DNA of 64,000 nt from a bacterium (lineage in GTDB: Bacteria > Electryoneota > Electryoneia > Electryoneales > Electryoneaceae): the NCBI GenBank assembly GCA_020444265.1, contig JAHLLH010000002.1, positions 124,001-188,000 on the forward strand, written 5' to 3'. The position numbers and the translations under genes are program-made. Positions 1-64,000 of the stretch are shown piece by piece. The notes under the pieces were generated by a model that worked only from the letters and a program-made list of their open reading frames with translations, was not told the DNA's origin and did not search any database. How positions within the stretch are numbered: position 1 is the stretch's first letter; each line of letters starts with the position of its first letter.

Positions 1-1988
1 TGCTTGTGGATGGCGAGCACCTCGCCGCCCGGACCAATCGTTTCGGCGTAATTGACGACCCGATCAAACTCGATATTCAGCTTGTTTGCCTTCCAGCGGA
101 ACTCCTCGATCATGGGTAGTTCTTCATTCGGCAGGGCACGGGTAATCTCTCGCGAGAGGTGACGTACCGCGATAAACCGTCCCGTTCTCATGGCCTGCAG
201 CACCTTATCCGGATCGGGAGCCCGCTTGCGCTCGAGGTTGGTCCCCTCCCGCAGATCCACCAGCAGGTACCGTTTCCCGGTCTGATGGCGGCTGCGCAAA
301 TCATGGCAATCGTCCCCGGCGGTTCCCCAGACCAGCAGACCGGCGGTCAGTGCATGGTCCCAGGGCTCGAAATCGTCAATCGACTTGTTGAACAGCTCAA
401 GCGCATCATAGTCCATGGTGGTGGCTGCTTCGGCACACCAGGACTTGTTGCTCGGGTGGGCGAGGATCAGCATTTTGCTGTCAGCACGTAATCGTTCGAT
501 CGTTTCAGCCCGTCCCGCCAGAGATCCACCGAAGGGATATCGTTCCGACCGGGTACGAGTCGCGCCGAGCACGAGGACATGATGGTTGTGCGGCCCCCAA
601 CCGTGCTCGTAGGCGAGAATACCGCCGTGGGTGTGCCCGGAGTCGGCGATCCGGTTGTGTTCGGTCAGGATGACCGAGCCCGCCCCGAGTTTTGCATAAT
701 GATCAACCATCTCGCTGGCGGTAAACGCTCCTTCCCAGCGGTTGGTGTGCATGTGCATCACCACCGGCACCCAGCGTGGACGTCCCTCTTCGTAGGGGGC
801 GTGGAGACGGTCGCTACCTCCATCGATCAGGTAGCGCGGTGGGGTCGGGACCGTATTCTGCGGGGTACGGAAGAGCAGGATGCGCCAGACGGCGGCACTG
901 AACGAGCGAACAATGATCCACGCTTCTTCAAGGATACCGAGAAGTGGGGTGAGGCGACGTCTTGGGTGACGTGTTTCATCGTCACGAATGATGCTTTCTC
1001 GCGCTGCAAACCCCAGTCCGCACAACAGCCCGCCCGCTGTCATCACCCAGGGGTAGGCGGGCAACGGCAGGTAGAAGAGTGCAGCGACAACAAGCAGTCC
1101 GGATAGCCAGCCGCCCAGCAGCACCCCGCTGCGCCACCCGAATTTTCGCCAACGAGACCGCTCCTTCAGCGTGACCCGTCCATAGCCGATCAACACCCAA
1201 AGAAGCGCGAGCAACGCCACCGGTTGATACCAGACGAACGGCATCATCACTTCCCAGGTTGCGTGTGCATCCGGCATGTACCTCAGCCACTCCGGCAGCT
1301 CGAACGCGAGCGAAGCAACAGAATAGACAATCACTGCCAGGGGAAGGGCCGCGAAATAGGCGACCTTTCGCCCGCTGGCAACGACCCAGGGAATTGCGGT
1401 GGCCACAATCAACAGCTGAACAGTCGCGTAGGCAGCATATCGATACGTCAGCAGGGGCACAGAACTTTCGAGATGGCTTCGGGGCAAGACCCAACTCGCA
1501 GGGAGGTCCAGCAGGATCGAACGCAAGGCCAGGATGGCACCCAATAAAAGGAGCGCAACAACCGAACCGTGCAGCATGCGCTCCTCACGCAAGAGCCAGA
1601 TCGGTACCAGCAAGCCCATCCCGAACAGGATCCAGCCATGTATCACCATCGGGCCGGGGTCCTCAAATCCGGGCATCAGGTAGCTGCCCAGCATCACCAA
1701 CGCGAACAGTAAAAACGGAGGAGCGGCTGCGTGCATCCGTGGACGATCTACTGCATGACTGAGCGAAGCAGCCATCGCGGTGACCAACCCGGCGAGACTC
1801 GAGATGGTCAGCGCATTCGGGTCCCCACCGAACAACAGGATCGAAATGTGAGTCAACACCCAGACAAGACCGGCGAGTGACCAGGGGTAGGCAATGGGCC
1901 GAGCGGCAGCATCCACCAGCAGTCGCGACATCGGATCCGGTTCCGAGGTTGTCAGGTCAAGGCTTTGCTGGGGGGGCTGATCGGTCAC
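1..1988 (-). CDS. Membrane-anchored PHP-domain phosphoesterase (3' end off window)
   Basis: An open frame runs from a GTG at 1988 to the left edge, giving 662 codons without a stop; the C-terminus lies outside. Residues about 35-330 contain roughly nine or ten hydrophobic segments. From about residue 408 a PHP metal-hydrolase domain is visible: MHMHTN (His412, His414), LTEHN (Glu443-His444), LAHPSN (His511) and GDDCH (Asp559-His562), the usual PHP metal ligands. PHP proteins hydrolyse phosphate esters; in Gram-positive capsule loci they are tyrosine phosphatases, but the substrate here is unknown. The GTG overlaps the stop of the GT9 gene upstream (GTGA), so translation is probably coupled and the gene is the latest visible member of the polysaccharide operon. 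The start is supported mainly by this overlap. The fusion of a long multi-spanning membrane part to PHP is unusual. Confidence 0.8.
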   Translation of the reverse strand, partial: MTDQPPQQSLDLTTSEPDPMSRLLVDAAARPIAYPWSLAGLVWVLTHISILLFGGDPNALTISSLAGLVTAMAASLSHAVDRPRMHAAAPPFLLFALVMLGSYLMPGFEDPGPMVIHGWILFGMGLLVPIWLLREERMLHGSVVALLLLGAILALRSILLDLPASWVLPRSHLESSVPLLTYRYAAYATVQLLIVATAIPWVVASGRKVAYFAALPLAVIVYSVASLAFELPEWLRYMPDAHATWEVMMPFVWYQPVALLALLWVLIGYGRVTLKERSRWRKFGWRSGVLLGGWLSGLLVVAALFYLPLPAYPWVMTAGGLLCGLGFAARESIIRDDETRHPRRRLTPLLGILEEAWIIVRSFSAAVWRILLFRTPQNTVPTPPRYLIDGGSDRLHAPYEEGRPRWVPVVMHMHTNRWEGAFTASEMVDHYAKLGAGSVILTEHNRIADSGHTHGGILAYEHGWGPHNHHVLVLGATRTRSERYPFGGSLAGRAETIERLRADSKMLILAHPSNKSWCAEAATTMDYDALELFNKSIDDFEPWDHALTAGLLVWGTAGDDCHDLRSRHQTGKRYLLVDLREGTNLERKRAPDPDKVLQAMRTGRFIAVRHLSREITRALPNEELPMIEEFRWKANKLNIEFDRVVNYAETIGPGGEVLAIHK

Positions 1989-3070
1989 GACAGTTTTAAC
2001 TCCGTCAACAGGTGCATGACCTCATGGACCACATCAGCGGGATCGAGCGAGGAAACACTCTCGCCGTGCTTCGCGATCACGGCACGATGAGGAACACTTT
2101 GTGGTCCGAACTGGGCATACGCTTCATGGTGGAAATTGTAGAGCACCACCATCGGGACATCCCGTGCTGCGGCAGTCTGGACAATGCCGGTGTCCGGGGT
2201 AATCAGCAGGTCCGCTTTCGCGATCAGGGCGCTGGCTTCGATCAGGGAGCGGGTCTCCAGGGTGGTCACATTGTCGAACATGTCGGCGAGCTGGTCACAG
2301 AGGAACCGTTCCTCCGGGGCGCTGAGAGCCAGGAAACGCACCTCGGGCATCACCTCGCTCAACTGACGGATCAGGTTGCGATAGCTGTTGGCCGTCCATT
2401 CCCGTGTCGGGTTGTTGCCTGCCGAGAGGTTGACCGCAATGAACGGGACCCCATGCGGCGCCGGACCAAGTTCCTGATCGGCCCATGCCTCCGCTTTCGG
2501 GCTGATACCGATATGGATACGGCGATGGACCCGTGTCGGGTCGAGCCCGAAAGGAGCCAGCAGACGGACGAAGGCCTCTGTCCTGTGTTCATTCCGCCAA
2601 TCATGCTCGATCGGGTGTGTCAACAGTCCGTTGTGATGCGGATGGGAAAGGCCGATGCGGAACGGGGCACGAGTCAACAGCAGGATCATGCTTTCCGTTG
2701 TGGCCGGATGGCCCTTCGGCATCAGCACCACGTCCGGCTTGTAGCGGATAATCTGCCACATGGAAAACACCCATTTAGGCAGTTTGTGGTAAAGGAAGAC
2801 ACGGTCTACGTGTGGATCCATCGTGGCGAGATCGTACCCAGCCTTGGTGACAACCACGGCGATTTCAGCACGTGGACGGGCTTTGGTCAGGCCTGCGAGC
2901 AGTGGCGTGGCGACCAGGTAATCCCCCCGTTTGGTCGGAATCAGCACGAGGATTCGGCGCACGTTTGCCGGCACAGTGGCTGCCCCGCGACGTGGGGTGC
3001 GGAGGATACGTGACAGCAGCACGAAAAGAAGGTGACGCCACCAGGGTCGCGAAAAGACCGGGTCGTTCAT
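1985..3070 (-). CDS. Glycosyltransferase family 9 (heptosyltransferase-like)
   Basis: 361 residues from the ATG at 3070. An in-frame GTG at 3142 would add 24 residues of poor GT9 character, so I prefer the ATG although its ribosome site is weak. The N-terminal Rossmann start is RRILVLIPTKRGDYLVATPL, matching the GT9 pattern of a beta strand, GD and TPLL. The C-terminal nucleotide-sugar half contains DLLITPDTGIVQTAAARDVP, equivalent to the GT9 motif with D-S/T-G and H/Q-x-A-A. GT9 enzymes transfer heptose or related sugars in lipopolysaccharide core synthesis at the cytoplasmic face of the inner membrane. The gene lies about 100 bp after the preceding GT4 and overlaps the PHP gene. Donor and acceptor are not identifiable; it acts in a glycan pathway together with two GT4s and a glycosylphosphotransferase. 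Confidence 0.85.
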   Translation of the reverse strand: MNDPVFSRPWWRHLLFVLLSRILRTPRRGAATVPANVRRILVLIPTKRGDYLVATPLLAGLTKARPRAEIAVVVTKAGYDLATMDPHVDRVFLYHKLPKWVFSMWQIIRYKPDVVLMPKGHPATTESMILLLTRAPFRIGLSHPHHNGLLTHPIEHDWRNEHRTEAFVRLLAPFGLDPTRVHRRIHIGISPKAEAWADQELGPAPHGVPFIAVNLSAGNNPTREWTANSYRNLIRQLSEVMPEVRFLALSAPEERFLCDQLADMFDNVTTLETRSLIEASALIAKADLLITPDTGIVQTAAARDVPMVVLYNFHHEAYAQFGPQSVPHRAVIAKHGESVSSLDPADVVHEVMHLLTELKLS

Positions 3071-3172
3071 GCTCAAGATCCAATCAAGGGGGTTGCCAAC
3101 AGTGCATGCAGCCCGCCATGGGCCGCATGTGGAAACGTCCACGGGGGAATGTATCGCCGGGGGCGAGGAGTG

Positions 3173-4282
3173 TCAATCCTCTACGGGAAGGGCAGACGGG
3201 CGCGGGGTCTGCCCAAGTGCCTTCCTCAAAGAGGCTTCAACCCCGTCGATCATTGTCTCGAACGAGAATTTAGCCTGAATGCGGGTCTGCCCGAGCTGGC
3301 CCATGCGGTCCATCTCGTCCGGCTGCTGTTCGAGACGCTGCAGCAGCGCGGTCCAACTGGCAGCATCGTCAAACGGGATCAGCCATCCTGCCTTTCCCTC
3401 TCCCAGTAGCTCCTCCACATCGCCAGCCGGAGTGGAAGCCACCGGGACACCTCGCACCATCGCTTCCATCAAGGCGTTGGGCATGCCCTCTTCACGGGAA
3501 GCCAACATCACCAGGTCCGCCCCCGAAGCCATCGAGGCAGCATCGTCACGGAATCCGGCGAAATGGACACGACTCCCGAGGCCAAGGGTTTCGGCGAAGT
3601 GGGTCAGCTCGTCCCGTTTGTTTCCTTCTCCCATGATAACCAACCGCCAGCGGGACGATTTCGGCAGAGCGGCGAAACCGCGCAGCAGCAGGTCAACCCG
3701 CTTTACGCCAGTCAACCGGCCCGAATACAACCCCAGTAAAGAGGTATCCGGCCAGTCGGGAACCAGGGCACGGAGTGCATCGTCCGGTTCCTTGTCGTTT
3801 GCCGGAAGGGTGCCATTGTAAACCAGATCGATCGGCTTGGTCAGCCAATGGTACCGACGGTAGGTATCACGAATTTTCCCGGAATTGGTCAGGATGCGCG
3901 TGATGTAGCGACTGGTCATCCGGTGGCGCCAGGTATCCTTCAAAATCGGAAAACCATTCCGATGGACCAGCGGACAGCCGACCATCCGTGCGGCGACACC
4001 GGCGGTACGGATATCCTTGTTGTGATGGCCGACCACTACCTCAATGTTGTGACGGCGCAGCAGACGGAAAAAGGTCGTGATGGTTCGCGGGCTGTAATCA
4101 ATCCCCACCTTGACAGAGTGGACCTCGATCCCTGCTTGGCGGGCACGCTGGTCAAGTGGCGAGGCGGATCGTGCCGCGATCTGGACATCATGTCCGCGAG
4201 CGGCAAGACCAAGGGCGGTGCGCAAGGTCCACCCTTCCCCACCTCCCCATTCGGCAGCGAGATTGACAAACAACACCCTCAT
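3173..4282 (-). CDS. Glycosyltransferase family 4
   Basis: 369 residues. GT-B fold: N-terminal MRVLFVNLAAEWGGGEGWTL with the glycine-rich acceptor-side loop, and a C-terminal Glycos_transf_1 domain with RVHFAGFRDD and the EX7E motif (EEGMPNALME) that binds the nucleotide-sugar donor. The expected role is cytoplasmic transfer of a sugar to a lipid-linked intermediate. Its ATG overlaps the stop of the upstream GT4 (ATGA), which fixes the start and implies translational coupling. Sugar specificity cannot be read from the sequence. Confidence 0.88.
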   Translation of the reverse strand: MRVLFVNLAAEWGGGEGWTLRTALGLAARGHDVQIAARSASPLDQRARQAGIEVHSVKVGIDYSPRTITTFFRLLRRHNIEVVVGHHNKDIRTAGVAARMVGCPLVHRNGFPILKDTWRHRMTSRYITRILTNSGKIRDTYRRYHWLTKPIDLVYNGTLPANDKEPDDALRALVPDWPDTSLLGLYSGRLTGVKRVDLLLRGFAALPKSSRWRLVIMGEGNKRDELTHFAETLGLGSRVHFAGFRDDAASMASGADLVMLASREEGMPNALMEAMVRGVPVASTPAGDVEELLGEGKAGWLIPFDDAASWTALLQRLEQQPDEMDRMGQLGQTRIQAKFSFETMIDGVEASLRKALGQTPRPSALPVED

Positions 4283-5382
4283 CGACGGCCCTCCTGCACC
4301 AGGTTGAGTAACCCGATCAGGTGAGCCGTCATCCGGTCCCAGGCAAATCGTTCACGAACTCGCTCAAGGCCCACATCCCCTATCGTGCGACGAAAACTGG
4401 GGTTGGCGGCAAGTCGACGCACACGTTGCAGGAAGCCCTCATAGTCAGCCGTATCCGCCAACAAAAGGTGATGCTCGTCCTCGAAATGCTCCTCCACCCC
4501 GCCGGATCGTGTCGCCACCACCGGGGTGCCCCGCCCCATCGCCTCGAGCATCGTATTTGAGATGCCCTCGTTCGAGGAGGGAAGGGTAACCAGGTCGGCG
4601 GCATCGAACCAGCGAGTCACTTCTTTCGACAGGCCGGGCAACTCGATATTGTTTTCCTGTCCCAGCTTTCGGACAAGCCCCTCGAGATTCCAGCGCTCAT
4701 TTCCCTCCCCAAAGAGCTTCACCTTGACCGGATGCCCTTCCTCGGAGAGCTGGGCGGCTGCACGGATCAGCCAATCCCATCGTTTTTCGACCGCGAGACG
4801 GCCCGCACCGACAATCAGGGTGTCGCCGGGAGCAACGTTTCCCGTTTCCCGTAAACCATTCCTTTCCGCTTTGCTTCCCGGACCTGGAGTATCGACACCG
4901 TTGTAGATGACATGAACCTCAGACGGCTCGATCCAGCTTGTCTGCATCAGCGTGTCACGGATTGCCTGGGCGTTGACAAGGATTGCTTTGGGCAGCAGCC
5001 CATAACGGAAGAGGTCCATCGGGTGACGGTCCCGCAGGCTACGGACAACCCCCAGGCGCAGCAGGTTTGGGGTGTGGGTCAGACGCGCCGCGAGGCCCGC
5101 CAGCCAGTAATCGCGGACGCGTGTCGGAATGATAACATCGGCGTGACGGCGGAAATGTAGCGCCAGCCGTGTCAGCGAAGCGAGATCGCCATCATTGCGC
5201 ATCCGTATACGGGTTACCGGCACCTCGACACGCATCCGCTCCTGAAACAGTTCCGGGTTACGCAATACCAGCGACACCTTCAACCCCGCTTGCTGCAAGC
5301 CTTCTGCGGCACGCAGGGTCCAGTTTTCCGTGCCGGCCCATTTTGTACTGGAGCAGATCAGGGTAACCTTTTTTACACTCAT
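4279..5382 (-). CDS. Glycosyltransferase family 4
   Basis: 367 residues from the ATG at 5382, which overlaps the stop of the ABC transporter (ATGA); a longer frame exists but its first 22 residues lie inside the transporter gene. N-terminal strand VKKVTLICSSTKWAGTENW is a typical GT-B start with a glycine/threonine-rich loop, and the C-terminal half carries the EX7E motif in NEGISNTMLEAM followed by GTPVVATRSGG. It is a second retaining GT4 in the operon and probably adds a consecutive sugar. It is clearly a paralogue-type relative of the following gene rather than a duplicate. Confidence 0.87.
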   Translation of the reverse strand: MSVKKVTLICSSTKWAGTENWTLRAAEGLQQAGLKVSLVLRNPELFQERMRVEVPVTRIRMRNDGDLASLTRLALHFRRHADVIIPTRVRDYWLAGLAARLTHTPNLLRLGVVRSLRDRHPMDLFRYGLLPKAILVNAQAIRDTLMQTSWIEPSEVHVIYNGVDTPGPGSKAERNGLRETGNVAPGDTLIVGAGRLAVEKRWDWLIRAAAQLSEEGHPVKVKLFGEGNERWNLEGLVRKLGQENNIELPGLSKEVTRWFDAADLVTLPSSNEGISNTMLEAMGRGTPVVATRSGGVEEHFEDEHHLLLADTADYEGFLQRVRRLAANPSFRRTIGDVGLERVRERFAWDRMTAHLIGLLNLVQEGRR

Positions 5383-7268
5383 TCTGCACCCCCTACAGGA
5401 GGCTTGAGCAGGTGCTGCTGACGTGCCAGGTGACGATAGACGTCGCATCGCTCGAGCAAGTCTTCGTGGCGACCCCGGTCGAGAATGCGCCCCTCTTCCA
5501 GCACAATGATCGTACCCGCATCACGGACTGCGGCCAGGCGATGAGTGACTGTGACCACAGTCCGCCCTTCGGTCAAGGTGCGCAAAGCGTGGTTGACCGC
5601 CTCTTCCGATTCCGGGTCCAGCGCGCTGGTTGCCTCGTCGAGCAGGACAATCTCCGGGTCACGCAACAATGCGCGGGCGATGCTGATCCGTTGACGTTGC
5701 CCACCGGAGAAAAGCGCTCCCTGTTCGCCGACAACCGTGTCGTACCCCTGTGGCAGTGCGGTGATAAAGTCGTGCGCATGGGCGGCACGTGCTGCCTGCT
5801 GAATGGTCGCATCGTCCATATCATCGAGGCCGTAGGCGATGTTCGCACGGATGGTGTCGTGGAAAAGGATCACTTGCTGGGTGACCATGCCGAAGAGATG
5901 ACGCAGTTCGAGCGGGTCGATCTCGCGAAGGTCAGTGTTGTCCAGGCGGATCCGCCCCGAAGTGGGATCCATGAAACGGGGTAGCAGGTTCAGCAGGGTC
6001 GATTTACCCGACCCGGAACGGCCGACGATCGCGATGTGGTCGCCACGCGGGATCGTCAGGTCGATCTCTCTCAGCACCTCGGGGGTGTCGTCCGTGTAGC
6101 GAAAACAAACCTTCTCCAGGGTCAACGCTTTGTCGAAATGGGCTGGTTTGGGTTTCGTGACGGGGGCCGCAACATCGGGAAGGGTGTCGAGAATACGGAA
6201 AACTCGTGAACCGCTCGCCTCCGCCACACGGATATTTGCGAAAATGTTGCTCATCGACAGAAGCGGGTTGAGCAGGGCAAACAGGAGTACGAGGAAACGG
6301 ATAAAATCATCGCTGGGGATGGTCCCGCGCACCAGTACCAGCTCGCCGCCGACATAGAGGATGGTGCTGATAATGAGGATGCCGACCACTTCGTTCAGCG
6401 GGATAACCAGGCGACGAAGCCGTTCCTGGGCAAAGGCGCTGCGGTACTGATCTTGCGTGTGCTGCCCGAAACGATCTCGCTCGAAGGGTTCGTTGACAAA
6501 GGCTTTGACAATCCGGATGCCCGACAGGGTTTCCTGCAAGTGGCCAGTCATGCGGGCGAAAATTTCCTGGACACGGACCGCGTGAGTCTTGATGCGGCGT
6601 GAGAGGAACTGGACTGTCCATCCCACCGCTGGCACCACCACGACCGCCGCAAGGGTCAGCTTCCAGCTCACAGCAAAGAGCAAAACGAGGAGGAGAACCG
6701 CGTTCAACGGGTCACGCACCAGTTTGGTCAAACTTTTGTTGAGCGCGGCGTTGAGCTGTTGGACATCGTTGAGTACGGCCGATAGCAGGGTGCCACGGTG
6801 TTCGCGCTGGAAAAAGGCGAGATCCTGGCGCAACAGGTGGCTGAAGAGGTGGTCACGCAACTCTTTGATAACACGCTGCTCGACATGGCTGATGTAGTAA
6901 AGCTGCAAATAGCCAAAGAGGTTGCGTCCAAAAAAGGCGGCGACAATCGCCAGCGCGGCACGGAAGAGGGTCTGCTGCGGGCTGTCGGCGACAAGAAGAG
7001 TGTAGGTCCACTGTTTCAGCAGGCCATTGAGGCCGCCTCCGCTGCCCGGATCAGCGAGCTGTCCCTGAAACAGGGCGGTCAGGAAGGAGGCCGATAACCA
7101 GTAGGCAGCGGTGGAAAAGAGGACAAAGAGGGCGGTGGAGAGGAGCATGGCGACGATGTGGGGCGTATGAGGATAGAGGTAGCGTGTAAAGCGCCGCAGG
7201 ACGTGTTTCTCGGAACCCCTCTCGTTCACTCGCATATCCGGATGACTGCTCTCGTTCGCGCCCCCCAT
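5379..7268 (-). CDS. MsbA-like ABC exporter (fused TMD-NBD half transporter)
   Basis: 629 residues from the ATG at 7268, which overlaps the stop of the upstream sugar transferase as TGATG. An exporter-type transmembrane domain with about six helices occupies residues 25-340. The nucleotide-binding domain has Walker A GRSGSGKST at about 416, the signature FSGGQRQR at about 520, Walker B EIVLLDEATSALD and the switch histidine in VTVTHRL. Homodimers of this type flip lipid A, lipid-linked oligosaccharides or other amphiphiles. Its place between a glycosylphosphotransferase and glycosyltransferases suggests it flips the lipid-linked glycan, in the manner of PglK. Identity as MsbA itself (lipid A) is possible but less supported by context. 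Confidence 0.88.
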   Translation of the reverse strand: MGGANESSHPDMRVNERGSEKHVLRRFTRYLYPHTPHIVAMLLSTALFVLFSTAAYWLSASFLTALFQGQLADPGSGGGLNGLLKQWTYTLLVADSPQQTLFRAALAIVAAFFGRNLFGYLQLYYISHVEQRVIKELRDHLFSHLLRQDLAFFQREHRGTLLSAVLNDVQQLNAALNKSLTKLVRDPLNAVLLLVLLFAVSWKLTLAAVVVVPAVGWTVQFLSRRIKTHAVRVQEIFARMTGHLQETLSGIRIVKAFVNEPFERDRFGQHTQDQYRSAFAQERLRRLVIPLNEVVGILIISTILYVGGELVLVRGTIPSDDFIRFLVLLFALLNPLLSMSNIFANIRVAEASGSRVFRILDTLPDVAAPVTKPKPAHFDKALTLEKVCFRYTDDTPEVLREIDLTIPRGDHIAIVGRSGSGKSTLLNLLPRFMDPTSGRIRLDNTDLREIDPLELRHLFGMVTQQVILFHDTIRANIAYGLDDMDDATIQQAARAAHAHDFITALPQGYDTVVGEQGALFSGGQRQRISIARALLRDPEIVLLDEATSALDPESEEAVNHALRTLTEGRTVVTVTHRLAAVRDAGTIIVLEEGRILDRGRHEDLLERCDVYRHLARQQHLLKPPVGGAE

Positions 7269-8647
7269 CAGTACGCGTCCTTGCCGAACAACACCGCTGT
7301 CATCGTCTTCGCCAGAATCCACAAATCAAAGCCCAGCGACCAGTTCTCCACGTAATACAAATCAAAACGAGTCCGGTCCGCGATGGGAACATCCCCACGG
7401 AGACCGTTCACCTGAGCCCAGCCGGTCATGCCGCTGCGGAAACGATGCCGTTCGAGGTAGCGCGGGACTTCCTCCTCGAACTGTTCGACAAACTCAGGTC
7501 GTTCCGGTCTCGGCCCCACCAGGCTCATCTCGCCACGCAGCACGTTCCAGAGCTGCGGCAGTTCATCGAGGGACCAGCGACGGAGAAAACGTCCGAGTGG
7601 GGTCACACGTGGATCGCCAGGTTTCGCCCAGACCGCACCGGATTTCTTCTCCGCATCCGTGCGCATCGTACGGAACTTGATGATTGGGAATGGCCGCCCG
7701 TCGATACCGACCCGTGTCTGCTTGTAAAAAATCGGTCCCTTGCTGGACAAAGCGACCAGTAGGGACAACACGAGGAAAACCGGGGAAAGCAATAGGAGTA
7801 GAAGCAGCGATACAAGCACATCAAAAGCCCGTTTAATCACCCCGTTCCAACCGGCGAGGGGATCCTCACGCAATCGAAGCATCGTCATGCCCGCAAAGGT
7901 CATTGGAGCGACACGACGCGACAGAATGGCTTTGGTACCGGGCGCAAAGAGGAAATGCAGCCGATGTCCGCCCAGCATGTCGATCACGGCACGCGCACGA
8001 GCGAAGCGCTCGAACCCGTACGCGAGAATGACCATATCCACTGTCTCACGTTCCACCAGGTCGGGCAGATTATCGGGCAGCGATCCGGTTGGATCGTCTA
8101 CAATGGCGGAAACACCCTTCAAACCCGCTTCACGATGGCTGGAAAGGGAATGCGCGATCTCCTCCGCATGGGTACCAATAACCAGGGCGCGATGCAGGGG
8201 TCGTACAGGAAAGAGGGCGGAACGCAAGAGGCTGTAAAAGAGACGGGCCAGTACGAGAAGCAGGGTGCCGAGGAAGAGAGTCAGCACCGCGACAACACGT
8301 GAATACTCAAACTCACGGTAGAAGAAGAGAAAGGCGAAGAGCAGGGCGAAGCCGACATAGTAGGAAAACAGCGCGCCGCTGATTTCGCTGGAGAGGTTCC
8401 CGGGATCAAGCCGGACCTGGTAGACCCCACGTAAAGCAAACAGGACGACCCACACCATCGCCGCGATCAAGGCAGAGAAGACATAGTAGGAGAACGACGG
8501 CACGCCGTAGATCACCGGCACAACGGACGTAAAAGGAGGATTGAAGCGCACCAGATACGCAAGAATGGTGGCCGCAGTGAGCAGAACAAAATCGGCACTC
8601 GCCTGCAGGACCGGCCAGAGCAGCAACATGCTGTCCTTGCGCTTCAT
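7268..8647 (-). CDS. Polyprenyl glycosylphosphotransferase (WbaP/WcaJ type)
   Basis: 459 residues; ATG at 8647 with a good GGAGGAG site upstream. Four N-terminal membrane helices (to about residue 125), then a CoA_binding_3-like Rossmann region starting HRALVIGTHAEEIA, another hydrophobic helix at about 275, and the catalytic bacterial sugar transferase domain: KFRTMRTDAE, the acidic pair in SLDELPQLWNVL, and SLVGPRPERPEFV. The enzyme transfers a sugar-1-phosphate from a nucleotide sugar to undecaprenyl phosphate, the first committed step in glycan assembly. It opens the tightly packed operon that continues to the left edge. The sugar (galactose, glucose or an amino sugar) cannot be assigned. 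Confidence 0.9.
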   Translation of the reverse strand: MKRKDSMLLLWPVLQASADFVLLTAATILAYLVRFNPPFTSVVPVIYGVPSFSYYVFSALIAAMVWVVLFALRGVYQVRLDPGNLSSEISGALFSYYVGFALLFAFLFFYREFEYSRVVAVLTLFLGTLLLVLARLFYSLLRSALFPVRPLHRALVIGTHAEEIAHSLSSHREAGLKGVSAIVDDPTGSLPDNLPDLVERETVDMVILAYGFERFARARAVIDMLGGHRLHFLFAPGTKAILSRRVAPMTFAGMTMLRLREDPLAGWNGVIKRAFDVLVSLLLLLLLSPVFLVLSLLVALSSKGPIFYKQTRVGIDGRPFPIIKFRTMRTDAEKKSGAVWAKPGDPRVTPLGRFLRRWSLDELPQLWNVLRGEMSLVGPRPERPEFVEQFEEEVPRYLERHRFRSGMTGWAQVNGLRGDVPIADRTRFDLYYVENWSLGFDLWILAKTMTAVLFGKDAY

Positions 8648-8752
8648 CGCTGGTGTTTCTCCTCCAATGGGTCAGGGCCGTTCGGCCACACGCGTGCCGT
8701 GTAAGGTAAGCAAGCAGTCCTTCAGATGGGAGGGGTTCGCACAATCTGTGGG

Positions 8753-10150
8753 TCAGGAGGCGTTCGAGGAGGGTTCGTCCTTTTCCTGGGTGTTTTCACG
8801 GATATCGTCCACATCGATCTCGTGCTGGTTGATCTTCTGTTGCAGATTTTTCCGTGCCAGCCCAATGGTTTCAGCGGTGGCACTCACGTTCCCGAGGTGT
8901 TGGGTGAGGGCGCGGATGAGGAAGTCCCGTTCAAAGGCCGCCTTGGCAATGCGGAGGTCCACCTGGGTGCGCACGTCGGGGCTGCCTTTACGCACCAGGT
9001 CGGGCAAGTCCATCAGTTCGATACGGTCGGTGTTGGCCATGACCACCGCATGTTCCATCGCATTTTCGAGCTCACGCACATTGCCCGGCCAGCGATGGTT
9101 GGTGATGGCACGCATCGCGGAGGCAGAAAGAGTCATCACCGGTCTCCCGGTCTGTTTCCGGAATCGTTCGATAAAGGCACGCGCCAGCTCGGGAATGTCC
9201 TCAGGCCGTTTCCGCAGTGGTGGCAGGTGCAGCGGTATGACGCTGAGGCGGTAGAAGAGGTCCTCACGGAACCGTCCACGCTCCACCATCGCTTTCAAAT
9301 TGCGATGGGTGGCGGCGATGAGACGGACATCCACCTCGATCGGTTCGCTGCTTCCTATCCGTTCGAAGGTCTTTTCCTGCAGCACACGCAAGAGCTTCGC
9401 CTGGACATTGAGCGACAGGTCGCCGATTTCATCGAGGAAAAAGGTGCCACGATGGGCCGCTTCGAAGCGCCCCTTTCGCGGACTGGTCGCGCCGGTGAAA
9501 GCGCCCTTTTCATGCCCGAAAAGTTCCGATTCAACCAGTTGTTCCGGCAGGGCGCCGCAGTTGACAGCAATCCAGGGCTGTTTCGCGCGGGGGCTGTTGA
9601 GATGGATGGTCCGCGCGAGCAATTCTTTTCCGGTCCCCGATTCCCCAGTGATCAGGACCGTCGAGCTGGTCCGCGCCACTTTTTTGACCGCTGTATCAAA
9701 CAGGGAAGCGGTGGCGCGGTTCCGTGCGACAATATCTGTATAGGGTGATTCATCTTGTTGGTCATTGTCGAGAAACGCCGCCGCCCCGGATCGCTTGATT
9801 TCTTCCACCATCCTGTCCGCGACCGCTTCCTCGCCCTGGCTGAAGGCGAAGTAGGCACGTGCCCCGATGTGGGCAAACTCGAAGGCATCGTCAAGACTGG
9901 GGTAGGCCGTACGCATCACCACCGGAAAACCGGGCAGTGTTGCGAGCAGATCGTGCACCAGGTCTTTCCCGCCGATATCCTCGAAGATGACCTCGGAGAC
10001 GAGCCCGTCCACCGTGCCGCCGAGCACGAAATCGAGAGCCTCCCTCGCAGAAGCGCGGTAGGAGACACGCAGGCCCCGCTCCACGAAAAGCGACTCGAGG
10101 ACGGTCGCATCCGAGGGGTTGGGACAGGCAATGAGGACGTGAGGTGTCAT
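8753..10150 (-). CDS. Sigma-54 activator with degenerate receiver domain
   Basis: 465 residues in three domains. Residues 1-120 resemble a response-regulator receiver, but the position of the phosphorylated aspartate is Glu53 (DGLVSEVIFEDIGG) and the N-terminal acidic pair is replaced by ACPNPSD. The AAA+ domain is intact: Walker A GESGTGKE at 169-176, the sigma-54 contact loop GAFTGA at 216-221, Walker B ending in Asp240-Glu241 and the arginine region REDLFYRL. A Fis-type helix-turn-helix lies at about 417-437. It should open sigma-54 promoters but not through ordinary aspartate phosphorylation. It sits just upstream of, and in the same direction as, the polysaccharide operon, so a role in that operon is likely but inferred. 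No cognate kinase is adjacent. Confidence 0.9.
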   Translation of the reverse strand: MTPHVLIACPNPSDATVLESLFVERGLRVSYRASAREALDFVLGGTVDGLVSEVIFEDIGGKDLVHDLLATLPGFPVVMRTAYPSLDDAFEFAHIGARAYFAFSQGEEAVADRMVEEIKRSGAAAFLDNDQQDESPYTDIVARNRATASLFDTAVKKVARTSSTVLITGESGTGKELLARTIHLNSPRAKQPWIAVNCGALPEQLVESELFGHEKGAFTGATSPRKGRFEAAHRGTFFLDEIGDLSLNVQAKLLRVLQEKTFERIGSSEPIEVDVRLIAATHRNLKAMVERGRFREDLFYRLSVIPLHLPPLRKRPEDIPELARAFIERFRKQTGRPVMTLSASAMRAITNHRWPGNVRELENAMEHAVVMANTDRIELMDLPDLVRKGSPDVRTQVDLRIAKAAFERDFLIRALTQHLGNVSATAETIGLARKNLQQKINQHEIDVDDIRENTQEKDEPSSNAS

Positions 10151-10200
10151 CCGTTCGAGGTTCCTGTCACGGTTTCAGGATTATCAGGACGGGCTGAACG

Positions 10201-12225
10201 CTAGAAGTTCTGGAAACGGTCCATGGTCAACTCAACCCGATTCACCCAGTACTCCCTACTCTCTTTATCGGGTAGAGCGGCCGCTTTCTTTCTGGAGCGA
10301 CGCAAACTTGAGAGCGCGGAGCCACGATCCCCATAGCCACGGTAAGCCCAGGCAAGGCGATAGGGAATCAAGGGGTCGGTACCCATCATCTGTTCGGCAC
10401 GTTCATACGCCTTGATGGCGGGATAAAAGTTGCCAAGCCTTTCGCAGGCGACACCGAACTGGTAGAAGGTGTTGGCGTTGCTGCTGTCCTTGTCCAGAGC
10501 ATCACGCAGGATACGAGCTGCATCACGGGACCGCCCAAGCTGGTTAAATCGTGATCCGAGAGCGGTCAGTTCACGAGCGCCCATGGTTGCGGGGTCACCA
10601 CGCAACTCTTCCGGGAGGACCTGTTTGCGGTACCTTTCCTGGAGACGGAATTCCTGCACCTGTTCCTCGCTGAACCCGGCGGCGCTGAATTCACGGTCCG
10701 CCATCTCCTTCATGCCCATATCTTCGAAGACAAGAGCGAGCTGGAGATGGGCTTCGTTCCAGGCCGGCCGTATCGCGAGTGCGGCGGAAAAAAGCAGCGA
10801 GGCGTTGGTCAGGTCGCCATCTCCGTAGGAAACCGACGCCCAGTTGAAATAGTCCATCGCCGGGTCCGCTTCCCGTTTCGGCACCTGCCAGGGGGCGTTG
10901 ATAAACAGAAGCAGCAGCAGGAGCAGGGTGATCGATTGTATTCCACGAACCGGCTCGGCTCCCCGCAGCCGCTTAACAACCTCCCCAACAGCACCCACGG
11001 CATAGACAATCAGGATGCCGATGATCGGGTAACGGTATTCGCTGGAGACGAAAAACATCAGGTTCGCGGCGAGGTAAGAAAGAACCAGCGCGATCGGTAT
11101 CCAGCTGGAGGGATGCTTCCTGGTCAGCACCAGTCCCAGCAGGCCCAACGGTGCGATCAGGCCGAAACTGATCCACATCAGCGCTTTCAGGATCGGGGAA
11201 TATTCAGCGACACCGTAAAGGCTGACATTGTTCGCCACCTCGACCCGGTTGAAGAAGTAGGCGAGTTTGCGCAGCTCGAGGCCCGCCCATTTGATGGGAT
11301 GATGGACAACCCAGCTTAGCGCCTGCCCGGTCCAGTACGAGGAAGCACCCGAGACAGAAAGCTCCTTGCCGGTGCGTTCCGAGGCGACGCGACGATAATC
11401 TTCTGCCTCATAGATTGGTTCGGCGCTGGTCAGGAAAGGCGCTTCGGTGTAAATCCCGGCGGCATCCTCGTGGTTGCCGATGTAGAGGTTGACCCCGAGG
11501 GAGTTGGTGGAGAGGGCGAAGCTGCCGCCCATGCGCGCGTTGCGTGCCATCACCGGCAGCAACATCATCACCACCCCGAGCACCAGCAGACCCATTCGTC
11601 CCAAGGATTGTTTTCTTCCCCGCAGGAAAAACAGCAGCCCAAAGGCGGGGATAAGCAGGAGTGCATTGGGGCGACCCAACGCGGACAAGCCAATCGCCAG
11701 GCCGGCGGCGAGGACACGCCACCAGGCGATACCGCGCAGGTCCTCGTCGAGCAGGGTCAGCGCGGCCATGGTCAGGAAGAGGATCATCGACGCCGACAGC
11801 AGGATGGCATCGTAATAGACCGACGGCGCATAGAGGGTGTAGACCAGTGCAGCCAACGGTCCCATCCAGGCCCCGAAACGACGTGCAGCGAACCGTCCGA
11901 TCAACAGCATCGTACCCAGCGAGAGCAGGCTTTGCGCCCAGAATGCCGAGGAAGTCAGCGTGTGGTCGAGACCGTTCGAGGCTGCGATCAGCAGGGGGTA
12001 GAGTGGGCTCATAAAGAAGGGGTGCGGTCCTAGACCAAGCCCATCGAGAATACGTTGCGCCCACTCGAGGTAGTAGCGTGAATCAATAATCGGCACCTGT
12101 CCGGCGGGGCTGACGAGGACATGATCGATGTGCAGTGCGCGCAGGACGAGGAAGAGGACAGCCAGCAAACCATAGACGGCGAGGCGGAAGGCATGTTGTG
12201 GCGGCGGTGCAGGTCGCTCGTTCAT
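10201..12225 (-). CDS. Integral-membrane GT39-like glycosyltransferase with C-terminal TPRs
   Basis: 674 residues from the ATG at 12225, which has GGAGAG five bases upstream; a frame open further upstream is rejected because it lacks a site. About ten to twelve membrane segments span residues 15-440. The first periplasmic loop contains DSRYYLEWAQ and HPFFMSPLYP, the acidic loop and proline pattern seen in dolichyl-phosphate-mannose-protein-mannosyltransferase-like (PMT_2, ArnT-like) enzymes. Residues about 470-665 contain tetratricopeptide-like helices (for example NEAHLQLALVFEDMG and ANTFYQFGVACERLGNFYPA). Such enzymes use polyprenyl-phosphate sugars on the outer face of the membrane. Gene order suggests membership of the polysaccharide locus; the acceptor is unknown. 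Confidence 0.75.
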   Translation of the reverse strand: MNERPAPPPQHAFRLAVYGLLAVLFLVLRALHIDHVLVSPAGQVPIIDSRYYLEWAQRILDGLGLGPHPFFMSPLYPLLIAASNGLDHTLTSSAFWAQSLLSLGTMLLIGRFAARRFGAWMGPLAALVYTLYAPSVYYDAILLSASMILFLTMAALTLLDEDLRGIAWWRVLAAGLAIGLSALGRPNALLLIPAFGLLFFLRGRKQSLGRMGLLVLGVVMMLLPVMARNARMGGSFALSTNSLGVNLYIGNHEDAAGIYTEAPFLTSAEPIYEAEDYRRVASERTGKELSVSGASSYWTGQALSWVVHHPIKWAGLELRKLAYFFNRVEVANNVSLYGVAEYSPILKALMWISFGLIAPLGLLGLVLTRKHPSSWIPIALVLSYLAANLMFFVSSEYRYPIIGILIVYAVGAVGEVVKRLRGAEPVRGIQSITLLLLLLLFINAPWQVPKREADPAMDYFNWASVSYGDGDLTNASLLFSAALAIRPAWNEAHLQLALVFEDMGMKEMADREFSAAGFSEEQVQEFRLQERYRKQVLPEELRGDPATMGARELTALGSRFNQLGRSRDAARILRDALDKDSSNANTFYQFGVACERLGNFYPAIKAYERAEQMMGTDPLIPYRLAWAYRGYGDRGSALSSLRRSRKKAAALPDKESREYWVNRVELTMDRFQNF

Positions 12226-12692
12226 GATCTCTCCGTGGGGGTAGATGCCGAAACGTGGTGGAATATAAGGCAGCGAGGGGGTGGATAAGGAAGGCCGCAA
12301 CCATCAAAAGCAGTGTCATTCCCAGGCCCCATGTCCGCGACAGCGGGCAGGGTGTTTGTTTTGGGGCCGTCGGGGATCCCCGTGGTTGATGATCGCAGGT
12401 TTCGTTCTGTGCCACAGGGGACCCCCAGCGCGTCCGGATGACCTGCGGTCACAACAACGTAGACACGTCGTTGGATGCTGGGGATGACAGGCAGAACAAG
12501 AGAGGATTGGATGAGTACGTGCCCCGGCTTGGCAAGCCAAGCCGGGGCACCCATCACATTTTCATCATGATGTCAGTTGTGCACCTCCACCCCCAACTTC
12601 CCCTCGAGCGGCTGCTTGCCTTCGGGAAACGGGCACACCATTTTATTCCTCCTGAACAGGACCACCACCACACGCTATCTGAGGAGATGACC
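12226..12692. other. 467-bp intergenic region with imperfect inverted-repeat element
   Basis: No convincing gene. It holds the divergent upstream regions of the membrane glycosyltransferase (minus) and the M24 peptidase (plus). Between about 12315 and 12490 the sequence begins GTCATTCCCAGGCCCC and ends CTGGGGATGAC, an imperfect inverted pair around two smaller palindromes. It is followed by the separate perfect hairpin at 12519-12550. On the minus strand, TTATATT near 12268 could be a -10 for the glycosyltransferase gene. Confidence 0.5.
12519..12550. repeat. Perfect 32-bp palindromic repeat, GCCCCGGCTTG family
   Basis: GTGCCCCGGCTTGGC, AA, then its exact reverse complement, giving a 15-bp stem with a two-base loop. 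Related but less perfect copies occur at 30709-30735 and 38777-38804, all intergenic. It behaves like a REP-type element rather than a terminator, because no T run follows. Confidence 0.8.
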
Positions 12693-13856
12693 ATGGCAGC
12701 ACCGACAGCTCTCTTGCAGGAACGAATCGAACGAGTGCAACAAGCCTTGAAAGAGGGGCCGAACGCCCCGATGCTGGTGACCGACCCAGCCAATGTCGGC
12801 TGGCTGACAGGGATTCCCGAGGATTTCCAGAAGGATGCCCGCATGTTGATTGGGCCGGACAAAGCGGTGTTTGTGACAGATGGCCGCTACGAAAACCGGA
12901 TTCCAGAAGTACCGGGCATGGATCGCTACATCTGGGGCACGAAGCACATGCACCAGTATCCCGAGCTGAAAGAGTTGCTCGAGGGTGCGAAGAAGCTGGT
13001 GGTGGACACCCGCGGCCTGCCGATTGACATCTACGAGCGTCTCCCGCAGATGCTCGATGTAGAGGAGGTTGTCGCTCCCCCCGGATTCCTTGACCGTCTC
13101 CGTATGGTCAAAGGGATCACAGAACTCGAACTGATCCGTGAAGCGGTCAAGATTCAGATCGGCGCTTTCCGGTACATGGTAGATGAGTGGCTGCCCGCCA
13201 ATCGTACCAGCAAAACCGACATGGACTTCATGGAGCAGTTGGTCGAGAAGGGGATGGAGCTGGGCGCGGAAGGGGTCAGCTTTGAGCCGCTGGTTGCGAT
13301 GGATCAGGATGCCGACACACCTCATCCTGATATGACACGCGCTCCGCGTCCCCTGAAGGATGGGACCGTGATGCTGGTCGACTGGGGCTTCACTTACAAG
13401 GGTGTCTGCACGGACACGACCCGCATGATCGTGATGGGCGCCGATGAGTTGCCCGCGATTTTCCAGGGAATGCGTCTGCTGCAGGAAAAATGGTTCCAGG
13501 CGGTCGAGGACGAGCTTCTCCCAGGTAAAAAAGCGAGCGACGGCGGCAATGCCTATGTCGTAGGCATGAAAGCCGCAGGGATCGACAAACCCTTCCACGG
13601 TGCCGGACACGGGACCGGTGGTGCCTACGTCCACGAGCTGCCGAAGGTCTCCGGGCTGGCGGAGGGGCTCGAGGATTATGGCATCCCCTTCGGGCAGGCG
13701 ATTGTTCTCGAACCTGGCATGATTGTGACCAACGAGCCGGGGATGTACGAGAAGGGTGTCGGCGCCTACCGTACCGAAAACATGGTGCTGATCACCGAAG
13801 GCGGCCGTGAAATCCTCGACAAGGATCTTCCGCTCGAGCCGTTCTTTGTGAAGTAA
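12693..13856 (+). CDS. M24 family metallopeptidase (Xaa-Pro aminopeptidase-like)
   Basis: 387 residues from the ATG at 12693, chosen because GAGGAG lies six bases upstream; the in-frame ATG at 12687 would directly abut that site. Residues 1-140 form the creatinase/prolidase N-terminal domain (MLVTDPANVGWLTGI). The catalytic pita-bread domain shows all five metal ligands: Asp in LVDWGFTYKG, Asp in VCTDTTRM, His in GHGTGGAYVHELP, Glu in VTNEPGMYEKG and Glu in YRTENMVLI. It probably removes N-terminal residues preceding proline in the cytoplasm with a dinuclear metal centre. Monocistronic, followed by a clear terminator. Confidence 0.9.
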   Translation: MAAPTALLQERIERVQQALKEGPNAPMLVTDPANVGWLTGIPEDFQKDARMLIGPDKAVFVTDGRYENRIPEVPGMDRYIWGTKHMHQYPELKELLEGAKKLVVDTRGLPIDIYERLPQMLDVEEVVAPPGFLDRLRMVKGITELELIREAVKIQIGAFRYMVDEWLPANRTSKTDMDFMEQLVEKGMELGAEGVSFEPLVAMDQDADTPHPDMTRAPRPLKDGTVMLVDWGFTYKGVCTDTTRMIVMGADELPAIFQGMRLLQEKWFQAVEDELLPGKKASDGGNAYVVGMKAAGIDKPFHGAGHGTGGAYVHELPKVSGLAEGLEDYGIPFGQAIVLEPGMIVTNEPGMYEKGVGAYRTENMVLITEGGREILDKDLPLEPFFVK

Positions 13857-13883
13857 GCGGCATTGGTTCGATGATTTTCATCG

Positions 13884-13907
13884 CCCCGGCTTGATGCCGG
13901 GGTTTTT
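13884..13907 (+). terminator. Rho-independent terminator of the M24 peptidase gene
   Basis: CCCCGGC / GCCGGGG stem with loop TTGAT followed by five T residues, 27 bp after the stop codon. Confidence 0.9.
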
Positions 13908-13930
13908 GTATGAGAGATGTGTCCACTACG

Positions 13931-13965
13931 GGTGGCCCGGGTCTTCAGACTCGGGTTTCACTCCC
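13931..13965. repeat. Intergenic hairpin repeat, GGTGGCCCGGG...CACTCCC family
   Basis: Begins GGTGGCCCGGGTCTTCAGAC and ends with CGGGTTTCACTCCC, forming a hairpin. Two further copies with the same outer bases lie at 15604-15640 and 62790-62826, each with a different loop. All are outside genes. Confidence 0.75.
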
Positions 13966-14004
13966 ATCACCCAAGTGAAGCATTTCAGCACACACAACCC
14001 GCCA

Positions 14005-14178
14005 TGTCATCCCTGGCTTGACCCGGGATCCAGCATCAACTGTTGTCTATGGAAACGGAATCCGGAAGCCGGGCGACATAGGAAGTGACCCCTCGACCTC
14101 GCTGTCACACACCCAGGTATCACCCCGTCGTCCTGTCCGGTAGTCTTGGCTGGATCCCGGGTCAAGCCCGGGATGACA
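14005..14178. repeat. MITE-like element with 30-bp inverted ends
   Basis: The left end at 14005-14034 (TGTCATCCCTGGCTTGACCC then GGGATCCAGC) is the near-perfect reverse complement of the right end at 14149-14178. About 114 bp of unrelated sequence lie between. This type of GTCATCCCGGGCTTGACCCG end is a recurrent non-autonomous repeat in bacterial genomes. No transposase is present. It occupies most of the 442-bp space between the M24 peptidase and the YkgJ-type gene, which otherwise holds a terminator at each side. Confidence 0.8.
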
Positions 14179-14241
14179 GAGGGGCGCTCTGCCGGGGCAC
14201 AAGAGGTGGAATACCGATTGTGTACTCTGTGGACACAAAAC

Positions 14242-14269
14242 AAAAAACCCCGACATTGAGCTGCCGGGG
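14242..14269 (-). terminator. Rho-independent terminator of the YkgJ-type operon
   Basis: On the minus strand CCCCGGCA / TGTCGGGG (eight pairs, one G-T) with loop GCTCAA is followed by TTTTTTG, about 30 bp after the stop at 14299. Confidence 0.85.
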
Positions 14270-14298
14270 CAAGAGTTGATCGATTAACCAAAAGAGGG

Positions 14299-15090
14299 TC
14301 AGGCGTTCGCCTCTTCCTTCACCTGGAACGTCGGTTCCTTGAAGAGTGCGAAACGAATCCAGTTGTAGCCGAACTCGAGCAGCGCCTCATCGTCCTCGCG
14401 GATCGCTTTGACCGTTGCCTCGTCCACCTCGAACCGCTTGAGGAAGCTGGACTCAAAGACAAATTCGCGGAACTTGTCGATGTTGTAGGCGACCATGTGG
14501 AACATTTCCATCTGCGGCGGGGTCAGCTTGTTTTCGCTGAAAAAATCGTGGAGGGTGACCTCTTTGAACTTCTCGCCGGCATCGTCCCACTCTTTTGCCT
14601 TCTGGTCTTCGATCCAGCCACGGATCGTCCAGGGGGTCTTCTCTTCGAATCCACGGCAGACATCTTCGTGCATCATGAAATAGAAGGGTTTCGCTTCCTC
14701 GTGCTTCGGGGAGGCTTTGCCCACCGGGAACATACGGCATGGCCAGGGACGATCTTCGTAGACCGTGCAGCCGGTTTTGGCATCGACAAAGGGGCACTGC
14801 TTTTTGTCGCTGTCGTCCATCTTGAGCAGGACGATCGGGTAGTGCTGGCTTTCCTCGATGGGCATGATGGTATGCTTGTCGAGGAATTCCCAGCTCTTCA
14901 TGCCGAGGCGGTTCTTCAGCCGGACGATATCGTAGGGCGTGAGGAAGATGTTGACATCGCTGCAACAATCGTTGAAGCAGGGGACACCGGGGTGGCACCC
15001 GAAGGTGAAGGAGTCGTCCTCGTTCATCCGGTCGTAATTGTCAAAAATGGCTTTTTTCAGGTTGTCAAATGCTTCGACACGCCCATCCAT
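14299..15090 (-). CDS. YkgJ-type cysteine-cluster protein (UPF0153, putative metal-binding)
   Basis: 263 residues. The N-terminal half carries the family signature CHPGVPCFNDCC (Cys32 to Cys43), then CPFVDAKTGCTVYEDRPWPC with the conserved RPWPCRMFP, ending the predicted zinc- or iron-chelating cluster. The family has no established reaction. The AAGGAG ribosome site sits in the last codons and stop of the small gene upstream, so the two genes are translationally coupled and probably act together. The C-terminal 100 residues are acidic and helical with no motif I recognise. Confidence 0.85.
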   Translation of the reverse strand: MDGRVEAFDNLKKAIFDNYDRMNEDDSFTFGCHPGVPCFNDCCSDVNIFLTPYDIVRLKNRLGMKSWEFLDKHTIMPIEESQHYPIVLLKMDDSDKKQCPFVDAKTGCTVYEDRPWPCRMFPVGKASPKHEEAKPFYFMMHEDVCRGFEEKTPWTIRGWIEDQKAKEWDDAGEKFKEVTLHDFFSENKLTPPQMEMFHMVAYNIDKFREFVFESSFLKRFEVDEATVKAIREDDEALLEFGYNWIRFALFKEPTFQVKEEANA

Positions 15091-15093
15091 CGT

Positions 15094-15396
15094 CTACTCC
15101 TTGTCGATGATGAATTCACGCAGGGCGTCACCCGACCAGACTGGAATCGGACCCTTCTCCCCCGTGAACGGATCCTCTTTGTAGCGGTAGGAGGTTTTGG
15201 AACCGTACTTCTCTTCCATCCACGCCCACCCGCGCTTGAAGTACGCGCACTCGTCGTTAAAACAGACGTAAAACCACTCGGACACAAAGTTTGACAAGGG
15301 AGGTGCCTCGGTGCGAAGCATCGGTTGACCACAGTGGGCACAGACTGGTGCGTCAGAGCCGGTTGGATCTGGCAAAAAGGTGCTGTTTTCAGTCAT
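15094..15396 (-). CDS. Small zinc-ribbon-like protein, partner of YkgJ-type protein
   Basis: 100 residues; CAHCGQPM and CFNDECAYF form two cysteine pairs consistent with a zinc ribbon. The middle is aromatic-rich (YFKRGWAWMEEKYG). Only three bases separate it from the cysteine-cluster gene. Function unknown; the pairing suggests a shared metal-related role. The start ATG has only a weak upstream purine stretch. Confidence 0.75.
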   Translation of the reverse strand: MTENSTFLPDPTGSDAPVCAHCGQPMLRTEAPPLSNFVSEWFYVCFNDECAYFKRGWAWMEEKYGSKTSYRYKEDPFTGEKGPIPVWSGDALREFIIDKE

Positions 15397-15779
15397 GGTG
15401 GTATCCAGGAAACAAAGTGAACCCCCCGTCCCTGTCCTATGATCACCAAGTCGAAGCTTTGTGAACTATTGAACAATATAGACGGGGATCTATGTCAATT
15501 CCATCTGTTTGGGGAGTCGAACCTCCCTCTTTCTTGTCCAAGAAACGTACTGCAGAAACAACGCAAATGGAACAGGAGCGGGAGGTTTTTTGCATGGGCG
15601 ATGGGTGGCCCGGGCAGTCCCCTGCCCGGGTCTCACTCCCCTTTTGTTCTGGCGTTGGGTTGCCACCGGACACTCCGGAAGCTGACGAGAAATCATTGTT
15701 GTATCCCTGTGGCTGCACTACTTTGGGGCGACTGTCAGCGGGCACACGCTGATGTTGGACGACTATCACACAGGCTGTC
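15397..15779. other. 383-bp intergenic region with one hairpin repeat
   Basis: No supported gene. It contains the GGTGGCCCGGG...CACTCCC hairpin at 15604-15640. The rest shows no clear motif; it must hold promoters for the divergent zinc-ribbon and BatA-type genes. Confidence 0.5.
15604..15640. repeat. Intergenic hairpin repeat, GGTGGCCCGGG...CACTCCC family
   Basis: GGTGGCCCGGGCAGTCCCCT followed by GCCCGGGTCTCACTCCC, the most symmetrical of the three copies in the window (stem CCCGGGCA/TGCCCGGG-like). Confidence 0.8.
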
Positions 15780-17846
15780 ATGTCCCTGCTTAATCCACTT
15801 TTGCTGGGTGGGCTGCTGCTGGCGACGCTGCCGATCCTGATCCACCTGCTGGCACGCCGTCGCTTGAAGCGTCAACCCTTTTCCACGTTGGATTTTCTGC
15901 AACGGTTGCAGACGAAACGGATGAAACAACTCCGTATGCGTCAATGGTTGCTGCTGCTCCTGCGCACCCTCGCGGTCCTTCTGCTGGCCTTGGCGTTCTT
16001 GCGTCCGGTAATCAGCGACCAGGCCGGGTTGGGTGCGGGGTCCAGCGAGAGTGTTTTGCTGGTGGATTTGTCGGCCTCGATGGTGGCGCGCGGGGCGGAA
16101 AGTGAAACCCCGCTCGACCGTATTCGGGACACGATCCGTGACCTCTGGCCCGCTTTCGAGCGTGTTTCACTGGTGGTGATGGACAAGGACGGCAGCCGAG
16201 ACATCACCCCTCGGGCCGCAGGAGGAAGCGCGCCCGCCTGGATCGATCGGCTCGCGGTCGATGGCCGTTCAGAATCGTTGAGCAGCGGCTGGAACCGTGC
16301 CGTGGAACGTCTCGAGGAGAGCGACGCTGCAACCCGTGAGTTGATCCTGCTTTCCGACTTCACCGGACCCGGGCTCGACTCTCTGCCAGAGCTACCGCAG
16401 GGGACACGCCTCTACCATCTCAACCTCGCGTCCCGGGCCTCGGTCACCAACGCTTACATTCGTGAGACACGATTCAGCGATGCGGTGCTGCGTCCCGGTG
16501 CAACAACCTCACTTGAGGTGGTCGCGGAGGTAAGCGGTACCGACGAGCCGGTCCGTTGCATCGTCACCGTCACTCTTGATGGCCGTCGTGTCGCAGAGGG
16601 CGAGATCGAGCTGACCCCTTCCGCACCCTCGACCATTTCCTTCCCGGTACAAGTGCCCGATGCCGGCCAGCATGCGGGCGAGGTAGCCCTCGAACTGAAC
16701 GATGCTCTCGCCTCAGATAATCGTTTTCCCTTCCTTTTGCAAGTACCCGGCAGCCGCCGAGTCCTGCTGACCGGGGATGATGTTCAGGCCTTGCGTTACA
16801 TGGAATTGGCCCTCGACCCGGAGGGACGGCAGAGCGCATTCGAGGTGGAAATCCGTCCGGGACGAGTCCGTGCCGGTGAATTGAGCGCAGTGGATGTCGT
16901 GGTAGTTGCGGGATGGCAAAACCCGGACGCCGCGACGGCGCGTCAATTAGCGCAGTTTGTTCGCGATGGCGGAGGGTTGTGGATATTGTTGGATGACCGC
17001 ACCGACCTGGGCCGTTTGAGCCGAACCTTGCTGGCCGAGGTGGGCTTTGCGCCCCTTGCCGACGAACGAGGGCGATCCAACTCGGTCACCCAGTGGGAAG
17101 ACATGGACCTCGACCACCCGGCGCTACGTTCCCTCTTCGATGGAGAGGGGCAGTATGACCGTCCTGCGGTGGGTCGTCTCTACACAGCCCACGCAGGCAA
17201 GGGTGAACGTGCGATCATCCGTGTCAGTGATGGCCGTCCCTTCCTGCTGGAACGGTCCCTTGGCGGTGGACGTGCCTGGTTGACACCCAGTGCGGCGAAT
17301 CGCAGCTGGACCGACTGGCCCATCTCTGGCGTTTTTGCACCCCTGGTGCAACAGGGGGTTTCCTACCTCGCAGGGGATGCGGTTCATGGTGGCAGCGAGG
17401 TACGTTGCGGCGAGACGATTGTCTGGCAGACACCCATCGAGGGAGAGGGACGATCTGTCGAAGCGATTGACCCGCTGGGCAACCGTGTTCCTGCGTTCCC
17501 TGAATTTCGCGAGGGACGGCAGGCGTATGTGACCAGTGCGACCCTCTGGCCCGGTCATTACCGTCTTCAGGTTGACGGCATTGAGCAGGAGGAGGCCGCG
17601 GTACATGTACCCGCGACCGAAAGCAGGCTCGCCGTAGAGAGTATTCCTGCCTGGGCGGGTCGTGAATTGAGCGGAAGTGGCAGCGAAACCCTGGCGGAAA
17701 CCCTTCAGCAGGCTCGCACAGGTCGCGAGTTGAGTACGCTAATCCTGATCGCGGTGCTGCTGCTGCTGGTGGCCGAAACCATTGTTGCACGGGAAGGCAA
17801 ACCACGTCCCGAACGATCCATGCGAGAATCTTCTACAACAGCCTAG
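15780..17846 (+). CDS. BatA-domain / VWA-domain membrane protein
   Basis: 688 residues. Residues 1-78 are the BatA N-terminal module: helix at 5-25, the basic linker ARRRLKRQPFSTLDFL, and a second helix at 58-78. A von Willebrand A domain follows, with the metal-site DxSxS motif in LLVDLSASM and Asp in LILLSDFTG. The middle (VDVVVVAGWQNPD, FVRDGGGLWILLDD) resembles a glutamine-amidotransferase-like domain often found in these long BatA proteins. A last helix lies near residue 655. Members are found in Bat/MoxR gene sets and relatives, whose functions are poorly defined; here no MoxR ATPase or DUF58 gene is adjacent, so the protein stands alone. Confidence 0.85.
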   Translation: MSLLNPLLLGGLLLATLPILIHLLARRRLKRQPFSTLDFLQRLQTKRMKQLRMRQWLLLLLRTLAVLLLALAFLRPVISDQAGLGAGSSESVLLVDLSASMVARGAESETPLDRIRDTIRDLWPAFERVSLVVMDKDGSRDITPRAAGGSAPAWIDRLAVDGRSESLSSGWNRAVERLEESDAATRELILLSDFTGPGLDSLPELPQGTRLYHLNLASRASVTNAYIRETRFSDAVLRPGATTSLEVVAEVSGTDEPVRCIVTVTLDGRRVAEGEIELTPSAPSTISFPVQVPDAGQHAGEVALELNDALASDNRFPFLLQVPGSRRVLLTGDDVQALRYMELALDPEGRQSAFEVEIRPGRVRAGELSAVDVVVVAGWQNPDAATARQLAQFVRDGGGLWILLDDRTDLGRLSRTLLAEVGFAPLADERGRSNSVTQWEDMDLDHPALRSLFDGEGQYDRPAVGRLYTAHAGKGERAIIRVSDGRPFLLERSLGGGRAWLTPSAANRSWTDWPISGVFAPLVQQGVSYLAGDAVHGGSEVRCGETIVWQTPIEGEGRSVEAIDPLGNRVPAFPEFREGRQAYVTSATLWPGHYRLQVDGIEQEEAAVHVPATESRLAVESIPAWAGRELSGSGSETLAETLQQARTGRELSTLILIAVLLLLVAETIVAREGKPRPERSMRESSTTA

Positions 17847-17963
17847 ATGATCTTTTTGTGCCTGGCTTCCAGGCCTGACACACAATCGCACGGCACATGT
17901 GCGAAGAGTGCGTCAAACGTGGGCGTCTGACGCAACAACACAAGCAACAAGCCGACGGTATAG

Positions 17964-19265
17964 ATGATTGAAATAGAACACAAGAAGCCAGGGGATCGTG
18001 AAAAAGCGGTCCTTGTCAGCGTGATTCGTGCCGGGACCGCCGCCTGGGTGGCCGAGGATCATCTGGATGAACTCTCTGCGTTGGCGGACACTGCCGGGGC
18101 GGACGAGGTGGCACGGGTGATGCAGCCACGCATGAAACCAGACCCCGCCACCTTCATTGGTACAGGCAAGGTGAGCGAGGTGACCCAGATAGCCGCGCAG
18201 CACGAGGCGGGCCTGGTCATCTTTGATGATGACCTCACCCCGGTTCAGATGCGCAACCTCGAACAGAAGCTGAAACGGAAAGTAGTCGACCGCAGCGGCC
18301 TGATCCTCGACATCTTCGCAAGCCGTGCGCGGACACGTGAAGCCAAGGTGCAGGTCGAACTGGCCCAGCTCGAGTATTACTACCCTCGTCTGACGAAAAT
18401 GTGGTCCCACCTGAAGGGTTCGCAGGGTGGTATTGGTTTCCGTGGCCCAGGTGAAACCCAGCTTGAGGTGGACCGCCGTGCTGTCCAGCGACGTATTTCT
18501 GCCCTGAAAAAAGACTTGGGCAAAATTGCCAAGCAGCGTGCAACAAGGCGGAAAGGCCGTCGCAGCACTCCTACAGTCGCCTTGGTTGGCTATACCAACG
18601 TCGGCAAGTCCACCCTGCTGAATGCCTTGTCGGGAAGCGACGATGCCTTTGTCGAGAACCGTCTTTTCGCCACGCTCGACTCCAAGGTCCGCCGTGTCGA
18701 GCAGAACCGTGGCAAACCGATCCTGGTGATTGATACAGTTGGTTTCATTCGCAAGCTTCCGCATCATCTTGTTGCATCGTTCCGCTCAACGCTGGAAGAG
18801 GCTCAGGATGCCGATGTGCTGGTCCATGTCGCCGACATTTCACACCCCCATGTCGAAACTCAGATGGAGCAGACGCTCAAGGTGCTGGCGGAATTGGGCC
18901 TGAAAGAGAAGACGACTCTGACCATTTTCAACAAGACCGACCGGGTCCCCTCACCCGGCGTGCTGGACAAGATGAAAGAAACCTATCCACATGCGCTTTT
19001 CCTCTCTGCCACCACCGGACTCCGTTTGTGGCAGCTTGTTGAACGGCTCGAAGCGATGCTCTATGTAGGCTACATGGAGGTGGATCTCGAGGTGACCCCC
19101 GATCAGCTCAGCAAGCTCGAATCGGCCGAAGGAGATGTTCAGCTTCAGAACAAGGAATGGACGGAAGGAAGCATCCGTCTGACCCTCACCGGGAGTAAGT
19201 CGGACGTGCAGCGGGCGCTCAACCGGGCGGGGTTGCATCCGGACAGTGGTGAAAGAAAAAGATAG
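17964..19265 (+). CDS. hflX: GTPase HflX
   Basis: 433 residues. N-terminal HflX domain (residues 1-195) including GTGKVSEV and the GPGETQLEVDRR segment, then the G domain: G1 GYTNVGKST, G3 DTVGFIRKLPHHLV and G4 NKTD. HflX binds the 50S subunit and splits or rescues stalled ribosomes, notably under heat stress. The C-terminal extension after residue 360 is typical. The start at 17964 has a weak ribosome site, but the N-terminal alignment fits. Confidence 0.95.
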   Translation: MIEIEHKKPGDREKAVLVSVIRAGTAAWVAEDHLDELSALADTAGADEVARVMQPRMKPDPATFIGTGKVSEVTQIAAQHEAGLVIFDDDLTPVQMRNLEQKLKRKVVDRSGLILDIFASRARTREAKVQVELAQLEYYYPRLTKMWSHLKGSQGGIGFRGPGETQLEVDRRAVQRRISALKKDLGKIAKQRATRRKGRRSTPTVALVGYTNVGKSTLLNALSGSDDAFVENRLFATLDSKVRRVEQNRGKPILVIDTVGFIRKLPHHLVASFRSTLEEAQDADVLVHVADISHPHVETQMEQTLKVLAELGLKEKTTLTIFNKTDRVPSPGVLDKMKETYPHALFLSATTGLRLWQLVERLEAMLYVGYMEVDLEVTPDQLSKLESAEGDVQLQNKEWTEGSIRLTLTGSKSDVQRALNRAGLHPDSGERKR

Positions 19266-19463
19266 TAGAAAAGTCCCTCTTCTAATAGTGCAAGAGGTGA
19301 GGCGAGAACTTGGCAGAACGGTTTGCACGTGCTTGTTTTTCTAAAGATTCCTTCGTTCCTTAACTGACAGGGGTACCCGTTTCCTTCAGGGTAGCTGCAC
19401 GGATCGCGACCCGAAATCTCGCTCCCATCACCGATCTTGTCGAGAACCAGTTTTGGGGATGTG

Positions 19464-21641
19464 ATGCAAGGAATGTCAGAAGCAGGCGCAAAATCTAATC
19501 CAAGGTTACCTTTCTCTCGTTCGGCCCAAGGCATTGCCCTGATCTATTTAATCCTCTCCGTCTGCTGGATTCTTCTCTCCGATGCTTTTTTCCTTCGTTT
19601 TGCTACGACACCACGTGAGTTAACACTTATTCAGACCTTTAAAGGGTGGTTTTTTGTAACCGTCACAGCTGTCATCGTCTATTTCCTTGTCCGTTCAAGC
19701 CTGAAAAAGGTGCGTGAATCTGAACAGCAACTGGCTCACCAACGCTCTGAAGTGGACCTGATCATTCGCAACCTGCCCGGCATGCTCTACCGTGCCAAGG
19801 CATCTGACAGGTATCCGATTGAGTACGCCTCAAATGGCGCGGAACGCCTGGCAGGCCGCCCGTTGAGTCAGTTTGAAGACAAGGGGGTCTCACTGCTTGA
19901 TCTGGTAGAGGAGGAAGATCGGGACGAGCTTCTGCACAAACTGGAACGAGCCAAGGAATACGGAACCACTTTCCATGCGATTCATCGGATCAAACGACCT
20001 AATGGGGGAATCCGTCACGTGCTGCACGACGGCCGTTTCCAGAAAGGTGAAGCAGGTGCGGAGGCTTGGCTGGAAGGATTGTTGACGGATATAACGGCGG
20101 AGATCGAAAGCCTGCAATCACTGCGGGACAGTGAAGAGCGTCTCCGTGCAGTTATAGAGAGATCGAGCGACGCGATCTACATTTTCCAGGGAGATCAGTT
20201 CGTCCTCGCCAACCCCCGCTTCCTCGAGATGTACGGTTACTCGGCGGACGAGTTTTATACGCCCGGATTCAATTTTCTCCAGATGGTCGCCCCCGAGGAC
20301 CGAGAGTTGGTCCAGCGCTTACAGGGCGAGTTCGAGAAGACGACCTCCGTACCAACGTCGGTTACCGTTTTCTGCCTGCGAAAGGACGGAACTCGTATCC
20401 AGGTGGAGGGCAGCATCTCGGTTGTCGATTGGGATGGTAAGCCGGCCATCCTTGCAATCCTGCGTGATGTAACCCAGACGCGCAAGATGGAAAAGCTGAT
20501 GAGCGAGTCCCAGAGGCTCGAATCGGTAGGCCGTCTCGCAGGCGGGGTGGCACATGATTTCAACAATCTGCTGACGTCGGTCACAGGAAATGCGGAACTG
20601 GCAGAATACAAGGCGGAGAACGGGCAGGATGTCCATGAAGAGCTGCGCGAAATCCGGAAGATTGTCGGTATCGCCTCCTCCCTGACCCATCGCCTTCTCA
20701 CTTTCAGCCGTCAACAGCCCACCGAAGCGAAGCCTGTTAGTCTGAACGACCTGATGTCGGACATTGTCATTCTCGTACAACGGTTGATCGGTCCGAACAT
20801 CCGGCTGGAGATGGACCTCGCGGAGAACATCGGGAATGTGATGGCAGATGGCGCCGAGATGGAACAGGTGTTGATCAACCTTGCGGTGAATGCGCGTGAT
20901 GCAATGGCACGAAGTGGAGGCGCCCTCACTATACGGACGCGCGAGGTGACCTTGACCGAGGAAACCACAACCCTTTCCACCATCAAACTGAAACCGGGAC
21001 ACTATGTCCTGCTACAAGTTGAGGATACCGGGGAAGGGATGACGACTGCAGTGCGGGAACGCATCTTCGAGCCCTTCTTCACCACGAAAGATCAGGATCA
21101 TGGAACCGGGTTCGGTTTGGCGACGGTGTATGGTATCGTCAGCCAGGCGGGTGGCGGGATTCATGTTGAAAGTATTGTAAATGAGGGCAGCGTATTTACG
21201 ATCTACCTGCCATCGCTGGAACCGGAAGCAGTGGCGAAGGGTATCCCGGAGAATGAAAGCGGCATCCTGGATAGTGAGGTCAGTGTCCTGCTGGTGGATG
21301 ATGATGAGACCGTACGGAAAATGCTGGTCAAATCAATGAGCGCCTACGGGATCCATTCTGAGGCGGCATCCGATGGGGAAACGGCCATTTCAGCCCTTGA
21401 AAAGCGCGAGAGTCCTGTCGATCTGGTCATTACCGACGTTATGATGCCGGGGATGAACGGCATGGAACTGGCGCGTCATCTGCTTGACGCTTACCCGAAG
21501 ACGAAGATCATCCTGATGTCGGGGTACACCAGCGATGTGGCGGACGAGATCTTGCTGGCCGACCCACGAGTAACCTTCCTGGGTAAGCCGGTTGGCCCGA
21601 AACGGCTCACCCAGCAAATCCGCGAAATCTTGACCAGCTAG
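19464..21641 (+). CDS. Membrane PAS hybrid histidine kinase with C-terminal receiver
   Basis: 725 residues from the ATG at 19464 (GGGG five bases upstream); an upstream TTG at 19437 is possible. Two membrane helices occupy about residues 20-75 with only a short loop, so sensing is probably cytoplasmic. Two PAS domains follow (around LPGMLYRAK and AVIERSSDAIYIF), then a HisKA helix with the phosphorylated His in [12 protein letters not shown] (about 362), an HATPase domain (NARDAM, DTGEGM, GTGFGLATVYGIV), and a receiver with VSVLLVDDD and the acceptor Asp in ITDVMMPGMNG (about 657). It autophosphorylates and passes phosphate to its own receiver. No DNA-binding partner is adjacent. Two relatives are encoded at 51.7-55.8 kb. 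Confidence 0.9.
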   Translation: MQGMSEAGAKSNPRLPFSRSAQGIALIYLILSVCWILLSDAFFLRFATTPRELTLIQTFKGWFFVTVTAVIVYFLVRSSLKKVRESEQQLAHQRSEVDLIIRNLPGMLYRAKASDRYPIEYASNGAERLAGRPLSQFEDKGVSLLDLVEEEDRDELLHKLERAKEYGTTFHAIHRIKRPNGGIRHVLHDGRFQKGEAGAEAWLEGLLTDITAEIESLQSLRDSEERLRAVIERSSDAIYIFQGDQFVLANPRFLEMYGYSADEFYTPGFNFLQMVAPEDRELVQRLQGEFEKTTSVPTSVTVFCLRKDGTRIQVEGSISVVDWDGKPAILAILRDVTQTRKMEKLMSESQRLESVGRLAGGVAHDFNNLLTSVTGNAELAEYKAENGQDVHEELREIRKIVGIASSLTHRLLTFSRQQPTEAKPVSLNDLMSDIVILVQRLIGPNIRLEMDLAENIGNVMADGAEMEQVLINLAVNARDAMARSGGALTIRTREVTLTEETTTLSTIKLKPGHYVLLQVEDTGEGMTTAVRERIFEPFFTTKDQDHGTGFGLATVYGIVSQAGGGIHVESIVNEGSVFTIYLPSLEPEAVAKGIPENESGILDSEVSVLLVDDDETVRKMLVKSMSAYGIHSEAASDGETAISALEKRESPVDLVITDVMMPGMNGMELARHLLDAYPKTKIILMSGYTSDVADEILLADPRVTFLGKPVGPKRLTQQIREILTS

Positions 21642-22735
21642 CGGTCAGTTTTCCACCCTTCCCGCTCAAACATCTCGTACAACGATCCGACCACGTTGCG
21701 AACATCGTGTCGCTTCACCACCCAGTCGCGACCCTCTTCCCCCTTCTGAAGACGATACTCCCTGTCCTCGATCAAACGAACCAGTTCCTGTTCGAGAGTA
21801 TCACTCGTGACCGGGACAAAGGGATGGTCGGGAATAAAATCGACCATCTGTGGGACCATGCTGGTACAGGTCGGGATGCCGAGGGAGAGGTATTCGACGC
21901 TGCTCATCCCGTACCCCCACCCCCCGGTGTCCGCAATCTGGTCGATGGCGATGTCGCAGGTGGCCTTTAACTTCATCGCCTCGTCGTACGGCATGTTTTC
22001 GATCAACACCAGCTCGACCGGGTGCGTTTTTTCCAGCTTGCGGACCACCTCGATGATCCGGTCGGTTCCCTTGAAAGCTCTGACTCGAGCCGTATGCACA
22101 ATCCGCAGTTTGTCGCCACGGGGTCGCTCGGTGGGTTTCACCGCCTCTGTGTCAAAGGGCAGGAAGAGGTACTCGAGGCGAGAGTCCATCTCGAGCAAAT
22201 CGACTTCGCTGGTCAATCGCAAGCCGAGATGCTGGTCCACCTGGGGGTAGATGCCACGATTGCGCATGTCGCTACCGTGGTAAAACGCCACCATCGGCTT
22301 GCCTCGCAGCCCCCATCGCTTCACGATGCGAGCATCACGGAAAAACCCGGCCCCCTGGTCCAACCAGACAAAGTCGTAGTCGTCAAGCTGGTACTTCCTG
22401 AATGCCGCCTGCACCTTCGGGGCGATCACCAAGTCACGCAGGGCGAAAAAGGCTGTTGCAAGCGGGCTGGGGGAATGCCACCAGGGAGGGCGTTCTTCAA
22501 TCGGCGTGTCATCGGCGAGGGGACCGCGAGTGATCCGATGCAACAATTTTCGAGAGTTGATGATCAGCTTGTTGTCCGGCTGCAAAGGCAGGTCGAGACA
22601 GATGTCCTCCTCGAAGCCGAATGGACTGCGGAAGAGGGTCACGATGCGGCATTCATGCCCCCTTCTGCGGTGTTCACGTTGCATCAGGGTCAGGGCGCCG
22701 GTGACATGGTAGGGCGCGACACAGAGAATCTTCAT
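21638..22735 (-). CDS. GT-B fold glycosyltransferase (GT4-like)
   Basis: 365 residues from the ATG at 22735, which overlaps the stop of the preceding gene (ATGA). N-terminal MKILCVAPYHVTGALTLMQR and central KLRIVHTARVRAFKGTDRII are typical GT-B strands; the C-terminal region GMSSVEYLSLGIPTCTSMVP corresponds to the nucleotide-binding helix, with Glu in SSVEYL replacing the second Glu of EX7E. GFFRDARIV and FYHGSDMR fall in the acceptor half. Substrates are unknown. It is the last gene of a three-gene operon with an IF-2B-fold protein; its stop overlaps the convergent kinase gene end. Confidence 0.7.
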   Translation of the reverse strand: MKILCVAPYHVTGALTLMQREHRRRGHECRIVTLFRSPFGFEEDICLDLPLQPDNKLIINSRKLLHRITRGPLADDTPIEERPPWWHSPSPLATAFFALRDLVIAPKVQAAFRKYQLDDYDFVWLDQGAGFFRDARIVKRWGLRGKPMVAFYHGSDMRNRGIYPQVDQHLGLRLTSEVDLLEMDSRLEYLFLPFDTEAVKPTERPRGDKLRIVHTARVRAFKGTDRIIEVVRKLEKTHPVELVLIENMPYDEAMKLKATCDIAIDQIADTGGWGYGMSSVEYLSLGIPTCTSMVPQMVDFIPDHPFVPVTSDTLEQELVRLIEDREYRLQKGEEGRDWVVKRHDVRNVVGSLYEMFEREGWKTDR

Positions 22736-23637
22736 GGGTTGGGTGGCGCATCCATTTCGAGGATCGCTGCCTTGAGACGGTCTGAGGGAATGGGCAATTT
22801 GGCGCAATACTCTGCCGTTTGTTCAATCGTCCAGGCGCCCTCTTCGCAGCGGATCACATCCACATGGTTGAGACTGCCGGTTCCGAAGCTGAGCCAGCCG
22901 GTGTATTCAAAAATATCGTCGTAGGCATCATCATAGACATTGAACAGCGGCATCGCTTCCGGCGCGACCATCTTCTGGGTGGTGGTCCAGATTTCGACAC
23001 GGCTTCCCGCATTGTTCGCGAGCTGGGCCAGTGGACCGGACCCGATCTTGTTGATAAATGTTCGGCCGTCCAACGCGTCGCAGCCGAGGATCAGGTGGTC
23101 CAACCACCCTTTCCCGGCGATTTCGAAGAGGACGCTGTCGTAGAGGAGCTCCTTTTTCACCTTGAGTGCTTCGAAAGCGGACTGACCCTCGCCTCCTGGT
23201 TCCGAATAGCCGACTGTAGCACTGGCACAGGCGAGGTCTGCATCCTGCAACGCTTTCATACCTGCTTGGACCGTAGAGCTATCCGAGAAGAAACCCCAGT
23301 GATTGGCGGGGGTCGGTGGGTCAGCGACCAGTTTCTGCTTGAAGTGAAGCAGGGCGTTCTGCACCTCCTTGTGGAACGCTTGCGCGGCGTCCAAACACCC
23401 GCCCGGTCCGCCTTGTTCGATGCCGGCTTCAATGCGGGTGGCGAGGTTCAGGACCGGCGCCATGGCACGTTGGCCGCGCACGAGAAAGAGCAGGGCATCA
23501 TATAGCTCCTCGGCGGTGGCACTACCGGCCCGGGCAAAAGCCTGGGCGGCGCTGTCGGCAATGACAAGCGCGCCGTTGGCACGGTCACGCGCCGCATGGT
23601 TGAGATCATCGCGCCAATGGGCGCCCGGCTCAGCCAT
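22732..23637 (-). CDS. IF-2B-fold protein (eIF2B/MtnA/ribose-1,5-bisphosphate isomerase superfamily)
   Basis: 301 residues. The C-terminal half contains DHLILGCDALDGRTFINKIG followed by PLAQLANNAG, matching the superfamily pattern of a GxD, then NKIGT and a helix with alanines. The N-terminal half is helical. The superfamily includes sugar-phosphate isomerases and translation-factor subunits. Asp in GCDAL is kept, but I do not see the catalytic cysteine motif of MtnA, so methylthioribose-1-phosphate isomerase is unlikely. The start ATG overlaps the end of the small upstream gene by eight bases, and the stop overlaps the glycosyltransferase start, implying one translationally coupled operon. 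Confidence 0.7.
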   Translation of the reverse strand: MAEPGAHWRDDLNHAARDRANGALVIADSAAQAFARAGSATAEELYDALLFLVRGQRAMAPVLNLATRIEAGIEQGGPGGCLDAAQAFHKEVQNALLHFKQKLVADPPTPANHWGFFSDSSTVQAGMKALQDADLACASATVGYSEPGGEGQSAFEALKVKKELLYDSVLFEIAGKGWLDHLILGCDALDGRTFINKIGSGPLAQLANNAGSRVEIWTTTQKMVAPEAMPLFNVYDDAYDDIFEYTGWLSFGTGSLNHVDVIRCEEGAWTIEQTAEYCAKLPIPSDRLKAAILEMDAPPNP

Positions 23638-23857
23638 TGCTCTTGTAAATGCTCGTCATATCGAAATCATAGAAATCCGGCATACAGTACCGGCACCCCT
23701 GGGCTTCCTTGTTCAGCGGATCATTGAGGTATCGTTTGACACCATCAAGGGTATAAATCTTCTTCCGGTTGTCCTTGGGGATCTTTGTAATCTTGCACTC
23801 GTGCTGGGGACGCGCCATGTCGTGAACGACATTGGTATCAAGATCCACCACCCACAT
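23630..23857 (-). CDS. Small cysteine-containing protein, first gene of IF-2B/GT operon
   Basis: 75 residues from the ATG at 23857, chosen for the strong GGAGGAG site four bases upstream; the longer open frame (to 24262) overlaps the divergent addB start and lacks a site. Features: Cys at 21, and CRYCMPDFYDFDM near the C-terminus, a CxxC pair in an aromatic-acidic context. I do not recognise the family. Its tight overlap with the IF-2B-fold gene suggests a small partner or regulator. Confidence 0.7.
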   Translation of the reverse strand: MWVVDLDTNVVHDMARPQHECKITKIPKDNRKKIYTLDGVKRYLNDPLNKEAQGCRYCMPDFYDFDMTSIYKSNG

Positions 23858-24052
23858 GATCTCCTCCGGGATGAACTGAGAAACGGATGCTCTTGTTGTT
23901 TTATTCAAAGTACACGCGGGTCCTGAAGTACGCAAGCAGCGGACCCCTGTCGATGGTGGATGACTGGCAGGTGTCCCCAGGTGCCCGCAGCAGGGTTTGA
24001 CCAGACCATGGTGACCGCTGGCGGCACTCGGGAGCAGGTTGTACCTTCGGGC

Positions 24053-27000
24053 ATGGCAACCATCGAACTGCACACCGGCCTGCCCGGGTCGGATCGTCAC
24101 AATCAGATCATGGATGTGGTCACCAGCCACGGGGATGCGACCGTCTGGTGGCTCGTGGATGAAATGCGTCGAGCAGAACGCACCGAGCAACGGCTCTGTG
24201 ACCGACAAGGAGGCGTGCTGACCGGGGTTGAGGTTCTGGTGACCGGACGGTTGGCGCTGCACATCCTGAATGAAAGTGGACGATCTGTACCGACGGTGGA
24301 TGTTGAAGTCCGCCGTCTCCTGCTACGTGACCTGCTTGCTTCTTCTACCATTCAGGCGCAGGTGAGCAATGAACTCGGGCCGGGGTGGGCGCGACGGATT
24401 GAAGAATTCTATGCGCGCTTTGAGGAGGAACGGTTTCTGGGGCCGAGACAGGACCGTCAGTCGATTGAAAGCCTTTTAACGCAACGATACCCCTGGGCGC
24501 TCGACCTGCTGCAAGCCTATGAGCGTCGGATTGAGGAAGCAGGATTGATCGACGAAGAAACGCTTCCGCGTATCGCCTGCGAATGGATGGAAGGTGGAGC
24601 ATTCTCCCCACCCGACCTGTTGGTCGTAGACCGTCTCGGTCCCCTGCGTCCCTCGCAGCTCGAAGTGTTGCATCGTCTCGCGGACCAGGCTGAACGGACC
24701 CTTGTCCTGCAAGACGAGAGCGAAGGAAGCGGCGGAGGGCTGGCGCTGGCGAGGCAGGATGCCGAACGCTGGCGCGCCCGACACAGCTGTACCACCATCG
24801 AGCATCGTTCGCCAGAACGTTCCGTTCAACTCGCACATCACCTCTTCGCCGCCCCTGGAACGGCACAACCTGACTCGCCCTCCCATACCGCGACCCTGCG
24901 TCACCACCTCGACCGAGCTGCGGAAGTACGTGCGGTGGCCGCTGAAGTTTCGAGGTTGGTGCATGACGAGCAGGTACCGGATGACGAGATCGCGGTGGTC
25001 TGCACGTCGCTTTCTACCTATGCGCCGCATGTGGACGAGCTCTTCGGACGGTATGGTTTGCGTGCGGATGTACGTCTGGGGCAACCCCTTTCCTCGAGCC
25101 CTGTCGCGCGCCTGATGGTCGCCCTCTTTGCCCTGCGCGCCGAGGGGATCAGCCGCGAGGGAATCACCGATGTGCTGCTGAACCCCTATGTCCGCTATGG
25201 CACCCAGTTCACGGATCACGGGCGTGTGCTGGCGTTCGATACGGCGGCAAGGCGTGCACGGATTGTTGATGGACGCGACGGCCTGAAATCCTCGTGGCTG
25301 GAACCCTTCCGGGCGGAACTCGAGCGAATGCGTGAGCAGGTAAACCTGCTCCAGAAGGAGGATGAAGGAGGGCAGGATCTGGAGGAGGGTGATCGTGAAG
25401 GGTCAAGCCCGGAGGTAAAGCGGGAACGCATTGAGAAGCGTCTGGCCTGGCTCGAGCGGGCGCTGGAGGAGTTCACTCACCTCGCGAATCGTATCCTCGC
25501 CTTGCCTGACCCCTGCACGGTTGAAGAAGCGCTCGCCTGGTTACGGGACATTCAACGCACCCTCGATGTACGGTCCCGTGTCCACCGTATGGCCCGTCGT
25601 GACCCGGAACGGGGGCAGCGAGATGTCCTCGCCCTCGGCCACCTTGAGCTGACACTGGACCACATCGCCACCACCCTGCGCTTGCAGGGAAGGAGTCGTT
25701 GGCCGGTCAGCAAGTTCACCGAACTGATGCAACTCGCGATCAACAGCAGCCGTCTGCGTGCGGGACGCCGTCTACACGGCGGCGTACCGGTAATGGGTCC
25801 GCTTGACCTACGCGGCCTGCGAGTCAAACACCTCTTTTTCCTCGGCCTGACTGCCTCCACCTGGCCCCGTTCCCCCGGCATCGACCTCGCCGATCCCTTC
25901 GCTTCGACCTGGAGCGATGTAGATCGCCTTGCCGAATCCCATGCGCTGACCCTCGAAGCCTTTTTCGCAGGCGATGAAGTCCACCTCAGTACCCCCTGCC
26001 CCGCCCGAGGCGAAGGCGACGAAGCTCCCTCTCCCCTGTTGGATGAGCTGGCGAGTAGTGGAGTTCGGGTAGAAGAGGCGACCAACGATGAGACACACAT
26101 CTATCGCAGTGCCCTGGAACTAATGCCGGAAGTGGGGCGGTCGTTCGCAAGTGAGGAACGGGACCGTGTGTTGAATCTGCTGGCAACTGCGGCGGGCCAA
26201 CAGAGTAATGAGGCGATTCTCTGGGCTCGCATTCCGCTTGTTGCAGCCGTTGAAACCCAACGTCAAGACCCGACCAGTCTAACCCGCTACGAGGGTATGC
26301 TGGAGGTGGAAGGAGTTGGTGGAAGGGTCACAGAAACAGTGACAAGTCGCCCCTGGTCCGCCAGCCGACTCGATACCTATGCAACCTGCCCGATGAAGTT
26401 CCTCTTTGGCAATGTGTTGAAGCTGGAAGGGGTGGAGGAGGTCGAGGACGAGATGGATGCCGCGTCGCTCGGGTCATTGGTTCATGAGATATTGGCGAAA
26501 GGCACCCTTCGGCTTCAGGCGCTTCGAGGCGGTCCGGTGGTTTTCTCGGACCATCCGGACGAGGTTGCGCGGGTGATGGACGAGGTCGCCGACGAGGTTC
26601 TCGAGCAATTCCCCTATGACAACCTCTATTGGCGAATGATAGTCCACTCGGTCCGTAGCGGCTTGACCGAGGAGACAGACTTTCCCGGTTATCTACGTCG
26701 AGTGATTGATCGTCACGGCCTGAAAAAAGACCTGATCGGCGAGGCGATCTACCATGTGGAAGCCGGGTTCGGGCTGGAGACGGGCGAGGGTGAGGAACAG
26801 CTCTTTGCGGAACCGATCCGGATCACTGTGGACGGTGTAACTGTCCCGCTTGCGGGGAGGATCGACCGGATCAGCCTCCACCCGGACAAAGGGTGGCGCA
26901 TCTGGGACTACAAGGTGACAAAGAACAATCCCTCGAGCAAAACACTGATTGCCGGGGGACGCAGCTTTCAGCTTCCCCTCTACTTCTGGGCGCTGGAAGA

Positions 27001-27388
27001 GCTGCGGGACAGCGGTCAACTCGCGCTGCACGAGTTTGATCGATCCAGCTACTTTATCACCAACCACGAGGGCAATCCTTCCCTCCCCACAATCTGGTAC
27101 CAGAAGGATCATGTTCAGGACAGCGAGCAACTCAAGCGGCGAGTGGTCGAGGTAGACTCCTCCCTGAAAGCAGGTCGCTTTCACCATCCATTAAGCCAAA
27201 ACGACAAACTTTGTCCGGACAGTGACTACAGCAATTACTGCCCCTTCAAAGATGTTTGCCGCCGCGACCACTCCCTCTTCAAAGAACGCGAGGAAAAGCT
27301 CGACCCGGGCTACCTCAAGGATGCTTACATCCTCGGTTTCCAGGAACGATTGGCGGAACGTGCCGATGCGCAGGGAGGTGAAGCATGA
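24053..27388 (+). CDS. addB: AddB-type nuclease subunit with Fe-S cysteines
   Basis: 1111 residues from the ATG at 24053, where the helicase-like first strand (ATIELHTGLPGSD) begins; an ATG at 24008 is an alternative. Residues 1-800 are an inactive UvrD-like scaffold: the Walker A loop reads TGLPGSDRHN and lacks GKT. The C-terminal PD-(D/E)XK nuclease shows GRIDRIS and the catalytic DYKVTK. Cys in ATCPMKF plus LCPDSDYSNYCPFKDVC supply four cysteines expected to hold a 4Fe-4S cluster, as in AddB. With AddA it resects double-strand breaks for RecA loading. The stop overlaps the addA start (ATGA). Confidence 0.88.
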   Translation: MATIELHTGLPGSDRHNQIMDVVTSHGDATVWWLVDEMRRAERTEQRLCDRQGGVLTGVEVLVTGRLALHILNESGRSVPTVDVEVRRLLLRDLLASSTIQAQVSNELGPGWARRIEEFYARFEEERFLGPRQDRQSIESLLTQRYPWALDLLQAYERRIEEAGLIDEETLPRIACEWMEGGAFSPPDLLVVDRLGPLRPSQLEVLHRLADQAERTLVLQDESEGSGGGLALARQDAERWRARHSCTTIEHRSPERSVQLAHHLFAAPGTAQPDSPSHTATLRHHLDRAAEVRAVAAEVSRLVHDEQVPDDEIAVVCTSLSTYAPHVDELFGRYGLRADVRLGQPLSSSPVARLMVALFALRAEGISREGITDVLLNPYVRYGTQFTDHGRVLAFDTAARRARIVDGRDGLKSSWLEPFRAELERMREQVNLLQKEDEGGQDLEEGDREGSSPEVKRERIEKRLAWLERALEEFTHLANRILALPDPCTVEEALAWLRDIQRTLDVRSRVHRMARRDPERGQRDVLALGHLELTLDHIATTLRLQGRSRWPVSKFTELMQLAINSSRLRAGRRLHGGVPVMGPLDLRGLRVKHLFFLGLTASTWPRSPGIDLADPFASTWSDVDRLAESHALTLEAFFAGDEVHLSTPCPARGEGDEAPSPLLDELASSGVRVEEATNDETHIYRSALELMPEVGRSFASEERDRVLNLLATAAGQQSNEAILWARIPLVAAVETQRQDPTSLTRYEGMLEVEGVGGRVTETVTSRPWSASRLDTYATCPMKFLFGNVLKLEGVEEVEDEMDAASLGSLVHEILAKGTLRLQALRGGPVVFSDHPDEVARVMDEVADEVLEQFPYDNLYWRMIVHSVRSGLTEETDFPGYLRRVIDRHGLKKDLIGEAIYHVEAGFGLETGEGEEQLFAEPIRITVDGVTVPLAGRIDRISLHPDKGWRIWDYKVTKNNPSSKTLIAGGRSFQLPLYFWALEELRDSGQLALHEFDRSSYFITNHEGNPSLPTIWYQKDHVQDSEQLKRRVVEVDSSLKAGRFHHPLSQNDKLCPDSDYSNYCPFKDVCRRDHSLFKEREEKLDPGYLKDAYILGFQERLAERADAQGGEA

Positions 27389-30300
27389 GCGAGTTCAGCT
27401 TCACTCCTGCGCAAAACGCGGCGCTGGATATTACCTCGGGCAAACTTGTGCTGGCGGGGGCAGGGTCGGGCAAATCGACTGTGCTCGTTGAGCGCTATAT
27501 CCGTCTACTGGGCATAGCGGGTCACGAACCACGCAACATTGTGGCCATGACCTTCAGCCGCAAGGCAGCGGCCAGCTTGCAGGCAAAGGTTCAGCAAGCG
27601 CTGCTGGAGCGAGAACAAAACGACCCGGCGAATGCTGAGCATTGGCGCGCACAGCGCGAACGGATGCCCTGGGCCTGGATCGGCACCATTCATTCGATCT
27701 GCGGAAAACTGCTTCGAAGTTATCCGCTGGAAGCGGGGGTTGATCCCGATTTTGTGATTGGTGGGTCAAGGGTTGACCAGACGGAACGGATTCACGATCA
27801 CCTGCGACGACTCGCCTATCAACATGACCCCGACCTGGCGATGCTGCTCAGCGTGCTTCCGAAAACGAAACATATCGAAGAGCTGCTGAAGAAGGTGGTG
27901 GAAACACCGGAACTGGCGGACGCAGCACGACAAGCGGGCGAAGACCCAACGGGCGCGAAACAATGGCTGGACCAAGCTCTACCCGCCCTCGCGAATGCAC
28001 ACCATCTGTCCGACGAGGAGCGTTTCGACCCCGCCCAGATCGATCACTCGGCCTTTGTCGAGGTTCTCGCACCGCTCTACCGAATCGCACAACCCTTGCT
28101 GCCTGATCCATCAAAAGCGTTGGATCAGCTTCAGTACGACGACCTCGAACGCTATGCTTTACAACTGCTGGAATCCGACTCGTCCGCCGCACATACTATC
28201 CGTGACCAGGTCCACCATCTCCTCGTGGACGAGTTCCAGGACACGTCAGCACGTCAATGGCGATTGATCCGTGCGATGGTCTCCCCGCCCAATTCTCCGC
28301 TGGCGACAAGGAAACTTTTCCTTGTCGGGGACGCAAAGCAGTCGATTTATGGTTTCCGTGCCGCCGATGTGACGGTTGTTCGTCGCGCGGAGGCGGAGTG
28401 GAAGCAGGTCGAACCCGACGAGACCTCATGGCGGATCAATCTCAATGACAACTTCCGGACCCTCGCCGGGGTCATCGAACCGTTGAACGATCTTTTTAAC
28501 AACCTTCTCGAGAAGGAGAAGGTTGACCACCTTCCCTTCGAAGCGGAACCTGAACCGCTCGAAGCAAGACGGACTCCCGGGGAGGGTGCGAGGGCCGCAG
28601 TCGAAATGGCGGTCGCACTGTCGGAGAAGCCCTATGAAGGATATGGATGGCTGGCGAAACGACTGCGTCGCGAGGTCGAAAGCGGAACCGTTCCAATCGA
28701 GGACGAGGCTACAAGGCAGGTCCGTCCGCTGAGCTATGAGGACATCGGGATTCTTTTCCCGAACCGTACCCACCTGCCACAATTGGAGGAGGCCTTACGC
28801 GCGGAGGGGATTCGCTACACGATTGTGAAAGGCGGCGGCTTTTTTGACCGGCAGGAAACCCTCGATATGATGCACCTGATCGCGGCACTTGCCGATCCGC
28901 GCGACCACCTCGCGCTCGCCGGAGTGCTGCGAAGCCCTCTGTTTACCCTTTCTGATCCTGCGGTAACCGCTCTGTTTATAGCGGGGGATGATCCTCATAA
29001 GACCTGGAAAGCCTTTGCCGAGGAGGACTCCTCCGTTGTCTCCTGGCGCTTGGAGCTTCTGGACGAGGATTTGACCGCCCTGCAAGCGAGTTGGGCACAG
29101 TGGGAAGAGCTACAGGAATTGTCTTTCCACAGCAGTCCTTCCGACCTGCTGCTTCGCGCGCTGGAGGTCAATGGAGGATGGACCGCCTACGCCACAGGTC
29201 GCCGTGGCGAACAGCGCGTTGCCAACCTCTACCAGTTCCTGGATCTGGTGCGTAATACGGTAGAGGAGGGCTTTACCACGCTTCGTCGGTTGAATGACCG
29301 CTTGGCTGTCCTCCGCGAAGAGGCGGACCAGGAGCTTGATGTCGAGGCGGATGTTCACCAGGGGCAGGGGATCCGTTTGATGACGATCCACGCCTCCAAA
29401 GGGCTGGAGTTTCCCTACGTGGTCAACCTGCTGAACCCGAACAAACCCAAGAAAAATGGGCCCGATAAGTTCCGGCGGGGTCACCTGCTGGTGCCGAATC
29501 ATCCCTTTTCAGCGCTCGCTGATCCTGTCTGGGGGCGTCTTGTCGAAGAGTCAGCCATGCGGGGCGAAATCACCCTGCATTCCATCATGCGCGAGCAGTT
29601 CGAGCAGGCCGAGGAGCTGGCGGAAAAAACACGTCTGCTCTATGTCGCGGCCACTCGCGCACGAGACCGCCTGCTGGTCTTTGGGAATATCCCGACAAAC
29701 CGGAAGGGCGAGCGCGAGTTGCAGACCAATTCACAAGTCGAGCTTTGGCTGCGAGCGCTCGGAGTTGAGCTGGACGAGCAGGGCGACCTGACAGAACCGA
29801 AGATCGACCATATTCCGCTGCATGTTCTGACCGACGAGCAACTTGTTGAGGTTCATCCTCCCTCAATGATTGGTGCATCGTTGGACGAGATCGAGCTACC
29901 CGACCCAGCGCAGCCATCTGAAAACGTCCGTCTGCATGCACCACCTCCCCTGTCGCGATGGACGCTACCGATTACGGCGTTTACCTCCTACCTCGCGGAC
30001 GGAAGTGTGGATGCGTTGCGTGAGCTGGTCTGGTATGCCAGCAGTGGACTTGAGCCGGGCGAAGTCGAGGGCGAAGAGGGGCTCGATGCACCGGCATCAT
30101 CTGTGGCGCAGGACCAGGCACGCCGTTTCGCGGCTGAAGCGGGGGATCTGCTGCACCGCAGCTACCAGGCCTTCGGGCCGGGATGCAGTTGGGAGCAGGC
30201 GGAAGCGATGATCACCGCCGAAACCTCGGGCTGGGGCAGGAAAGGGCTCGATGGGGACGAGGGCTATGCGCGTCTGAAAACCCTGATCGAGGCAGGCGAA

Positions 30301-30684
30301 ACCCTCGGGTTGAAGGAGCTCCCCTCCTCAGCAAAACGTGAGCTGCCCCTGCTGATGCGATTCGGGGCTGTGACCCTCCGTGGACGGGCCGACCTCGCCT
30401 TTGTAGAGGGTGACTATGCGGTCGCGGTGGACTACAAGACCAACGCGATTGGGGCGGACGAGGTCGAGGAGCTGGTTCGGTCGCATGGCTATGAGCATCA
30501 GGCGAAGCTCTACGCGATCGCCTTGTCGAAAGCATGGAAAAAACCTCATGCGGAGTGTCGTCTTGTCTTCCTCGGGGCGGGCAAGACGGTGACCATCGCG
30601 GTGGGACCGGAGGACGAGGTCTTTTACCGTGAAAAGGCGGCGGGGTTGACGTCGGACTGGGTGGCGATGGAACGGAAAGGGTAA
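27385..30684 (+). CDS. addA: AddA-type helicase-nuclease (UvrD family)
   Basis: 1099 residues. Helicase motifs: Walker A GAGSGKST near residue 31, motif Ia MTFSRKAA, DEFQDTS (Walker B), LVGDAKQSIYGFRAAD (motif III), RLMTIHASKGLEF (motif V) and VAATRARDRL (motif VI). The C-terminal nuclease has GRADLAFVEGDYAVAVDYKT with the Asp and Asp-x-Lys active-site pattern. It translocates 3' to 5' and cuts one strand; AddB cuts the other. It ends 15 bp before a block of intergenic palindromes. Confidence 0.92.
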   Translation: MSEFSFTPAQNAALDITSGKLVLAGAGSGKSTVLVERYIRLLGIAGHEPRNIVAMTFSRKAAASLQAKVQQALLEREQNDPANAEHWRAQRERMPWAWIGTIHSICGKLLRSYPLEAGVDPDFVIGGSRVDQTERIHDHLRRLAYQHDPDLAMLLSVLPKTKHIEELLKKVVETPELADAARQAGEDPTGAKQWLDQALPALANAHHLSDEERFDPAQIDHSAFVEVLAPLYRIAQPLLPDPSKALDQLQYDDLERYALQLLESDSSAAHTIRDQVHHLLVDEFQDTSARQWRLIRAMVSPPNSPLATRKLFLVGDAKQSIYGFRAADVTVVRRAEAEWKQVEPDETSWRINLNDNFRTLAGVIEPLNDLFNNLLEKEKVDHLPFEAEPEPLEARRTPGEGARAAVEMAVALSEKPYEGYGWLAKRLRREVESGTVPIEDEATRQVRPLSYEDIGILFPNRTHLPQLEEALRAEGIRYTIVKGGGFFDRQETLDMMHLIAALADPRDHLALAGVLRSPLFTLSDPAVTALFIAGDDPHKTWKAFAEEDSSVVSWRLELLDEDLTALQASWAQWEELQELSFHSSPSDLLLRALEVNGGWTAYATGRRGEQRVANLYQFLDLVRNTVEEGFTTLRRLNDRLAVLREEADQELDVEADVHQGQGIRLMTIHASKGLEFPYVVNLLNPNKPKKNGPDKFRRGHLLVPNHPFSALADPVWGRLVEESAMRGEITLHSIMREQFEQAEELAEKTRLLYVAATRARDRLLVFGNIPTNRKGERELQTNSQVELWLRALGVELDEQGDLTEPKIDHIPLHVLTDEQLVEVHPPSMIGASLDEIELPDPAQPSENVRLHAPPPLSRWTLPITAFTSYLADGSVDALRELVWYASSGLEPGEVEGEEGLDAPASSVAQDQARRFAAEAGDLLHRSYQAFGPGCSWEQAEAMITAETSGWGRKGLDGDEGYARLKTLIEAGETLGLKELPSSAKRELPLLMRFGAVTLRGRADLAFVEGDYAVAVDYKTNAIGADEVEELVRSHGYEHQAKLYAIALSKAWKKPHAECRLVFLGAGKTVTIAVGPEDEVFYREKAAGLTSDWVAMERKG

Positions 30685-30708
30685 AACCCTATTCATTGGT
30701 TACGGAAA

Positions 30709-30989
30709 CCCGGCTTGCAAGCCAAGCCGGGGCACGTGACTGTGGCTTGGGTGCCCCGTCACCCAAGCGTGCATTTCAGCACGACGGGGAGGATGTAGAC
30801 AGATGTTCCGTCAGGTCTTTAGTGTAGCGGAGATCTGACGGTATCGCGCCAAAGGCGCGATACGGTGTGAAAACAGGATAAACCCGGGCCGCAGGCCCGG
30901 GCCAGATAAAACGGCGTTTCGCTCGACAGGAAAAGCCTTTTTCAGAGGTCCAAGAAACCCGGGCAACAAGTTTGCCCGGGCCAGATAAA
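30709..30989. repeat. 316-bp intergenic region packed with hairpin repeats
   Basis: No gene. In order: a GCCCCGGCTTG-family palindrome (30709-30735); GCTTGGGT/ACCCAAGC stem (about 30744-30767); a CCGTCAGGTC/GATCTGACGG stem (30808-30841); TATCGCGCC-AAA-GGCGCGATA (30842-30862); and two CCCGGGC palindromes (30883-30901 and 30958-30980). Each of the last two is followed by the identical string CCAGATAAA. This is the densest repeat cluster in the window and forms the whole upstream region of the MTAP-like gene. Confidence 0.8.
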
Positions 30990-31000
30990 GCGAGCAGAGC

Positions 31001-31690
31001 ATGATCGGGATACTAGGTGGGACATCGTTCCGGGAGACGGATGCGCTTCGCACGGGACGGCGTGAGCTGGTGGCGACTCCCTACGGACGGGTCGAGGTGA
31101 CGTTTGGGGGCGGGGTGGCAATGATCGCACGTCATGGCGACTCCGGCGACCTGCCGCCCCACCGGATCAACCACCACGCCCACCTGAAAGCGTTTCAGCA
31201 GATTGGGGTGGAAAAGGTGGTCTCCTTCGGATCAGTGGGTGGACTTAAAAAGGGGTTTGGACCAGGCACCCAGGTTTTAATCGACGATCTCTACGCGCCG
31301 TTCCGGGTGGCGACCTTCCATCACGACCGGTTACAGTTCACTGTCCCAGGGTTTGATGGTGGTTGGTGGAACCAGGTTTACAAGGCGCTGAAAGATACCG
31401 GGTTGGCGATCCAGCCGGGTGGAGTTTATGCGGAAACCCTGGGCCCTCGGTTTGAGACGGTCGCTGAGGTGAAAGAGCTGGCTGAAAACGCCCATGTGGT
31501 CGGGATGACCTGCGCCAGCGAAGCGATCCTCGCGCGGGAGTTGGGGCTGCCGTTGGTGGTGATTGCCACCGTCGACAACTGGGCCAACGGCATCGGCGAA
31601 GAGCCGCTTACGGGCGAGGGGTTTCATCAGATGGTGCGAAGTAACCACGAGAAGGTGATGCGGGCTATTGATGCGGTGGTGGGGTTATAG
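31001..31690 (+). CDS. MTAP/purine nucleoside phosphorylase family protein
   Basis: 229 residues. GILGGTSF at the start is the phosphate-binding loop, ATPYGRVEV and MIARHGDSGDLPPHRINHHA match the family phosphate and substrate region, VSFGSVGGL is the core strand, and AETLGPRFET plus VVGMTCASEAILARELG give the base- and ribose-binding segments. Family members split methylthioadenosine, inosine or related nucleosides to ribose-1-phosphate and free base in the cytoplasm. It is shorter than typical MTAP (about 260-290), lacking part of the C-terminal lid. Substrate not assignable; the ribosome site is weak. Confidence 0.85.
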   Translation: MIGILGGTSFRETDALRTGRRELVATPYGRVEVTFGGGVAMIARHGDSGDLPPHRINHHAHLKAFQQIGVEKVVSFGSVGGLKKGFGPGTQVLIDDLYAPFRVATFHHDRLQFTVPGFDGGWWNQVYKALKDTGLAIQPGGVYAETLGPRFETVAEVKELAENAHVVGMTCASEAILARELGLPLVVIATVDNWANGIGEEPLTGEGFHQMVRSNHEKVMRAIDAVVGL

Positions 31691-31717
31691 GTAAGTACTT
31701 AACAAGAGGACGGTCTG

Positions 31718-32380
31718 ATGATTGAAACTAAGATTTTGGGTCCCGAATATGGAAAAATGGAATATGTGTGCCCACACTGTAATGTGTTCGCAGACCAGCA
31801 GTGGAACATTCCAAATGGAACAACTGGATTCAGCTCAGGTAACAACTATCATCTACATCCATTCCGAATCGCGAGATGCCGAAAATGCAGTAACTTAACC
31901 CTATGGCTAAACGAGGAGCTGGTCTATCCAACAGGATTAGTTGGCATTCCTCCAAACGAAGACATTCCAGATGAGATTCGAATTCTTTTCAATGAGGCAC
32001 GAGAGATAGGCGCTAAATCCCCAAGGGGTGCGGCTGCGCTACTCAGACTCGTCGTTCAGAAACTCTGCCTTGAGCTAGGAGAAGAAGGAAAAAACCTTAA
32101 TTCAGACATTGCAAGTATGGTAGAAAAAGGCCTCCCAAAGGCGGTCCAACACGCATTAGATGTAGTAAGGGTAATTGGAAATGAAGCTGTGCATCCGGGT
32201 GAATTGAACTTAGAAGACGATAGAGAAACTGCTGAAGCATTGTTTGAACTAGTGAATATTATTGCTCAAGACAGAATATCTAACCCCAAAAGAGCAAAAG
32301 AGTTATTTGACAAACTTCCACAGAGCAAGAAAGAACAAGTAGAAAAACGAGATAGCCGACAGCAAACAAAATCAGATTGA
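31718..32380 (+). CDS. DUF4145 domain protein, AT-rich
   Basis: 220 residues. N-terminal zinc ribbon with CPHCN and CRKCSN pairs, followed by the helical DUF4145 region (SPRGAAALLRLVVQKLCLEL, IGNEAVHPGE). DUF4145 is common near restriction and defence genes and relates to HEPN-like helices; no function is established. The gene is clearly more AT-rich and uses A/T-ending codons unlike its neighbours, which suggests recent transfer. The last 30 residues are charged and low-complexity. A MITE-like repeat follows within 70 bp. Confidence 0.8.
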   Translation: MIETKILGPEYGKMEYVCPHCNVFADQQWNIPNGTTGFSSGNNYHLHPFRIARCRKCSNLTLWLNEELVYPTGLVGIPPNEDIPDEIRILFNEAREIGAKSPRGAAALLRLVVQKLCLELGEEGKNLNSDIASMVEKGLPKAVQHALDVVRVIGNEAVHPGELNLEDDRETAEALFELVNIIAQDRISNPKRAKELFDKLPQSKKEQVEKRDSRQQTKSD

Positions 32381-32445
32381 CAAGCCACAATCCCGTTGTC
32401 ATTTGTCCATAATCAGACAATTGTTCTCGATCCTCATACAAAAAT

Positions 32446-32550
32446 GTCATTGCGAGGGACGAAGTGACGAAGCAACCCCCTCAGGGATGGCACCATGTTG
32501 CCAAGCCAGAGGGGCTGCTTCGTTGGCGCGATGCGCCGCCTCACAACGAC
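32446..32550. repeat. MITE-like repeat, GAAGCAACCCC...GGTTGCTTCG family
   Basis: Left end GTCATTGCGAGGGACGAAGT; right end GCTGCTTCGTTGGCGCG ending in GCCGCCTCACAACGAC. The ends are imperfect inverted repeats around a variable centre. Relatives: 36923-37031 (full length), 35634-35674 (right half only) and a decayed form at about 57327-57460. It ends four bases before the clpB stop on the opposite strand. Confidence 0.8.
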
Positions 32551-32553
32551 TTG

Positions 32554-35169
32554 CTACCCGTTCGTCCAGCTCACCTCAAGCCCATCCTTCCCGACATCCA
32601 CCGTCAACGCTGCCCCATCAAGCACCTCACCGGCGATCAGGGCACGTCCGATCCGGGTTTCGAGCTCATGCTGGAGGAACCGTTTCAGCGGGCGCGCGCC
32701 GTAGACCGGGTCGAAGCCTTCCTGTGCGACAAACTCGCGGGCGGTATCGGTCAGGGTGAGGGTCATCCTGCGGTCGGTGAGCCGTTTCCGCAGGTCCTCG
32801 ATCAGCAGATCGACAATCCCCTTGATCTCGTCCAATGTCAGCGACTTGAAGAGGACGACATCGTCCACACGGTTCAAAAACTCAGGACGGAACGCACCGC
32901 GCAGGTCGGACATCACCGCCTTGCGTGCTCCCTCGGTAATCTGGCCATCTTCCCCGATCCCATCCAGCAGGTGCTGGCTGCCGAGGTTTGAGGTCATGAT
33001 CAGGACGGTATTCTTGAAATTGACCGTATGCCCCTGGCTATCGGTGATGCGTCCATCATCGAGGATTTGCAGCAGCACGTTGAAAACATCCGGGTGCGCC
33101 TTTTCGATTTCGTCGAACAGGACGACCGAATAGGGTTTCCTGCGCACCGCTTCGGTCAGCTGACCGCCCTCGTCATACCCGACATAGCCTGGAGGGGCAC
33201 CGATCAAGCGGCTGACGGCGAACTTTTCCATGTACTCGGACATGTCAATGCGGACAATGTTCTCTTCCGTGTCGAAAAGAGTTTCCGCGAGGGTTTTGGC
33301 CAGTTCTGTTTTGCCGACCCCGGTCGGGCCGAGGAAGAGGAAGCTGCCGATGGGACGGCGCGGATCCTTGATTCCGGCGCGGGCACGGATGACTGCGTCG
33401 GCAACCAGCCTGACCGCCTCATCCTGACCGATCACACGGTTGTGCAACACCTCGTCCAGCTTGAGCAGCTTTTCCCGTTCCCCTTCGACCAGCCTGGTCA
33501 CCGGGATGCCGGTCCAGCGGCTGACGATGTCCGCGATCTCTTCCTCGGTGACCTCCTCACGGATCAGGTGATCGTCACTGCGACGAGCTTCCATCGCCTT
33601 CTCTTCCGCCTCGAGCTTTTTCTGCAACTCGGGCAGGGTGCCGTGCTTCAGTTGCGCCGCCTGGTTGAGGTCGTAGTCCCGCTCCGCCTTGTCGATCTGG
33701 ATACGAGTCAGGTCAATTTCCTCGCGCAGCTTTCGGACACGGTCCACCACATCCTTTTCGCTCTCCCATTGGGCACGCAGAGTGTTGGCGCGTTCCTGCA
33801 CGTCCGCCAGCTCTTTGCGCAGGGAGGAGAGACGTTCCTTGCTCGCCTTGTCCTTTTCATGTTTGAGCGCCTGCTCCTCGATCTCGAGTTGCATAACCCT
33901 GCGGGTCACCTCATCGAGCTCCTGCGGCATCGACTCGATCTCGGTGCGGATCATCGCGCACGCCTCGTCGACCAGATCAATCGCCTTGTCGGGCAGGAAA
34001 CGGTCGGTGATGTAGCGGTGCGAGAGGGTAGCGGCAGCGACAAGGGCGTTGTCCTGGATACGGACCCCGTGATGAACTTCGAAGCGTTCACGGAGGCCAC
34101 GGAGGATGCTGACGGTATCCTCGACGGTCGGCGCATCGACCTGAACCGGCTGGAAGCGACGTTCCAGCGCGGCATCCTTTTCGATGTGTTTACGATATTC
34201 GTCCAGCGTGGTCGCGCCGAGGCAGTGCAGCTCGCCACGTGCCAGCATCGGCTTGAGCATGTTGCCCGCGTCGATAGCCCCCTCCGCCTTGCCTGCACCC
34301 ACGATGGTATGCAGCTCGTCAATGAAGAGAAGGATGCGCCCGTCCGACTGTTTCACTTCCTGCAAGACCGCTTTGAGACGTTCCTCAAATTCGCCACGGA
34401 ACTTTGCTCCGGCGAGCAGGGAACCCATGTCGAGGCTGAAGACCGCTTTGTTCTTCAGTGATTCGGGGACATCGCCACGTACAATGCGCTGGGCAAGCCC
34501 CTCGATGATGGCGGTTTTGCCGACACCGGGTTCGCCGATCAGCACCGGGTTGTTCTTTGTTTTTCGGGACAGGATGCGGATGACACGACGGATTTCGCCG
34601 TCCCGACCGATGACCGGATCGAGCTTGCCACGTCTCGCGGCATCCACCAGGTCGATACCGTACCGTTCGAGCGCCTCGTAGGTCGCTTCCGGGTTGTCGC
34701 TGCTGACTCGTTGGTTGCCACGGACCTCAGTCATCGCTTGCAGCAGACGGTCTTTCGTCAGGTTGAAGCGTCCAAAGAGCTTCCCAAGCGGGGTCGAGCC
34801 GCCCTCCTGGTCAATCATCGCGAGCAGGATGTGCTCGACACTGATGTACTCGTCCTTGAGGCGTTTCGCTTCCGCTTCCGCCTGGACGAGGGTTTTCGAC
34901 AGGTGCTGGGTGACATAGACCTTGTTCGCCTCGGCACCGGGGCCGGACTGACGGGGCCGTTTCGCGAGTAGTTCCTCAACGGCGGCACGGACTCCATCCG
35001 GCGCAAGCTCCATCTTGTTCAGGAGACGCGGGACAAGGCCCTGCTCCTGGGTGACCAAGGCGTGCAGCAGGTGGTCGCTATCTACCTCGAGATGACCGCT
35101 GGCGGTCGCGAGGTTCTGCGCCTCGTGGATCGCCTCCTGCGACTTCTGGGTGAACTTGTTCAAATCCAT
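32554..35169 (-). CDS. clpB: ATP-dependent disaggregase ClpB
   Basis: 871 residues, standard ClpB length. The Clp N-domain lies at 1-145, NBD1 with Walker A GEPGVGKT at 212-219, a coiled-coil M-domain at about 405-525 ([20 protein letters not shown]), and NBD2 with Walker A GPTGVGKT at 614-621 and [11 protein letters not shown]. It threads aggregated proteins through a hexameric pore with DnaK. The start has GGAG seven bases upstream. No CIRCE palindrome is visible upstream; a sigma-54-like sequence lies about 55-75 bp before the start. Confidence 0.97.
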
Positions 35170-35225
35170 CTATGGTCTCCTGCGCCATGAAGGCGCGGTT
35201 TTCAAAAGGTGTCGGTATTCAAGTA

Positions 35226-35242
35226 TACAAGCTGCGTGCCAA
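35226..35242 (-). promoter_or_regulatory. Possible sigma-54-type promoter upstream of clpB
   Basis: On the minus strand TTGGCACG-CAGC-TTGTA has the spacing of the sigma-54 -24/-12 consensus (TTGGCACG-N4-TTGCA). The -12 GC is GT, a serious mismatch. A sigma-70-like TATACT overlaps it. Weak evidence only. Confidence 0.25.
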
Positions 35243-35283
35243 CTTAAACCAATGGTTTCAGACGGTTTTCCACCCTTTTTGAG

Positions 35284-35516
35284 GGTTGTCCGGACAGGCC
35301 GGACGGAGTACTCTGCCTGTCTGGCAGAGGAGTCGTGTCGATTTGGCGGAGCAAAGAAAAACAGGACGAAGCTCTCCTCACGGGTTCCTCTCCGAATACT
35401 CATCTGGATTGAAAAGAAGGACGGGATCTTTGAGGCGAACCCTGTACCCGGGATGGGCACAACGCCTCCTGTCCCGCTTTGAGACGGACCAGCACCGCTG
35501 GTCCGTTTGTTGTTTG
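35284..35516 (+). ncRNA. Candidate structured RNA ending in a terminator
   Basis: The space between clpB and the next gene contains consecutive hairpins: GTCCGG-ACAGG-CCGGAC (35288-35304), CTCTGCC-TGTCT-GGCAGAG (35311-35329), a longer GAGGCG...CGCCTC stem near 35430-35468, and a terminator-like hairpin at 35484-35506. No convincing frame lies on either strand. It could be a small RNA on the plus strand, but the local hairpins could equally be REP elements; I see no clear promoter and recognise no known RNA family. Confidence 0.3.
35484..35516 (+). terminator. Terminator-like hairpin
   Basis: ACGGACCAGC-ACC-GCTGGTCCGT followed by TTGTTGTTTGTT. It is oriented for plus-strand transcripts, although no plus-strand gene lies upstream, which motivates the RNA candidate. 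Confidence 0.6.
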
Positions 35517-35521
35517 TTACC

Positions 35522-35592
35522 CGTTCCGTCAGGTCCTTAGCAAAGCGGTGACCTGACGGACCATCGCGCCATCGGCGCGAATCAGGTGTCAG
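35522..35592. repeat. CCGTCAGGTC-family hairpin repeat
   Basis: CCGTCAGGTCCTTAGC and GTGACCTGACGG form a stem, followed by ATCGCGCC-ATC-GGCGCGA, the same two-hairpin order as at 30808-30862. A related element in the opposite order lies at 46871-46973. Confidence 0.75.
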
Positions 35593-35633
35593 ATATGGGG
35601 ATATGACACAACACATGAATGCTGCCCTCGTAA

Positions 35634-35674
35634 GGGGATTGCTTCGTTGGCGCTGTGCGCCGCCTCGCAATGAC
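35634..35674. repeat. Right half of a MITE-like repeat
   Basis: GGGGATTGCTTCGTTGGCGC then TGTGCGCCGCCTCGCAATGAC, matching the right end of the full element at 36923-37031. It sits just upstream of the 389-residue orphan gene and creates a spurious longer open frame into it. Confidence 0.75.
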
Positions 35675-35749
35675 TTGTGGCGAGGCGGTGGTTGCGGAAT
35701 CACCTTCCCGCCACCCATTTTCCACCATCCAACCAACCCCGGGAGAGGG

Positions 35750-36919
35750 ATGTCTGTGAGCAGCCTGCCTGTTGCGCCGATGGAATTCTGGTATGGCGAA
35801 AAAACGTTGCTGACCTGGCCGACAGCGTCCGTCTTCAGCTCGAGACAGGGGAAATACCCGGTCGGTAGTGAAGAATGGGTTAAGGCGACACTCGAAGCAT
35901 GCGCCGATGTCGCCCGGAAGGACCATGTGTTGCTGACCAGCGTCGGCATGCATACGTGGGAGCTGGCGGCGTGGGCGGCGGGCGAAACTCTCGGGCAAGT
36001 GGTGCTGCTGGTGCCGCTCGAAGAGGGGTTGTCGGTCGCGCGGGCTCACCCAATCCTGCAGCAATACATCAGCGATTTCGGCCTGACCCAGAGTACAGTG
36101 TTGGTGGTACCGTGGTTTGTGAAACGAGGGCAGTCGGTCAAAGAGAGCTGGAAACAACGGGACCGCTGGCTGCTCGAACGTGCGAAACGTCTCCTCCCCA
36201 TCTCAATTCGTCCCGGTGGATCGCTCGAAACGTTGATCGGTGAGCCTGAGTTCGAGGGCAAGGTGGAGCGGACGTGGGCCGTGAACCATTCGCCCGCCAC
36301 TAAAAAATGGCCCACGCCACCCGACCCGGAGGCCGTCGAAGCCAAGCTGGGCGGCGACTGGCCCTGGCTGGTGCATTGGACACGGTCCACCCCTGACCCC
36401 TGGCCCGGCGAAGCGACGCACGAGTTCTACAGCGCCCTCGTGCAGTCGGGCCGCGATTACCCACGGGATGCTTTCGCAACGCTGACGCGGATTGTGACCG
36501 AACGACGATTGCGTGGCACTCGTTGGCGTATGCCGATGGCGCAACCCCTCGTCTCCTTCACCAGCCTGCCGCCCTGGGAGATGGTGCACAGAATGACCTG
36601 GCGGAAACGGTATGCACGTCCGGCATTTGAACCCTACGGGGTCGCGGTGCACCGTGATGCGTTGAGTCAGTTTGGGGGACGATCGGTACGATATGGGGCG
36701 GCGGAAGAACGAGTGTCGCTTTCTGCATTGGATCGCCTCTTCTTCCAAGTCCAGTCCGATGTTGGTGCCGATTGGCAGGGCGAGCAGGAGTGGCGGATCC
36801 GTGGCGACCTCGAGCTGCCCCCGCAAGGCAGCGACCAGGTGAAGCTGCTGGTGCCCAGCGAAAGCGAAGCGGAGAGATTGCGGACGGTATCGCCCTTTGA
36901 GGTGGTGAGTTTGCTTTGA
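35750..36919 (+). CDS. Uncharacterised protein, 389 residues
   Basis: The ATG at 35750 is preferred because GGGAGAGGG precedes it; the open frame extends to 35603 but that part is repeat sequence. Residues about 10-110 look like a Rossmann-type region (SSRQGKYPVGSEEW, LLTSVGMHTWELAAWAAGE) reminiscent of nucleotide- or DNA-processing folds. The C-terminal part (SFTSLPPWEM, FEPYGVAVHRDAL, GEQEWRIRGDLEL) resembles a type of accessory protein I have seen with DUF2971-like endings, but I cannot name the family. GC content resembles its neighbours. Copies of the same repeat family flank it on both sides (35634-35674 and 36923-37031). Confidence 0.65.
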   Translation: MSVSSLPVAPMEFWYGEKTLLTWPTASVFSSRQGKYPVGSEEWVKATLEACADVARKDHVLLTSVGMHTWELAAWAAGETLGQVVLLVPLEEGLSVARAHPILQQYISDFGLTQSTVLVVPWFVKRGQSVKESWKQRDRWLLERAKRLLPISIRPGGSLETLIGEPEFEGKVERTWAVNHSPATKKWPTPPDPEAVEAKLGGDWPWLVHWTRSTPDPWPGEATHEFYSALVQSGRDYPRDAFATLTRIVTERRLRGTRWRMPMAQPLVSFTSLPPWEMVHRMTWRKRYARPAFEPYGVAVHRDALSQFGGRSVRYGAAEERVSLSALDRLFFQVQSDVGADWQGEQEWRIRGDLELPPQGSDQVKLLVPSESEAERLRTVSPFEVVSLL

Positions 36920-36922
36920 AAA

Positions 36923-37031
36923 TCATTGCGAGGAACGAAGTAACGAAGCAACCCCCTTCGGCTTGGTGTGGATGGCCACCACCCCGGAGGGGGTTGCTTC
37001 GTTGGCGCTCTATGCACCGCCTCGCAATGAC
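36923..37031. repeat. Full-length MITE-like repeat with inverted ends
   Basis: Left end TCATTGCGAGGAACGAAGTA then ACGAAGCAACCCCC; right end GGGGGTTGCTTCGTTGGCGC then GCCTCGCAATGA. The terminal 12 bases and the GAAGCAACCCCC segment are inverted. No coding capacity; it lies between two convergent genes. Confidence 0.85.
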
Positions 37032-37056
37032 GTACCTGGTGATGGGTGTGCCAGAG

Positions 37057-37665
37057 TCATTCATTCGGATAGACAGACGCTGTCTCGATAAAGGCGCGGG
37101 CGAGACGGAACCCTTCGGCGGTGTGCAAGGTGTGGAGTTGGACACGGCTGTCGCGCAGGTTCAGCCAACGGCAATTCTGTACCGAACGGTAAGCGTTGCG
37201 GTCCTCCACCCCAAGCGGTTCGAGCACCTGTTTCACCTGGTAAACGGTCGGAGAACCGAGTTTGGCGAACTTGAACCAGAGGACCATCAGGGTCGAGGCG
37301 AGGACACTCGGGCTGATCGCATTGGGCCCACGTTGCGGGTGATGGTCACGGAACGTACGAAACCTGCCTTCGTCGAGCACGAGGAAGGGTGGTTGACGTG
37401 TCGGTTGAATCGCTTGGTGGGTCAGCTCGGGTGGCACCTGGACCATCCGACAGAAGGAACGCAGCTCCGGGCTGGGCAGGAAGGGACCACTGCTTTCCTC
37501 GGTGTGGGTTTGCTCGGCGATCGGAGTCGGCAGGCCGCTCGATTCACGCTCTCCTGTCCCGGTAATCGCCGCGAGGACGGATTGCCAGAGGAGCGGATCG
37601 GCGGACTCCGCCACTACTGTGTTCCCCGCTTTCAGGATCAGCTTTAACCGGGTCTTCATCGCCAT
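37057..37665 (-). CDS. Uncharacterised protein, about 202 residues
   Basis: The start is uncertain: an ATG at 37665, an ATG two codons later, or a TTG at 37677. No signal peptide or membrane helix. The N-terminal 90 residues are mixed; the rest is helical with a winged-helix flavour (VYQVKQVLEPLGVEDRNAYR, LHTAEGFRLARAFIE). No family recognised. The upstream region contains a 9-bp inverted repeat at 37715-37759 that could be an operator. Codon usage matches the host. Confidence 0.6.
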   Translation of the reverse strand: MAMKTRLKLILKAGNTVVAESADPLLWQSVLAAITGTGERESSGLPTPIAEQTHTEESSGPFLPSPELRSFCRMVQVPPELTHQAIQPTRQPPFLVLDEGRFRTFRDHHPQRGPNAISPSVLASTLMVLWFKFAKLGSPTVYQVKQVLEPLGVEDRNAYRSVQNCRWLNLRDSRVQLHTLHTAEGFRLARAFIETASVYPNE

Positions 37666-37714
37666 CGGACCGCTCAACCCTCCCTGCTTCCTCGAAGATT
37701 TCCAGAACGGGACT

Positions 37715-37759
37715 CAGTTTTACGGAATTGCCAATAACTCACAGACAGGTGTAAAACTG
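37715..37759. promoter_or_regulatory. Inverted repeat upstream of orphan gene (possible operator)
   Basis: CAGTTTTAC (37715-37723) and its exact reverse complement GTAAAACTG (37751-37759), 27 bp apart, about 50-95 bp before the minus-strand start at 37665. The AT-rich arms contrast with the region. Confidence 0.4.
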
Positions 37760-37944
37760 TGTCATACTCTCTCTTCGGCAAAAAGTGGAAGTGAGTCCAG
37801 CAGTGGGCAAGGGGAATATTGAAGAAAATCCACCGATCCACTCTCTATGACTCTCTTTGACTCTCCTCCTGTTCGTGTTGAGTGGGGTCATATCAGCTTC
37901 ACAGGGGTAGGGTTGGAGGGGATCTACTCGAGCTTTTTGGGCAT

Positions 37945-37971
37945 GAAAAAACCTGCCCCGGAAGGCAGGTT
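37945..37971 (-). terminator. Rho-independent terminator of the 196-residue membrane protein gene
   Basis: On the minus strand AACCTGCC-TTCCGG-GGCAGGTT followed by a T run, 28 bp after the stop at 37999. Confidence 0.9.
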
Positions 37972-37998
37972 AAATCGATTCTATAACGTACCGCGAAC

Positions 37999-38589
37999 TC
38001 AGGCTGCGGCTGCCACCTTCTCTCCGCCCTTCGGGGTGCGTCCCAGCCACCAACTGATGATGAATCCGCCGATCAGCCAGCCGACGAGGAGGTCGACGAT
38101 GTCCATCAGGACATAGGAGAGAGGGAAGTAGAACCAGTTGACCTGGGTCATGTGGACGGTCAGGGTGGCGAAGAGGGCGAGGCCCAAGACAAAGAGAATC
38201 TCCTGTCCTCGTCCCTTGAGCCTCGGTTTGGCAAGCGTCAGCAACTCTGCTGTCAGCCACCCCGCTAAAACCAGGTAGATAAACCCGATGATCATCGTCC
38301 CGACCATCATCGGGTCCTTCGGTTCGCCGGTGTAGACCATGAAGGGGACAAAGTCGCCCTCACGATAGATCTGCATGACCTTCTCCTGGTCGGTCTGCAT
38401 CTCGGTCATCCCGGGGAAAAAGTAGACCCCCGTTTCGAGGTCTTGCGATTTCAGGAAATCGAGCACAACGCCAGAATCAGAAACTTCTTTTCCTACCATC
38501 CTGTGATGGGGCAAGGCCATCCAGGCGACAGAATTCCAGATGAAAATGGCCAAACCGGCAAGCAGGCCGGCAACAATGGTCTTCCTCAT
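37999..38589 (-). CDS. Predicted inner-membrane protein
   Basis: 196 residues from the ATG at 38589, which has GGGAGGAG just upstream; an open extension of 15 residues is rejected. One helix at about 3-24 is followed by a loop of about 70 residues (DFLKSQDLETGVYFFPGM), then three or four helices from about 95 to 185 (MVGTMIIGFIYLVLAGWL, VLMDIVDLLVGWLIGGFIIS). The loop is predicted to be outside. I do not recognise the family. It is monocistronic with its own terminator. Confidence 0.75.
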   Translation of the reverse strand: MRKTIVAGLLAGLAIFIWNSVAWMALPHHRMVGKEVSDSGVVLDFLKSQDLETGVYFFPGMTEMQTDQEKVMQIYREGDFVPFMVYTGEPKDPMMVGTMIIGFIYLVLAGWLTAELLTLAKPRLKGRGQEILFVLGLALFATLTVHMTQVNWFYFPLSYVLMDIVDLLVGWLIGGFIISWWLGRTPKGGEKVAAAA

Positions 38590-38776
38590 TACTCCTCCCT
38601 TCGTGTATAAAACCCCGTCCAGATCACGGCCCAACGGGGAAATCCACAGGGAAAATGAGAGAGATCAGGACAGTGAGCAAGAGAGAACTGAAAAAATGTT
38701 CAGTATCTCAGAGGCATGTTTCAGAGGTAAGGATGGGACAGAAATATGGTAAGACCTGATTGGGCGCGTTACAGAA

Positions 38777-38804
38777 ACCCGGCTTGCGAGACAAGCCGGG
38801 GCAC
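38777..38804. repeat. GCCCCGGCTTG-family palindrome
   Basis: ACCCGGCTTG-CGAGA-CAAGCCGGGGCAC, an imperfect copy of the 12519-12550 element. It lies in the 292-bp space between the membrane protein gene and the end of the secreted sorting-domain gene; nothing else notable is visible there. Confidence 0.75.
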
Positions 38805-38881
38805 TTGGTATGCGATGTGATTCTGCATTCGTTCAGCGGGCGCTACGCGGAATCATGACAGCGATACGGAAGACCCAACCA

Positions 38882-40390
38882 TCAGCGGACGTAGAGCAGC
38901 TTGCGAACCTGGGTGGTGCCATCGCTGCCGTGAACCCGGAGCAGGTAAACACCGCTAGCGACGGTTGGACGCCAGGAGAACTGGTGGAGCCCCGCAGCGA
39001 GCGACCCGGTGTGAAGGGTTTCAACCTCTCGACCCAACAGATCAAAGACGCGCACGTTGAAGGCGCCCTGCCTGCCGACTTGCATGTTGACACGGACCGT
39101 GCTGTTGAAGGGATTCGGCCAGGTGTTGACAAGCTGCCACCCCTCAGGCGAGGTACTGTTTTCCTCGGCCGAGTTGGTCAGGTCGGTCATGAAGGCATGG
39201 TGCGTGGTGGACCAGGTACCTTCGGTGTTGCTGTCCTGTGCGAAGACTCGCCAGAAGTAGAGGCGATGATCGATGAAGTCGTTGGCGGAGAGGGTCATGG
39301 TGGTATCGTACCCGGTCTCCCAGGAGTCGACCTCGTGGAAATCGGATTCGAGCGAGAGTTCGAGGGTATACGTGACCCGTGTGTCGATCGAATCGGGGTT
39401 TTCCGAAGCTTGCCAGCGGAAGATCAGGTCGCCCGCACCAATGGTGGCCCCATCGGCCGGTTCGATCAGGTCGAAGGCGGTTGGCGCCAGCGGAAAGGTG
39501 CTCGAACCAAAGAGATGTATCGCGACACTCTCCTGACCCGGGGAATCTGTCAGGATGAAAAGGGTATCCTGAAAATTACCCTGCACCTCTGGCTCGAAGC
39601 GTATTATCAGCTCGGCAAAATCTCCGGGATGAAGGGTGTCCGGCAACTCATTTTCGATGGAGAAGCTTTCACTGCCCGCGATTTCGTACCCCTCGATGGC
39701 GAGTGGCAGGTTGCCTGCGCTCAGCATGGTCAAGGTGGCCTGCTGGGAGGAACCGATTGGTGTCAACCCGAAGCCGAGAGTCGGCCAGGGTACCAGCAGG
39801 TAGGCCGTCGGAGGATCATCGGGGTCTGTCGGGTCAATGATCCGCGTGCTGGAATAGACATAGTCCCCCGCATCTGTTCCGTCGCCATCGGCGGCGAGGC
39901 TGGCGAAGTAGAAGGTCACCGGCCCGGTCGATCCGGGTGGGGAGAACCAGTCAAAATTCCAGACGCCGAAGGTCTGGCCGGGATAGGACCCCGCTTCGGT
40001 ATGGGTGAGGAAATCAAGCGAATCACCATCGGTATAGAGAGCCTGGGTATAAGGGGCCTGGGAGGGTGTTGTGTAGAAGACGCCCGCCTGGTTGCCTTCC
40101 GAGTCAACCGCAGTTATCTCATATCCCCACGAGGTTGCGCCAGTATGGCCGATCAGCACCTGGCCCGAGTAAAGATGGCTACCCTGATAGGCCGCAGGAA
40201 TTTGCAGCAGAGCGGTTCCGCCGGGTCCGCTATTGAGTTCGAAACTTGAATGGCAGGAGGTACAATCCATCATGGCAGGTGGATTACCTGCATAGGCCGG
40301 GGGTGCCCCTCCCACATAGGCGAAGAGGTGTGCCGGGAAGAGAACAAGGCAGAACGCGGCGAGAGCGAACCGTACGTGTTGGAACATCAT
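38882..40390 (-). CDS. Secreted protein with CXXCH motif and C-terminal sorting domain
   Basis: 502 residues. Signal peptide at 1-24 (VRFALAAFCLVLFPAHLFA). A CTSCH motif at Cys43-His47 could bind one heme c or be the disulfide-type start common to choice-of-anchor-V/Reelin-like domains, which the next 150 residues resemble (GPGGTALLQIP, GYEITAVDSEGNQAG). A middle beta-sandwich region and an Fn3-like domain follow (FDLIEPADGATIGAGDLIFR). Residues about 430-502 form the sorting domain: TWPNPFNSTVRV, FDLLGREVETL, ASGVYLLRV and the basic-ended KLLYVR. Such tails direct export by type IX secretion or similar in FCB bacteria. The start codon has GGAG nine bases upstream. Confidence 0.85.
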   Translation of the reverse strand: MMFQHVRFALAAFCLVLFPAHLFAYVGGAPPAYAGNPPAMMDCTSCHSSFELNSGPGGTALLQIPAAYQGSHLYSGQVLIGHTGATSWGYEITAVDSEGNQAGVFYTTPSQAPYTQALYTDGDSLDFLTHTEAGSYPGQTFGVWNFDWFSPPGSTGPVTFYFASLAADGDGTDAGDYVYSSTRIIDPTDPDDPPTAYLLVPWPTLGFGLTPIGSSQQATLTMLSAGNLPLAIEGYEIAGSESFSIENELPDTLHPGDFAELIIRFEPEVQGNFQDTLFILTDSPGQESVAIHLFGSSTFPLAPTAFDLIEPADGATIGAGDLIFRWQASENPDSIDTRVTYTLELSLESDFHEVDSWETGYDTTMTLSANDFIDHRLYFWRVFAQDSNTEGTWSTTHHAFMTDLTNSAEENSTSPEGWQLVNTWPNPFNSTVRVNMQVGRQGAFNVRVFDLLGREVETLHTGSLAAGLHQFSWRPTVASGVYLLRVHGSDGTTQVRKLLYVR

Positions 40391-40784
40391 CTGAAATCTC
40401 CGGGAACGCGGGGGGTTGTCTTCCCGCGTACCGGTGGCGAGAGGACCGACTCGTCCTTAAACTACGGATCGAGAGCAGAGCGGGCAAGCATTCCCCCCGG
40501 TCCTGACGGGAGTTCATATGGGGCCAAGGGTGGGTCAGTGGGGGGCGGGTGGCTCCCAGAGGCCGCAAAAAGGGTGGCAATCCGGCCGGGTTTTCCCCTC
40601 CATTGCTGCATCTCGCCATGCTCAGGCAACCAATTTCCCCTTTGTCGGGTAGAAGGATGGAGCCTGTCCCCGTTGTCACCGGAAGGGACGGGGATCATCG
40701 AGCTTTGCCTTGCCCCTGCCACGGGGTATGGCTGATATTACACGACTGTCAAAACGCCAGGGGTTTTTCCCAGTGAACGATTCG
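40391..40784. other. 394-bp divergent intergenic region
   Basis: It lies between the secreted-protein gene (minus) and the DUF2723 gene (plus). CTGTCCCCGTTGTCACCGGA followed by AGGGACGGGGATC forms a hairpin near 40663-40697. GATATTACACG near 40734 could be a -10 for the plus-strand gene. No gene supported. Confidence 0.45.
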
Positions 40785-43700
40785 ATGACCAACACTCCCT
40801 TCGAACAGGGCAAGCTTGACCACGTGGACCGTCGTCCGCACCGCATCATCGCGGGTCTTGTCCTTCTCTATGCCTTGATCCAGTTTTTTGCGACCATGGC
40901 GCCCACCACTTCCTTCTGGGATTGTGGTGAGTTTATCGCCTGTTCCTATTCGATGGGTGTGCCCCATCCCCCGGGAGCGCCATTCTATCTCCTGCTGGGT
41001 CGTCTCTTCACCCTGATCATGCCCCTGCCGGACATCGGGCTGCGTGTCAACGCGCTGTCGGCAATTGTCAGTGCGCTGACGGTAATGCTCACCTACCTGA
41101 TCATCGTTCGGTTGATCCGTCGCTGGCGTGGCCCGGAGGAGTCGGTGAAGGACAAGGTCGTTCTCTACGGCTCTGGTGTGATCGGCGCCCTCGCGTTTTC
41201 AGCCTCCCACAGCTTCTGGTTCAACGGGGTTGAGGCGGAAGTGTACGCCATCTCGATGTTCTTCACCGCCTTTGTCTTCTGGCTGGCGATGCGCTGGATG
41301 GATGATCCGGACGGCCAGATGGCAACCCGGTACGTGCTGCTGATCGCCTACTTTGTCGGTCTTGCGACGGGCGTCCACCTGTTGAACGTGCTCGCGCTGT
41401 CGCCGATTGTCATGATTATTTACTTCCAGAAGTACAAGTTCAGTTGGAAGGGCTTTTTCCTGGCACTGGCGGTCTCGTTTGTGGCGATTCTGGTTGTCTA
41501 CCCGGGCATTGTCTCCGGCATCCCGGCACTGCTGCACGCGGGCCTGATCCCGACCATCCTGGCGGTTGTGGCGATGGTTGGTGTGCTGGTCTGGGCAATT
41601 GGGAAACGCCGGACGGTGATGGCAACCGTGCTGGCGAGTGTCCTGCTGGTGCTGGTCGGCTATTCGACCTATACCGTCATTTATGTTCGTTCCAACCTGA
41701 ACCCGGTGATCAACGAGAACCAGCCGGACACGGTGGAACGTCTCATTATGTACCTCAACCGCGAGCAGTATGGCGCGGTGGGGCCGGTGGAAGTTCAGGA
41801 TGCCAACCCCGGCACGATTGCACGTTTACAGCGCAGCGGCGCCAAGTTGATGCCGCTTGCCGGTGGCAAGATCCTCCGTTTCCACATCCTCGAACGCAAA
41901 GCTCCTTTCTGGGACTACCAGATCAACCAGATGTACATCCGTTATCTATCCTGGCAGTTTTTCATCGGGGAGAAGGGACAGCTTTATCTCTTCCCCTTCC
42001 TGATCGGGTTGTTCGGGATGGTCTGGCAATTCTGGCGTGATCCGAAACGTGGGTTCTCCATTGGTCTGCTCTTCCTGATGACCGGTCTGGCGATTGTTTT
42101 CTACCTGAACCAGGACAACCCGCAGCCGCGTGAACGAGACTATGCCTACGTAGGCTCCTACTTCGCGTTTGCCATCTGGATCGGCATTGGGGTGACGGCG
42201 CTGGTGGAGTTTGTCGAAGACTTCATGGCCAAGAGCAGTCCGCAGGTGAAGCGTGGTGTGGCTTATGGCCTCGTTGGCGCAATGTTCCTGCTGGTACCGG
42301 TCAACATGCTGGCGCGCAACTGGGATTCGCACGACCGTACTGGCAATTTTGTCGCCTGGGATTATTCGCGCAATATGCTGGAAACCTGCGAACCCAACGC
42401 GATGATCTTCACCAACGGCGACAACGATACCTTCCCGCTCTGGTACCTGCAGGTGGTGGAAGGGATTCGTACCGATGTCCGTGTGGTCAACCTCTCGCTG
42501 TTGAACACTGACTGGTACATCAAGCAGTTGAGGGACGAAGACCCGAAGATGCCGATCGGGTTTACCGACCGTGACATTGATACCCGTTTGACCGGACGTA
42601 CCGACGAGGCGCTGCTGCTGCGCTACTGGCCCAAGGGCGACCGTACCTGGAAAATCAAGAAACCGGACGGCAGCTACATGGAGTGGGATGTTCCCGGTAC
42701 GATGTACATCCCGACCGGGATGCCGGGCGAACAGCCGGGCGATCCCAACTTCCTGCGTGTGCAGGACGTAATGATCCTGCACCTGATCGAGCAGAATGGA
42801 TGGAAGCTACCGATTTATTTCGCGGTGACCGTTTCCCAGTCCAACCTGATCGGTCTCGACCCCTACCTCAGCATGGAGGGGTTGACCTTCCGTCTCCATC
42901 CGAACCCGGCGCCGGAGATCGACGAACCCAAACTTCGGAAGAACCTGTTTGAAACCTATGCGGGTCACTACCGGAATCTTGCCAACCCGGATGTCTACTA
43001 CTTCGATAACGTGATCAAGTTGTTGCAGAACTACCGCAGCGGTTTTCTGCAGCTCGTCTTCCATTATTACCGTCAGGCGAACCGGACCGCCCCGGAAGCG
43101 GTTGGTACGGTGCCGCAGGAACTGGCGATGGATCGTTTCGAGGAGTTGAACGCGCGTGAAAAGGCGCTCTACACCTTAAATATGATGGACGAGATCATTC
43201 CGCCGGAAACGATTCCGTTGACCAGCCGTGACGTGTCGCTGCAAATCGGCCGTCTCTATTACGACCTGGGTGATACGGTGCGTGGCTCGCGCTACGTCCA
43301 GCACTCGGTGGACCTGGCGGGCAACTCTGCGGAAGCGAAGTTGCAGGCGGCGTTCTACTATAGCGAGTACGCGAAAGATCCGCAAAAAGCAGCGGACATC
43401 ATTGACGATGTCATCGCGAAGGCTCCGACCATCGAAAACCTCTTCAATGCCGCGGCGATTTATGATCGCGCCGGGGAGCAGGAGAAGGTGGACGGGGTGC
43501 TGAAGGCGCTGGACGAGCGGAACGATCTGACCACGAAAGACAAGCTTGATCTGGCCTCCTTCTACTTCTCCAAGCGCAATTACGAGAAAGCGCTGGAGCT
43601 GTATGAGCCCCTGAAACAGCAAAACCCGGGCAACGGCGAGATCTATGGCGGCCTGTTGAGTGTTTACCAGGCGATGCGTGACACACCGAATGTGACCAAT

Positions 43701-43793
43701 TTGCTCAGCGAGTGGATCAAGGCGCACCCGGAGGATACGCAGGCTCAGGACATGCTCAACGAGTGGTCCCTTTCAAGCACGAACACACCGTAG
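40785..43793 (+). CDS. DUF2723 membrane protein (PMT-like glycosyltransferase) with TPR tail
   Basis: 1002 residues from the ATG at 40785; a GTG at 40773 with AGGGG nine bases upstream is a real alternative. The first periplasmic loop contains FWDCGEFIACSYSMGVPHPP, the diagnostic DUF2723 signature with the acidic residues expected of a GT-C active site. About ten membrane helices lie between residues 20 and 540. A soluble region includes TNGDNDTFPLWYLQVVEGIR, and tetratricopeptide-like helices occupy the last 200 residues (KAADIIDDVIAKAPTIENLF). Members are typical of Bacteroidota and relatives. They are predicted to transfer polyprenyl-phosphate sugars to protein or lipid outside the inner membrane. 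The polyprenol-phosphate synthase-like gene at 48418 could supply the donor (inference). Confidence 0.85.
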   Translation: MTNTPFEQGKLDHVDRRPHRIIAGLVLLYALIQFFATMAPTTSFWDCGEFIACSYSMGVPHPPGAPFYLLLGRLFTLIMPLPDIGLRVNALSAIVSALTVMLTYLIIVRLIRRWRGPEESVKDKVVLYGSGVIGALAFSASHSFWFNGVEAEVYAISMFFTAFVFWLAMRWMDDPDGQMATRYVLLIAYFVGLATGVHLLNVLALSPIVMIIYFQKYKFSWKGFFLALAVSFVAILVVYPGIVSGIPALLHAGLIPTILAVVAMVGVLVWAIGKRRTVMATVLASVLLVLVGYSTYTVIYVRSNLNPVINENQPDTVERLIMYLNREQYGAVGPVEVQDANPGTIARLQRSGAKLMPLAGGKILRFHILERKAPFWDYQINQMYIRYLSWQFFIGEKGQLYLFPFLIGLFGMVWQFWRDPKRGFSIGLLFLMTGLAIVFYLNQDNPQPRERDYAYVGSYFAFAIWIGIGVTALVEFVEDFMAKSSPQVKRGVAYGLVGAMFLLVPVNMLARNWDSHDRTGNFVAWDYSRNMLETCEPNAMIFTNGDNDTFPLWYLQVVEGIRTDVRVVNLSLLNTDWYIKQLRDEDPKMPIGFTDRDIDTRLTGRTDEALLLRYWPKGDRTWKIKKPDGSYMEWDVPGTMYIPTGMPGEQPGDPNFLRVQDVMILHLIEQNGWKLPIYFAVTVSQSNLIGLDPYLSMEGLTFRLHPNPAPEIDEPKLRKNLFETYAGHYRNLANPDVYYFDNVIKLLQNYRSGFLQLVFHYYRQANRTAPEAVGTVPQELAMDRFEELNAREKALYTLNMMDEIIPPETIPLTSRDVSLQIGRLYYDLGDTVRGSRYVQHSVDLAGNSAEAKLQAAFYYSEYAKDPQKAADIIDDVIAKAPTIENLFNAAAIYDRAGEQEKVDGVLKALDERNDLTTKDKLDLASFYFSKRNYEKALELYEPLKQQNPGNGEIYGGLLSVYQAMRDTPNVTNLLSEWIKAHPEDTQAQDMLNEWSLSSTNTP

Positions 43794-43812
43794 TGTGAGG
43801 CCTCGGGGCAGG

Positions 43813-44862
43813 ATGCTGGTATCCGTTGTCATTCCACATCTGCGGGGGCGTGATCCCCTGATTCCACTGCTGGACGACCTGGCGCGGGAACGTGCCGGGT
43901 TGGACGGTGAGCTGGAAGTAATCCTGGTGGACAATGCCTCCAGCGACGGGTCGAGCCAGGCGGCGAAAGAGACCCACCCCTGGATCATCCTGCATCGCCT
44001 TGAGAGCAACCTCGGGTATGCCGGCGGCTGCAATGCCGGGATCGATGTGGCGACGGGCGACTGGATCTGGCTGTTGAACGATGATGTCCGTCTCGACAAG
44101 GGAGTTATTCCCCGTATGCTCGAGGTGGGTGAATCAGCCGACGATGTTGCAGCAGTACAGCCGAAAGTACTCTCCCTGATCGAAAAAGGGATGTTCGATT
44201 ATGCAGGCGGCGCAGGCGGGATGATCGACATGTTCGGGTATCCCTTCGCCCTGGGCCGTTTCGGCGGCGACCTGGAACAGGATCTAGGTCAGTATGACAA
44301 GGTCCGCGAGATTTTCTGGGCCTCGGGGACGGCTTGCCTCTGGCGCCGTTCAACCCTCGATGTGATCGGGCGTCTCGATAGTACCTTCTTTGCCCACATG
44401 GAAGAGATTGACCTCGCCTGGCGTGCGTGGAACGGAGGATGGCGCATCCTCTCCGCTCCGTCGGGGGTGGTGCACCACCTCGGTGGAGGCACCCTCTCCT
44501 ACCAGGCCTGGCGCAAGATGTACCTGAACCACCGCAATGGGTTGATCACGATGGCGAAGAACCGCGAAGCGGGATGGCTTGTGTTGCTCCTGTTTCTCCG
44601 TTTCCTGTTGGATAATGGTGTGGGTCTGGCGGAGGCCGTCCTCGGGCGTCCCCAGCGGATCACAGCGGTCTGGGCCGGTTGGCTGGCATTCCTCTGGAGG
44701 ACCCCTGCATGGCTCCAGGAGCGAAGGACGGCGCAGAGTTATCGAACCCGTAAAGACCGTGAACTCCGCCATGTTGTCTACCACGGATCAATCCTCGTGG
44801 CATTTGCACGCGGTGTTCGGTCCGCCTCCGCGATAGTTGCGGAAGCGCAGGCATCACCCTAA
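43813..44862 (+). CDS. Glycosyltransferase family 2
   Basis: 349 residues from the ATG at 43813; a GTG at 43795 right after the DUF2723 stop is an alternative. GT-A start LVSVVIPHLRG, VDNASSDGS, the donor-site WLLNDDVRLD and acceptor-side FWASGTACLWRRSTL and FFAHMEEIDLAWR identify a rhamnosyltransferase-like GT2. A hydrophobic segment near residue 255-275 may anchor it to the membrane. It lies 20 bp after the DUF2723 gene and is probably co-transcribed. Confidence 0.88.
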   Translation: MLVSVVIPHLRGRDPLIPLLDDLARERAGLDGELEVILVDNASSDGSSQAAKETHPWIILHRLESNLGYAGGCNAGIDVATGDWIWLLNDDVRLDKGVIPRMLEVGESADDVAAVQPKVLSLIEKGMFDYAGGAGGMIDMFGYPFALGRFGGDLEQDLGQYDKVREIFWASGTACLWRRSTLDVIGRLDSTFFAHMEEIDLAWRAWNGGWRILSAPSGVVHHLGGGTLSYQAWRKMYLNHRNGLITMAKNREAGWLVLLLFLRFLLDNGVGLAEAVLGRPQRITAVWAGWLAFLWRTPAWLQERRTAQSYRTRKDRELRHVVYHGSILVAFARGVRSASAIVAEAQASP

Positions 44863-44940
44863 CTTTGTTCGGATTAAACGGATGCACTTTCACCCCGGCT
44901 ACCATCTTCGTAGCCAACGAAGTAGAGGAGGCTCTCCAGG

Positions 44941-45720
44941 ATGAAGCGACGTGGACTGCTGACAGCGATCATCCTCGGCGTATTCGTGTTGACGGGATTT
45001 GCTCAGGCACAGGACGTTTCCGTTTTTACGCGTAAGCAGCCGAAGATCGAACGCCGGTATGGTATCCAGCTGACCGGCAATTTCGGCCTGTATGCGATGC
45101 AAGATGTCAATGATTATCGTGCAAACACTGTCGACCATGCCCGTGTTGGCAATACGGATGGCGAAGCGACCCAGGGCATTGCCTGGGGAATTGCTGCGGT
45201 GTATCGCTCCCACCAGAATTTCCGTTGGACCATTGGCTACAGCGTGATGGGACAGGATAAATCCTCTGCCGCGTGGAACAACACGGCGGACGGTCAGGCC
45301 GGTTTCAACGAGCAGACGGTGAACGGTTCTGAGTTTTATGTGGTGGGTAGCTACTTGATCCGTTTCAGCGAGGCGCTGAACCTGCACCTCGGCCTCGGCC
45401 CTTCTGTGGTCAACGGCAGCATGGATCGCAACTCGACCGCCGCAACCAGCGTCTACGACGCCAAGGGCCGTGGGGTTGGATTCCGTGCGCAGGCCGGTGT
45501 TGAGCTGCTGCTGGGCAGCAAGCTCAGCTTCAACGTGCTCGGCGGCTACCGCTACGCCCAGATTGGCGAGCTGCGGTACGATGACCGTAACCAGACGGAA
45601 CAGATCCTCTACTACAACGCCGGCAGCAACAAGACGATGGCGCTGGACTTCTCCGGCATCTTTGTCGAGTTCGGTATCCGGATGTACTTCGATCCGTCTA
45701 CGGGCTGGTTCAGGATGTAA
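44941..45720 (+). CDS. Outer-membrane beta-barrel protein
   Basis: 259 residues. Signal peptide with cleavage after AQA (residue 23). The mature part has alternating strands ending in aromatic residues (YGIQLTGNFGLYAM, RWTIGYSVMG, FYVVGSYLIRF, LSFNVLGGYRYAQIG, GIFVEFGIRMYFDP), as in eight-stranded OmpA/OmpX-like barrels. Strong AGAGGAGG site upstream. Function unknown; followed by a good terminator. Confidence 0.8.
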   Translation: MKRRGLLTAIILGVFVLTGFAQAQDVSVFTRKQPKIERRYGIQLTGNFGLYAMQDVNDYRANTVDHARVGNTDGEATQGIAWGIAAVYRSHQNFRWTIGYSVMGQDKSSAAWNNTADGQAGFNEQTVNGSEFYVVGSYLIRFSEALNLHLGLGPSVVNGSMDRNSTAATSVYDAKGRGVGFRAQAGVELLLGSKLSFNVLGGYRYAQIGELRYDDRNQTEQILYYNAGSNKTMALDFSGIFVEFGIRMYFDPSTGWFRM

Positions 45721-45743
45721 GAGCTCTCTGAGGATGAACTTTT

Positions 45744-45768
45744 AAGCCCCCTTCGTGGGGGCTTTTTT
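45744..45768 (+). terminator. Rho-independent terminator after the OMP gene
   Basis: AAGCCCCC-TTCGT-GGGGGCTT with a T run, 23 bp after the stop. Confidence 0.92.
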
Positions 45769-45840
45769 GTATCCTTTTGTACCGTCTCGCTGACGTTTGC
45801 AGACAGGGCGGGAGAGCGCACTGTCCAGCAAGGGAGCACC

Positions 45841-46839
45841 ATGAAACGTACCATTCCTGTCCTTGTTCTGATCCTGACAGTGATCCTGGCGACCGGTTGC
45901 AGCGTGCTGAAGCGCGATGCATCCGAAGGCGACACCCTGCTCGCCGTTGCGGTAGAAGGTTCGCACGCAGAACTGGTGAAGCCTTATGTACGGCGTGCCC
46001 TCGAACGTTCCATCCGGACACCGCAGGACGAAAAACGTTTTTACACCACCTTTGTCACAGAAGATTCGCTCGGTCCGGTCAGCCGGTGGCAAAACGTGCT
46101 GCTGATCGGCGCACTCGATTCCGACGACCAGATCTCGCAACGAATCCAGCGCATGCTGGATGGCGAGGTGCTCGAGGGGGTCCGCAGCGGGAAGTACGCG
46201 GTCTTTCGCCAGAAGGATGTCTGGGCACGAGGGCAGGCGGTGGTGGTTGTGGTCGGCGCGACGCGCGCCAGCATGATGAGCTGGCTGCAGGCGAACGGGG
46301 ACGAGCTCTACAACCTGTTCAAGGAAGCTCGCGACGAGCGCATGGCGAAAAAGCTCTACTCGGTCTACGAGCAAGAGGAATTGGCGGATTCGCTGCGCAA
46401 GGCCAACGGCTGGACGTTGCGCATCCCCCATGATTTCGGTGTCGTCTCCAGCGGTACCAACCCCGGTTTTGTCCGTCTCCGTCGTTTTTACCCGGACCGT
46501 TTCCTGACCGTCTCCTGGCGCGAAGGCACCGCGGATGATGTCAATGATTCTACGTTGTTGGCGTGGAAAGATTCGCTTGCGGCTGGCTTTGCCGATCCCC
46601 AGCAGATCAACCCGGCTTTTGTCGACAGCCGCGAGATGATGATCGGTGGTCTCCGGGCGATCGAAGTGCATGGTCTCTGGGAAACAAAAGGCGCGATTGG
46701 TGGTGGACCTTATGTCAGCTACTTGTTGCATGACGAGGGGACCCTCTACCTTCTGGATGGACAGGTCTTCGCGCCGGACCGGAGCAAAGAGCTGTATATC
46801 CGTCAGCTCGAAGTGGTGCTGAATAGCTTCCAGCCGTAG
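45841..46839 (+). CDS. DUF4837 family lipoprotein
   Basis: 332 residues. Lipoprotein signal with lipobox LATGC at Cys20. Two repeated halves of the DUF4837 type follow, with EKRFYTTFVTEDSLGPVSRWQNVLLIG and GWTLRIPHDFGVVSS, the second starting a copy-like region that ends in LLDGQVFAPDRSKELYIRQL. The family occurs in Bacteroidota and allied phyla and has no known function. AAGGGAG site four bases before the ATG. Likely anchored in the periplasmic or outer leaflet of a membrane. Confidence 0.85.
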   Translation: MKRTIPVLVLILTVILATGCSVLKRDASEGDTLLAVAVEGSHAELVKPYVRRALERSIRTPQDEKRFYTTFVTEDSLGPVSRWQNVLLIGALDSDDQISQRIQRMLDGEVLEGVRSGKYAVFRQKDVWARGQAVVVVVGATRASMMSWLQANGDELYNLFKEARDERMAKKLYSVYEQEELADSLRKANGWTLRIPHDFGVVSSGTNPGFVRLRRFYPDRFLTVSWREGTADDVNDSTLLAWKDSLAAGFADPQQINPAFVDSREMMIGGLRAIEVHGLWETKGAIGGGPYVSYLLHDEGTLYLLDGQVFAPDRSKELYIRQLEVVLNSFQP

Positions 46840-46870
46840 GGTGAAGGTGTAGGGAATTGTTGGAGCGATG

Positions 46871-46973
46871 TGTCAGATTCTCCGGGTGTTTTGTCAGATC
46901 CTCAGATCTGACACACGATCGCGCTGTTGGCGCGAAGATCCGTCAGGTCTCCGCTTCGCTAAAGATCTGACGG
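46871..46973. repeat. TGTCAGATC and CCGTCAGGTC hairpin repeats
   Basis: TGTCAGATC-CTCA-GATCTGACA (46892-46913), GATCGCGC/GGCGCGA hairpin, then CCGTCAGGTC...GATCTGACGG (46940-46973). Together they fill most of the 192-bp space before purE. Confidence 0.8.
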
Positions 46974-47031
46974 AACTGCCTGCACAGGCTATTGAAGAAA
47001 ATCATCAACAACACAAAAAAAAGGACGACCC

Positions 47032-47490
47032 ATGGCCAAAGTAGCGATCCTGATGGGTAGCAGCAGCGACCAGGCAATTGTGGAACGTGCAGTACCAATC
47101 CTCGACTATTTCGGGATTGAGCACGAGATGAAGGTGATGAGCGCCCACAGGAACTCCAGCCAGGTTGTCGAGTATGTGGAAGGACTCAAGGATCGTGGCT
47201 TTTCAGTCGTGATTGCCGCGGCGGGCATGGCGAACCACCTGGCGGGCACAGTTGCCGCACGGACCAACCTGCCGGTAATTGGTGTTCCGCTTCCGGGCGG
47301 CTTGATGGATGGTCTCGATTCGTTGCTGTCGACAGTCCAGATGCCCGGTGGTGTACCGGTTGCGACCCTCGCGGTTGGCAAGGCTGGCGCGACCAACGCG
47401 GGCGTGCTGGCGGCGCGTATCATCGGCCTGCAGGACGAGGCGGTAGCGTCCAAGCTCGAGGAATTTGCGGCGAACGGGTATAAACTGTAG
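47032..47490 (+). CDS. purE: N5-carboxyaminoimidazole ribonucleotide mutase PurE
   Basis: 152 residues with the class I PurE motifs GSSSDQA, SAHRNS, AAAGMANHLAG and GLDSLLSTVQMPGGVPVAT. It converts N5-CAIR to CAIR in purine synthesis. No purK is adjacent. AAGGACG upstream. The following gene starts nine bases after the stop. Confidence 0.95.
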   Translation: MAKVAILMGSSSDQAIVERAVPILDYFGIEHEMKVMSAHRNSSQVVEYVEGLKDRGFSVVIAAAGMANHLAGTVAARTNLPVIGVPLPGGLMDGLDSLLSTVQMPGGVPVATLAVGKAGATNAGVLAARIIGLQDEAVASKLEEFAANGYKL

Positions 47491-47499
47491 AGCCTGAGA

Positions 47500-48405
47500 A
47501 TGATCCGTGTGCTGGTCACAGGTTGTCATGGTCTATTAGGCCAGAAACTTGTCGAGGTCTTCAGCCCCGATGACTGTGAGTTGCACGGATTGGATATTCA
47601 CCCGGAAAACTGGTTTGAGGGACGGGCACAGTACCACTACCACAAGCAGGACATCACAGAACGTGCCGCGGTGCTGGACATGGTTCGCACCATTCGCCCG
47701 AAAGTGATTGTCAATACGGCTGCAATGACCGCGATTGACGCTTGCGAGGTGGAGCGGGAACGGTGCTGGGCGGTGAATGTCCGTGGGGTAGAGAATCTGG
47801 TACACGCCGCGAGACGAGTGGGTGCTCGTGTCATCCACCTGTCGAACGAAGATGTATTCGATGGCAACGCCGGGCCCTACACCGAGCTGGACCGTGTCAA
47901 CCCGGTCTCCTACTTCGGAAAGAGCAAGCACGCATCGGAAAATGTGGTGCTTGGTGGCGGGGTGCAGGGAGCGGTGGCACGCAGCGCGATGTTGTTCGGC
48001 CATGGCCGCCGCCTCAAAACCGGGTTCATCCCCTGGATTGTGACCCGGCTTCGCGAGAAGCGAGACGTGAAGGTGGTCACGGACCAGATTTCGAATGTTA
48101 CACTGGTGGACGATCTGGCTCGTGCAATCAAACGAATGGTGGCCCTCAACCGCAGCGGCATCTACCATGTCGCCAGCCGGGATGTCATCAGCCGATTTGA
48201 TTTCGCGGTACGGATTGCCAAAGCATACAACTATCCGAGCACGTCAATCATTCCGACCTTGTCCAGCTTGCTGGATCAGACGGTTCAGCGTCCATTGCAG
48301 GGTGGGTTGATTGTCGAAAAGGCCGAGCGCGACCTGAATCTCAGGTTCGCCACGGTGGACGAAGGATTAATGATCTACCGTCAACAGGAAGCCGGTTTTA
48401 ATTAA
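47500..48405 (+). CDS. RmlD-like NAD(P)-binding protein with altered catalytic residues
   Basis: 301 residues. Rossmann start RVLVTGCHGLLGQKL, NTAAMTAIDACE and the family substrate region are clear, as in dTDP-4-dehydrorhamnose reductases. However, the usual STDYVFDG reads SNEDVFDG, and the YGxTK catalytic pair reads FGKSK with Tyr one position early (SYFGKSK). Two of the three catalytic residues (Thr, Tyr) are therefore not at their normal places. It may be a reductase using a shifted Tyr, or a non-catalytic relative such as a regulatory subunit. It lies between purE and a polyprenol-phosphate GT2 in one probable operon. Confidence 0.8.
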   Translation: MIRVLVTGCHGLLGQKLVEVFSPDDCELHGLDIHPENWFEGRAQYHYHKQDITERAAVLDMVRTIRPKVIVNTAAMTAIDACEVERERCWAVNVRGVENLVHAARRVGARVIHLSNEDVFDGNAGPYTELDRVNPVSYFGKSKHASENVVLGGGVQGAVARSAMLFGHGRRLKTGFIPWIVTRLREKRDVKVVTDQISNVTLVDDLARAIKRMVALNRSGIYHVASRDVISRFDFAVRIAKAYNYPSTSIIPTLSSLLDQTVQRPLQGGLIVEKAERDLNLRFATVDEGLMIYRQQEAGFN

Positions 48406-48417
48406 CCGACGAGGACG

Positions 48418-49146
48418 ATGAAGCAGATACAGAACGTACTGGCGATTATCCCGACGTATAACGAGCGGGAAAACATCCATTATGTGGTCGAGCGCGTGCT
48501 CGCGACCGATCCACGTGTGGCCATCCTGGTCGTGGATGACAGTTCTCCCGATGGGACCGGGAAGCTGGTCGAAGAAATTGCGAACGACAACCCGCGCGTG
48601 GACATGATCACCCGTGCAGGAAAGCTCGGGCTGGGCACGGCCTATGTAGCCGGGTTCAAGTATGCGCTGGAACGCGGGTATGATGCGGTGATCGAAATAG
48701 ACGCCGACCTGAGCCACAACCCTGATGATATCCCGCGTCTCATCAAATACGCGAAGGATGCCCACTTCGTGGTCGGCAGCCGGTATGTATCGGGTGTCAA
48801 TGTGGTCAATTGGCCGCTGAGACGTCTGCTGCTCTCCTATGGCGCGTCCGTCTATTCGCGTGCGGTCACAGGCATGCCCTACCGCGACTTGACGGCTGGA
48901 TTCGGCTTGATCCGCAGGGAGGTTCTCGAAGCACTCGACCTGGACCGGATCCGATCCAATGGCTACAGCTTCCAGATCGAGGTGAAATTCAAGGCATGGA
49001 AGCGCGGGTTTACGATTACCGAGTGTCCGATCATCTTCACCGAGAGGACACAGGGAAAATCGAAGATGAGCAAACGGATTGTCTATGAGGCGATCCTGAT
49101 GGTCTGGAAGCTCCGTTTCTCTTCCATGCTGGGACTGTCGAAGTGA
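48418..49146 (+). CDS. Polyprenol-phosphate mannosyltransferase-like GT2 (DPM1 type)
   Basis: 242 residues, single GT-A domain without a C-terminal membrane helix, matching the soluble DPM1 type. Motifs: IPTYNERENI, VVDDSSPDGTG, EIDADLSHNPDDIP, GSRYVSG and RDLTAGFGLIRREV, plus a C-terminal TERTQGKSKMS. It should transfer a sugar from GDP-mannose or a similar donor to polyprenyl phosphate, producing the donor for GT-C enzymes such as DUF2723 or PMT-like proteins. GAGGA precedes the start. Its stop overlaps the next gene (GTGA). Confidence 0.9.
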   Translation: MKQIQNVLAIIPTYNERENIHYVVERVLATDPRVAILVVDDSSPDGTGKLVEEIANDNPRVDMITRAGKLGLGTAYVAGFKYALERGYDAVIEIDADLSHNPDDIPRLIKYAKDAHFVVGSRYVSGVNVVNWPLRRLLLSYGASVYSRAVTGMPYRDLTAGFGLIRREVLEALDLDRIRSNGYSFQIEVKFKAWKRGFTITECPIIFTERTQGKSKMSKRIVYEAILMVWKLRFSSMLGLSK

Positions 49147-50681
49147 CCGACCTTTCTGTTGTCATTGTCAGCTACAATGTCTGCGACCTCCTGACCACCT
49201 GCCTGCTGTCGGTACACCAGGCGAGGGCGGGCATGGAGGTCGAGGTGTTTGTAGTGGACAATGCCTCGCAGGATGATACACTGACTGTCGTGCGGAAGCG
49301 GTTCCCCTGGGTGAAGCTGATCGACACGGGCGAGAACCTCGGTTTCGCCAAGGCCAACAACCTCGCGCTGAAGCAGGCGCAAGGGCGTCACCTGATGATC
49401 CTCAACCCGGATACGGTGGTTGGGGAGCAAAGCTTGAAGCACCTGGTCGATTACCTCGATTCACATCCCGAGGTGGGTGCGGTTGGGCCGAAGGTGCTCG
49501 ACCCGGATGGCAGCTTCCAGGCAACCTCGAAACGTGGCTTGCCGACCCCGTGGGCCTCGTTCTGCAAGTTATCAGGCCTTGCGAAGCTGTTTCCGAAAAC
49601 GGAAGCCTTTAACCGCTACGAACTGGGCCATCTTGACCCGGAGATGGAGCATGAGGTCGAGGTACTGTACGGCGCGGCGATGATGGTTCGTCGCGAAGCC
49701 TACGAGAAAGTTGGCGGGTTGGATGAATCCTATTTCATGTATGGCGAGGATGTCGCCTGGAGCGACAACATTGGGAAAGCGGGCTGGAGATGTGTTTACC
49801 TGCCTGGCGAACCCATTGTCCATGTGAAAGGGGAATCGACCCGACGCAGCGACACCGACCGGGACCATCACTTCTACGGCGCGATGCGGATTTTCGCCCG
49901 CAAACATTTCAAGCTGTCGTTTCTGTCGCGCACCCTGATCGATCTTGGCGTTGGGCTGGCGCTGGTCGCATCACGCATCCGGAACAGAAAAAAGCAGGTT
50001 ATCCCTGCATTGGTGGATCTTTTCCTGATGTGGTCCGCCTTTTGGATGGTTTTGCCTCTTTCGCCCGAACAGCCGCCGTTACCCACGTCGGTGACCGCGC
50101 TGGTTTTTTCGTTGATCGGGCTGGCGGTTTTTGTACAGTCCGGAGCCTATCGTAAGCAGGCCCCGAGGCTTCTCATCTTCCTGCTGATTGCTTTCGCAAC
50201 CTTTGCGTTGTTCACTGGATTCACCTATTTTTTCCGCTCCCGGATTCTCGCACCCGGAGTGATGGCGTTGGCCAGCGGATTTGCGTTCGCGTACCTGATG
50301 GGGTGGCGTGCCCTGTTGCTCCTGCTGCGACATCGTGAGGGGTTGCCGAAGACCTTGATTGTCGGGGACGACGAGATTGCCCTGGAATGGGCAAAGCGAG
50401 CCCGCACGGGACGGTTTGGCAGGATGATGCTGATTGGCCTGACCGGTTGGGATCCTGATAAGATTGGCGAGGTGCTGGACGGTTTGCCAGTGCTGGGGCC
50501 CGCAAAAGAATCGGCTGGATGGGTCCGGCGATGGCGTGTCCGTAAGGTGGTGGTTTCACTCACCGCTGCCCCAATTCGTGAGATTATCCAGGCGCTTGAG
50601 CAGCATCCACTGCGAAACGCCAGGGTCGAGATGTTTGACACCAGCCTGCTGTGGGATGGCGAAGAAGTTCAACCCGAGTAG
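49143..50681 (+). CDS. GT2 fused to membrane and Rossmann half of a glycosylphosphotransferase
   Basis: 512 residues from a GTG overlapping the previous stop. Residues 1-250 are a rhamnosyltransferase-like GT2 (LSVVIVSYN, VVDNASQDD, MILNPDTVVG, YFMYGEDVAWSDN). Residues about 264-390 hold five hydrophobic helices, and 402-500 form a CoA_binding_3-like Rossmann domain (LPKTLIVGDDEIALEWAKRA), the same order as the N-terminal half of WbaP/WcaJ proteins. The catalytic sugar-transferase domain (KFRTM, SLDELPQ) is absent; the protein ends after the Rossmann fold. The fusion may tether the GT2 to the membrane and sense a nucleotide or sugar. Confidence 0.8.
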   Translation: MTDLSVVIVSYNVCDLLTTCLLSVHQARAGMEVEVFVVDNASQDDTLTVVRKRFPWVKLIDTGENLGFAKANNLALKQAQGRHLMILNPDTVVGEQSLKHLVDYLDSHPEVGAVGPKVLDPDGSFQATSKRGLPTPWASFCKLSGLAKLFPKTEAFNRYELGHLDPEMEHEVEVLYGAAMMVRREAYEKVGGLDESYFMYGEDVAWSDNIGKAGWRCVYLPGEPIVHVKGESTRRSDTDRDHHFYGAMRIFARKHFKLSFLSRTLIDLGVGLALVASRIRNRKKQVIPALVDLFLMWSAFWMVLPLSPEQPPLPTSVTALVFSLIGLAVFVQSGAYRKQAPRLLIFLLIAFATFALFTGFTYFFRSRILAPGVMALASGFAFAYLMGWRALLLLLRHREGLPKTLIVGDDEIALEWAKRARTGRFGRMMLIGLTGWDPDKIGEVLDGLPVLGPAKESAGWVRRWRVRKVVVSLTAAPIREIIQALEQHPLRNARVEMFDTSLLWDGEEVQPE

Positions 50682-50700
50682 CTGATACCTGGAGACGAGG

Positions 50701-51660
50701 ATGAAAGACTTCGTCCTTCATTTCGAAAAACCGATTGTCGAGTTGGAAAACAAGATCCTCGAGATGCGCGAGCTGGCAAAAAGCGGTGACGTGGACATCA
50801 GCGAGGAGATTCAACAGCTCGAACAGAAAGCGGTCAAATTGCGCGAAGAGGTATTCAGCAATCTGGACCGCTGGCAGCGTGTGCAGCTGGCACGTCACCC
50901 GAAACGTCCTTACACGCTCGACTACATCGAACAGATGACGGACTGGTTCCAGGAGATTCACGGGGACCGCAATTTCCGTGATGACCCTTCGATTGTCGCC
51001 GGGTTGGGGCAGATCGATGGACGTGATGTGGCGATTATCGGTCATCAGAAGGGCCGCAGCACACGTGAAAACCTGCACCGTAACTTTGGGATGCCACACC
51101 CCGAAGGGTACCGCAAGGCTTTGCGTGTGATGAAGCTGGCGGAGAAGTTTAACCGTCCCGTCCTCACCCTGATCGACACCAATGGAGCCTATCCCGGCCT
51201 CGGTGCCGAGGAACGTGGGCAAGCGGAAGCGATTGCGCGCAACCTCTTTGAGATGAGCCAGCTGACAGTTCCGGTGGTGAGTGTGGTCATCGGTGAAGGC
51301 GGTTCCGGCGGCGCGTTGGCACTCGGTATCGCAGACCGCCTGCTGATGCTTGAGTACGCCTGGTACTCGGTGATCACCCCGGAAGGTTGTGCCTCGATTC
51401 TTTACCGTGACGCAACCCTCGCCTACAAGGCTGCCGAGGCAATGCGTCTGACAGCCAATGACTTGCTGGAGCTTGGGGTGGTGGACGAGATCCTGCCCGA
51501 GCCCTTCGGCGGTGCCCACCGTGACTGGAAGACCACCGCTGACACGGTGCGAACAGCGATCAGCAAACAGTTCAAACAGCTCGAGAAATTGAAGCCCGAG
51601 ACATTGATCAATAGACGGATCGACAAGTACGGCAAGATCGGCGTGTTTGAAGAGGCGTGA
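50701..51660 (+). CDS. accA: Acetyl-CoA carboxylase carboxyltransferase alpha subunit
   Basis: 319 residues, the usual length. FEKPIVELENKI at the start, LARHPKRPYTLDYI, HGDRNFRDDPSIV, the oxyanion-forming GEGGSGGALALG and SVITPEGCASILYRD are AccA hallmarks. With AccD it carboxylates acetyl-CoA to malonyl-CoA. GGAG upstream of the ATG. Followed by a strong terminator. Confidence 0.97.
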   Translation: MKDFVLHFEKPIVELENKILEMRELAKSGDVDISEEIQQLEQKAVKLREEVFSNLDRWQRVQLARHPKRPYTLDYIEQMTDWFQEIHGDRNFRDDPSIVAGLGQIDGRDVAIIGHQKGRSTRENLHRNFGMPHPEGYRKALRVMKLAEKFNRPVLTLIDTNGAYPGLGAEERGQAEAIARNLFEMSQLTVPVVSVVIGEGGSGGALALGIADRLLMLEYAWYSVITPEGCASILYRDATLAYKAAEAMRLTANDLLELGVVDEILPEPFGGAHRDWKTTADTVRTAISKQFKQLEKLKPETLINRRIDKYGKIGVFEEA

Positions 51661-51678
51661 CCGCGTCAAGAGAGTAAA

Positions 51679-51715
51679 CAGAGGCCCGGTGCAGATGCGC
51701 CGGGCCTCTGTTTGT
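51679..51715 (+). terminator. Rho-independent terminator of accA
   Basis: CAGAGGCCCGG / CCGGGCCTCTG, an 11-bp stem with a TGCAGATGCG loop, then TTTGT. Confidence 0.9.
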
Positions 51716-51746
51716 GAACGACGGATGGTTGCTTGTTGTTGCCTTA

Positions 51747-53291
51747 TTAACCCTCGAGCAACAGCCGAACCTGTTTGGCGAGTTGCGCCGGGGAAAAAGG
51801 TTTGTGGAGGAAAGGGTCCCCTTCGCGGAGTTGACCAGCCTCACGGAGTTGGTCTTCACGATGGCCCGAGATGAAAAGGGTTTTCAAGTTGGGACGGCTC
51901 GTCTTCATGCGCTGAACCAAGTCATCCCCACCGAGAGTGGGCATGACAACATCAATGATGGCCAGGTCGATCTTGTGCTCCTCAACCAGAGCATACGAAA
52001 GAGCGAGGTGGGGGTCGTTCATCGCCATCACCGTGTAGCCATAGATCGACAGCCCAATCCGCAAGGTGTTGGAAATATCTTTGTCATCATCGACAATCAG
52101 GATAGATTCGCTGCCCCCAAGCACGTCGGCTGTATCGTGTACTTCTGCAACTTGTGTTTCCTCCGTCTCTTCCATACAACGAGGGAAATAGAGCGAGAAA
52201 ACAGTCCCTTCGCCAACCTTGCTGTCGACCAGGATACGTCCCCGCATCTGTGTCATGATCGCCTGAACGGTTGATAACCCAAGTCCGGTACCTTTGCCTT
52301 CATCCTTGGTGGTGTAGAAGGGTTCGAAGATGCGCATGGATACCTCTTCGTCCATCCCGAATCCATTGTCCTTGACCACAAGCACGACATACTCCCCTGG
52401 CGGCAAGTGCTGGTCAATCCGGCTTGCCTGGGTGCGCAGGTCCTCGTTACGGGTGGAGATTATCAACTGACCACCATCAGGCATGGCATCCCGTGCGTTG
52501 ATCACGAGGTTCAGCAGGATTTGACCGAGCTGGGTCGGGTCGGCCTGGATGGGCCATATCTCCTGCCCGGGCGCGAAATAGAGCTCAACATTATCACTGA
52601 GTGTTCGCTTGATGATGAGCTGCATCTCTTTCAGAACGTGGTTCAAGTTCAGTTGTTTCGGTTTGGCAACCTGTTTCCTGCCGAAAGAGAGAAGCTGCGA
52701 GGTCAGCCTGCTGGCACGGTCGACGATGCCTTCGATCGCCTTGAGCTCAGATGTGGGAGGAAGCGAATGCTCCAGCTTCTGTTTGCCCAGCTCGATATAG
52801 GCCATGATGCTGGTGAGCAAATTATTGAAATCGTGCGCAAGTCCACCTGTGAGCCGACCCACCGTTTCCATCTTCTGTGCGTGCTGGTAGCGACGGTCAA
52901 GGTCGATGTACTCGGTGATATCGGTCAGGGTAATGATGGAACCACCCGACGCCTGCTTGTCTGTTTGAACAGGAGAGACAGCGGCGCGCAGATGTTTTTT
53001 TGCGTACTCAAGAATGACCGGTTGAACGGGGACACCGGTAGCCAGGCCCTCAAGCAGCACATCAACAGCATGGTTCTTTTTCAGGTGGACGAGTTCGCTA
53101 ACCGAATGTCCCGAAAGCGGGGAGGATTCAGCATCAAACAGTTCACCGGCACGTCTGTTGACGGCGAGGATGTTTGCGGAACGATCAATTAACAGCAATC
53201 CGATGGGTGAATCTTCGAACAGGGCGCGACCGTAGACAGAGCTTAAGAAATCGTGCGCGAAGGGAACTTTCGACCCTTGCTCGTCCTCCAT
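51747..53291 (-). CDS. Soluble PAS hybrid histidine kinase with receiver
   Basis: 514 residues without membrane helices. PAS domain at about 25-130 (LFEDSPIGLLLIDRSANILA), HisKA with His in [15 protein letters not shown], HATPase ([29 protein letters not shown]), then a receiver (SILIVDDDKDISNT) with acceptor Asp in AIIDVVMPTLGG. Architecture as in the kinase at 19464 without its membrane part. It may signal by internal phosphotransfer. The gene lies 268 bp after another hybrid kinase on the same strand; that gap shows no gene. Confidence 0.9.
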   Translation of the reverse strand: MEDEQGSKVPFAHDFLSSVYGRALFEDSPIGLLLIDRSANILAVNRRAGELFDAESSPLSGHSVSELVHLKKNHAVDVLLEGLATGVPVQPVILEYAKKHLRAAVSPVQTDKQASGGSIITLTDITEYIDLDRRYQHAQKMETVGRLTGGLAHDFNNLLTSIMAYIELGKQKLEHSLPPTSELKAIEGIVDRASRLTSQLLSFGRKQVAKPKQLNLNHVLKEMQLIIKRTLSDNVELYFAPGQEIWPIQADPTQLGQILLNLVINARDAMPDGGQLIISTRNEDLRTQASRIDQHLPPGEYVVLVVKDNGFGMDEEVSMRIFEPFYTTKDEGKGTGLGLSTVQAIMTQMRGRILVDSKVGEGTVFSLYFPRCMEETEETQVAEVHDTADVLGGSESILIVDDDKDISNTLRIGLSIYGYTVMAMNDPHLALSYALVEEHKIDLAIIDVVMPTLGGDDLVQRMKTSRPNLKTLFISGHREDQLREAGQLREGDPFLHKPFSPAQLAKQVRLLLEG

Positions 53292-53559
53292 AAATCCCTC
53301 ACAACTGATGGTGGATGGACACTTCTTGTGGCGAGCAAGATATAATCAAATAGAATGAAAGAACAAGATCATGTGACAAAACAAAATTCCAGCATTTATT
53401 GAGCGGCGATATTAAATAAATCCCTTAAAACCCCAAACATCACCTACACGCCGATGAGGTAAACTCAACAATGTGTCGGATACAGCAGGGAAAACACGTT
53501 CGCAGTCCTGGCCACTTTGGTAGTTTAACGGAGAGCGGGCATATCCTCGCACCCCCCCC

Positions 53560-55824
53560 TCACGAAGCGTTGTCGAGGATCTCCCGTATCCTTCTCCCGA
53601 GGGCGGTTGGTGTGTAAGGTTTTGGTAGATAGGCAATGGGGGGTGGGTTTTCCCCCTCCTTGAACAAAAGGTTTTCGGTATATCCCGAGACATACAACAC
53701 CAGCATGTTCGGCCGTTTCTGCTTGATCCTGTCGGCGAGATCGGGTCCCTTGATACCGGGTAGGACGACATCGGTTAACAGAAGATCGAACATCTGGGAG
53801 GGGTCTTCGATCAGGCTCAGGGCAGCTTCTCCATCTTCCGCCGTATGCACGGTATAGCCACAGGTGCGGAGGAAACGTGAGGTGGACTTCAGGATCACGA
53901 GGTCGTCTTCAACCAACAGGATACGTTCTTTGCCTTTGTATTCCGAAAACAGACTCTGATCTTGGGCGGAGTCAGCCGACTGTTTGTCGGTCTGAGGGAG
54001 GTGGACACGGAAGGTCGTGCCACCTTCTGCGAAACTCTCGACGCTGATATCTCCATGGAGCTGATGGACGATGGCGTGAACGGTTGCCAACCCCAATCCG
54101 GTTCCCTTTCCGTCCTCCTTGGTGGTAAAGAAGGGCTCGAAAATCTTGGAACCGATTTCCTCGGGGATGCCGCAGCCGGTGTCATGCACCTCCAGTACGA
54201 CATAGCGTCCTGGCTGCAAGGTGGTGTGGGTAAGGGGCACGGGATCATCCGAAATGAGGTTGTCCGTGCGCAGGGTGATGGTTCCTTCTGTTTCGATGGC
54301 ATCGCGCGCATTGATCACCAAGTTCAGCAGGACTTGTCCGAGCTGGCTTCTGTCTCCAAATACAGCACCCAGATCGGGATGAAGTTCCTTGTTGATCGCC
54401 ACATCTTCACTCACCGTCCGATTGAAAATCTGGTCCATCCCATTGATCACATCGTTCAGGTCGACAACTTCCGGATTGACCATCTGCTTGCGCCCGAAGG
54501 CGAGGAGCTGCTGAGTCAGCAGGCTGGCCCGGTTAACAACGGATTGGATCTGGTTGACCTCGGTAGCGGCGGGATGATCCTCCCCAATCATCCAGACGGC
54601 CATGTCGGCGTGACCAAGGATGGCGGTCAGCAGGTTATTGAAGTCGTGGGCAACACCTCCTGCAAGCCGCCCAATCGCTTCCATCTTCTGTGCCTGCTGG
54701 AATTGACGGCTCAGGCTGTGCAGCTCGGTTTTATCGAGCATGAGCAACACGACCCCGTTGATATTGTCTTCCGAATCGGTCAGGCAAGTGCCGTGCAATT
54801 CGAGCTCACGTCGCACGCCATACATCGAAACGTGGGTCATTTCATAGTGACGGATCTCTTCCCGTTTGAATAAGCGGGAGATCACATTCGCCATCTCCGA
54901 TTTTGTGAAAGAGGACACTTCTCGGTAGTCGACATTAATGACTGGTGCGACCTCCTCCTCCGGAACCCCCATCAGGCGCGAGAGGAAAGGATTGCTGTAG
55001 GTGACCTTACCGAAACGGTCAACAATCAGGATGCCGACAGGAGCGTTCTTGACAATGCCACGGTTCAATGCTTCGGATTCACGGAGGGCCTGCACCGCTT
55101 CGGTCCAGTCGGTTACATTGCGAACAACCAGCATGACCCTTTCCCGGTCAAACAGTTGCATGCGTGCTTCAAAATATCGGACGGTTTCATGAGTATCGAT
55201 CTGGTAGGTGTATTTCTGCATCGCCCCGGAATCAAACGTTTTTTTCAGGGTACGGCTGATATCATTGAGTACAACTTTCGGGAGAGGGAGGTCGTTGAAG
55301 TTTGACCCGATAATTTTGCTACCGTCGATCAAGAGGTCGGTGTTTGGTGGGGCATGGAAATCGAGAAACGAGCCTTCACGATCCACAAGGAAAACGATGT
55401 CAGGGAGGGCAGACATCAAAGAAGCCTTTTTCAGGCTTTCTGTCATCGACTTTCGGTTCGCTTGGTGCTGTTCGGTGACATCTTTTGAAACACATCCGAC
55501 CACCGGGACACCTTCATGCTCGCCAAGCGGGAAATAGACAGCCCTGAACCAGTGTGTTTCACCTCGGAGGACAATTTCACGTTCAACGGTTACCTCACCG
55601 TTTGCCTCAATCGCGGCTTCGATGCCCTTGATCTGGGTTGAAGAAGTACGTTCCGGAAAGAGCTCCTGCAGGAATTTGCCGGTCAGTTTTTCGCTCGTGG
55701 TGTTGTGATGTCCAGCGACAACATCGTTGGCGTAATGCAACCGGCCGGTGCGATCTGCGATATAGACCACATCGTTCGTAAATCTCATGGCTGCGCGGAA
55801 TAAGCGGAGTTGCAGCTCGTCCAT
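53560..55824 (-). CDS. Multi-PAS hybrid histidine kinase with receiver
   Basis: 754 residues from the ATG at 55824, where GGAGCAGGA precedes; the open frame continues upstream to 56106 but those 94 residues look non-coding. Three PAS domains ([47 protein letters not shown]) are followed by HisKA with His in [15 protein letters not shown], HATPase ([29 protein letters not shown]) and a receiver (RILLVEDD, acceptor Asp in [12 protein letters not shown]). No membrane helices. Signal and output unknown; together with the next kinase gene it makes a two-kinase pair. Confidence 0.88.
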
Positions 55825-56090
55825 TCCTGCTCCGAATAGCTCACCCTTGCGAGCGTAGTACGCTCCAGCGGAGCGCATTCTGCCCCGCACCCTTTGCTGG
55901 TTCAAATCGTCCCAGCACCTGTTGCCTGACGACCTTCGCTTTCCTGGCATGCAAATCCCCGTTTCGTCCCGCGAGATCAGACAAGGCAGCGGAACCTTAT
56001 TGCACGTTTCATTGGGGAGGGTTAACTTAGCCTGTGCAGAAAAGAGACAAGAGGTCCCGGTGATTAGAAAAACGCAAAAACTGGGCCTAA

Positions 56091-57122
<1,032 letters not shown>

Positions 57123-57132
57123 TTGTATTGGT

Positions 57133-57470
57133 CATCCCCACAAGCGGAGTGATCCAATGGGGATGCCCGACGGTCACAAAGACAAGAGAATTGCTGGCTG
57201 ACGCCAGCATGTGACTGGGCATGACAGATCAGGATACTGTTGAGCCAGATGTTGTGGCAGGTCTTCGGACCTGCCACATCTTCTGTCAGGTCAAGAGAGC
57301 TGACAGACCCAGCGAAGTAGAAGATGTGTCGCTGCGAGGAGCAAAGCGACGAAGCAGTCTCATAGCTCTCTCATGCTCTCAGCTGCGCGCAGCGTGCAGG
57401 GAAACCAGGGTAGAGACATGAGGTTGCTTCACCCGCGGACGCGGGATTCGCAACGACAGTCAGGAAACGT
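57133..57470. repeat. 365-bp intergenic region with hairpin repeats and a decayed MITE
   Basis: No gene between gap and pgk. Elements: CATCCCCA...TGGGGATG (57133-57165), GCTGGC-TGAC-GCCAGC (57193-57208), GTGGCAGGTC-TTCG-GACCTGCCAC (57254-57277, a UUCG tetraloop), and a degraded GAAGCAACCCC-type element (about 57327-57460, from GCTGCGAGGAGCAAAGCGAC to GGGATTCGCAACGAC). Confidence 0.7.
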
Positions 57471-57487
57471 TTCAGCCCGGAGCGACC

Positions 57488-58693
57488 GTGTTCAACAAGA
57501 TGACGCTGGACGACATTGATGTGCGGGGTAAAAAGGTCCTGATGCGGGTCGACTTCAACGTGCCGTTGGACGACCAGATGCAGATCAGTGATGATTCCCG
57601 TATCGTGGCCGCCCTGCCTTCGATTCGCAAGGTGTTGGATGGAGGCGGACGTCTCATTCTTTGCAGCCACTTTGGTCGCCCGAAAGGGGAGCCGAAGCAG
57701 GAATTCAGTCTGCTGCCAGTCGCCCACCGTTTGGGCGAGCTGCTGGATCGTCCCGTCTCCCTCGCCCCGGATACGATCGGGCCCGAGGTGATGCTGAAAA
57801 CCGAGTTGCTAAAAGATGGCGACCTGATCCTGCTCGAAAACACCCGTTTCCACAAGGGCGAAGAGAAGAATGATCCCGATTTCGCCCAGGCGTTGGCGCG
57901 CCTTGCAGACATCTATGTCAACGACGCCTTCGGTACCGCCCATCGTGCCCATGCCTCCACCGAAGGGGTGGCACGCTACCTGCAGCCTGCAGTGGCCGGC
58001 TACCTGATGGCGAAAGAGCTGGACTACCTGGGCAATGCCGTCGCGAATCCGAAACGCCCCTTCTATGCTGTGCTCGGCGGCGCAAAGATCTCCGGCAAGA
58101 TTGATGTGATTCGCAACCTGCTAGACAAGGTGGATGGCATTTTGCTGGGCGGAGCGATGACCTTTACCTTCGACGCTTTCGAGGGGATGCTGGTCGGTGG
58201 CTCGCTGGTCGAAGAAGAGCGCAAGGAGATGGCGGGCGAACTGCTGGAAGCTTTCAAGAGCTCGAAGGCGAACGTCTACCTTCCCAGTGATTATCTTGTC
58301 GCCGATAAATTTTCCGCTGATGCCGCCACCAAGGTGGTGAAGCGGGGTGAGGTGCCGGAGGGGTGGAGCGGGCTGGATATTGGTCCGGAGACGGCAAAGC
58401 AGTACGCCGAATTGCTCGAAGGTGCCGGGACCGTGGTCTGGAACGGTCCGATGGGAGTTTTCGAGATGGCGCCTTTCAGCAACGGGACACGCGCTGTTGC
58501 CGATGCGCTTGCACGAGCGACCAAGTCTGGTGCGGTTACCGTCATCGGTGGCGGGGACAGCGCGGCGGCGATCAAGCAGTTCGGTCTGCTTGAGGATGTA
58601 AGCCATGTATCTACCGGCGGCGGAGCGTCGCTGGAATTTCTCGAGGGCAAGGAACTGCCCGGCCTGGCGATCCTGACAGATCGTCCCGCATAA
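57488..58693 (+). CDS. pgk: Phosphoglycerate kinase
   Basis: 401 residues from a GTG at 57488 with GGAG five bases upstream; the ATG four codons later has no better site. [33 protein letters not shown] and [10 protein letters not shown] are classic PGK motifs, and GGAKISGK gives the hinge-region phosphate contacts. It makes ATP and 3-phosphoglycerate. The tpiA gene follows in 12 bp. Confidence 0.97.
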
Positions 58694-58705
58694 CCGAGGA
58701 TATCG

Positions 58706-59461
58706 ATGAGAACACCGATTGTAGCCGGCAACTGGAAGATGAACTTGGGTCGTTCCCAAGCCCAGGAGCTCGCGTCCGGCTTGCGTGAGACGGCCGGCAA
58801 GGAGAAAGGAGTGGAGGTCATCCTCTGCCCTTCGTACACCTTGCTTCATGTGGTTCACGATGCCGTCCAGGGCAGCTCCGTTGCCCTCGGGGCCCAGAAC
58901 CTCTTCTGGGAGGAGAAGGGCGCCTATACGGGTGAAGTATCCGCTTCGATGTTGCTGGATAGCGGCTGCAGCCACGTGATCATCGGCCACAGTGAACGTC
59001 GCCAATACTTCGGAGAGACCGATGCCTCGGTCCGCAGAAGGCTTGTCAGTGCCCTGGAAGCGGGTCTGATCCCGATAGTCTGTGTTGGCGAAACCCTCGA
59101 GGAACGGGAAGAGGGTAGCACGGAATTGGTGATTGAAAGACAGATCAGTGGTGCGCTGGAACGGTTCAAGCCGGAGGATGCGGCGAAGATCATTATCGCC
59201 TATGAACCGGTGTGGGCGATTGGTACCGGACGGACCGCAACTCCGGTTATGGCACAGGAAGTACACCGAATGATCCGCAACTGGATGGCGAAGACCTTTG
59301 GCGATGATGTGGCTGAAGGAGTTCGTATCCTCTACGGTGGTTCGATGAAGCCCGGCAGCGCTGCTGAACTGATGGCGCAGCCGGATATTGATGGTGGCCT
59401 GATAGGGGGTGCCAGCCTGAAGGTGGACGATTTTACAGCCATCATCCAGGCGGCTCGCTAA
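58706..59461 (+). CDS. tpiA: Triosephosphate isomerase
   Basis: 251 residues. Catalytic Lys in AGNWKMN, His in IIGHSERRQ and Glu in AYEPVWAIGTG, with the phosphate loop YGGSMKPGSA. It interconverts dihydroxyacetone phosphate and glyceraldehyde-3-phosphate. GAGGAT site before the ATG. Confidence 0.97.
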   Translation: MRTPIVAGNWKMNLGRSQAQELASGLRETAGKEKGVEVILCPSYTLLHVVHDAVQGSSVALGAQNLFWEEKGAYTGEVSASMLLDSGCSHVIIGHSERRQYFGETDASVRRRLVSALEAGLIPIVCVGETLEEREEGSTELVIERQISGALERFKPEDAAKIIIAYEPVWAIGTGRTATPVMAQEVHRMIRNWMAKTFGDDVAEGVRILYGGSMKPGSAAELMAQPDIDGGLIGGASLKVDDFTAIIQAAR

Positions 59462-59546
59462 AGAGACCGGTGGTGCAGAACTGTTGCACGGTCAAGCGTC
59501 TCCCTCTATATTGCGAAGCCTTGTACGAAAGCTCTGAAGGATCACG

Positions 59547-59942
59547 ATGATTTACGGTTTCTTACTTGTCATTCATGTGATTGTCTCGGTCTTGCTGGTC
59601 GTGGCAGTCCTGATGCAAGCCTCGAAAGGTGGCGGTCTGGCCGGTATTGCCGGTGGGGCAGCTTCCACCGCCGTTTTCGGCGGACGCCAGGCTGCGACCC
59701 TGCTGCACAAAGTAACCATTGTGCTGGCGGTTGTCTTTGGCCTGAATTGCCTCGTGCTCAGCAGCCTGTCCAAAGGTCGCAGCACACCCCGTTCCGTGAC
59801 CCAGGAACAGATGCAGGAAGAAGCGGCCTCAAACCCGCTCGGTTTCCTCGACGATGGAAGCTCTGATGCGGCGATGCCCGCGGGAGAGGGTACGGCAACC
59901 CTGCCGACCACTCCGGCTGAGGGCGGCGAGACCGAGGAATAA
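59547..59942 (+). CDS. secG: Preprotein translocase subunit SecG
   Basis: 131 residues. Two helices (about 2-22 and 52-72) surround the conserved ASKGGGLAGIAGG loop typical of SecG, then an acidic, low-complexity C-terminal tail of about 55 residues longer than usual. SecG assists SecYE translocation in the inner membrane. The tpiA-secG-tRNA-Leu order is common in bacteria, which supports the call. Confidence 0.93.
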   Translation: MIYGFLLVIHVIVSVLLVVAVLMQASKGGGLAGIAGGAASTAVFGGRQAATLLHKVTIVLAVVFGLNCLVLSSLSKGRSTPRSVTQEQMQEEAASNPLGFLDDGSSDAAMPAGEGTATLPTTPAEGGETEE

Positions 59943-59987
59943 GTGTACGATCCTCCCTGGTTCCCGGGGGGTGAACATAGACAAGCT

Positions 59988-60070
59988 GCCCGAGTGGTGA
60001 AATTGGTAGACACGCAGTGTTGAGGGCGCTGTGCCTTCTGGGTGTGCCGGTTCGAGTCCGGCCTCGGGCA
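59988..60070 (+). tRNA. tRNA-Leu (GAG anticodon)
   Basis: Acceptor stem GCCCGAG / CTCGGGC, D arm GTG...CAC with GG in the loop, anticodon stem CAGTG / CGCTG with loop TTGAGGG (anticodon GAG), a long class II variable arm, and T arm GCCGG-TTCGAGT-CCGGC. Discriminator A; the 3' CCA is not fully encoded (ACCC follows). The long variable arm and A73 fit leucine. Confidence 0.93.
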
Positions 60071-60079
60071 CCCTGAAAA

Positions 60080-60116
60080 GAATGGCCCCGGAGTTTATCT
60101 CCGGGGCCATTCTCTG
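60080..60116 (+). terminator. Terminator after tRNA-Leu
   Basis: GAATGGCCCCGGAG-TTTAT-CTCCGGGGCCATTC, a perfect 14-bp stem, then TCTGTT. It probably ends the secG/tRNA transcript. Confidence 0.85.
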
Positions 60117-60236
60117 TTGCGAAGGAGAGTATTGAACTGCGACAGGTACGCTCACAGTGGAATTGGCAACAGCCTGCCGCGTTGTGGTTAGAAATCAGAA
60201 GCTGGAGGTGTAGCAGATGGCGGAACAATCACTACG

Positions 60237-60707
60237 CTAGGCGCGCTTTTCCATCGCGATTTCGATCTTGAGGGTAAGGCCACCGGCATCGAAGGGGATG
60301 ACGACCGGGGGCGCCTGGACGTTATGGTCGATGAGGATGTCACGGCCGACCTGGACCTTCGGCAGGCTGATCTTGAAGGATTCACCGGTTTGGCTCAAGC
60401 GGCTTTTCCCACCCCCAGCGACCATGTTGACCAGCTCGCCGACACAGTCGATAACATCAGCGTTCAAAGAATTCGCAGAATCACCCGTAAAACGTTCGTA
60501 GACAAGGTAGGCGAGTTTATCGTCTAGGGAGAGGCCAACAGAACCGTGCACACCCTCATTGGCGAAGCTGATCAAGCCGGTGATATCGGCCATCGCCTGC
60601 TTGTTCGCCTTGAGGAAGGGCTTCAGGGCAACCGGGGTAAGTCCAGTCATCGTGGAGAAGGTTTCAACCAACGCCTCGATGAAGGGATTGATGTAACGAA
60701 CATCCAT
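60237..60707 (-). CDS. cheX: CheX-like chemotaxis phosphatase family protein
   Basis: 156 residues. MDVRYINPFIEALVETFSTM at the start, GLSLDDKLAYLVYERF and the family active-site helix CVGELVNMVAGG with the Glu-x-x-Asn pair, and the C-terminal strand LTLKIEIAM, match CheX/CheC-related phosphatases. CheX removes phosphate from CheY; here no chemotaxis gene is near, so it may serve another receiver such as those of the hybrid kinases (inference). Ribosome site weak. Confidence 0.8.
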   Translation of the reverse strand: MDVRYINPFIEALVETFSTMTGLTPVALKPFLKANKQAMADITGLISFANEGVHGSVGLSLDDKLAYLVYERFTGDSANSLNADVIDCVGELVNMVAGGGKSRLSQTGESFKISLPKVQVGRDILIDHNVQAPPVVIPFDAGGLTLKIEIAMEKRA

Positions 60708-60915
60708 TCCGTACGGTCCGCGTTCTCGATGGAAACAAATCGTCCTGCGGGGCTTGGCCCCCCACCCAGGTCTCGGTCCCCCAACCTTACCTGGTATGTG
60801 GCGGATCGCCCCAGATCCATTCCATCAAGACCCGCCAAAACCCAATAATACTGATCAAGCACGAAAAGTCCAAAACATTAAAAGGGCTCTCCGGCTCGCG
60901 AGGAATGCTACACGA

Positions 60916-61395
60916 TTACGAGTGGTGCCGTCGATAGGAAATCAACACATCAAGGAAAAATTCCCTCCCCAATGGTGCGTCCCTTCGTGTCCGGATCGAC
61001 CGAAGCATCGCCTCTTCTTCCGCTGTCAGGTTGAGCATCAAGCGTGTTCGGTCATCCGCCAACAGCTCCTCCAGGCCGGGATGCAGGTGGCCTTCACGGA
61101 TCGGTTCGTATCTCCGCTCGGCCGCCTTCTGCACGACATCGCCCTCGACCCCACCACCCCTCTTATCGGCATTCTCCGGGTCGCTCCAAAGCTCGGAAGG
61201 GGAGACCCGCAGCACCTTTGCCAGACGTAAAATCGTGTCCGAACGAGGGTTTTCATGGTTGTTCTCGATCAGGGAGATGGTGGCGCGATCAATCCCGGAT
61301 CGGTCCGCGAGAGCCTGCTGGCTGAGAGCTGCACGTTTCCGTGCGGCACGCAGATTCTCTCCGAAGAGACGAGTCGTGTGGTCGTTGGTTGTCAT
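60916..61395 (-). CDS. XRE-family transcriptional regulator, divergent from capsid-like genes
   Basis: 159 residues from the ATG at 61395 with GGGAGGGAG immediately upstream; the open frame seven codons longer is rejected. Helix-turn-helix at about 10-65 (AARKRAALSQQALADRSGID, RATISLIENNHENPRSDTIL), a phage-repressor/XRE form. The C-terminal 80 residues are acidic and helical (LEELLADDRTRLMLNLTAEE) with no protease or sugar-binding motif, so unlike LexA/CI self-cleaving repressors. It faces the head-gene module across a 531-bp space holding a palindromic operator candidate, which fits a repressor of that promoter. Confidence 0.85.
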   Translation of the reverse strand: MTTNDHTTRLFGENLRAARKRAALSQQALADRSGIDRATISLIENNHENPRSDTILRLAKVLRVSPSELWSDPENADKRGGGVEGDVVQKAAERRYEPIREGHLHPGLEELLADDRTRLMLNLTAEEEAMLRSIRTRRDAPLGREFFLDVLISYRRHHS

Positions 61396-61564
61396 GGCTC
61401 CCTCCCGCAGGAGCACTGCCGTTTAGGATATCCCAGATTGAAACTACATTAAAAGTTGGTCGTACGCAACAACACAACAGATATTCAAGAGTCCTTCGGG
61501 GATTCATATCCTATGGAATAGCAACAGATTGACGACGAGACGAGCAAACAAAGAGTCTCGCGGA

Positions 61565-61584
61565 GTGTTGTCTATTGACAACAC
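61565..61584. promoter_or_regulatory. Perfect 20-bp palindrome, candidate XRE operator
   Basis: GTGTTGTCTATTGACAACAC: two 8-bp arms around TATT. The right arm contains the -35 hexamer TTGACA, so a bound repressor would block RNA polymerase. Confidence 0.65.
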
Positions 61585-61603
61585 CACAACAACAAACTAT
61601 CTT
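61575..61603 (+). promoter_or_regulatory. Sigma-70-type promoter of the capsid-like module
   Basis: -35 TTGACA (61575-61580), 17-bp spacer, -10 TATCTT (61598-61603). The spacing is ideal and both boxes are close to consensus. Transcription would start near 61610 and run toward the small acidic gene. Confidence 0.65.
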
Positions 61604-61613
61604 ATGTCTGTCG

Positions 61614-61631
61614 GCTGAACAAATGTTCAGC
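61614..61631. promoter_or_regulatory. LexA/DinR-type palindrome at the promoter start
   Basis: GCTGAACAAATGTTCAGC, a perfect 18-bp palindrome containing GAAC-N4-GTTC, the Gram-positive-type SOS box core. It lies just downstream of the predicted start, where LexA binding would repress. Confidence 0.5.
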
Positions 61632-61810
61632 TTGTGCGGGGAAACCCACTTGACAACCCACCAGTGCAGCGGTCCCCTATTTGCCGTCCTGCCCCGCCGC
61701 CCCGCTTCGGACTCGGCGCCCCTGATTGTCTGCCACCCCGGTCTTCCCCCTTCGCCCGCTGCATCGCCTCCCGCCCACCGGGTACTGCCCCTCCCAGGCA
61801 GACCGTCCCC

Positions 61811-61846
61811 CGCGACGGATGGACCCCCGCATGTCCATCCGTCGCG
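61811..61846 (+). other. 14-bp perfect hairpin in the 5' leader
   Basis: CGCGACGGATGGAC and its exact reverse complement around an 8-base loop CCCCGCAT. No T run follows, so it is not an ordinary terminator. It is 80 bases before the first gene of the module. Confidence 0.6.
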
Positions 61847-61926
61847 TCCTCAACAGATTCGAGGCTCAAAGAAGAGCCCTCTTCCATCTCGCGCCTCTCG
61901 GCGCACCCACCAAACGAGGAGTCGTC

Positions 61927-62298
61927 ATGGACCTCCACCCCAAGCTGCTCGCCGCTGCGGACATGTGTGACGCCGGCGAGGATGTCAACTTCGATGAACT
62001 CGCTTTTCTGCTGCGTTACGCGGCCGATGAGCTGGCCGATCGTCCCCAGGCAACCAAAGAGCGGGATCAGCTGCTCGAACGACTTCGTACGCGTCTCCTG
62101 GCTCGATGTGATCTCTTGAATCGTCCCACTTCGGAGCAGGATGTCGCGCGTAACGGCACCCTGGCCCAGCTCGAGGCATTGGACGAGACCCTCGACCACG
62201 AGCTACGAGCCCGTTATCCGCAGCCGGGTGAAGCCCCCGTACCAGAACATGCCCCGAAAGAAGTGTTTCCCGCCGACCAGTTCCTCAGCGGACGGTGA
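61927..62298 (+). CDS. Small acidic helical protein, first gene of the capsid-like module
   Basis: 123 residues from the ATG at 61927 with GAGGAG six bases upstream; upstream in-frame sequence is proline/arginine-rich noise. Mostly helical and acidic (DLHPKLLAAADMC, LERLRTRLLARCDLLNR, GTLAQLEALDETLDHEL), with a proline-rich tail. No family recognised. The position ahead of decoration and capsid genes would allow a scaffold or assembly role, but this is guesswork. Confidence 0.65.
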   Translation: MDLHPKLLAAADMCDAGEDVNFDELAFLLRYAADELADRPQATKERDQLLERLRTRLLARCDLLNRPTSEQDVARNGTLAQLEALDETLDHELRARYPQPGEAPVPEHAPKEVFPADQFLSGR

Positions 62299-62346
62299 TC
62301 CCACCTCATTAACCAAAACGGAAGACCTACCAACAAGGAGTTCACA

Positions 62347-62781
62347 ATGAGTACACCCCTCGTGATTGACAACGAAGGAATCGGCGGCGGTCCCTTCCTG
62401 ACCATGAGCCTCGACGCCTCCGCCGGGTTCACCCAGGACGACATCGATGGCAACACCACAAGCTGCCGTATCTCGGACAGCAACGAGGTGTCGAAGGGTA
62501 GCGCTGGAGACAAGCTTTTCGGCAAGGTGGTCTGGGTCTCGACCCAGCTGGTGAGCGGCACGACACGTCCTGTCAGCTGCGCCATCCAGGCACGTGGTGT
62601 GGCCCGCTTGCTCACCGACACTCCCTCCCCGGAAGTGAATCAGATGGTGGAACTCGCGGGTAATGGCAAGGTGCGGAAAGCATCTGCCGATGCTGACATC
62701 GCGGTTGGTGGCCACCTGATGCGTGGCCAGGTGATCGCGGTGGACAGCAGCAATGGCACCTGCGATGTCTGGCTGGGGTAA
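62347..62781 (+). CDS. Head-decoration-like protein (DUF2190-like)
   Basis: 144 residues with an AAGGAG site six bases before the ATG. Small beta-rich protein: KLFGKVVWVSTQ, RPVSCAIQARGVARLL, NGKVRKASADADIAVGGHLM and RGQVIAVDSSNGTCDVWLG. The pattern of a short barrel ending with a CDVWL-type strand resembles phage head-decoration/DUF2190 proteins that precede a major capsid gene, and a capsid-like gene does follow. The assignment rests on context and general appearance. Confidence 0.5.
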   Translation: MSTPLVIDNEGIGGGPFLTMSLDASAGFTQDDIDGNTTSCRISDSNEVSKGSAGDKLFGKVVWVSTQLVSGTTRPVSCAIQARGVARLLTDTPSPEVNQMVELAGNGKVRKASADADIAVGGHLMRGQVIAVDSSNGTCDVWLG

Positions 62782-62789
62782 GAGAGGGG

Positions 62790-62898
62790 TGGCCCTGGCA
62801 GTCCCATGCCCGGGTGTCACTCCCACAAGGATGTGTCAGATCCGAAGATCTGACACGTCTACCGATGAATAGACCCGACTAGTCAAGCAAGTCGGGTC
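62790..62898. repeat. Three host-type hairpin repeats between head genes
   Basis: A GGTGGCCC...CACTCCC copy (62790-62826), GTGTCAGATC-CGAA-GATCTGACAC (62833-62856; a TTCG loop on the other strand), and GACCCGACT...AGTCGGGTC (62872-62898). The first two belong to families seen elsewhere in this chromosome. Confidence 0.8.
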
Positions 62899-62951
62899 AC
62901 CCACCCAACGCCACTCACCTCTTCAACATCCTCCCACACAAGGAGTTTCCC

Positions 62952-64000
62952 ATGTCGCTTGACCTGACTCGTGCCCAGTCGCTGAAGGGCACCATCATCG
63001 AACATTCCCGTTCCGCCAACCTCTCCCTCTACCACGAAGCACAGGAAGCGGGCTTGAGCCTGACCGACTGGCTCGAGAAGCAGGACCCCAGTCCCCGTGA
63101 TGCTGACGGCTGCATCAACAGCCGTCTCGATGCTTTCGAACGTCAGCTCGCCGTGCAGGAGATCAAGACCAACGGTCCGAACGCGATCACCGTCGAACAG
63201 TTCTTTGTCGGTGGCGCGATGATCCTGCTGCCGGAGTACATCCTGCGTGAAATCCGTCACGGCTACCAGCTAGTCCAGGATCCGACCGACCTGATCGCGG
63301 TCAGTGTGCCGGAACAGGGTCCGACCGTTCGTCCGATCTACATCAAGACTGATGACGCCAAAAAGTCGGTCGGGAAGCGTGCTTCCGGCGGCGCCGCCTA
63401 CCCGAAGGTGCAACTGCTCTATCGTGACAAGGAAGCAGCGATTGTTGACCGTGGCCGTCAGTTCGATTTCAGCTACCGTGTCGTCAAAAACCAGAAGCTC
63501 GCCGAATTCCGTGTCTTCCTCTGGTGGATCGGCGCGCAGCTGGCCTATGACGAAATCGACACGATTTACAGCATCGTGAAGGACGGCGATGGCACCAGCC
63601 CGGCGGCATCGGATGTATTCAATGGCACGGCTGGAAGCCTCAGCTACAAGGACCTGGTCCACCTCGCCAGCAGCTTTGATGTCCCTTCGCAGATGACCCA
63701 CATCCTCGCCAACCGCGATGACATCGAAACAATCCTCAACCTGAGCCAGTTCCAGGACGCGCAGGCCTTCAGCGCCAAGCAACTTATGCAGACCAGCGGC
63801 CGTGCCGCGAATTTGCTGCCGATGAACGCCAAGCTGGTGGCGGTGCCCGGTGCGACTTCGACCGAAATCATGGCGATCGACAGCCGTTTCGCAGTACGTG
63901 AAGCTGTCAGTCAGCCATTGATGATCGAGGCGGACAAGGTGATCGAGCGTAAGCTCGAGACCGCCGTGGTCTCGAAGGAATCAGTCTACACCGTGATGGT
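62952..64000 (+). CDS. HK97-type major capsid-like protein (3' end off window)
   Basis: An open frame of 349 codons runs from the ATG at 62952 (AAGGAG six bases upstream) to the right edge. The N-terminal 90 residues are helical and could be a delta/scaffold domain (LYHEAQEAGLSLTDWLEKQD). From there the order of segments fits HK97-fold capsid proteins: VGGAMILLPEYILREIRHGY, VPEQGPTVRPIYIK, LLYRDKEAAIVDRGRQFDFS (beta strands before the spine), FLWWIGAQLAYDEIDTIYSI (spine helix), HILANRDDIETILNLSQF (A-domain) and MAIDSRFAVREAVSQPLMIE. Encapsulins share the fold, but the long N-terminal part and the decoration-like neighbour favour a phage or gene-transfer-agent head. Confidence 0.72.
   Translation, partial: MSLDLTRAQSLKGTIIEHSRSANLSLYHEAQEAGLSLTDWLEKQDPSPRDADGCINSRLDAFERQLAVQEIKTNGPNAITVEQFFVGGAMILLPEYILREIRHGYQLVQDPTDLIAVSVPEQGPTVRPIYIKTDDAKKSVGKRASGGAAYPKVQLLYRDKEAAIVDRGRQFDFSYRVVKNQKLAEFRVFLWWIGAQLAYDEIDTIYSIVKDGDGTSPAASDVFNGTAGSLSYKDLVHLASSFDVPSQMTHILANRDDIETILNLSQFQDAQAFSAKQLMQTSGRAANLLPMNAKLVAVPGATSTEIMAIDSRFAVREAVSQPLMIEADKVIERKLETAVVSKESVYTVM

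Follow-up and report, generated by a model that had tools for sequence, protein, structure and literature searches.

At the right edge of a 64,000-nucleotide stretch of Calditrichota DNA (the window; C11:124001-188000 in contig coordinates, from an assembly of 4.33 Mb), an XRE-type regulator, a small acidic protein, a decoration-like protein and a capsid protein are encoded one after another, raising the question of whether these head genes belong to a phage or serve the host. An earlier note on the window had offered three options, a prophage of unusual gene order, a gene transfer agent or a capsid-derived compartment, and had remarked that the capsid gene is preceded by no terminase, portal, protease or integrase gene.

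Organisation of the head gene cluster

The four open reading frames that the earlier note had named were all recovered at their positions by ORF reading. The capsid call is borne out by a match to the PHROG 3922 major head protein (E 7.2e-45), and the XRE gene does lie divergently upstream of the head genes. The remark on missing partners holds on the 5' side of the capsid gene, where we find no terminase, portal, protease or integrase gene, but terminase, portal and protease-like genes lie 2-6 kb to its 3' side (Table 1). They had been missed because the window edge cuts the cluster, the capsid gene itself extending 31 bases past the window end. The head operon is permuted, with its partners present.

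Table 1. Features of the cluster, in window positions or, where so marked, in positions on contig C11 or locus L009
Feature	Position	Strand	Basis or remark
XRE/Cro-C1 family regulator (HTH_3)	60916..61416	-	Pfam HTH_3 2.4e-15
Intergenic region between divergent genes, presumed to control the head genes	61417..61927	.	position between divergent ORFs
Small acidic protein, ~124 aa	61928..62298	+	ORF, AGGAG before ATG 61928
Decoration-like protein, 144 aa	62347..62781	+	capsid-associated homologues
Palindromic dispersed host-genome repeat, copy within cluster	62822..62902	.	
Major capsid protein, 359 aa	62952..64000, on to C11:188031 (full ORF L009:2953-4032)	+	PHROG 3922
ParE-like toxin	C11:188085-188387 (L009:4086-4388)	-	beyond window
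p126	C11:188754-189134		beyond window
p283	C11:189131-189982		beyond window
Terminase large subunit	C11:190111-191499		PHROG 2, 1.5e-35
Portal	C11:191513-192781		PHROG 3753, 5.5e-29
Protease-like protein	C11:193159-193872		beyond window
Secreted protein	C11:193913-194440 (L009:9914-10441)		beyond window
TM/coiled-coil protein	ends C11:195198		beyond window

The XRE gene, which has homologues near the module in nine genomes of families f1, f6 and f7, is likely to be a local repressor. The small acidic protein finds blast homologues in three further genomes of f1 and is possibly a scaffold or size-determining protein. The decoration-like protein has homologues of 40-70% identity, encoded alongside the capsid, in 31 Calditrichota genomes, and its profile also matches the gene immediately before a related gut capsid; neither this protein nor the acidic one has a family match in PHROG or Pfam. 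For p126 we suggest a putative role as head fibre or connector. The model of p283 is confident (pLDDT 88) and shows beta domains leading into a helical bundle. We call this protein adaptor-like because of its position and its C-terminal helical bundle; in the fold search no clear adaptor came up and the one match, to a baseplate domain, was weak (E 5.7e-05, TM 0.25). In the protease-like protein one histidine and one serine are invariant in 14/14 sequences, suggesting that it may be a head-maturation protease. The gene next after that of the membrane coiled-coil protein encodes a host rhomboid protease.

The G+C content of the cluster is the same as that of its neighbourhood. The palindromic repeat has more than 30 further matches in the genome and a second copy in the cluster (L009:8832-8913), both cluster copies being intergenic; a host dispersed repeat in two gaps of the cluster is expected of long-resident DNA. 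A 93-base repeat lies 5' of two later genes (L009:9028, 10828). In the window's genome the ParE-like toxin gene, with a probable antitoxin, lies antisense between capsid and p126. Directly to the left of the cluster are a CheX-like gene (window 60237-60707) and a tRNA-Leu(GAG) gene (window 59987-60073).

Fold and catalytic residues

The PHROG matches of capsid, terminase and portal point to an origin from the structural and packaging genes of a tailed phage. An alignment of 25 terminases shows Walker A (KSRQ), Walker B (DE) and the nuclease aspartates to be invariant throughout, and the terminase profile matches T4 gp17 (1e-18) as well as a second large terminase whose structure is known. The capsid protein falls just below the cut-off for Pfam Phage_capsid_4. 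For the capsid fold, which the earlier note had put up for checking, the AlphaFold model is weak (mean pLDDT 61.9); its best Foldseek match is HK97 (E 0.014), and HK97-type capsids make up nearly all of the top PDB matches, none of which is better than E 0.014. Sequence searches of the PDB with the capsid and portal profiles returned nothing at E 1.

Spread and gene order across the phylum

A profile search found the capsid in 34 of the 39 phylum genomes, the window genome included, at 55-77% identity, and in 13/347 other sampled bacteria. Each of the 34 genomes has a single copy, which in G012 is split over two contigs. The terminase was found in 33/41 genomes searched, and all 33 belong to the phylum. 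Among the five phylum genomes in which the capsid is absent, G017 and G018, both good assemblies, are also without terminase. The capsid gene of G025 (L068:15099-16154) is interrupted in frame by one TGA, at codon 71, representing either a sequencing error or a recent loss.

The order decoration-like protein, capsid, p126, p283, terminase, portal, protease-like protein is kept in most lineages. In family f6 the decoration-like gene is placed after p126. Stretches of host genes split the head set in G009, G011 and G014, and in G009 about 15 kb of host DNA separates terminase from portal. Just 5' of the f6 terminase lies a gene (L064:16699-17136) for a small protein, possibly a small terminase, whose helix-turn-helix match is weak.

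In f2 the genes 3' of the protease-like gene encode a secreted protein, in some genomes a LamG-like protein, small membrane proteins and an endolysin-like protein of the Amidase_2 family; f1 likewise has a secreted protein there, together with the membrane coiled-coil protein. The cluster of the window's genome showed no endolysin gene. In several lineages, proteins whose starts resemble signal peptides are encoded next to head genes (L009:9914-10441; L071:15981-16541; L217/L218). They would be odd for a particle assembled in the cytoplasm.

Vertical inheritance and selection

In the trees of capsid, terminase and portal alike, all families come out as clades with the minimum number of changes. 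Capsid distances follow those of the rpoB tree closely (r 0.943, median ratio 1.02). The terminase (r 0.83, ratio 1.94) and the portal (r 0.86, ratio 2.55) correlate with rpoB as well, evolving about 2 and 2.5 times faster, respectively. The cluster is inherited vertically with its host. The capsid is under purifying selection, five pairs giving dN/dS of 0.07-0.10 and the sixth 0.18; for the other cluster genes dN/dS ranges from 0.07 to 0.56 in pairs with unsaturated dS. Conservation at the protein level across a phylum, together with such low dN/dS, is far beyond chance.

Search for tails, integrases and attachment sites

A complete ordinary prophage just downstream, the finding that the earlier note had named as telling against its proposal, is absent over the ~27 kb of ORFs that follow the cluster, and neither tail nor integrase nor lysin genes were found there. 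Across the phylum no tape-measure gene is conserved: the tape-measure family PF10145 occurs in 8/39 genomes and the T4-type tube PF06841 in one of the 39, and the neighbourhoods read contain no conserved tail-like gene. Since the tail families searched were these two, there is room for a very short tail. Tail proteins diverge fast, and a podovirus-like short tail or tail genes at a distance could be missed.

We also considered whether tails might come from the genome's own phages and rejected this source. By ORF reading, both tape-measure matches in the window genome lie in Mu-like prophages with baseplate genes and capsid genes of their own, and such phages are not phylum-wide. The Mu-like prophages of the window genome are at L146 (G000:C2:1-20000) and L147 (G000:C17:90000-109537).

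Among the integrase matches listed, five of the six in the genome, none is on contig C11. The 3' end of the tRNA-Leu gene has no downstream repeat, no direct repeat of at least 14 bases joins the searched flanks, and the ORFs and families read around the locus include no integration or replication genes of the cluster's own.

Relatives in other phyla and in gut records

Searches centred on capsid matches outside the Calditrichota found the capsid in 13/14 genomes of one further phylum and in 73/80 of another, nearly always as one intact copy. In a joint capsid tree each phylum forms one clade. A single-contig genome of the larger phylum (G428) encodes, in this order, a portal, a different terminase, a protease-like, a membrane and a decoration-like protein, the capsid, a p283 homologue, a secreted and a membrane protein; no recognised tail gene occurs in this run.

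Three gut records deposited as phages, MT835508, MT835769 and MT835952 (L080, L081, L082), encode a homologous capsid at about 31% identity. Like the cluster described here they combine it with terminase, portal and a protease-like gene, but the order is terminase-portal-protease-capsid, the gene context is Bacillota-like, p126 and p283 are unmatched, and the decoration-like gene is matched in only one of the three. In MT835508 the tailless terminase-portal-protease-capsid module is surrounded by Rnf, ribosomal-protein and transporter genes; because these housekeeping genes flank the module, the record is a piece of bacterial chromosome.

A probable domesticated head-and-packaging cluster and its alternatives

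We think it probable that this is an ancient phage-derived head-and-packaging cluster, domesticated and vertically inherited, which functions, as far as its anatomy tells, in the manner of a gene transfer agent with no tail or a very short one. We do not class it as a gene transfer agent, the defining act of which is the transfer of host DNA. Of the three options offered at the outset, the gene transfer agent comes closest, and the unusual-order prophage and the capsid-derived compartment fit less well. Under the explanation we favour, a host lineage would have domesticated the head and packaging genes of a phage long ago. In the window's family and some related families the divergent XRE regulator would control the head genes, the cell would make HK97-type shells, and the terminase ATPase/nuclease would fill them with DNA through the portal. 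Shells would presumably exit by lysis; f2 encodes an amidase of phage type next to its head genes, along with small membrane proteins. The packaged DNA would most likely be host chromosome, since no replication, integration or tail genes specific to an element were found.

An alternative is that a domesticated head is joined by a tail encoded elsewhere, or by a very short podovirus-like one, to make a complete gene transfer agent whose genes are scattered. There is precedent in RcGTA, whose genes are spread over five loci (PMC10883770), and in the FpGTA of Faecalibacterium, whose second operon includes genes for baseplate, fibre and receptor binding (PMC12946183); p126, the secreted proteins and the LamG-like protein could be fibres. 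However, the scarcity of both tail families in the phylum and the want of a conserved tail-like neighbour gene in the regions read make us regard a hidden tail as unlikely. We give still less credence to a host-used capsid with another job, that is, a shell that is filled with DNA or protein and serves storage, toxin delivery or defence. The lack of a tail for delivery and the secreted and membrane proteins within the cluster would suit such a shell, but terminase and portal are conserved and the terminase keeps all its catalytic residues, neither component being needed by encapsulin-type compartments, and no gene for a cargo enzyme is conserved beside the capsid. A compartment made of capsid alone was rejected on the same residues and on the terminase, portal, adaptor-like and protease-like genes that follow.

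Capsid-forming PICIs are mobile: these satellites carry integrase and replication genes and obtain their tails from phages. That the cluster is a tail-borrowing satellite of this kind, or the remnant of an ordinary prophage, seems to us very improbable, although it has head and packaging genes without a tail, a regulator at one end and tailed Mu-like prophages in the same genome. Against this stand inheritance through the phylum in one copy per genome under purifying selection, the lack of a C11 integrase among the matches listed, of a flanking repeat and of a tRNA-derived att site, and the occurrence of the cluster in genomes without detected tail genes. An ordinary prophage was rejected on its vertical and non-sporadic distribution (34/39, one copy) and on the same integrase and repeat results, and a capsid-forming PICI on vertical inheritance and on the lack of integrase and replication genes in the locus.

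Comparison with known systems

The closest observed comparator is FpGTA, whose particles have been seen, whereas the cluster described here is known from its genes. FpGTA has a 10.5 kb operon and forms particles of ~40 nm without identifiable tails, which carry 8.4-8.9 kb fragments of the host chromosome and for which its authors suggest a podovirus-like form (PMC12946183). Compared by description, FpGTA I/II and our cluster share a head operon of ~10 kb with terminase, portal, a gene in the scaffold position and capsid, near-ubiquity in the host group (for FpGTA, a genus), lysis genes and a lack of replication genes, and no tails were seen in FpGTA particles and no tail genes found in our cluster; they differ in that FpGTA has been reported in one Gram-positive genus and has its second operon, whereas here the order is capsid-first and the spread phylum-wide. 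With agents of the RcGTA type (Rhodogtaviriformidae) the cluster shares phage derivation, very long vertical inheritance, scattered genes and the lack of replication and integration genes, but RcGTA has a full head-tail cluster, and no tail genes were found here, this comparison too being by description.

Capsid-forming PICIs likewise encode heads and packaging without tails, but their integrase, replication genes and mobility are not seen here. Encapsulins are HK97-type shells kept by the host, as the shell proposed here would be; they are not known to have a terminase or portal, both of which are conserved in this cluster. We know of gene transfer agents in few lineages, and those described to date resemble tailed phages, FpGTA perhaps excepted. 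Our literature search found no report of a gene transfer agent in Calditrichota, and none for Zixibacteria either.

Across the phylum the capsid has a rate of evolution about as slow as that of RNA polymerase, which implies that the cells depend on the shell. It is quite possible, and we propose it tentatively, that a DNA-packaging shell passed on vertically and lacking a tail belongs to the core traits of at least three bacterial phyla and has relatives in gut Bacillota, and that it ranks among the widest and oldest domesticated viral systems, with delivery by means other than a tail. Tailless particles raise the question of how DNA would enter a recipient, or whether transfer is the purpose at all. 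If host DNA is packaged, gene transfer agents would be far older and more widespread than recognised, and virome surveys would also misread such host DNA as phage.
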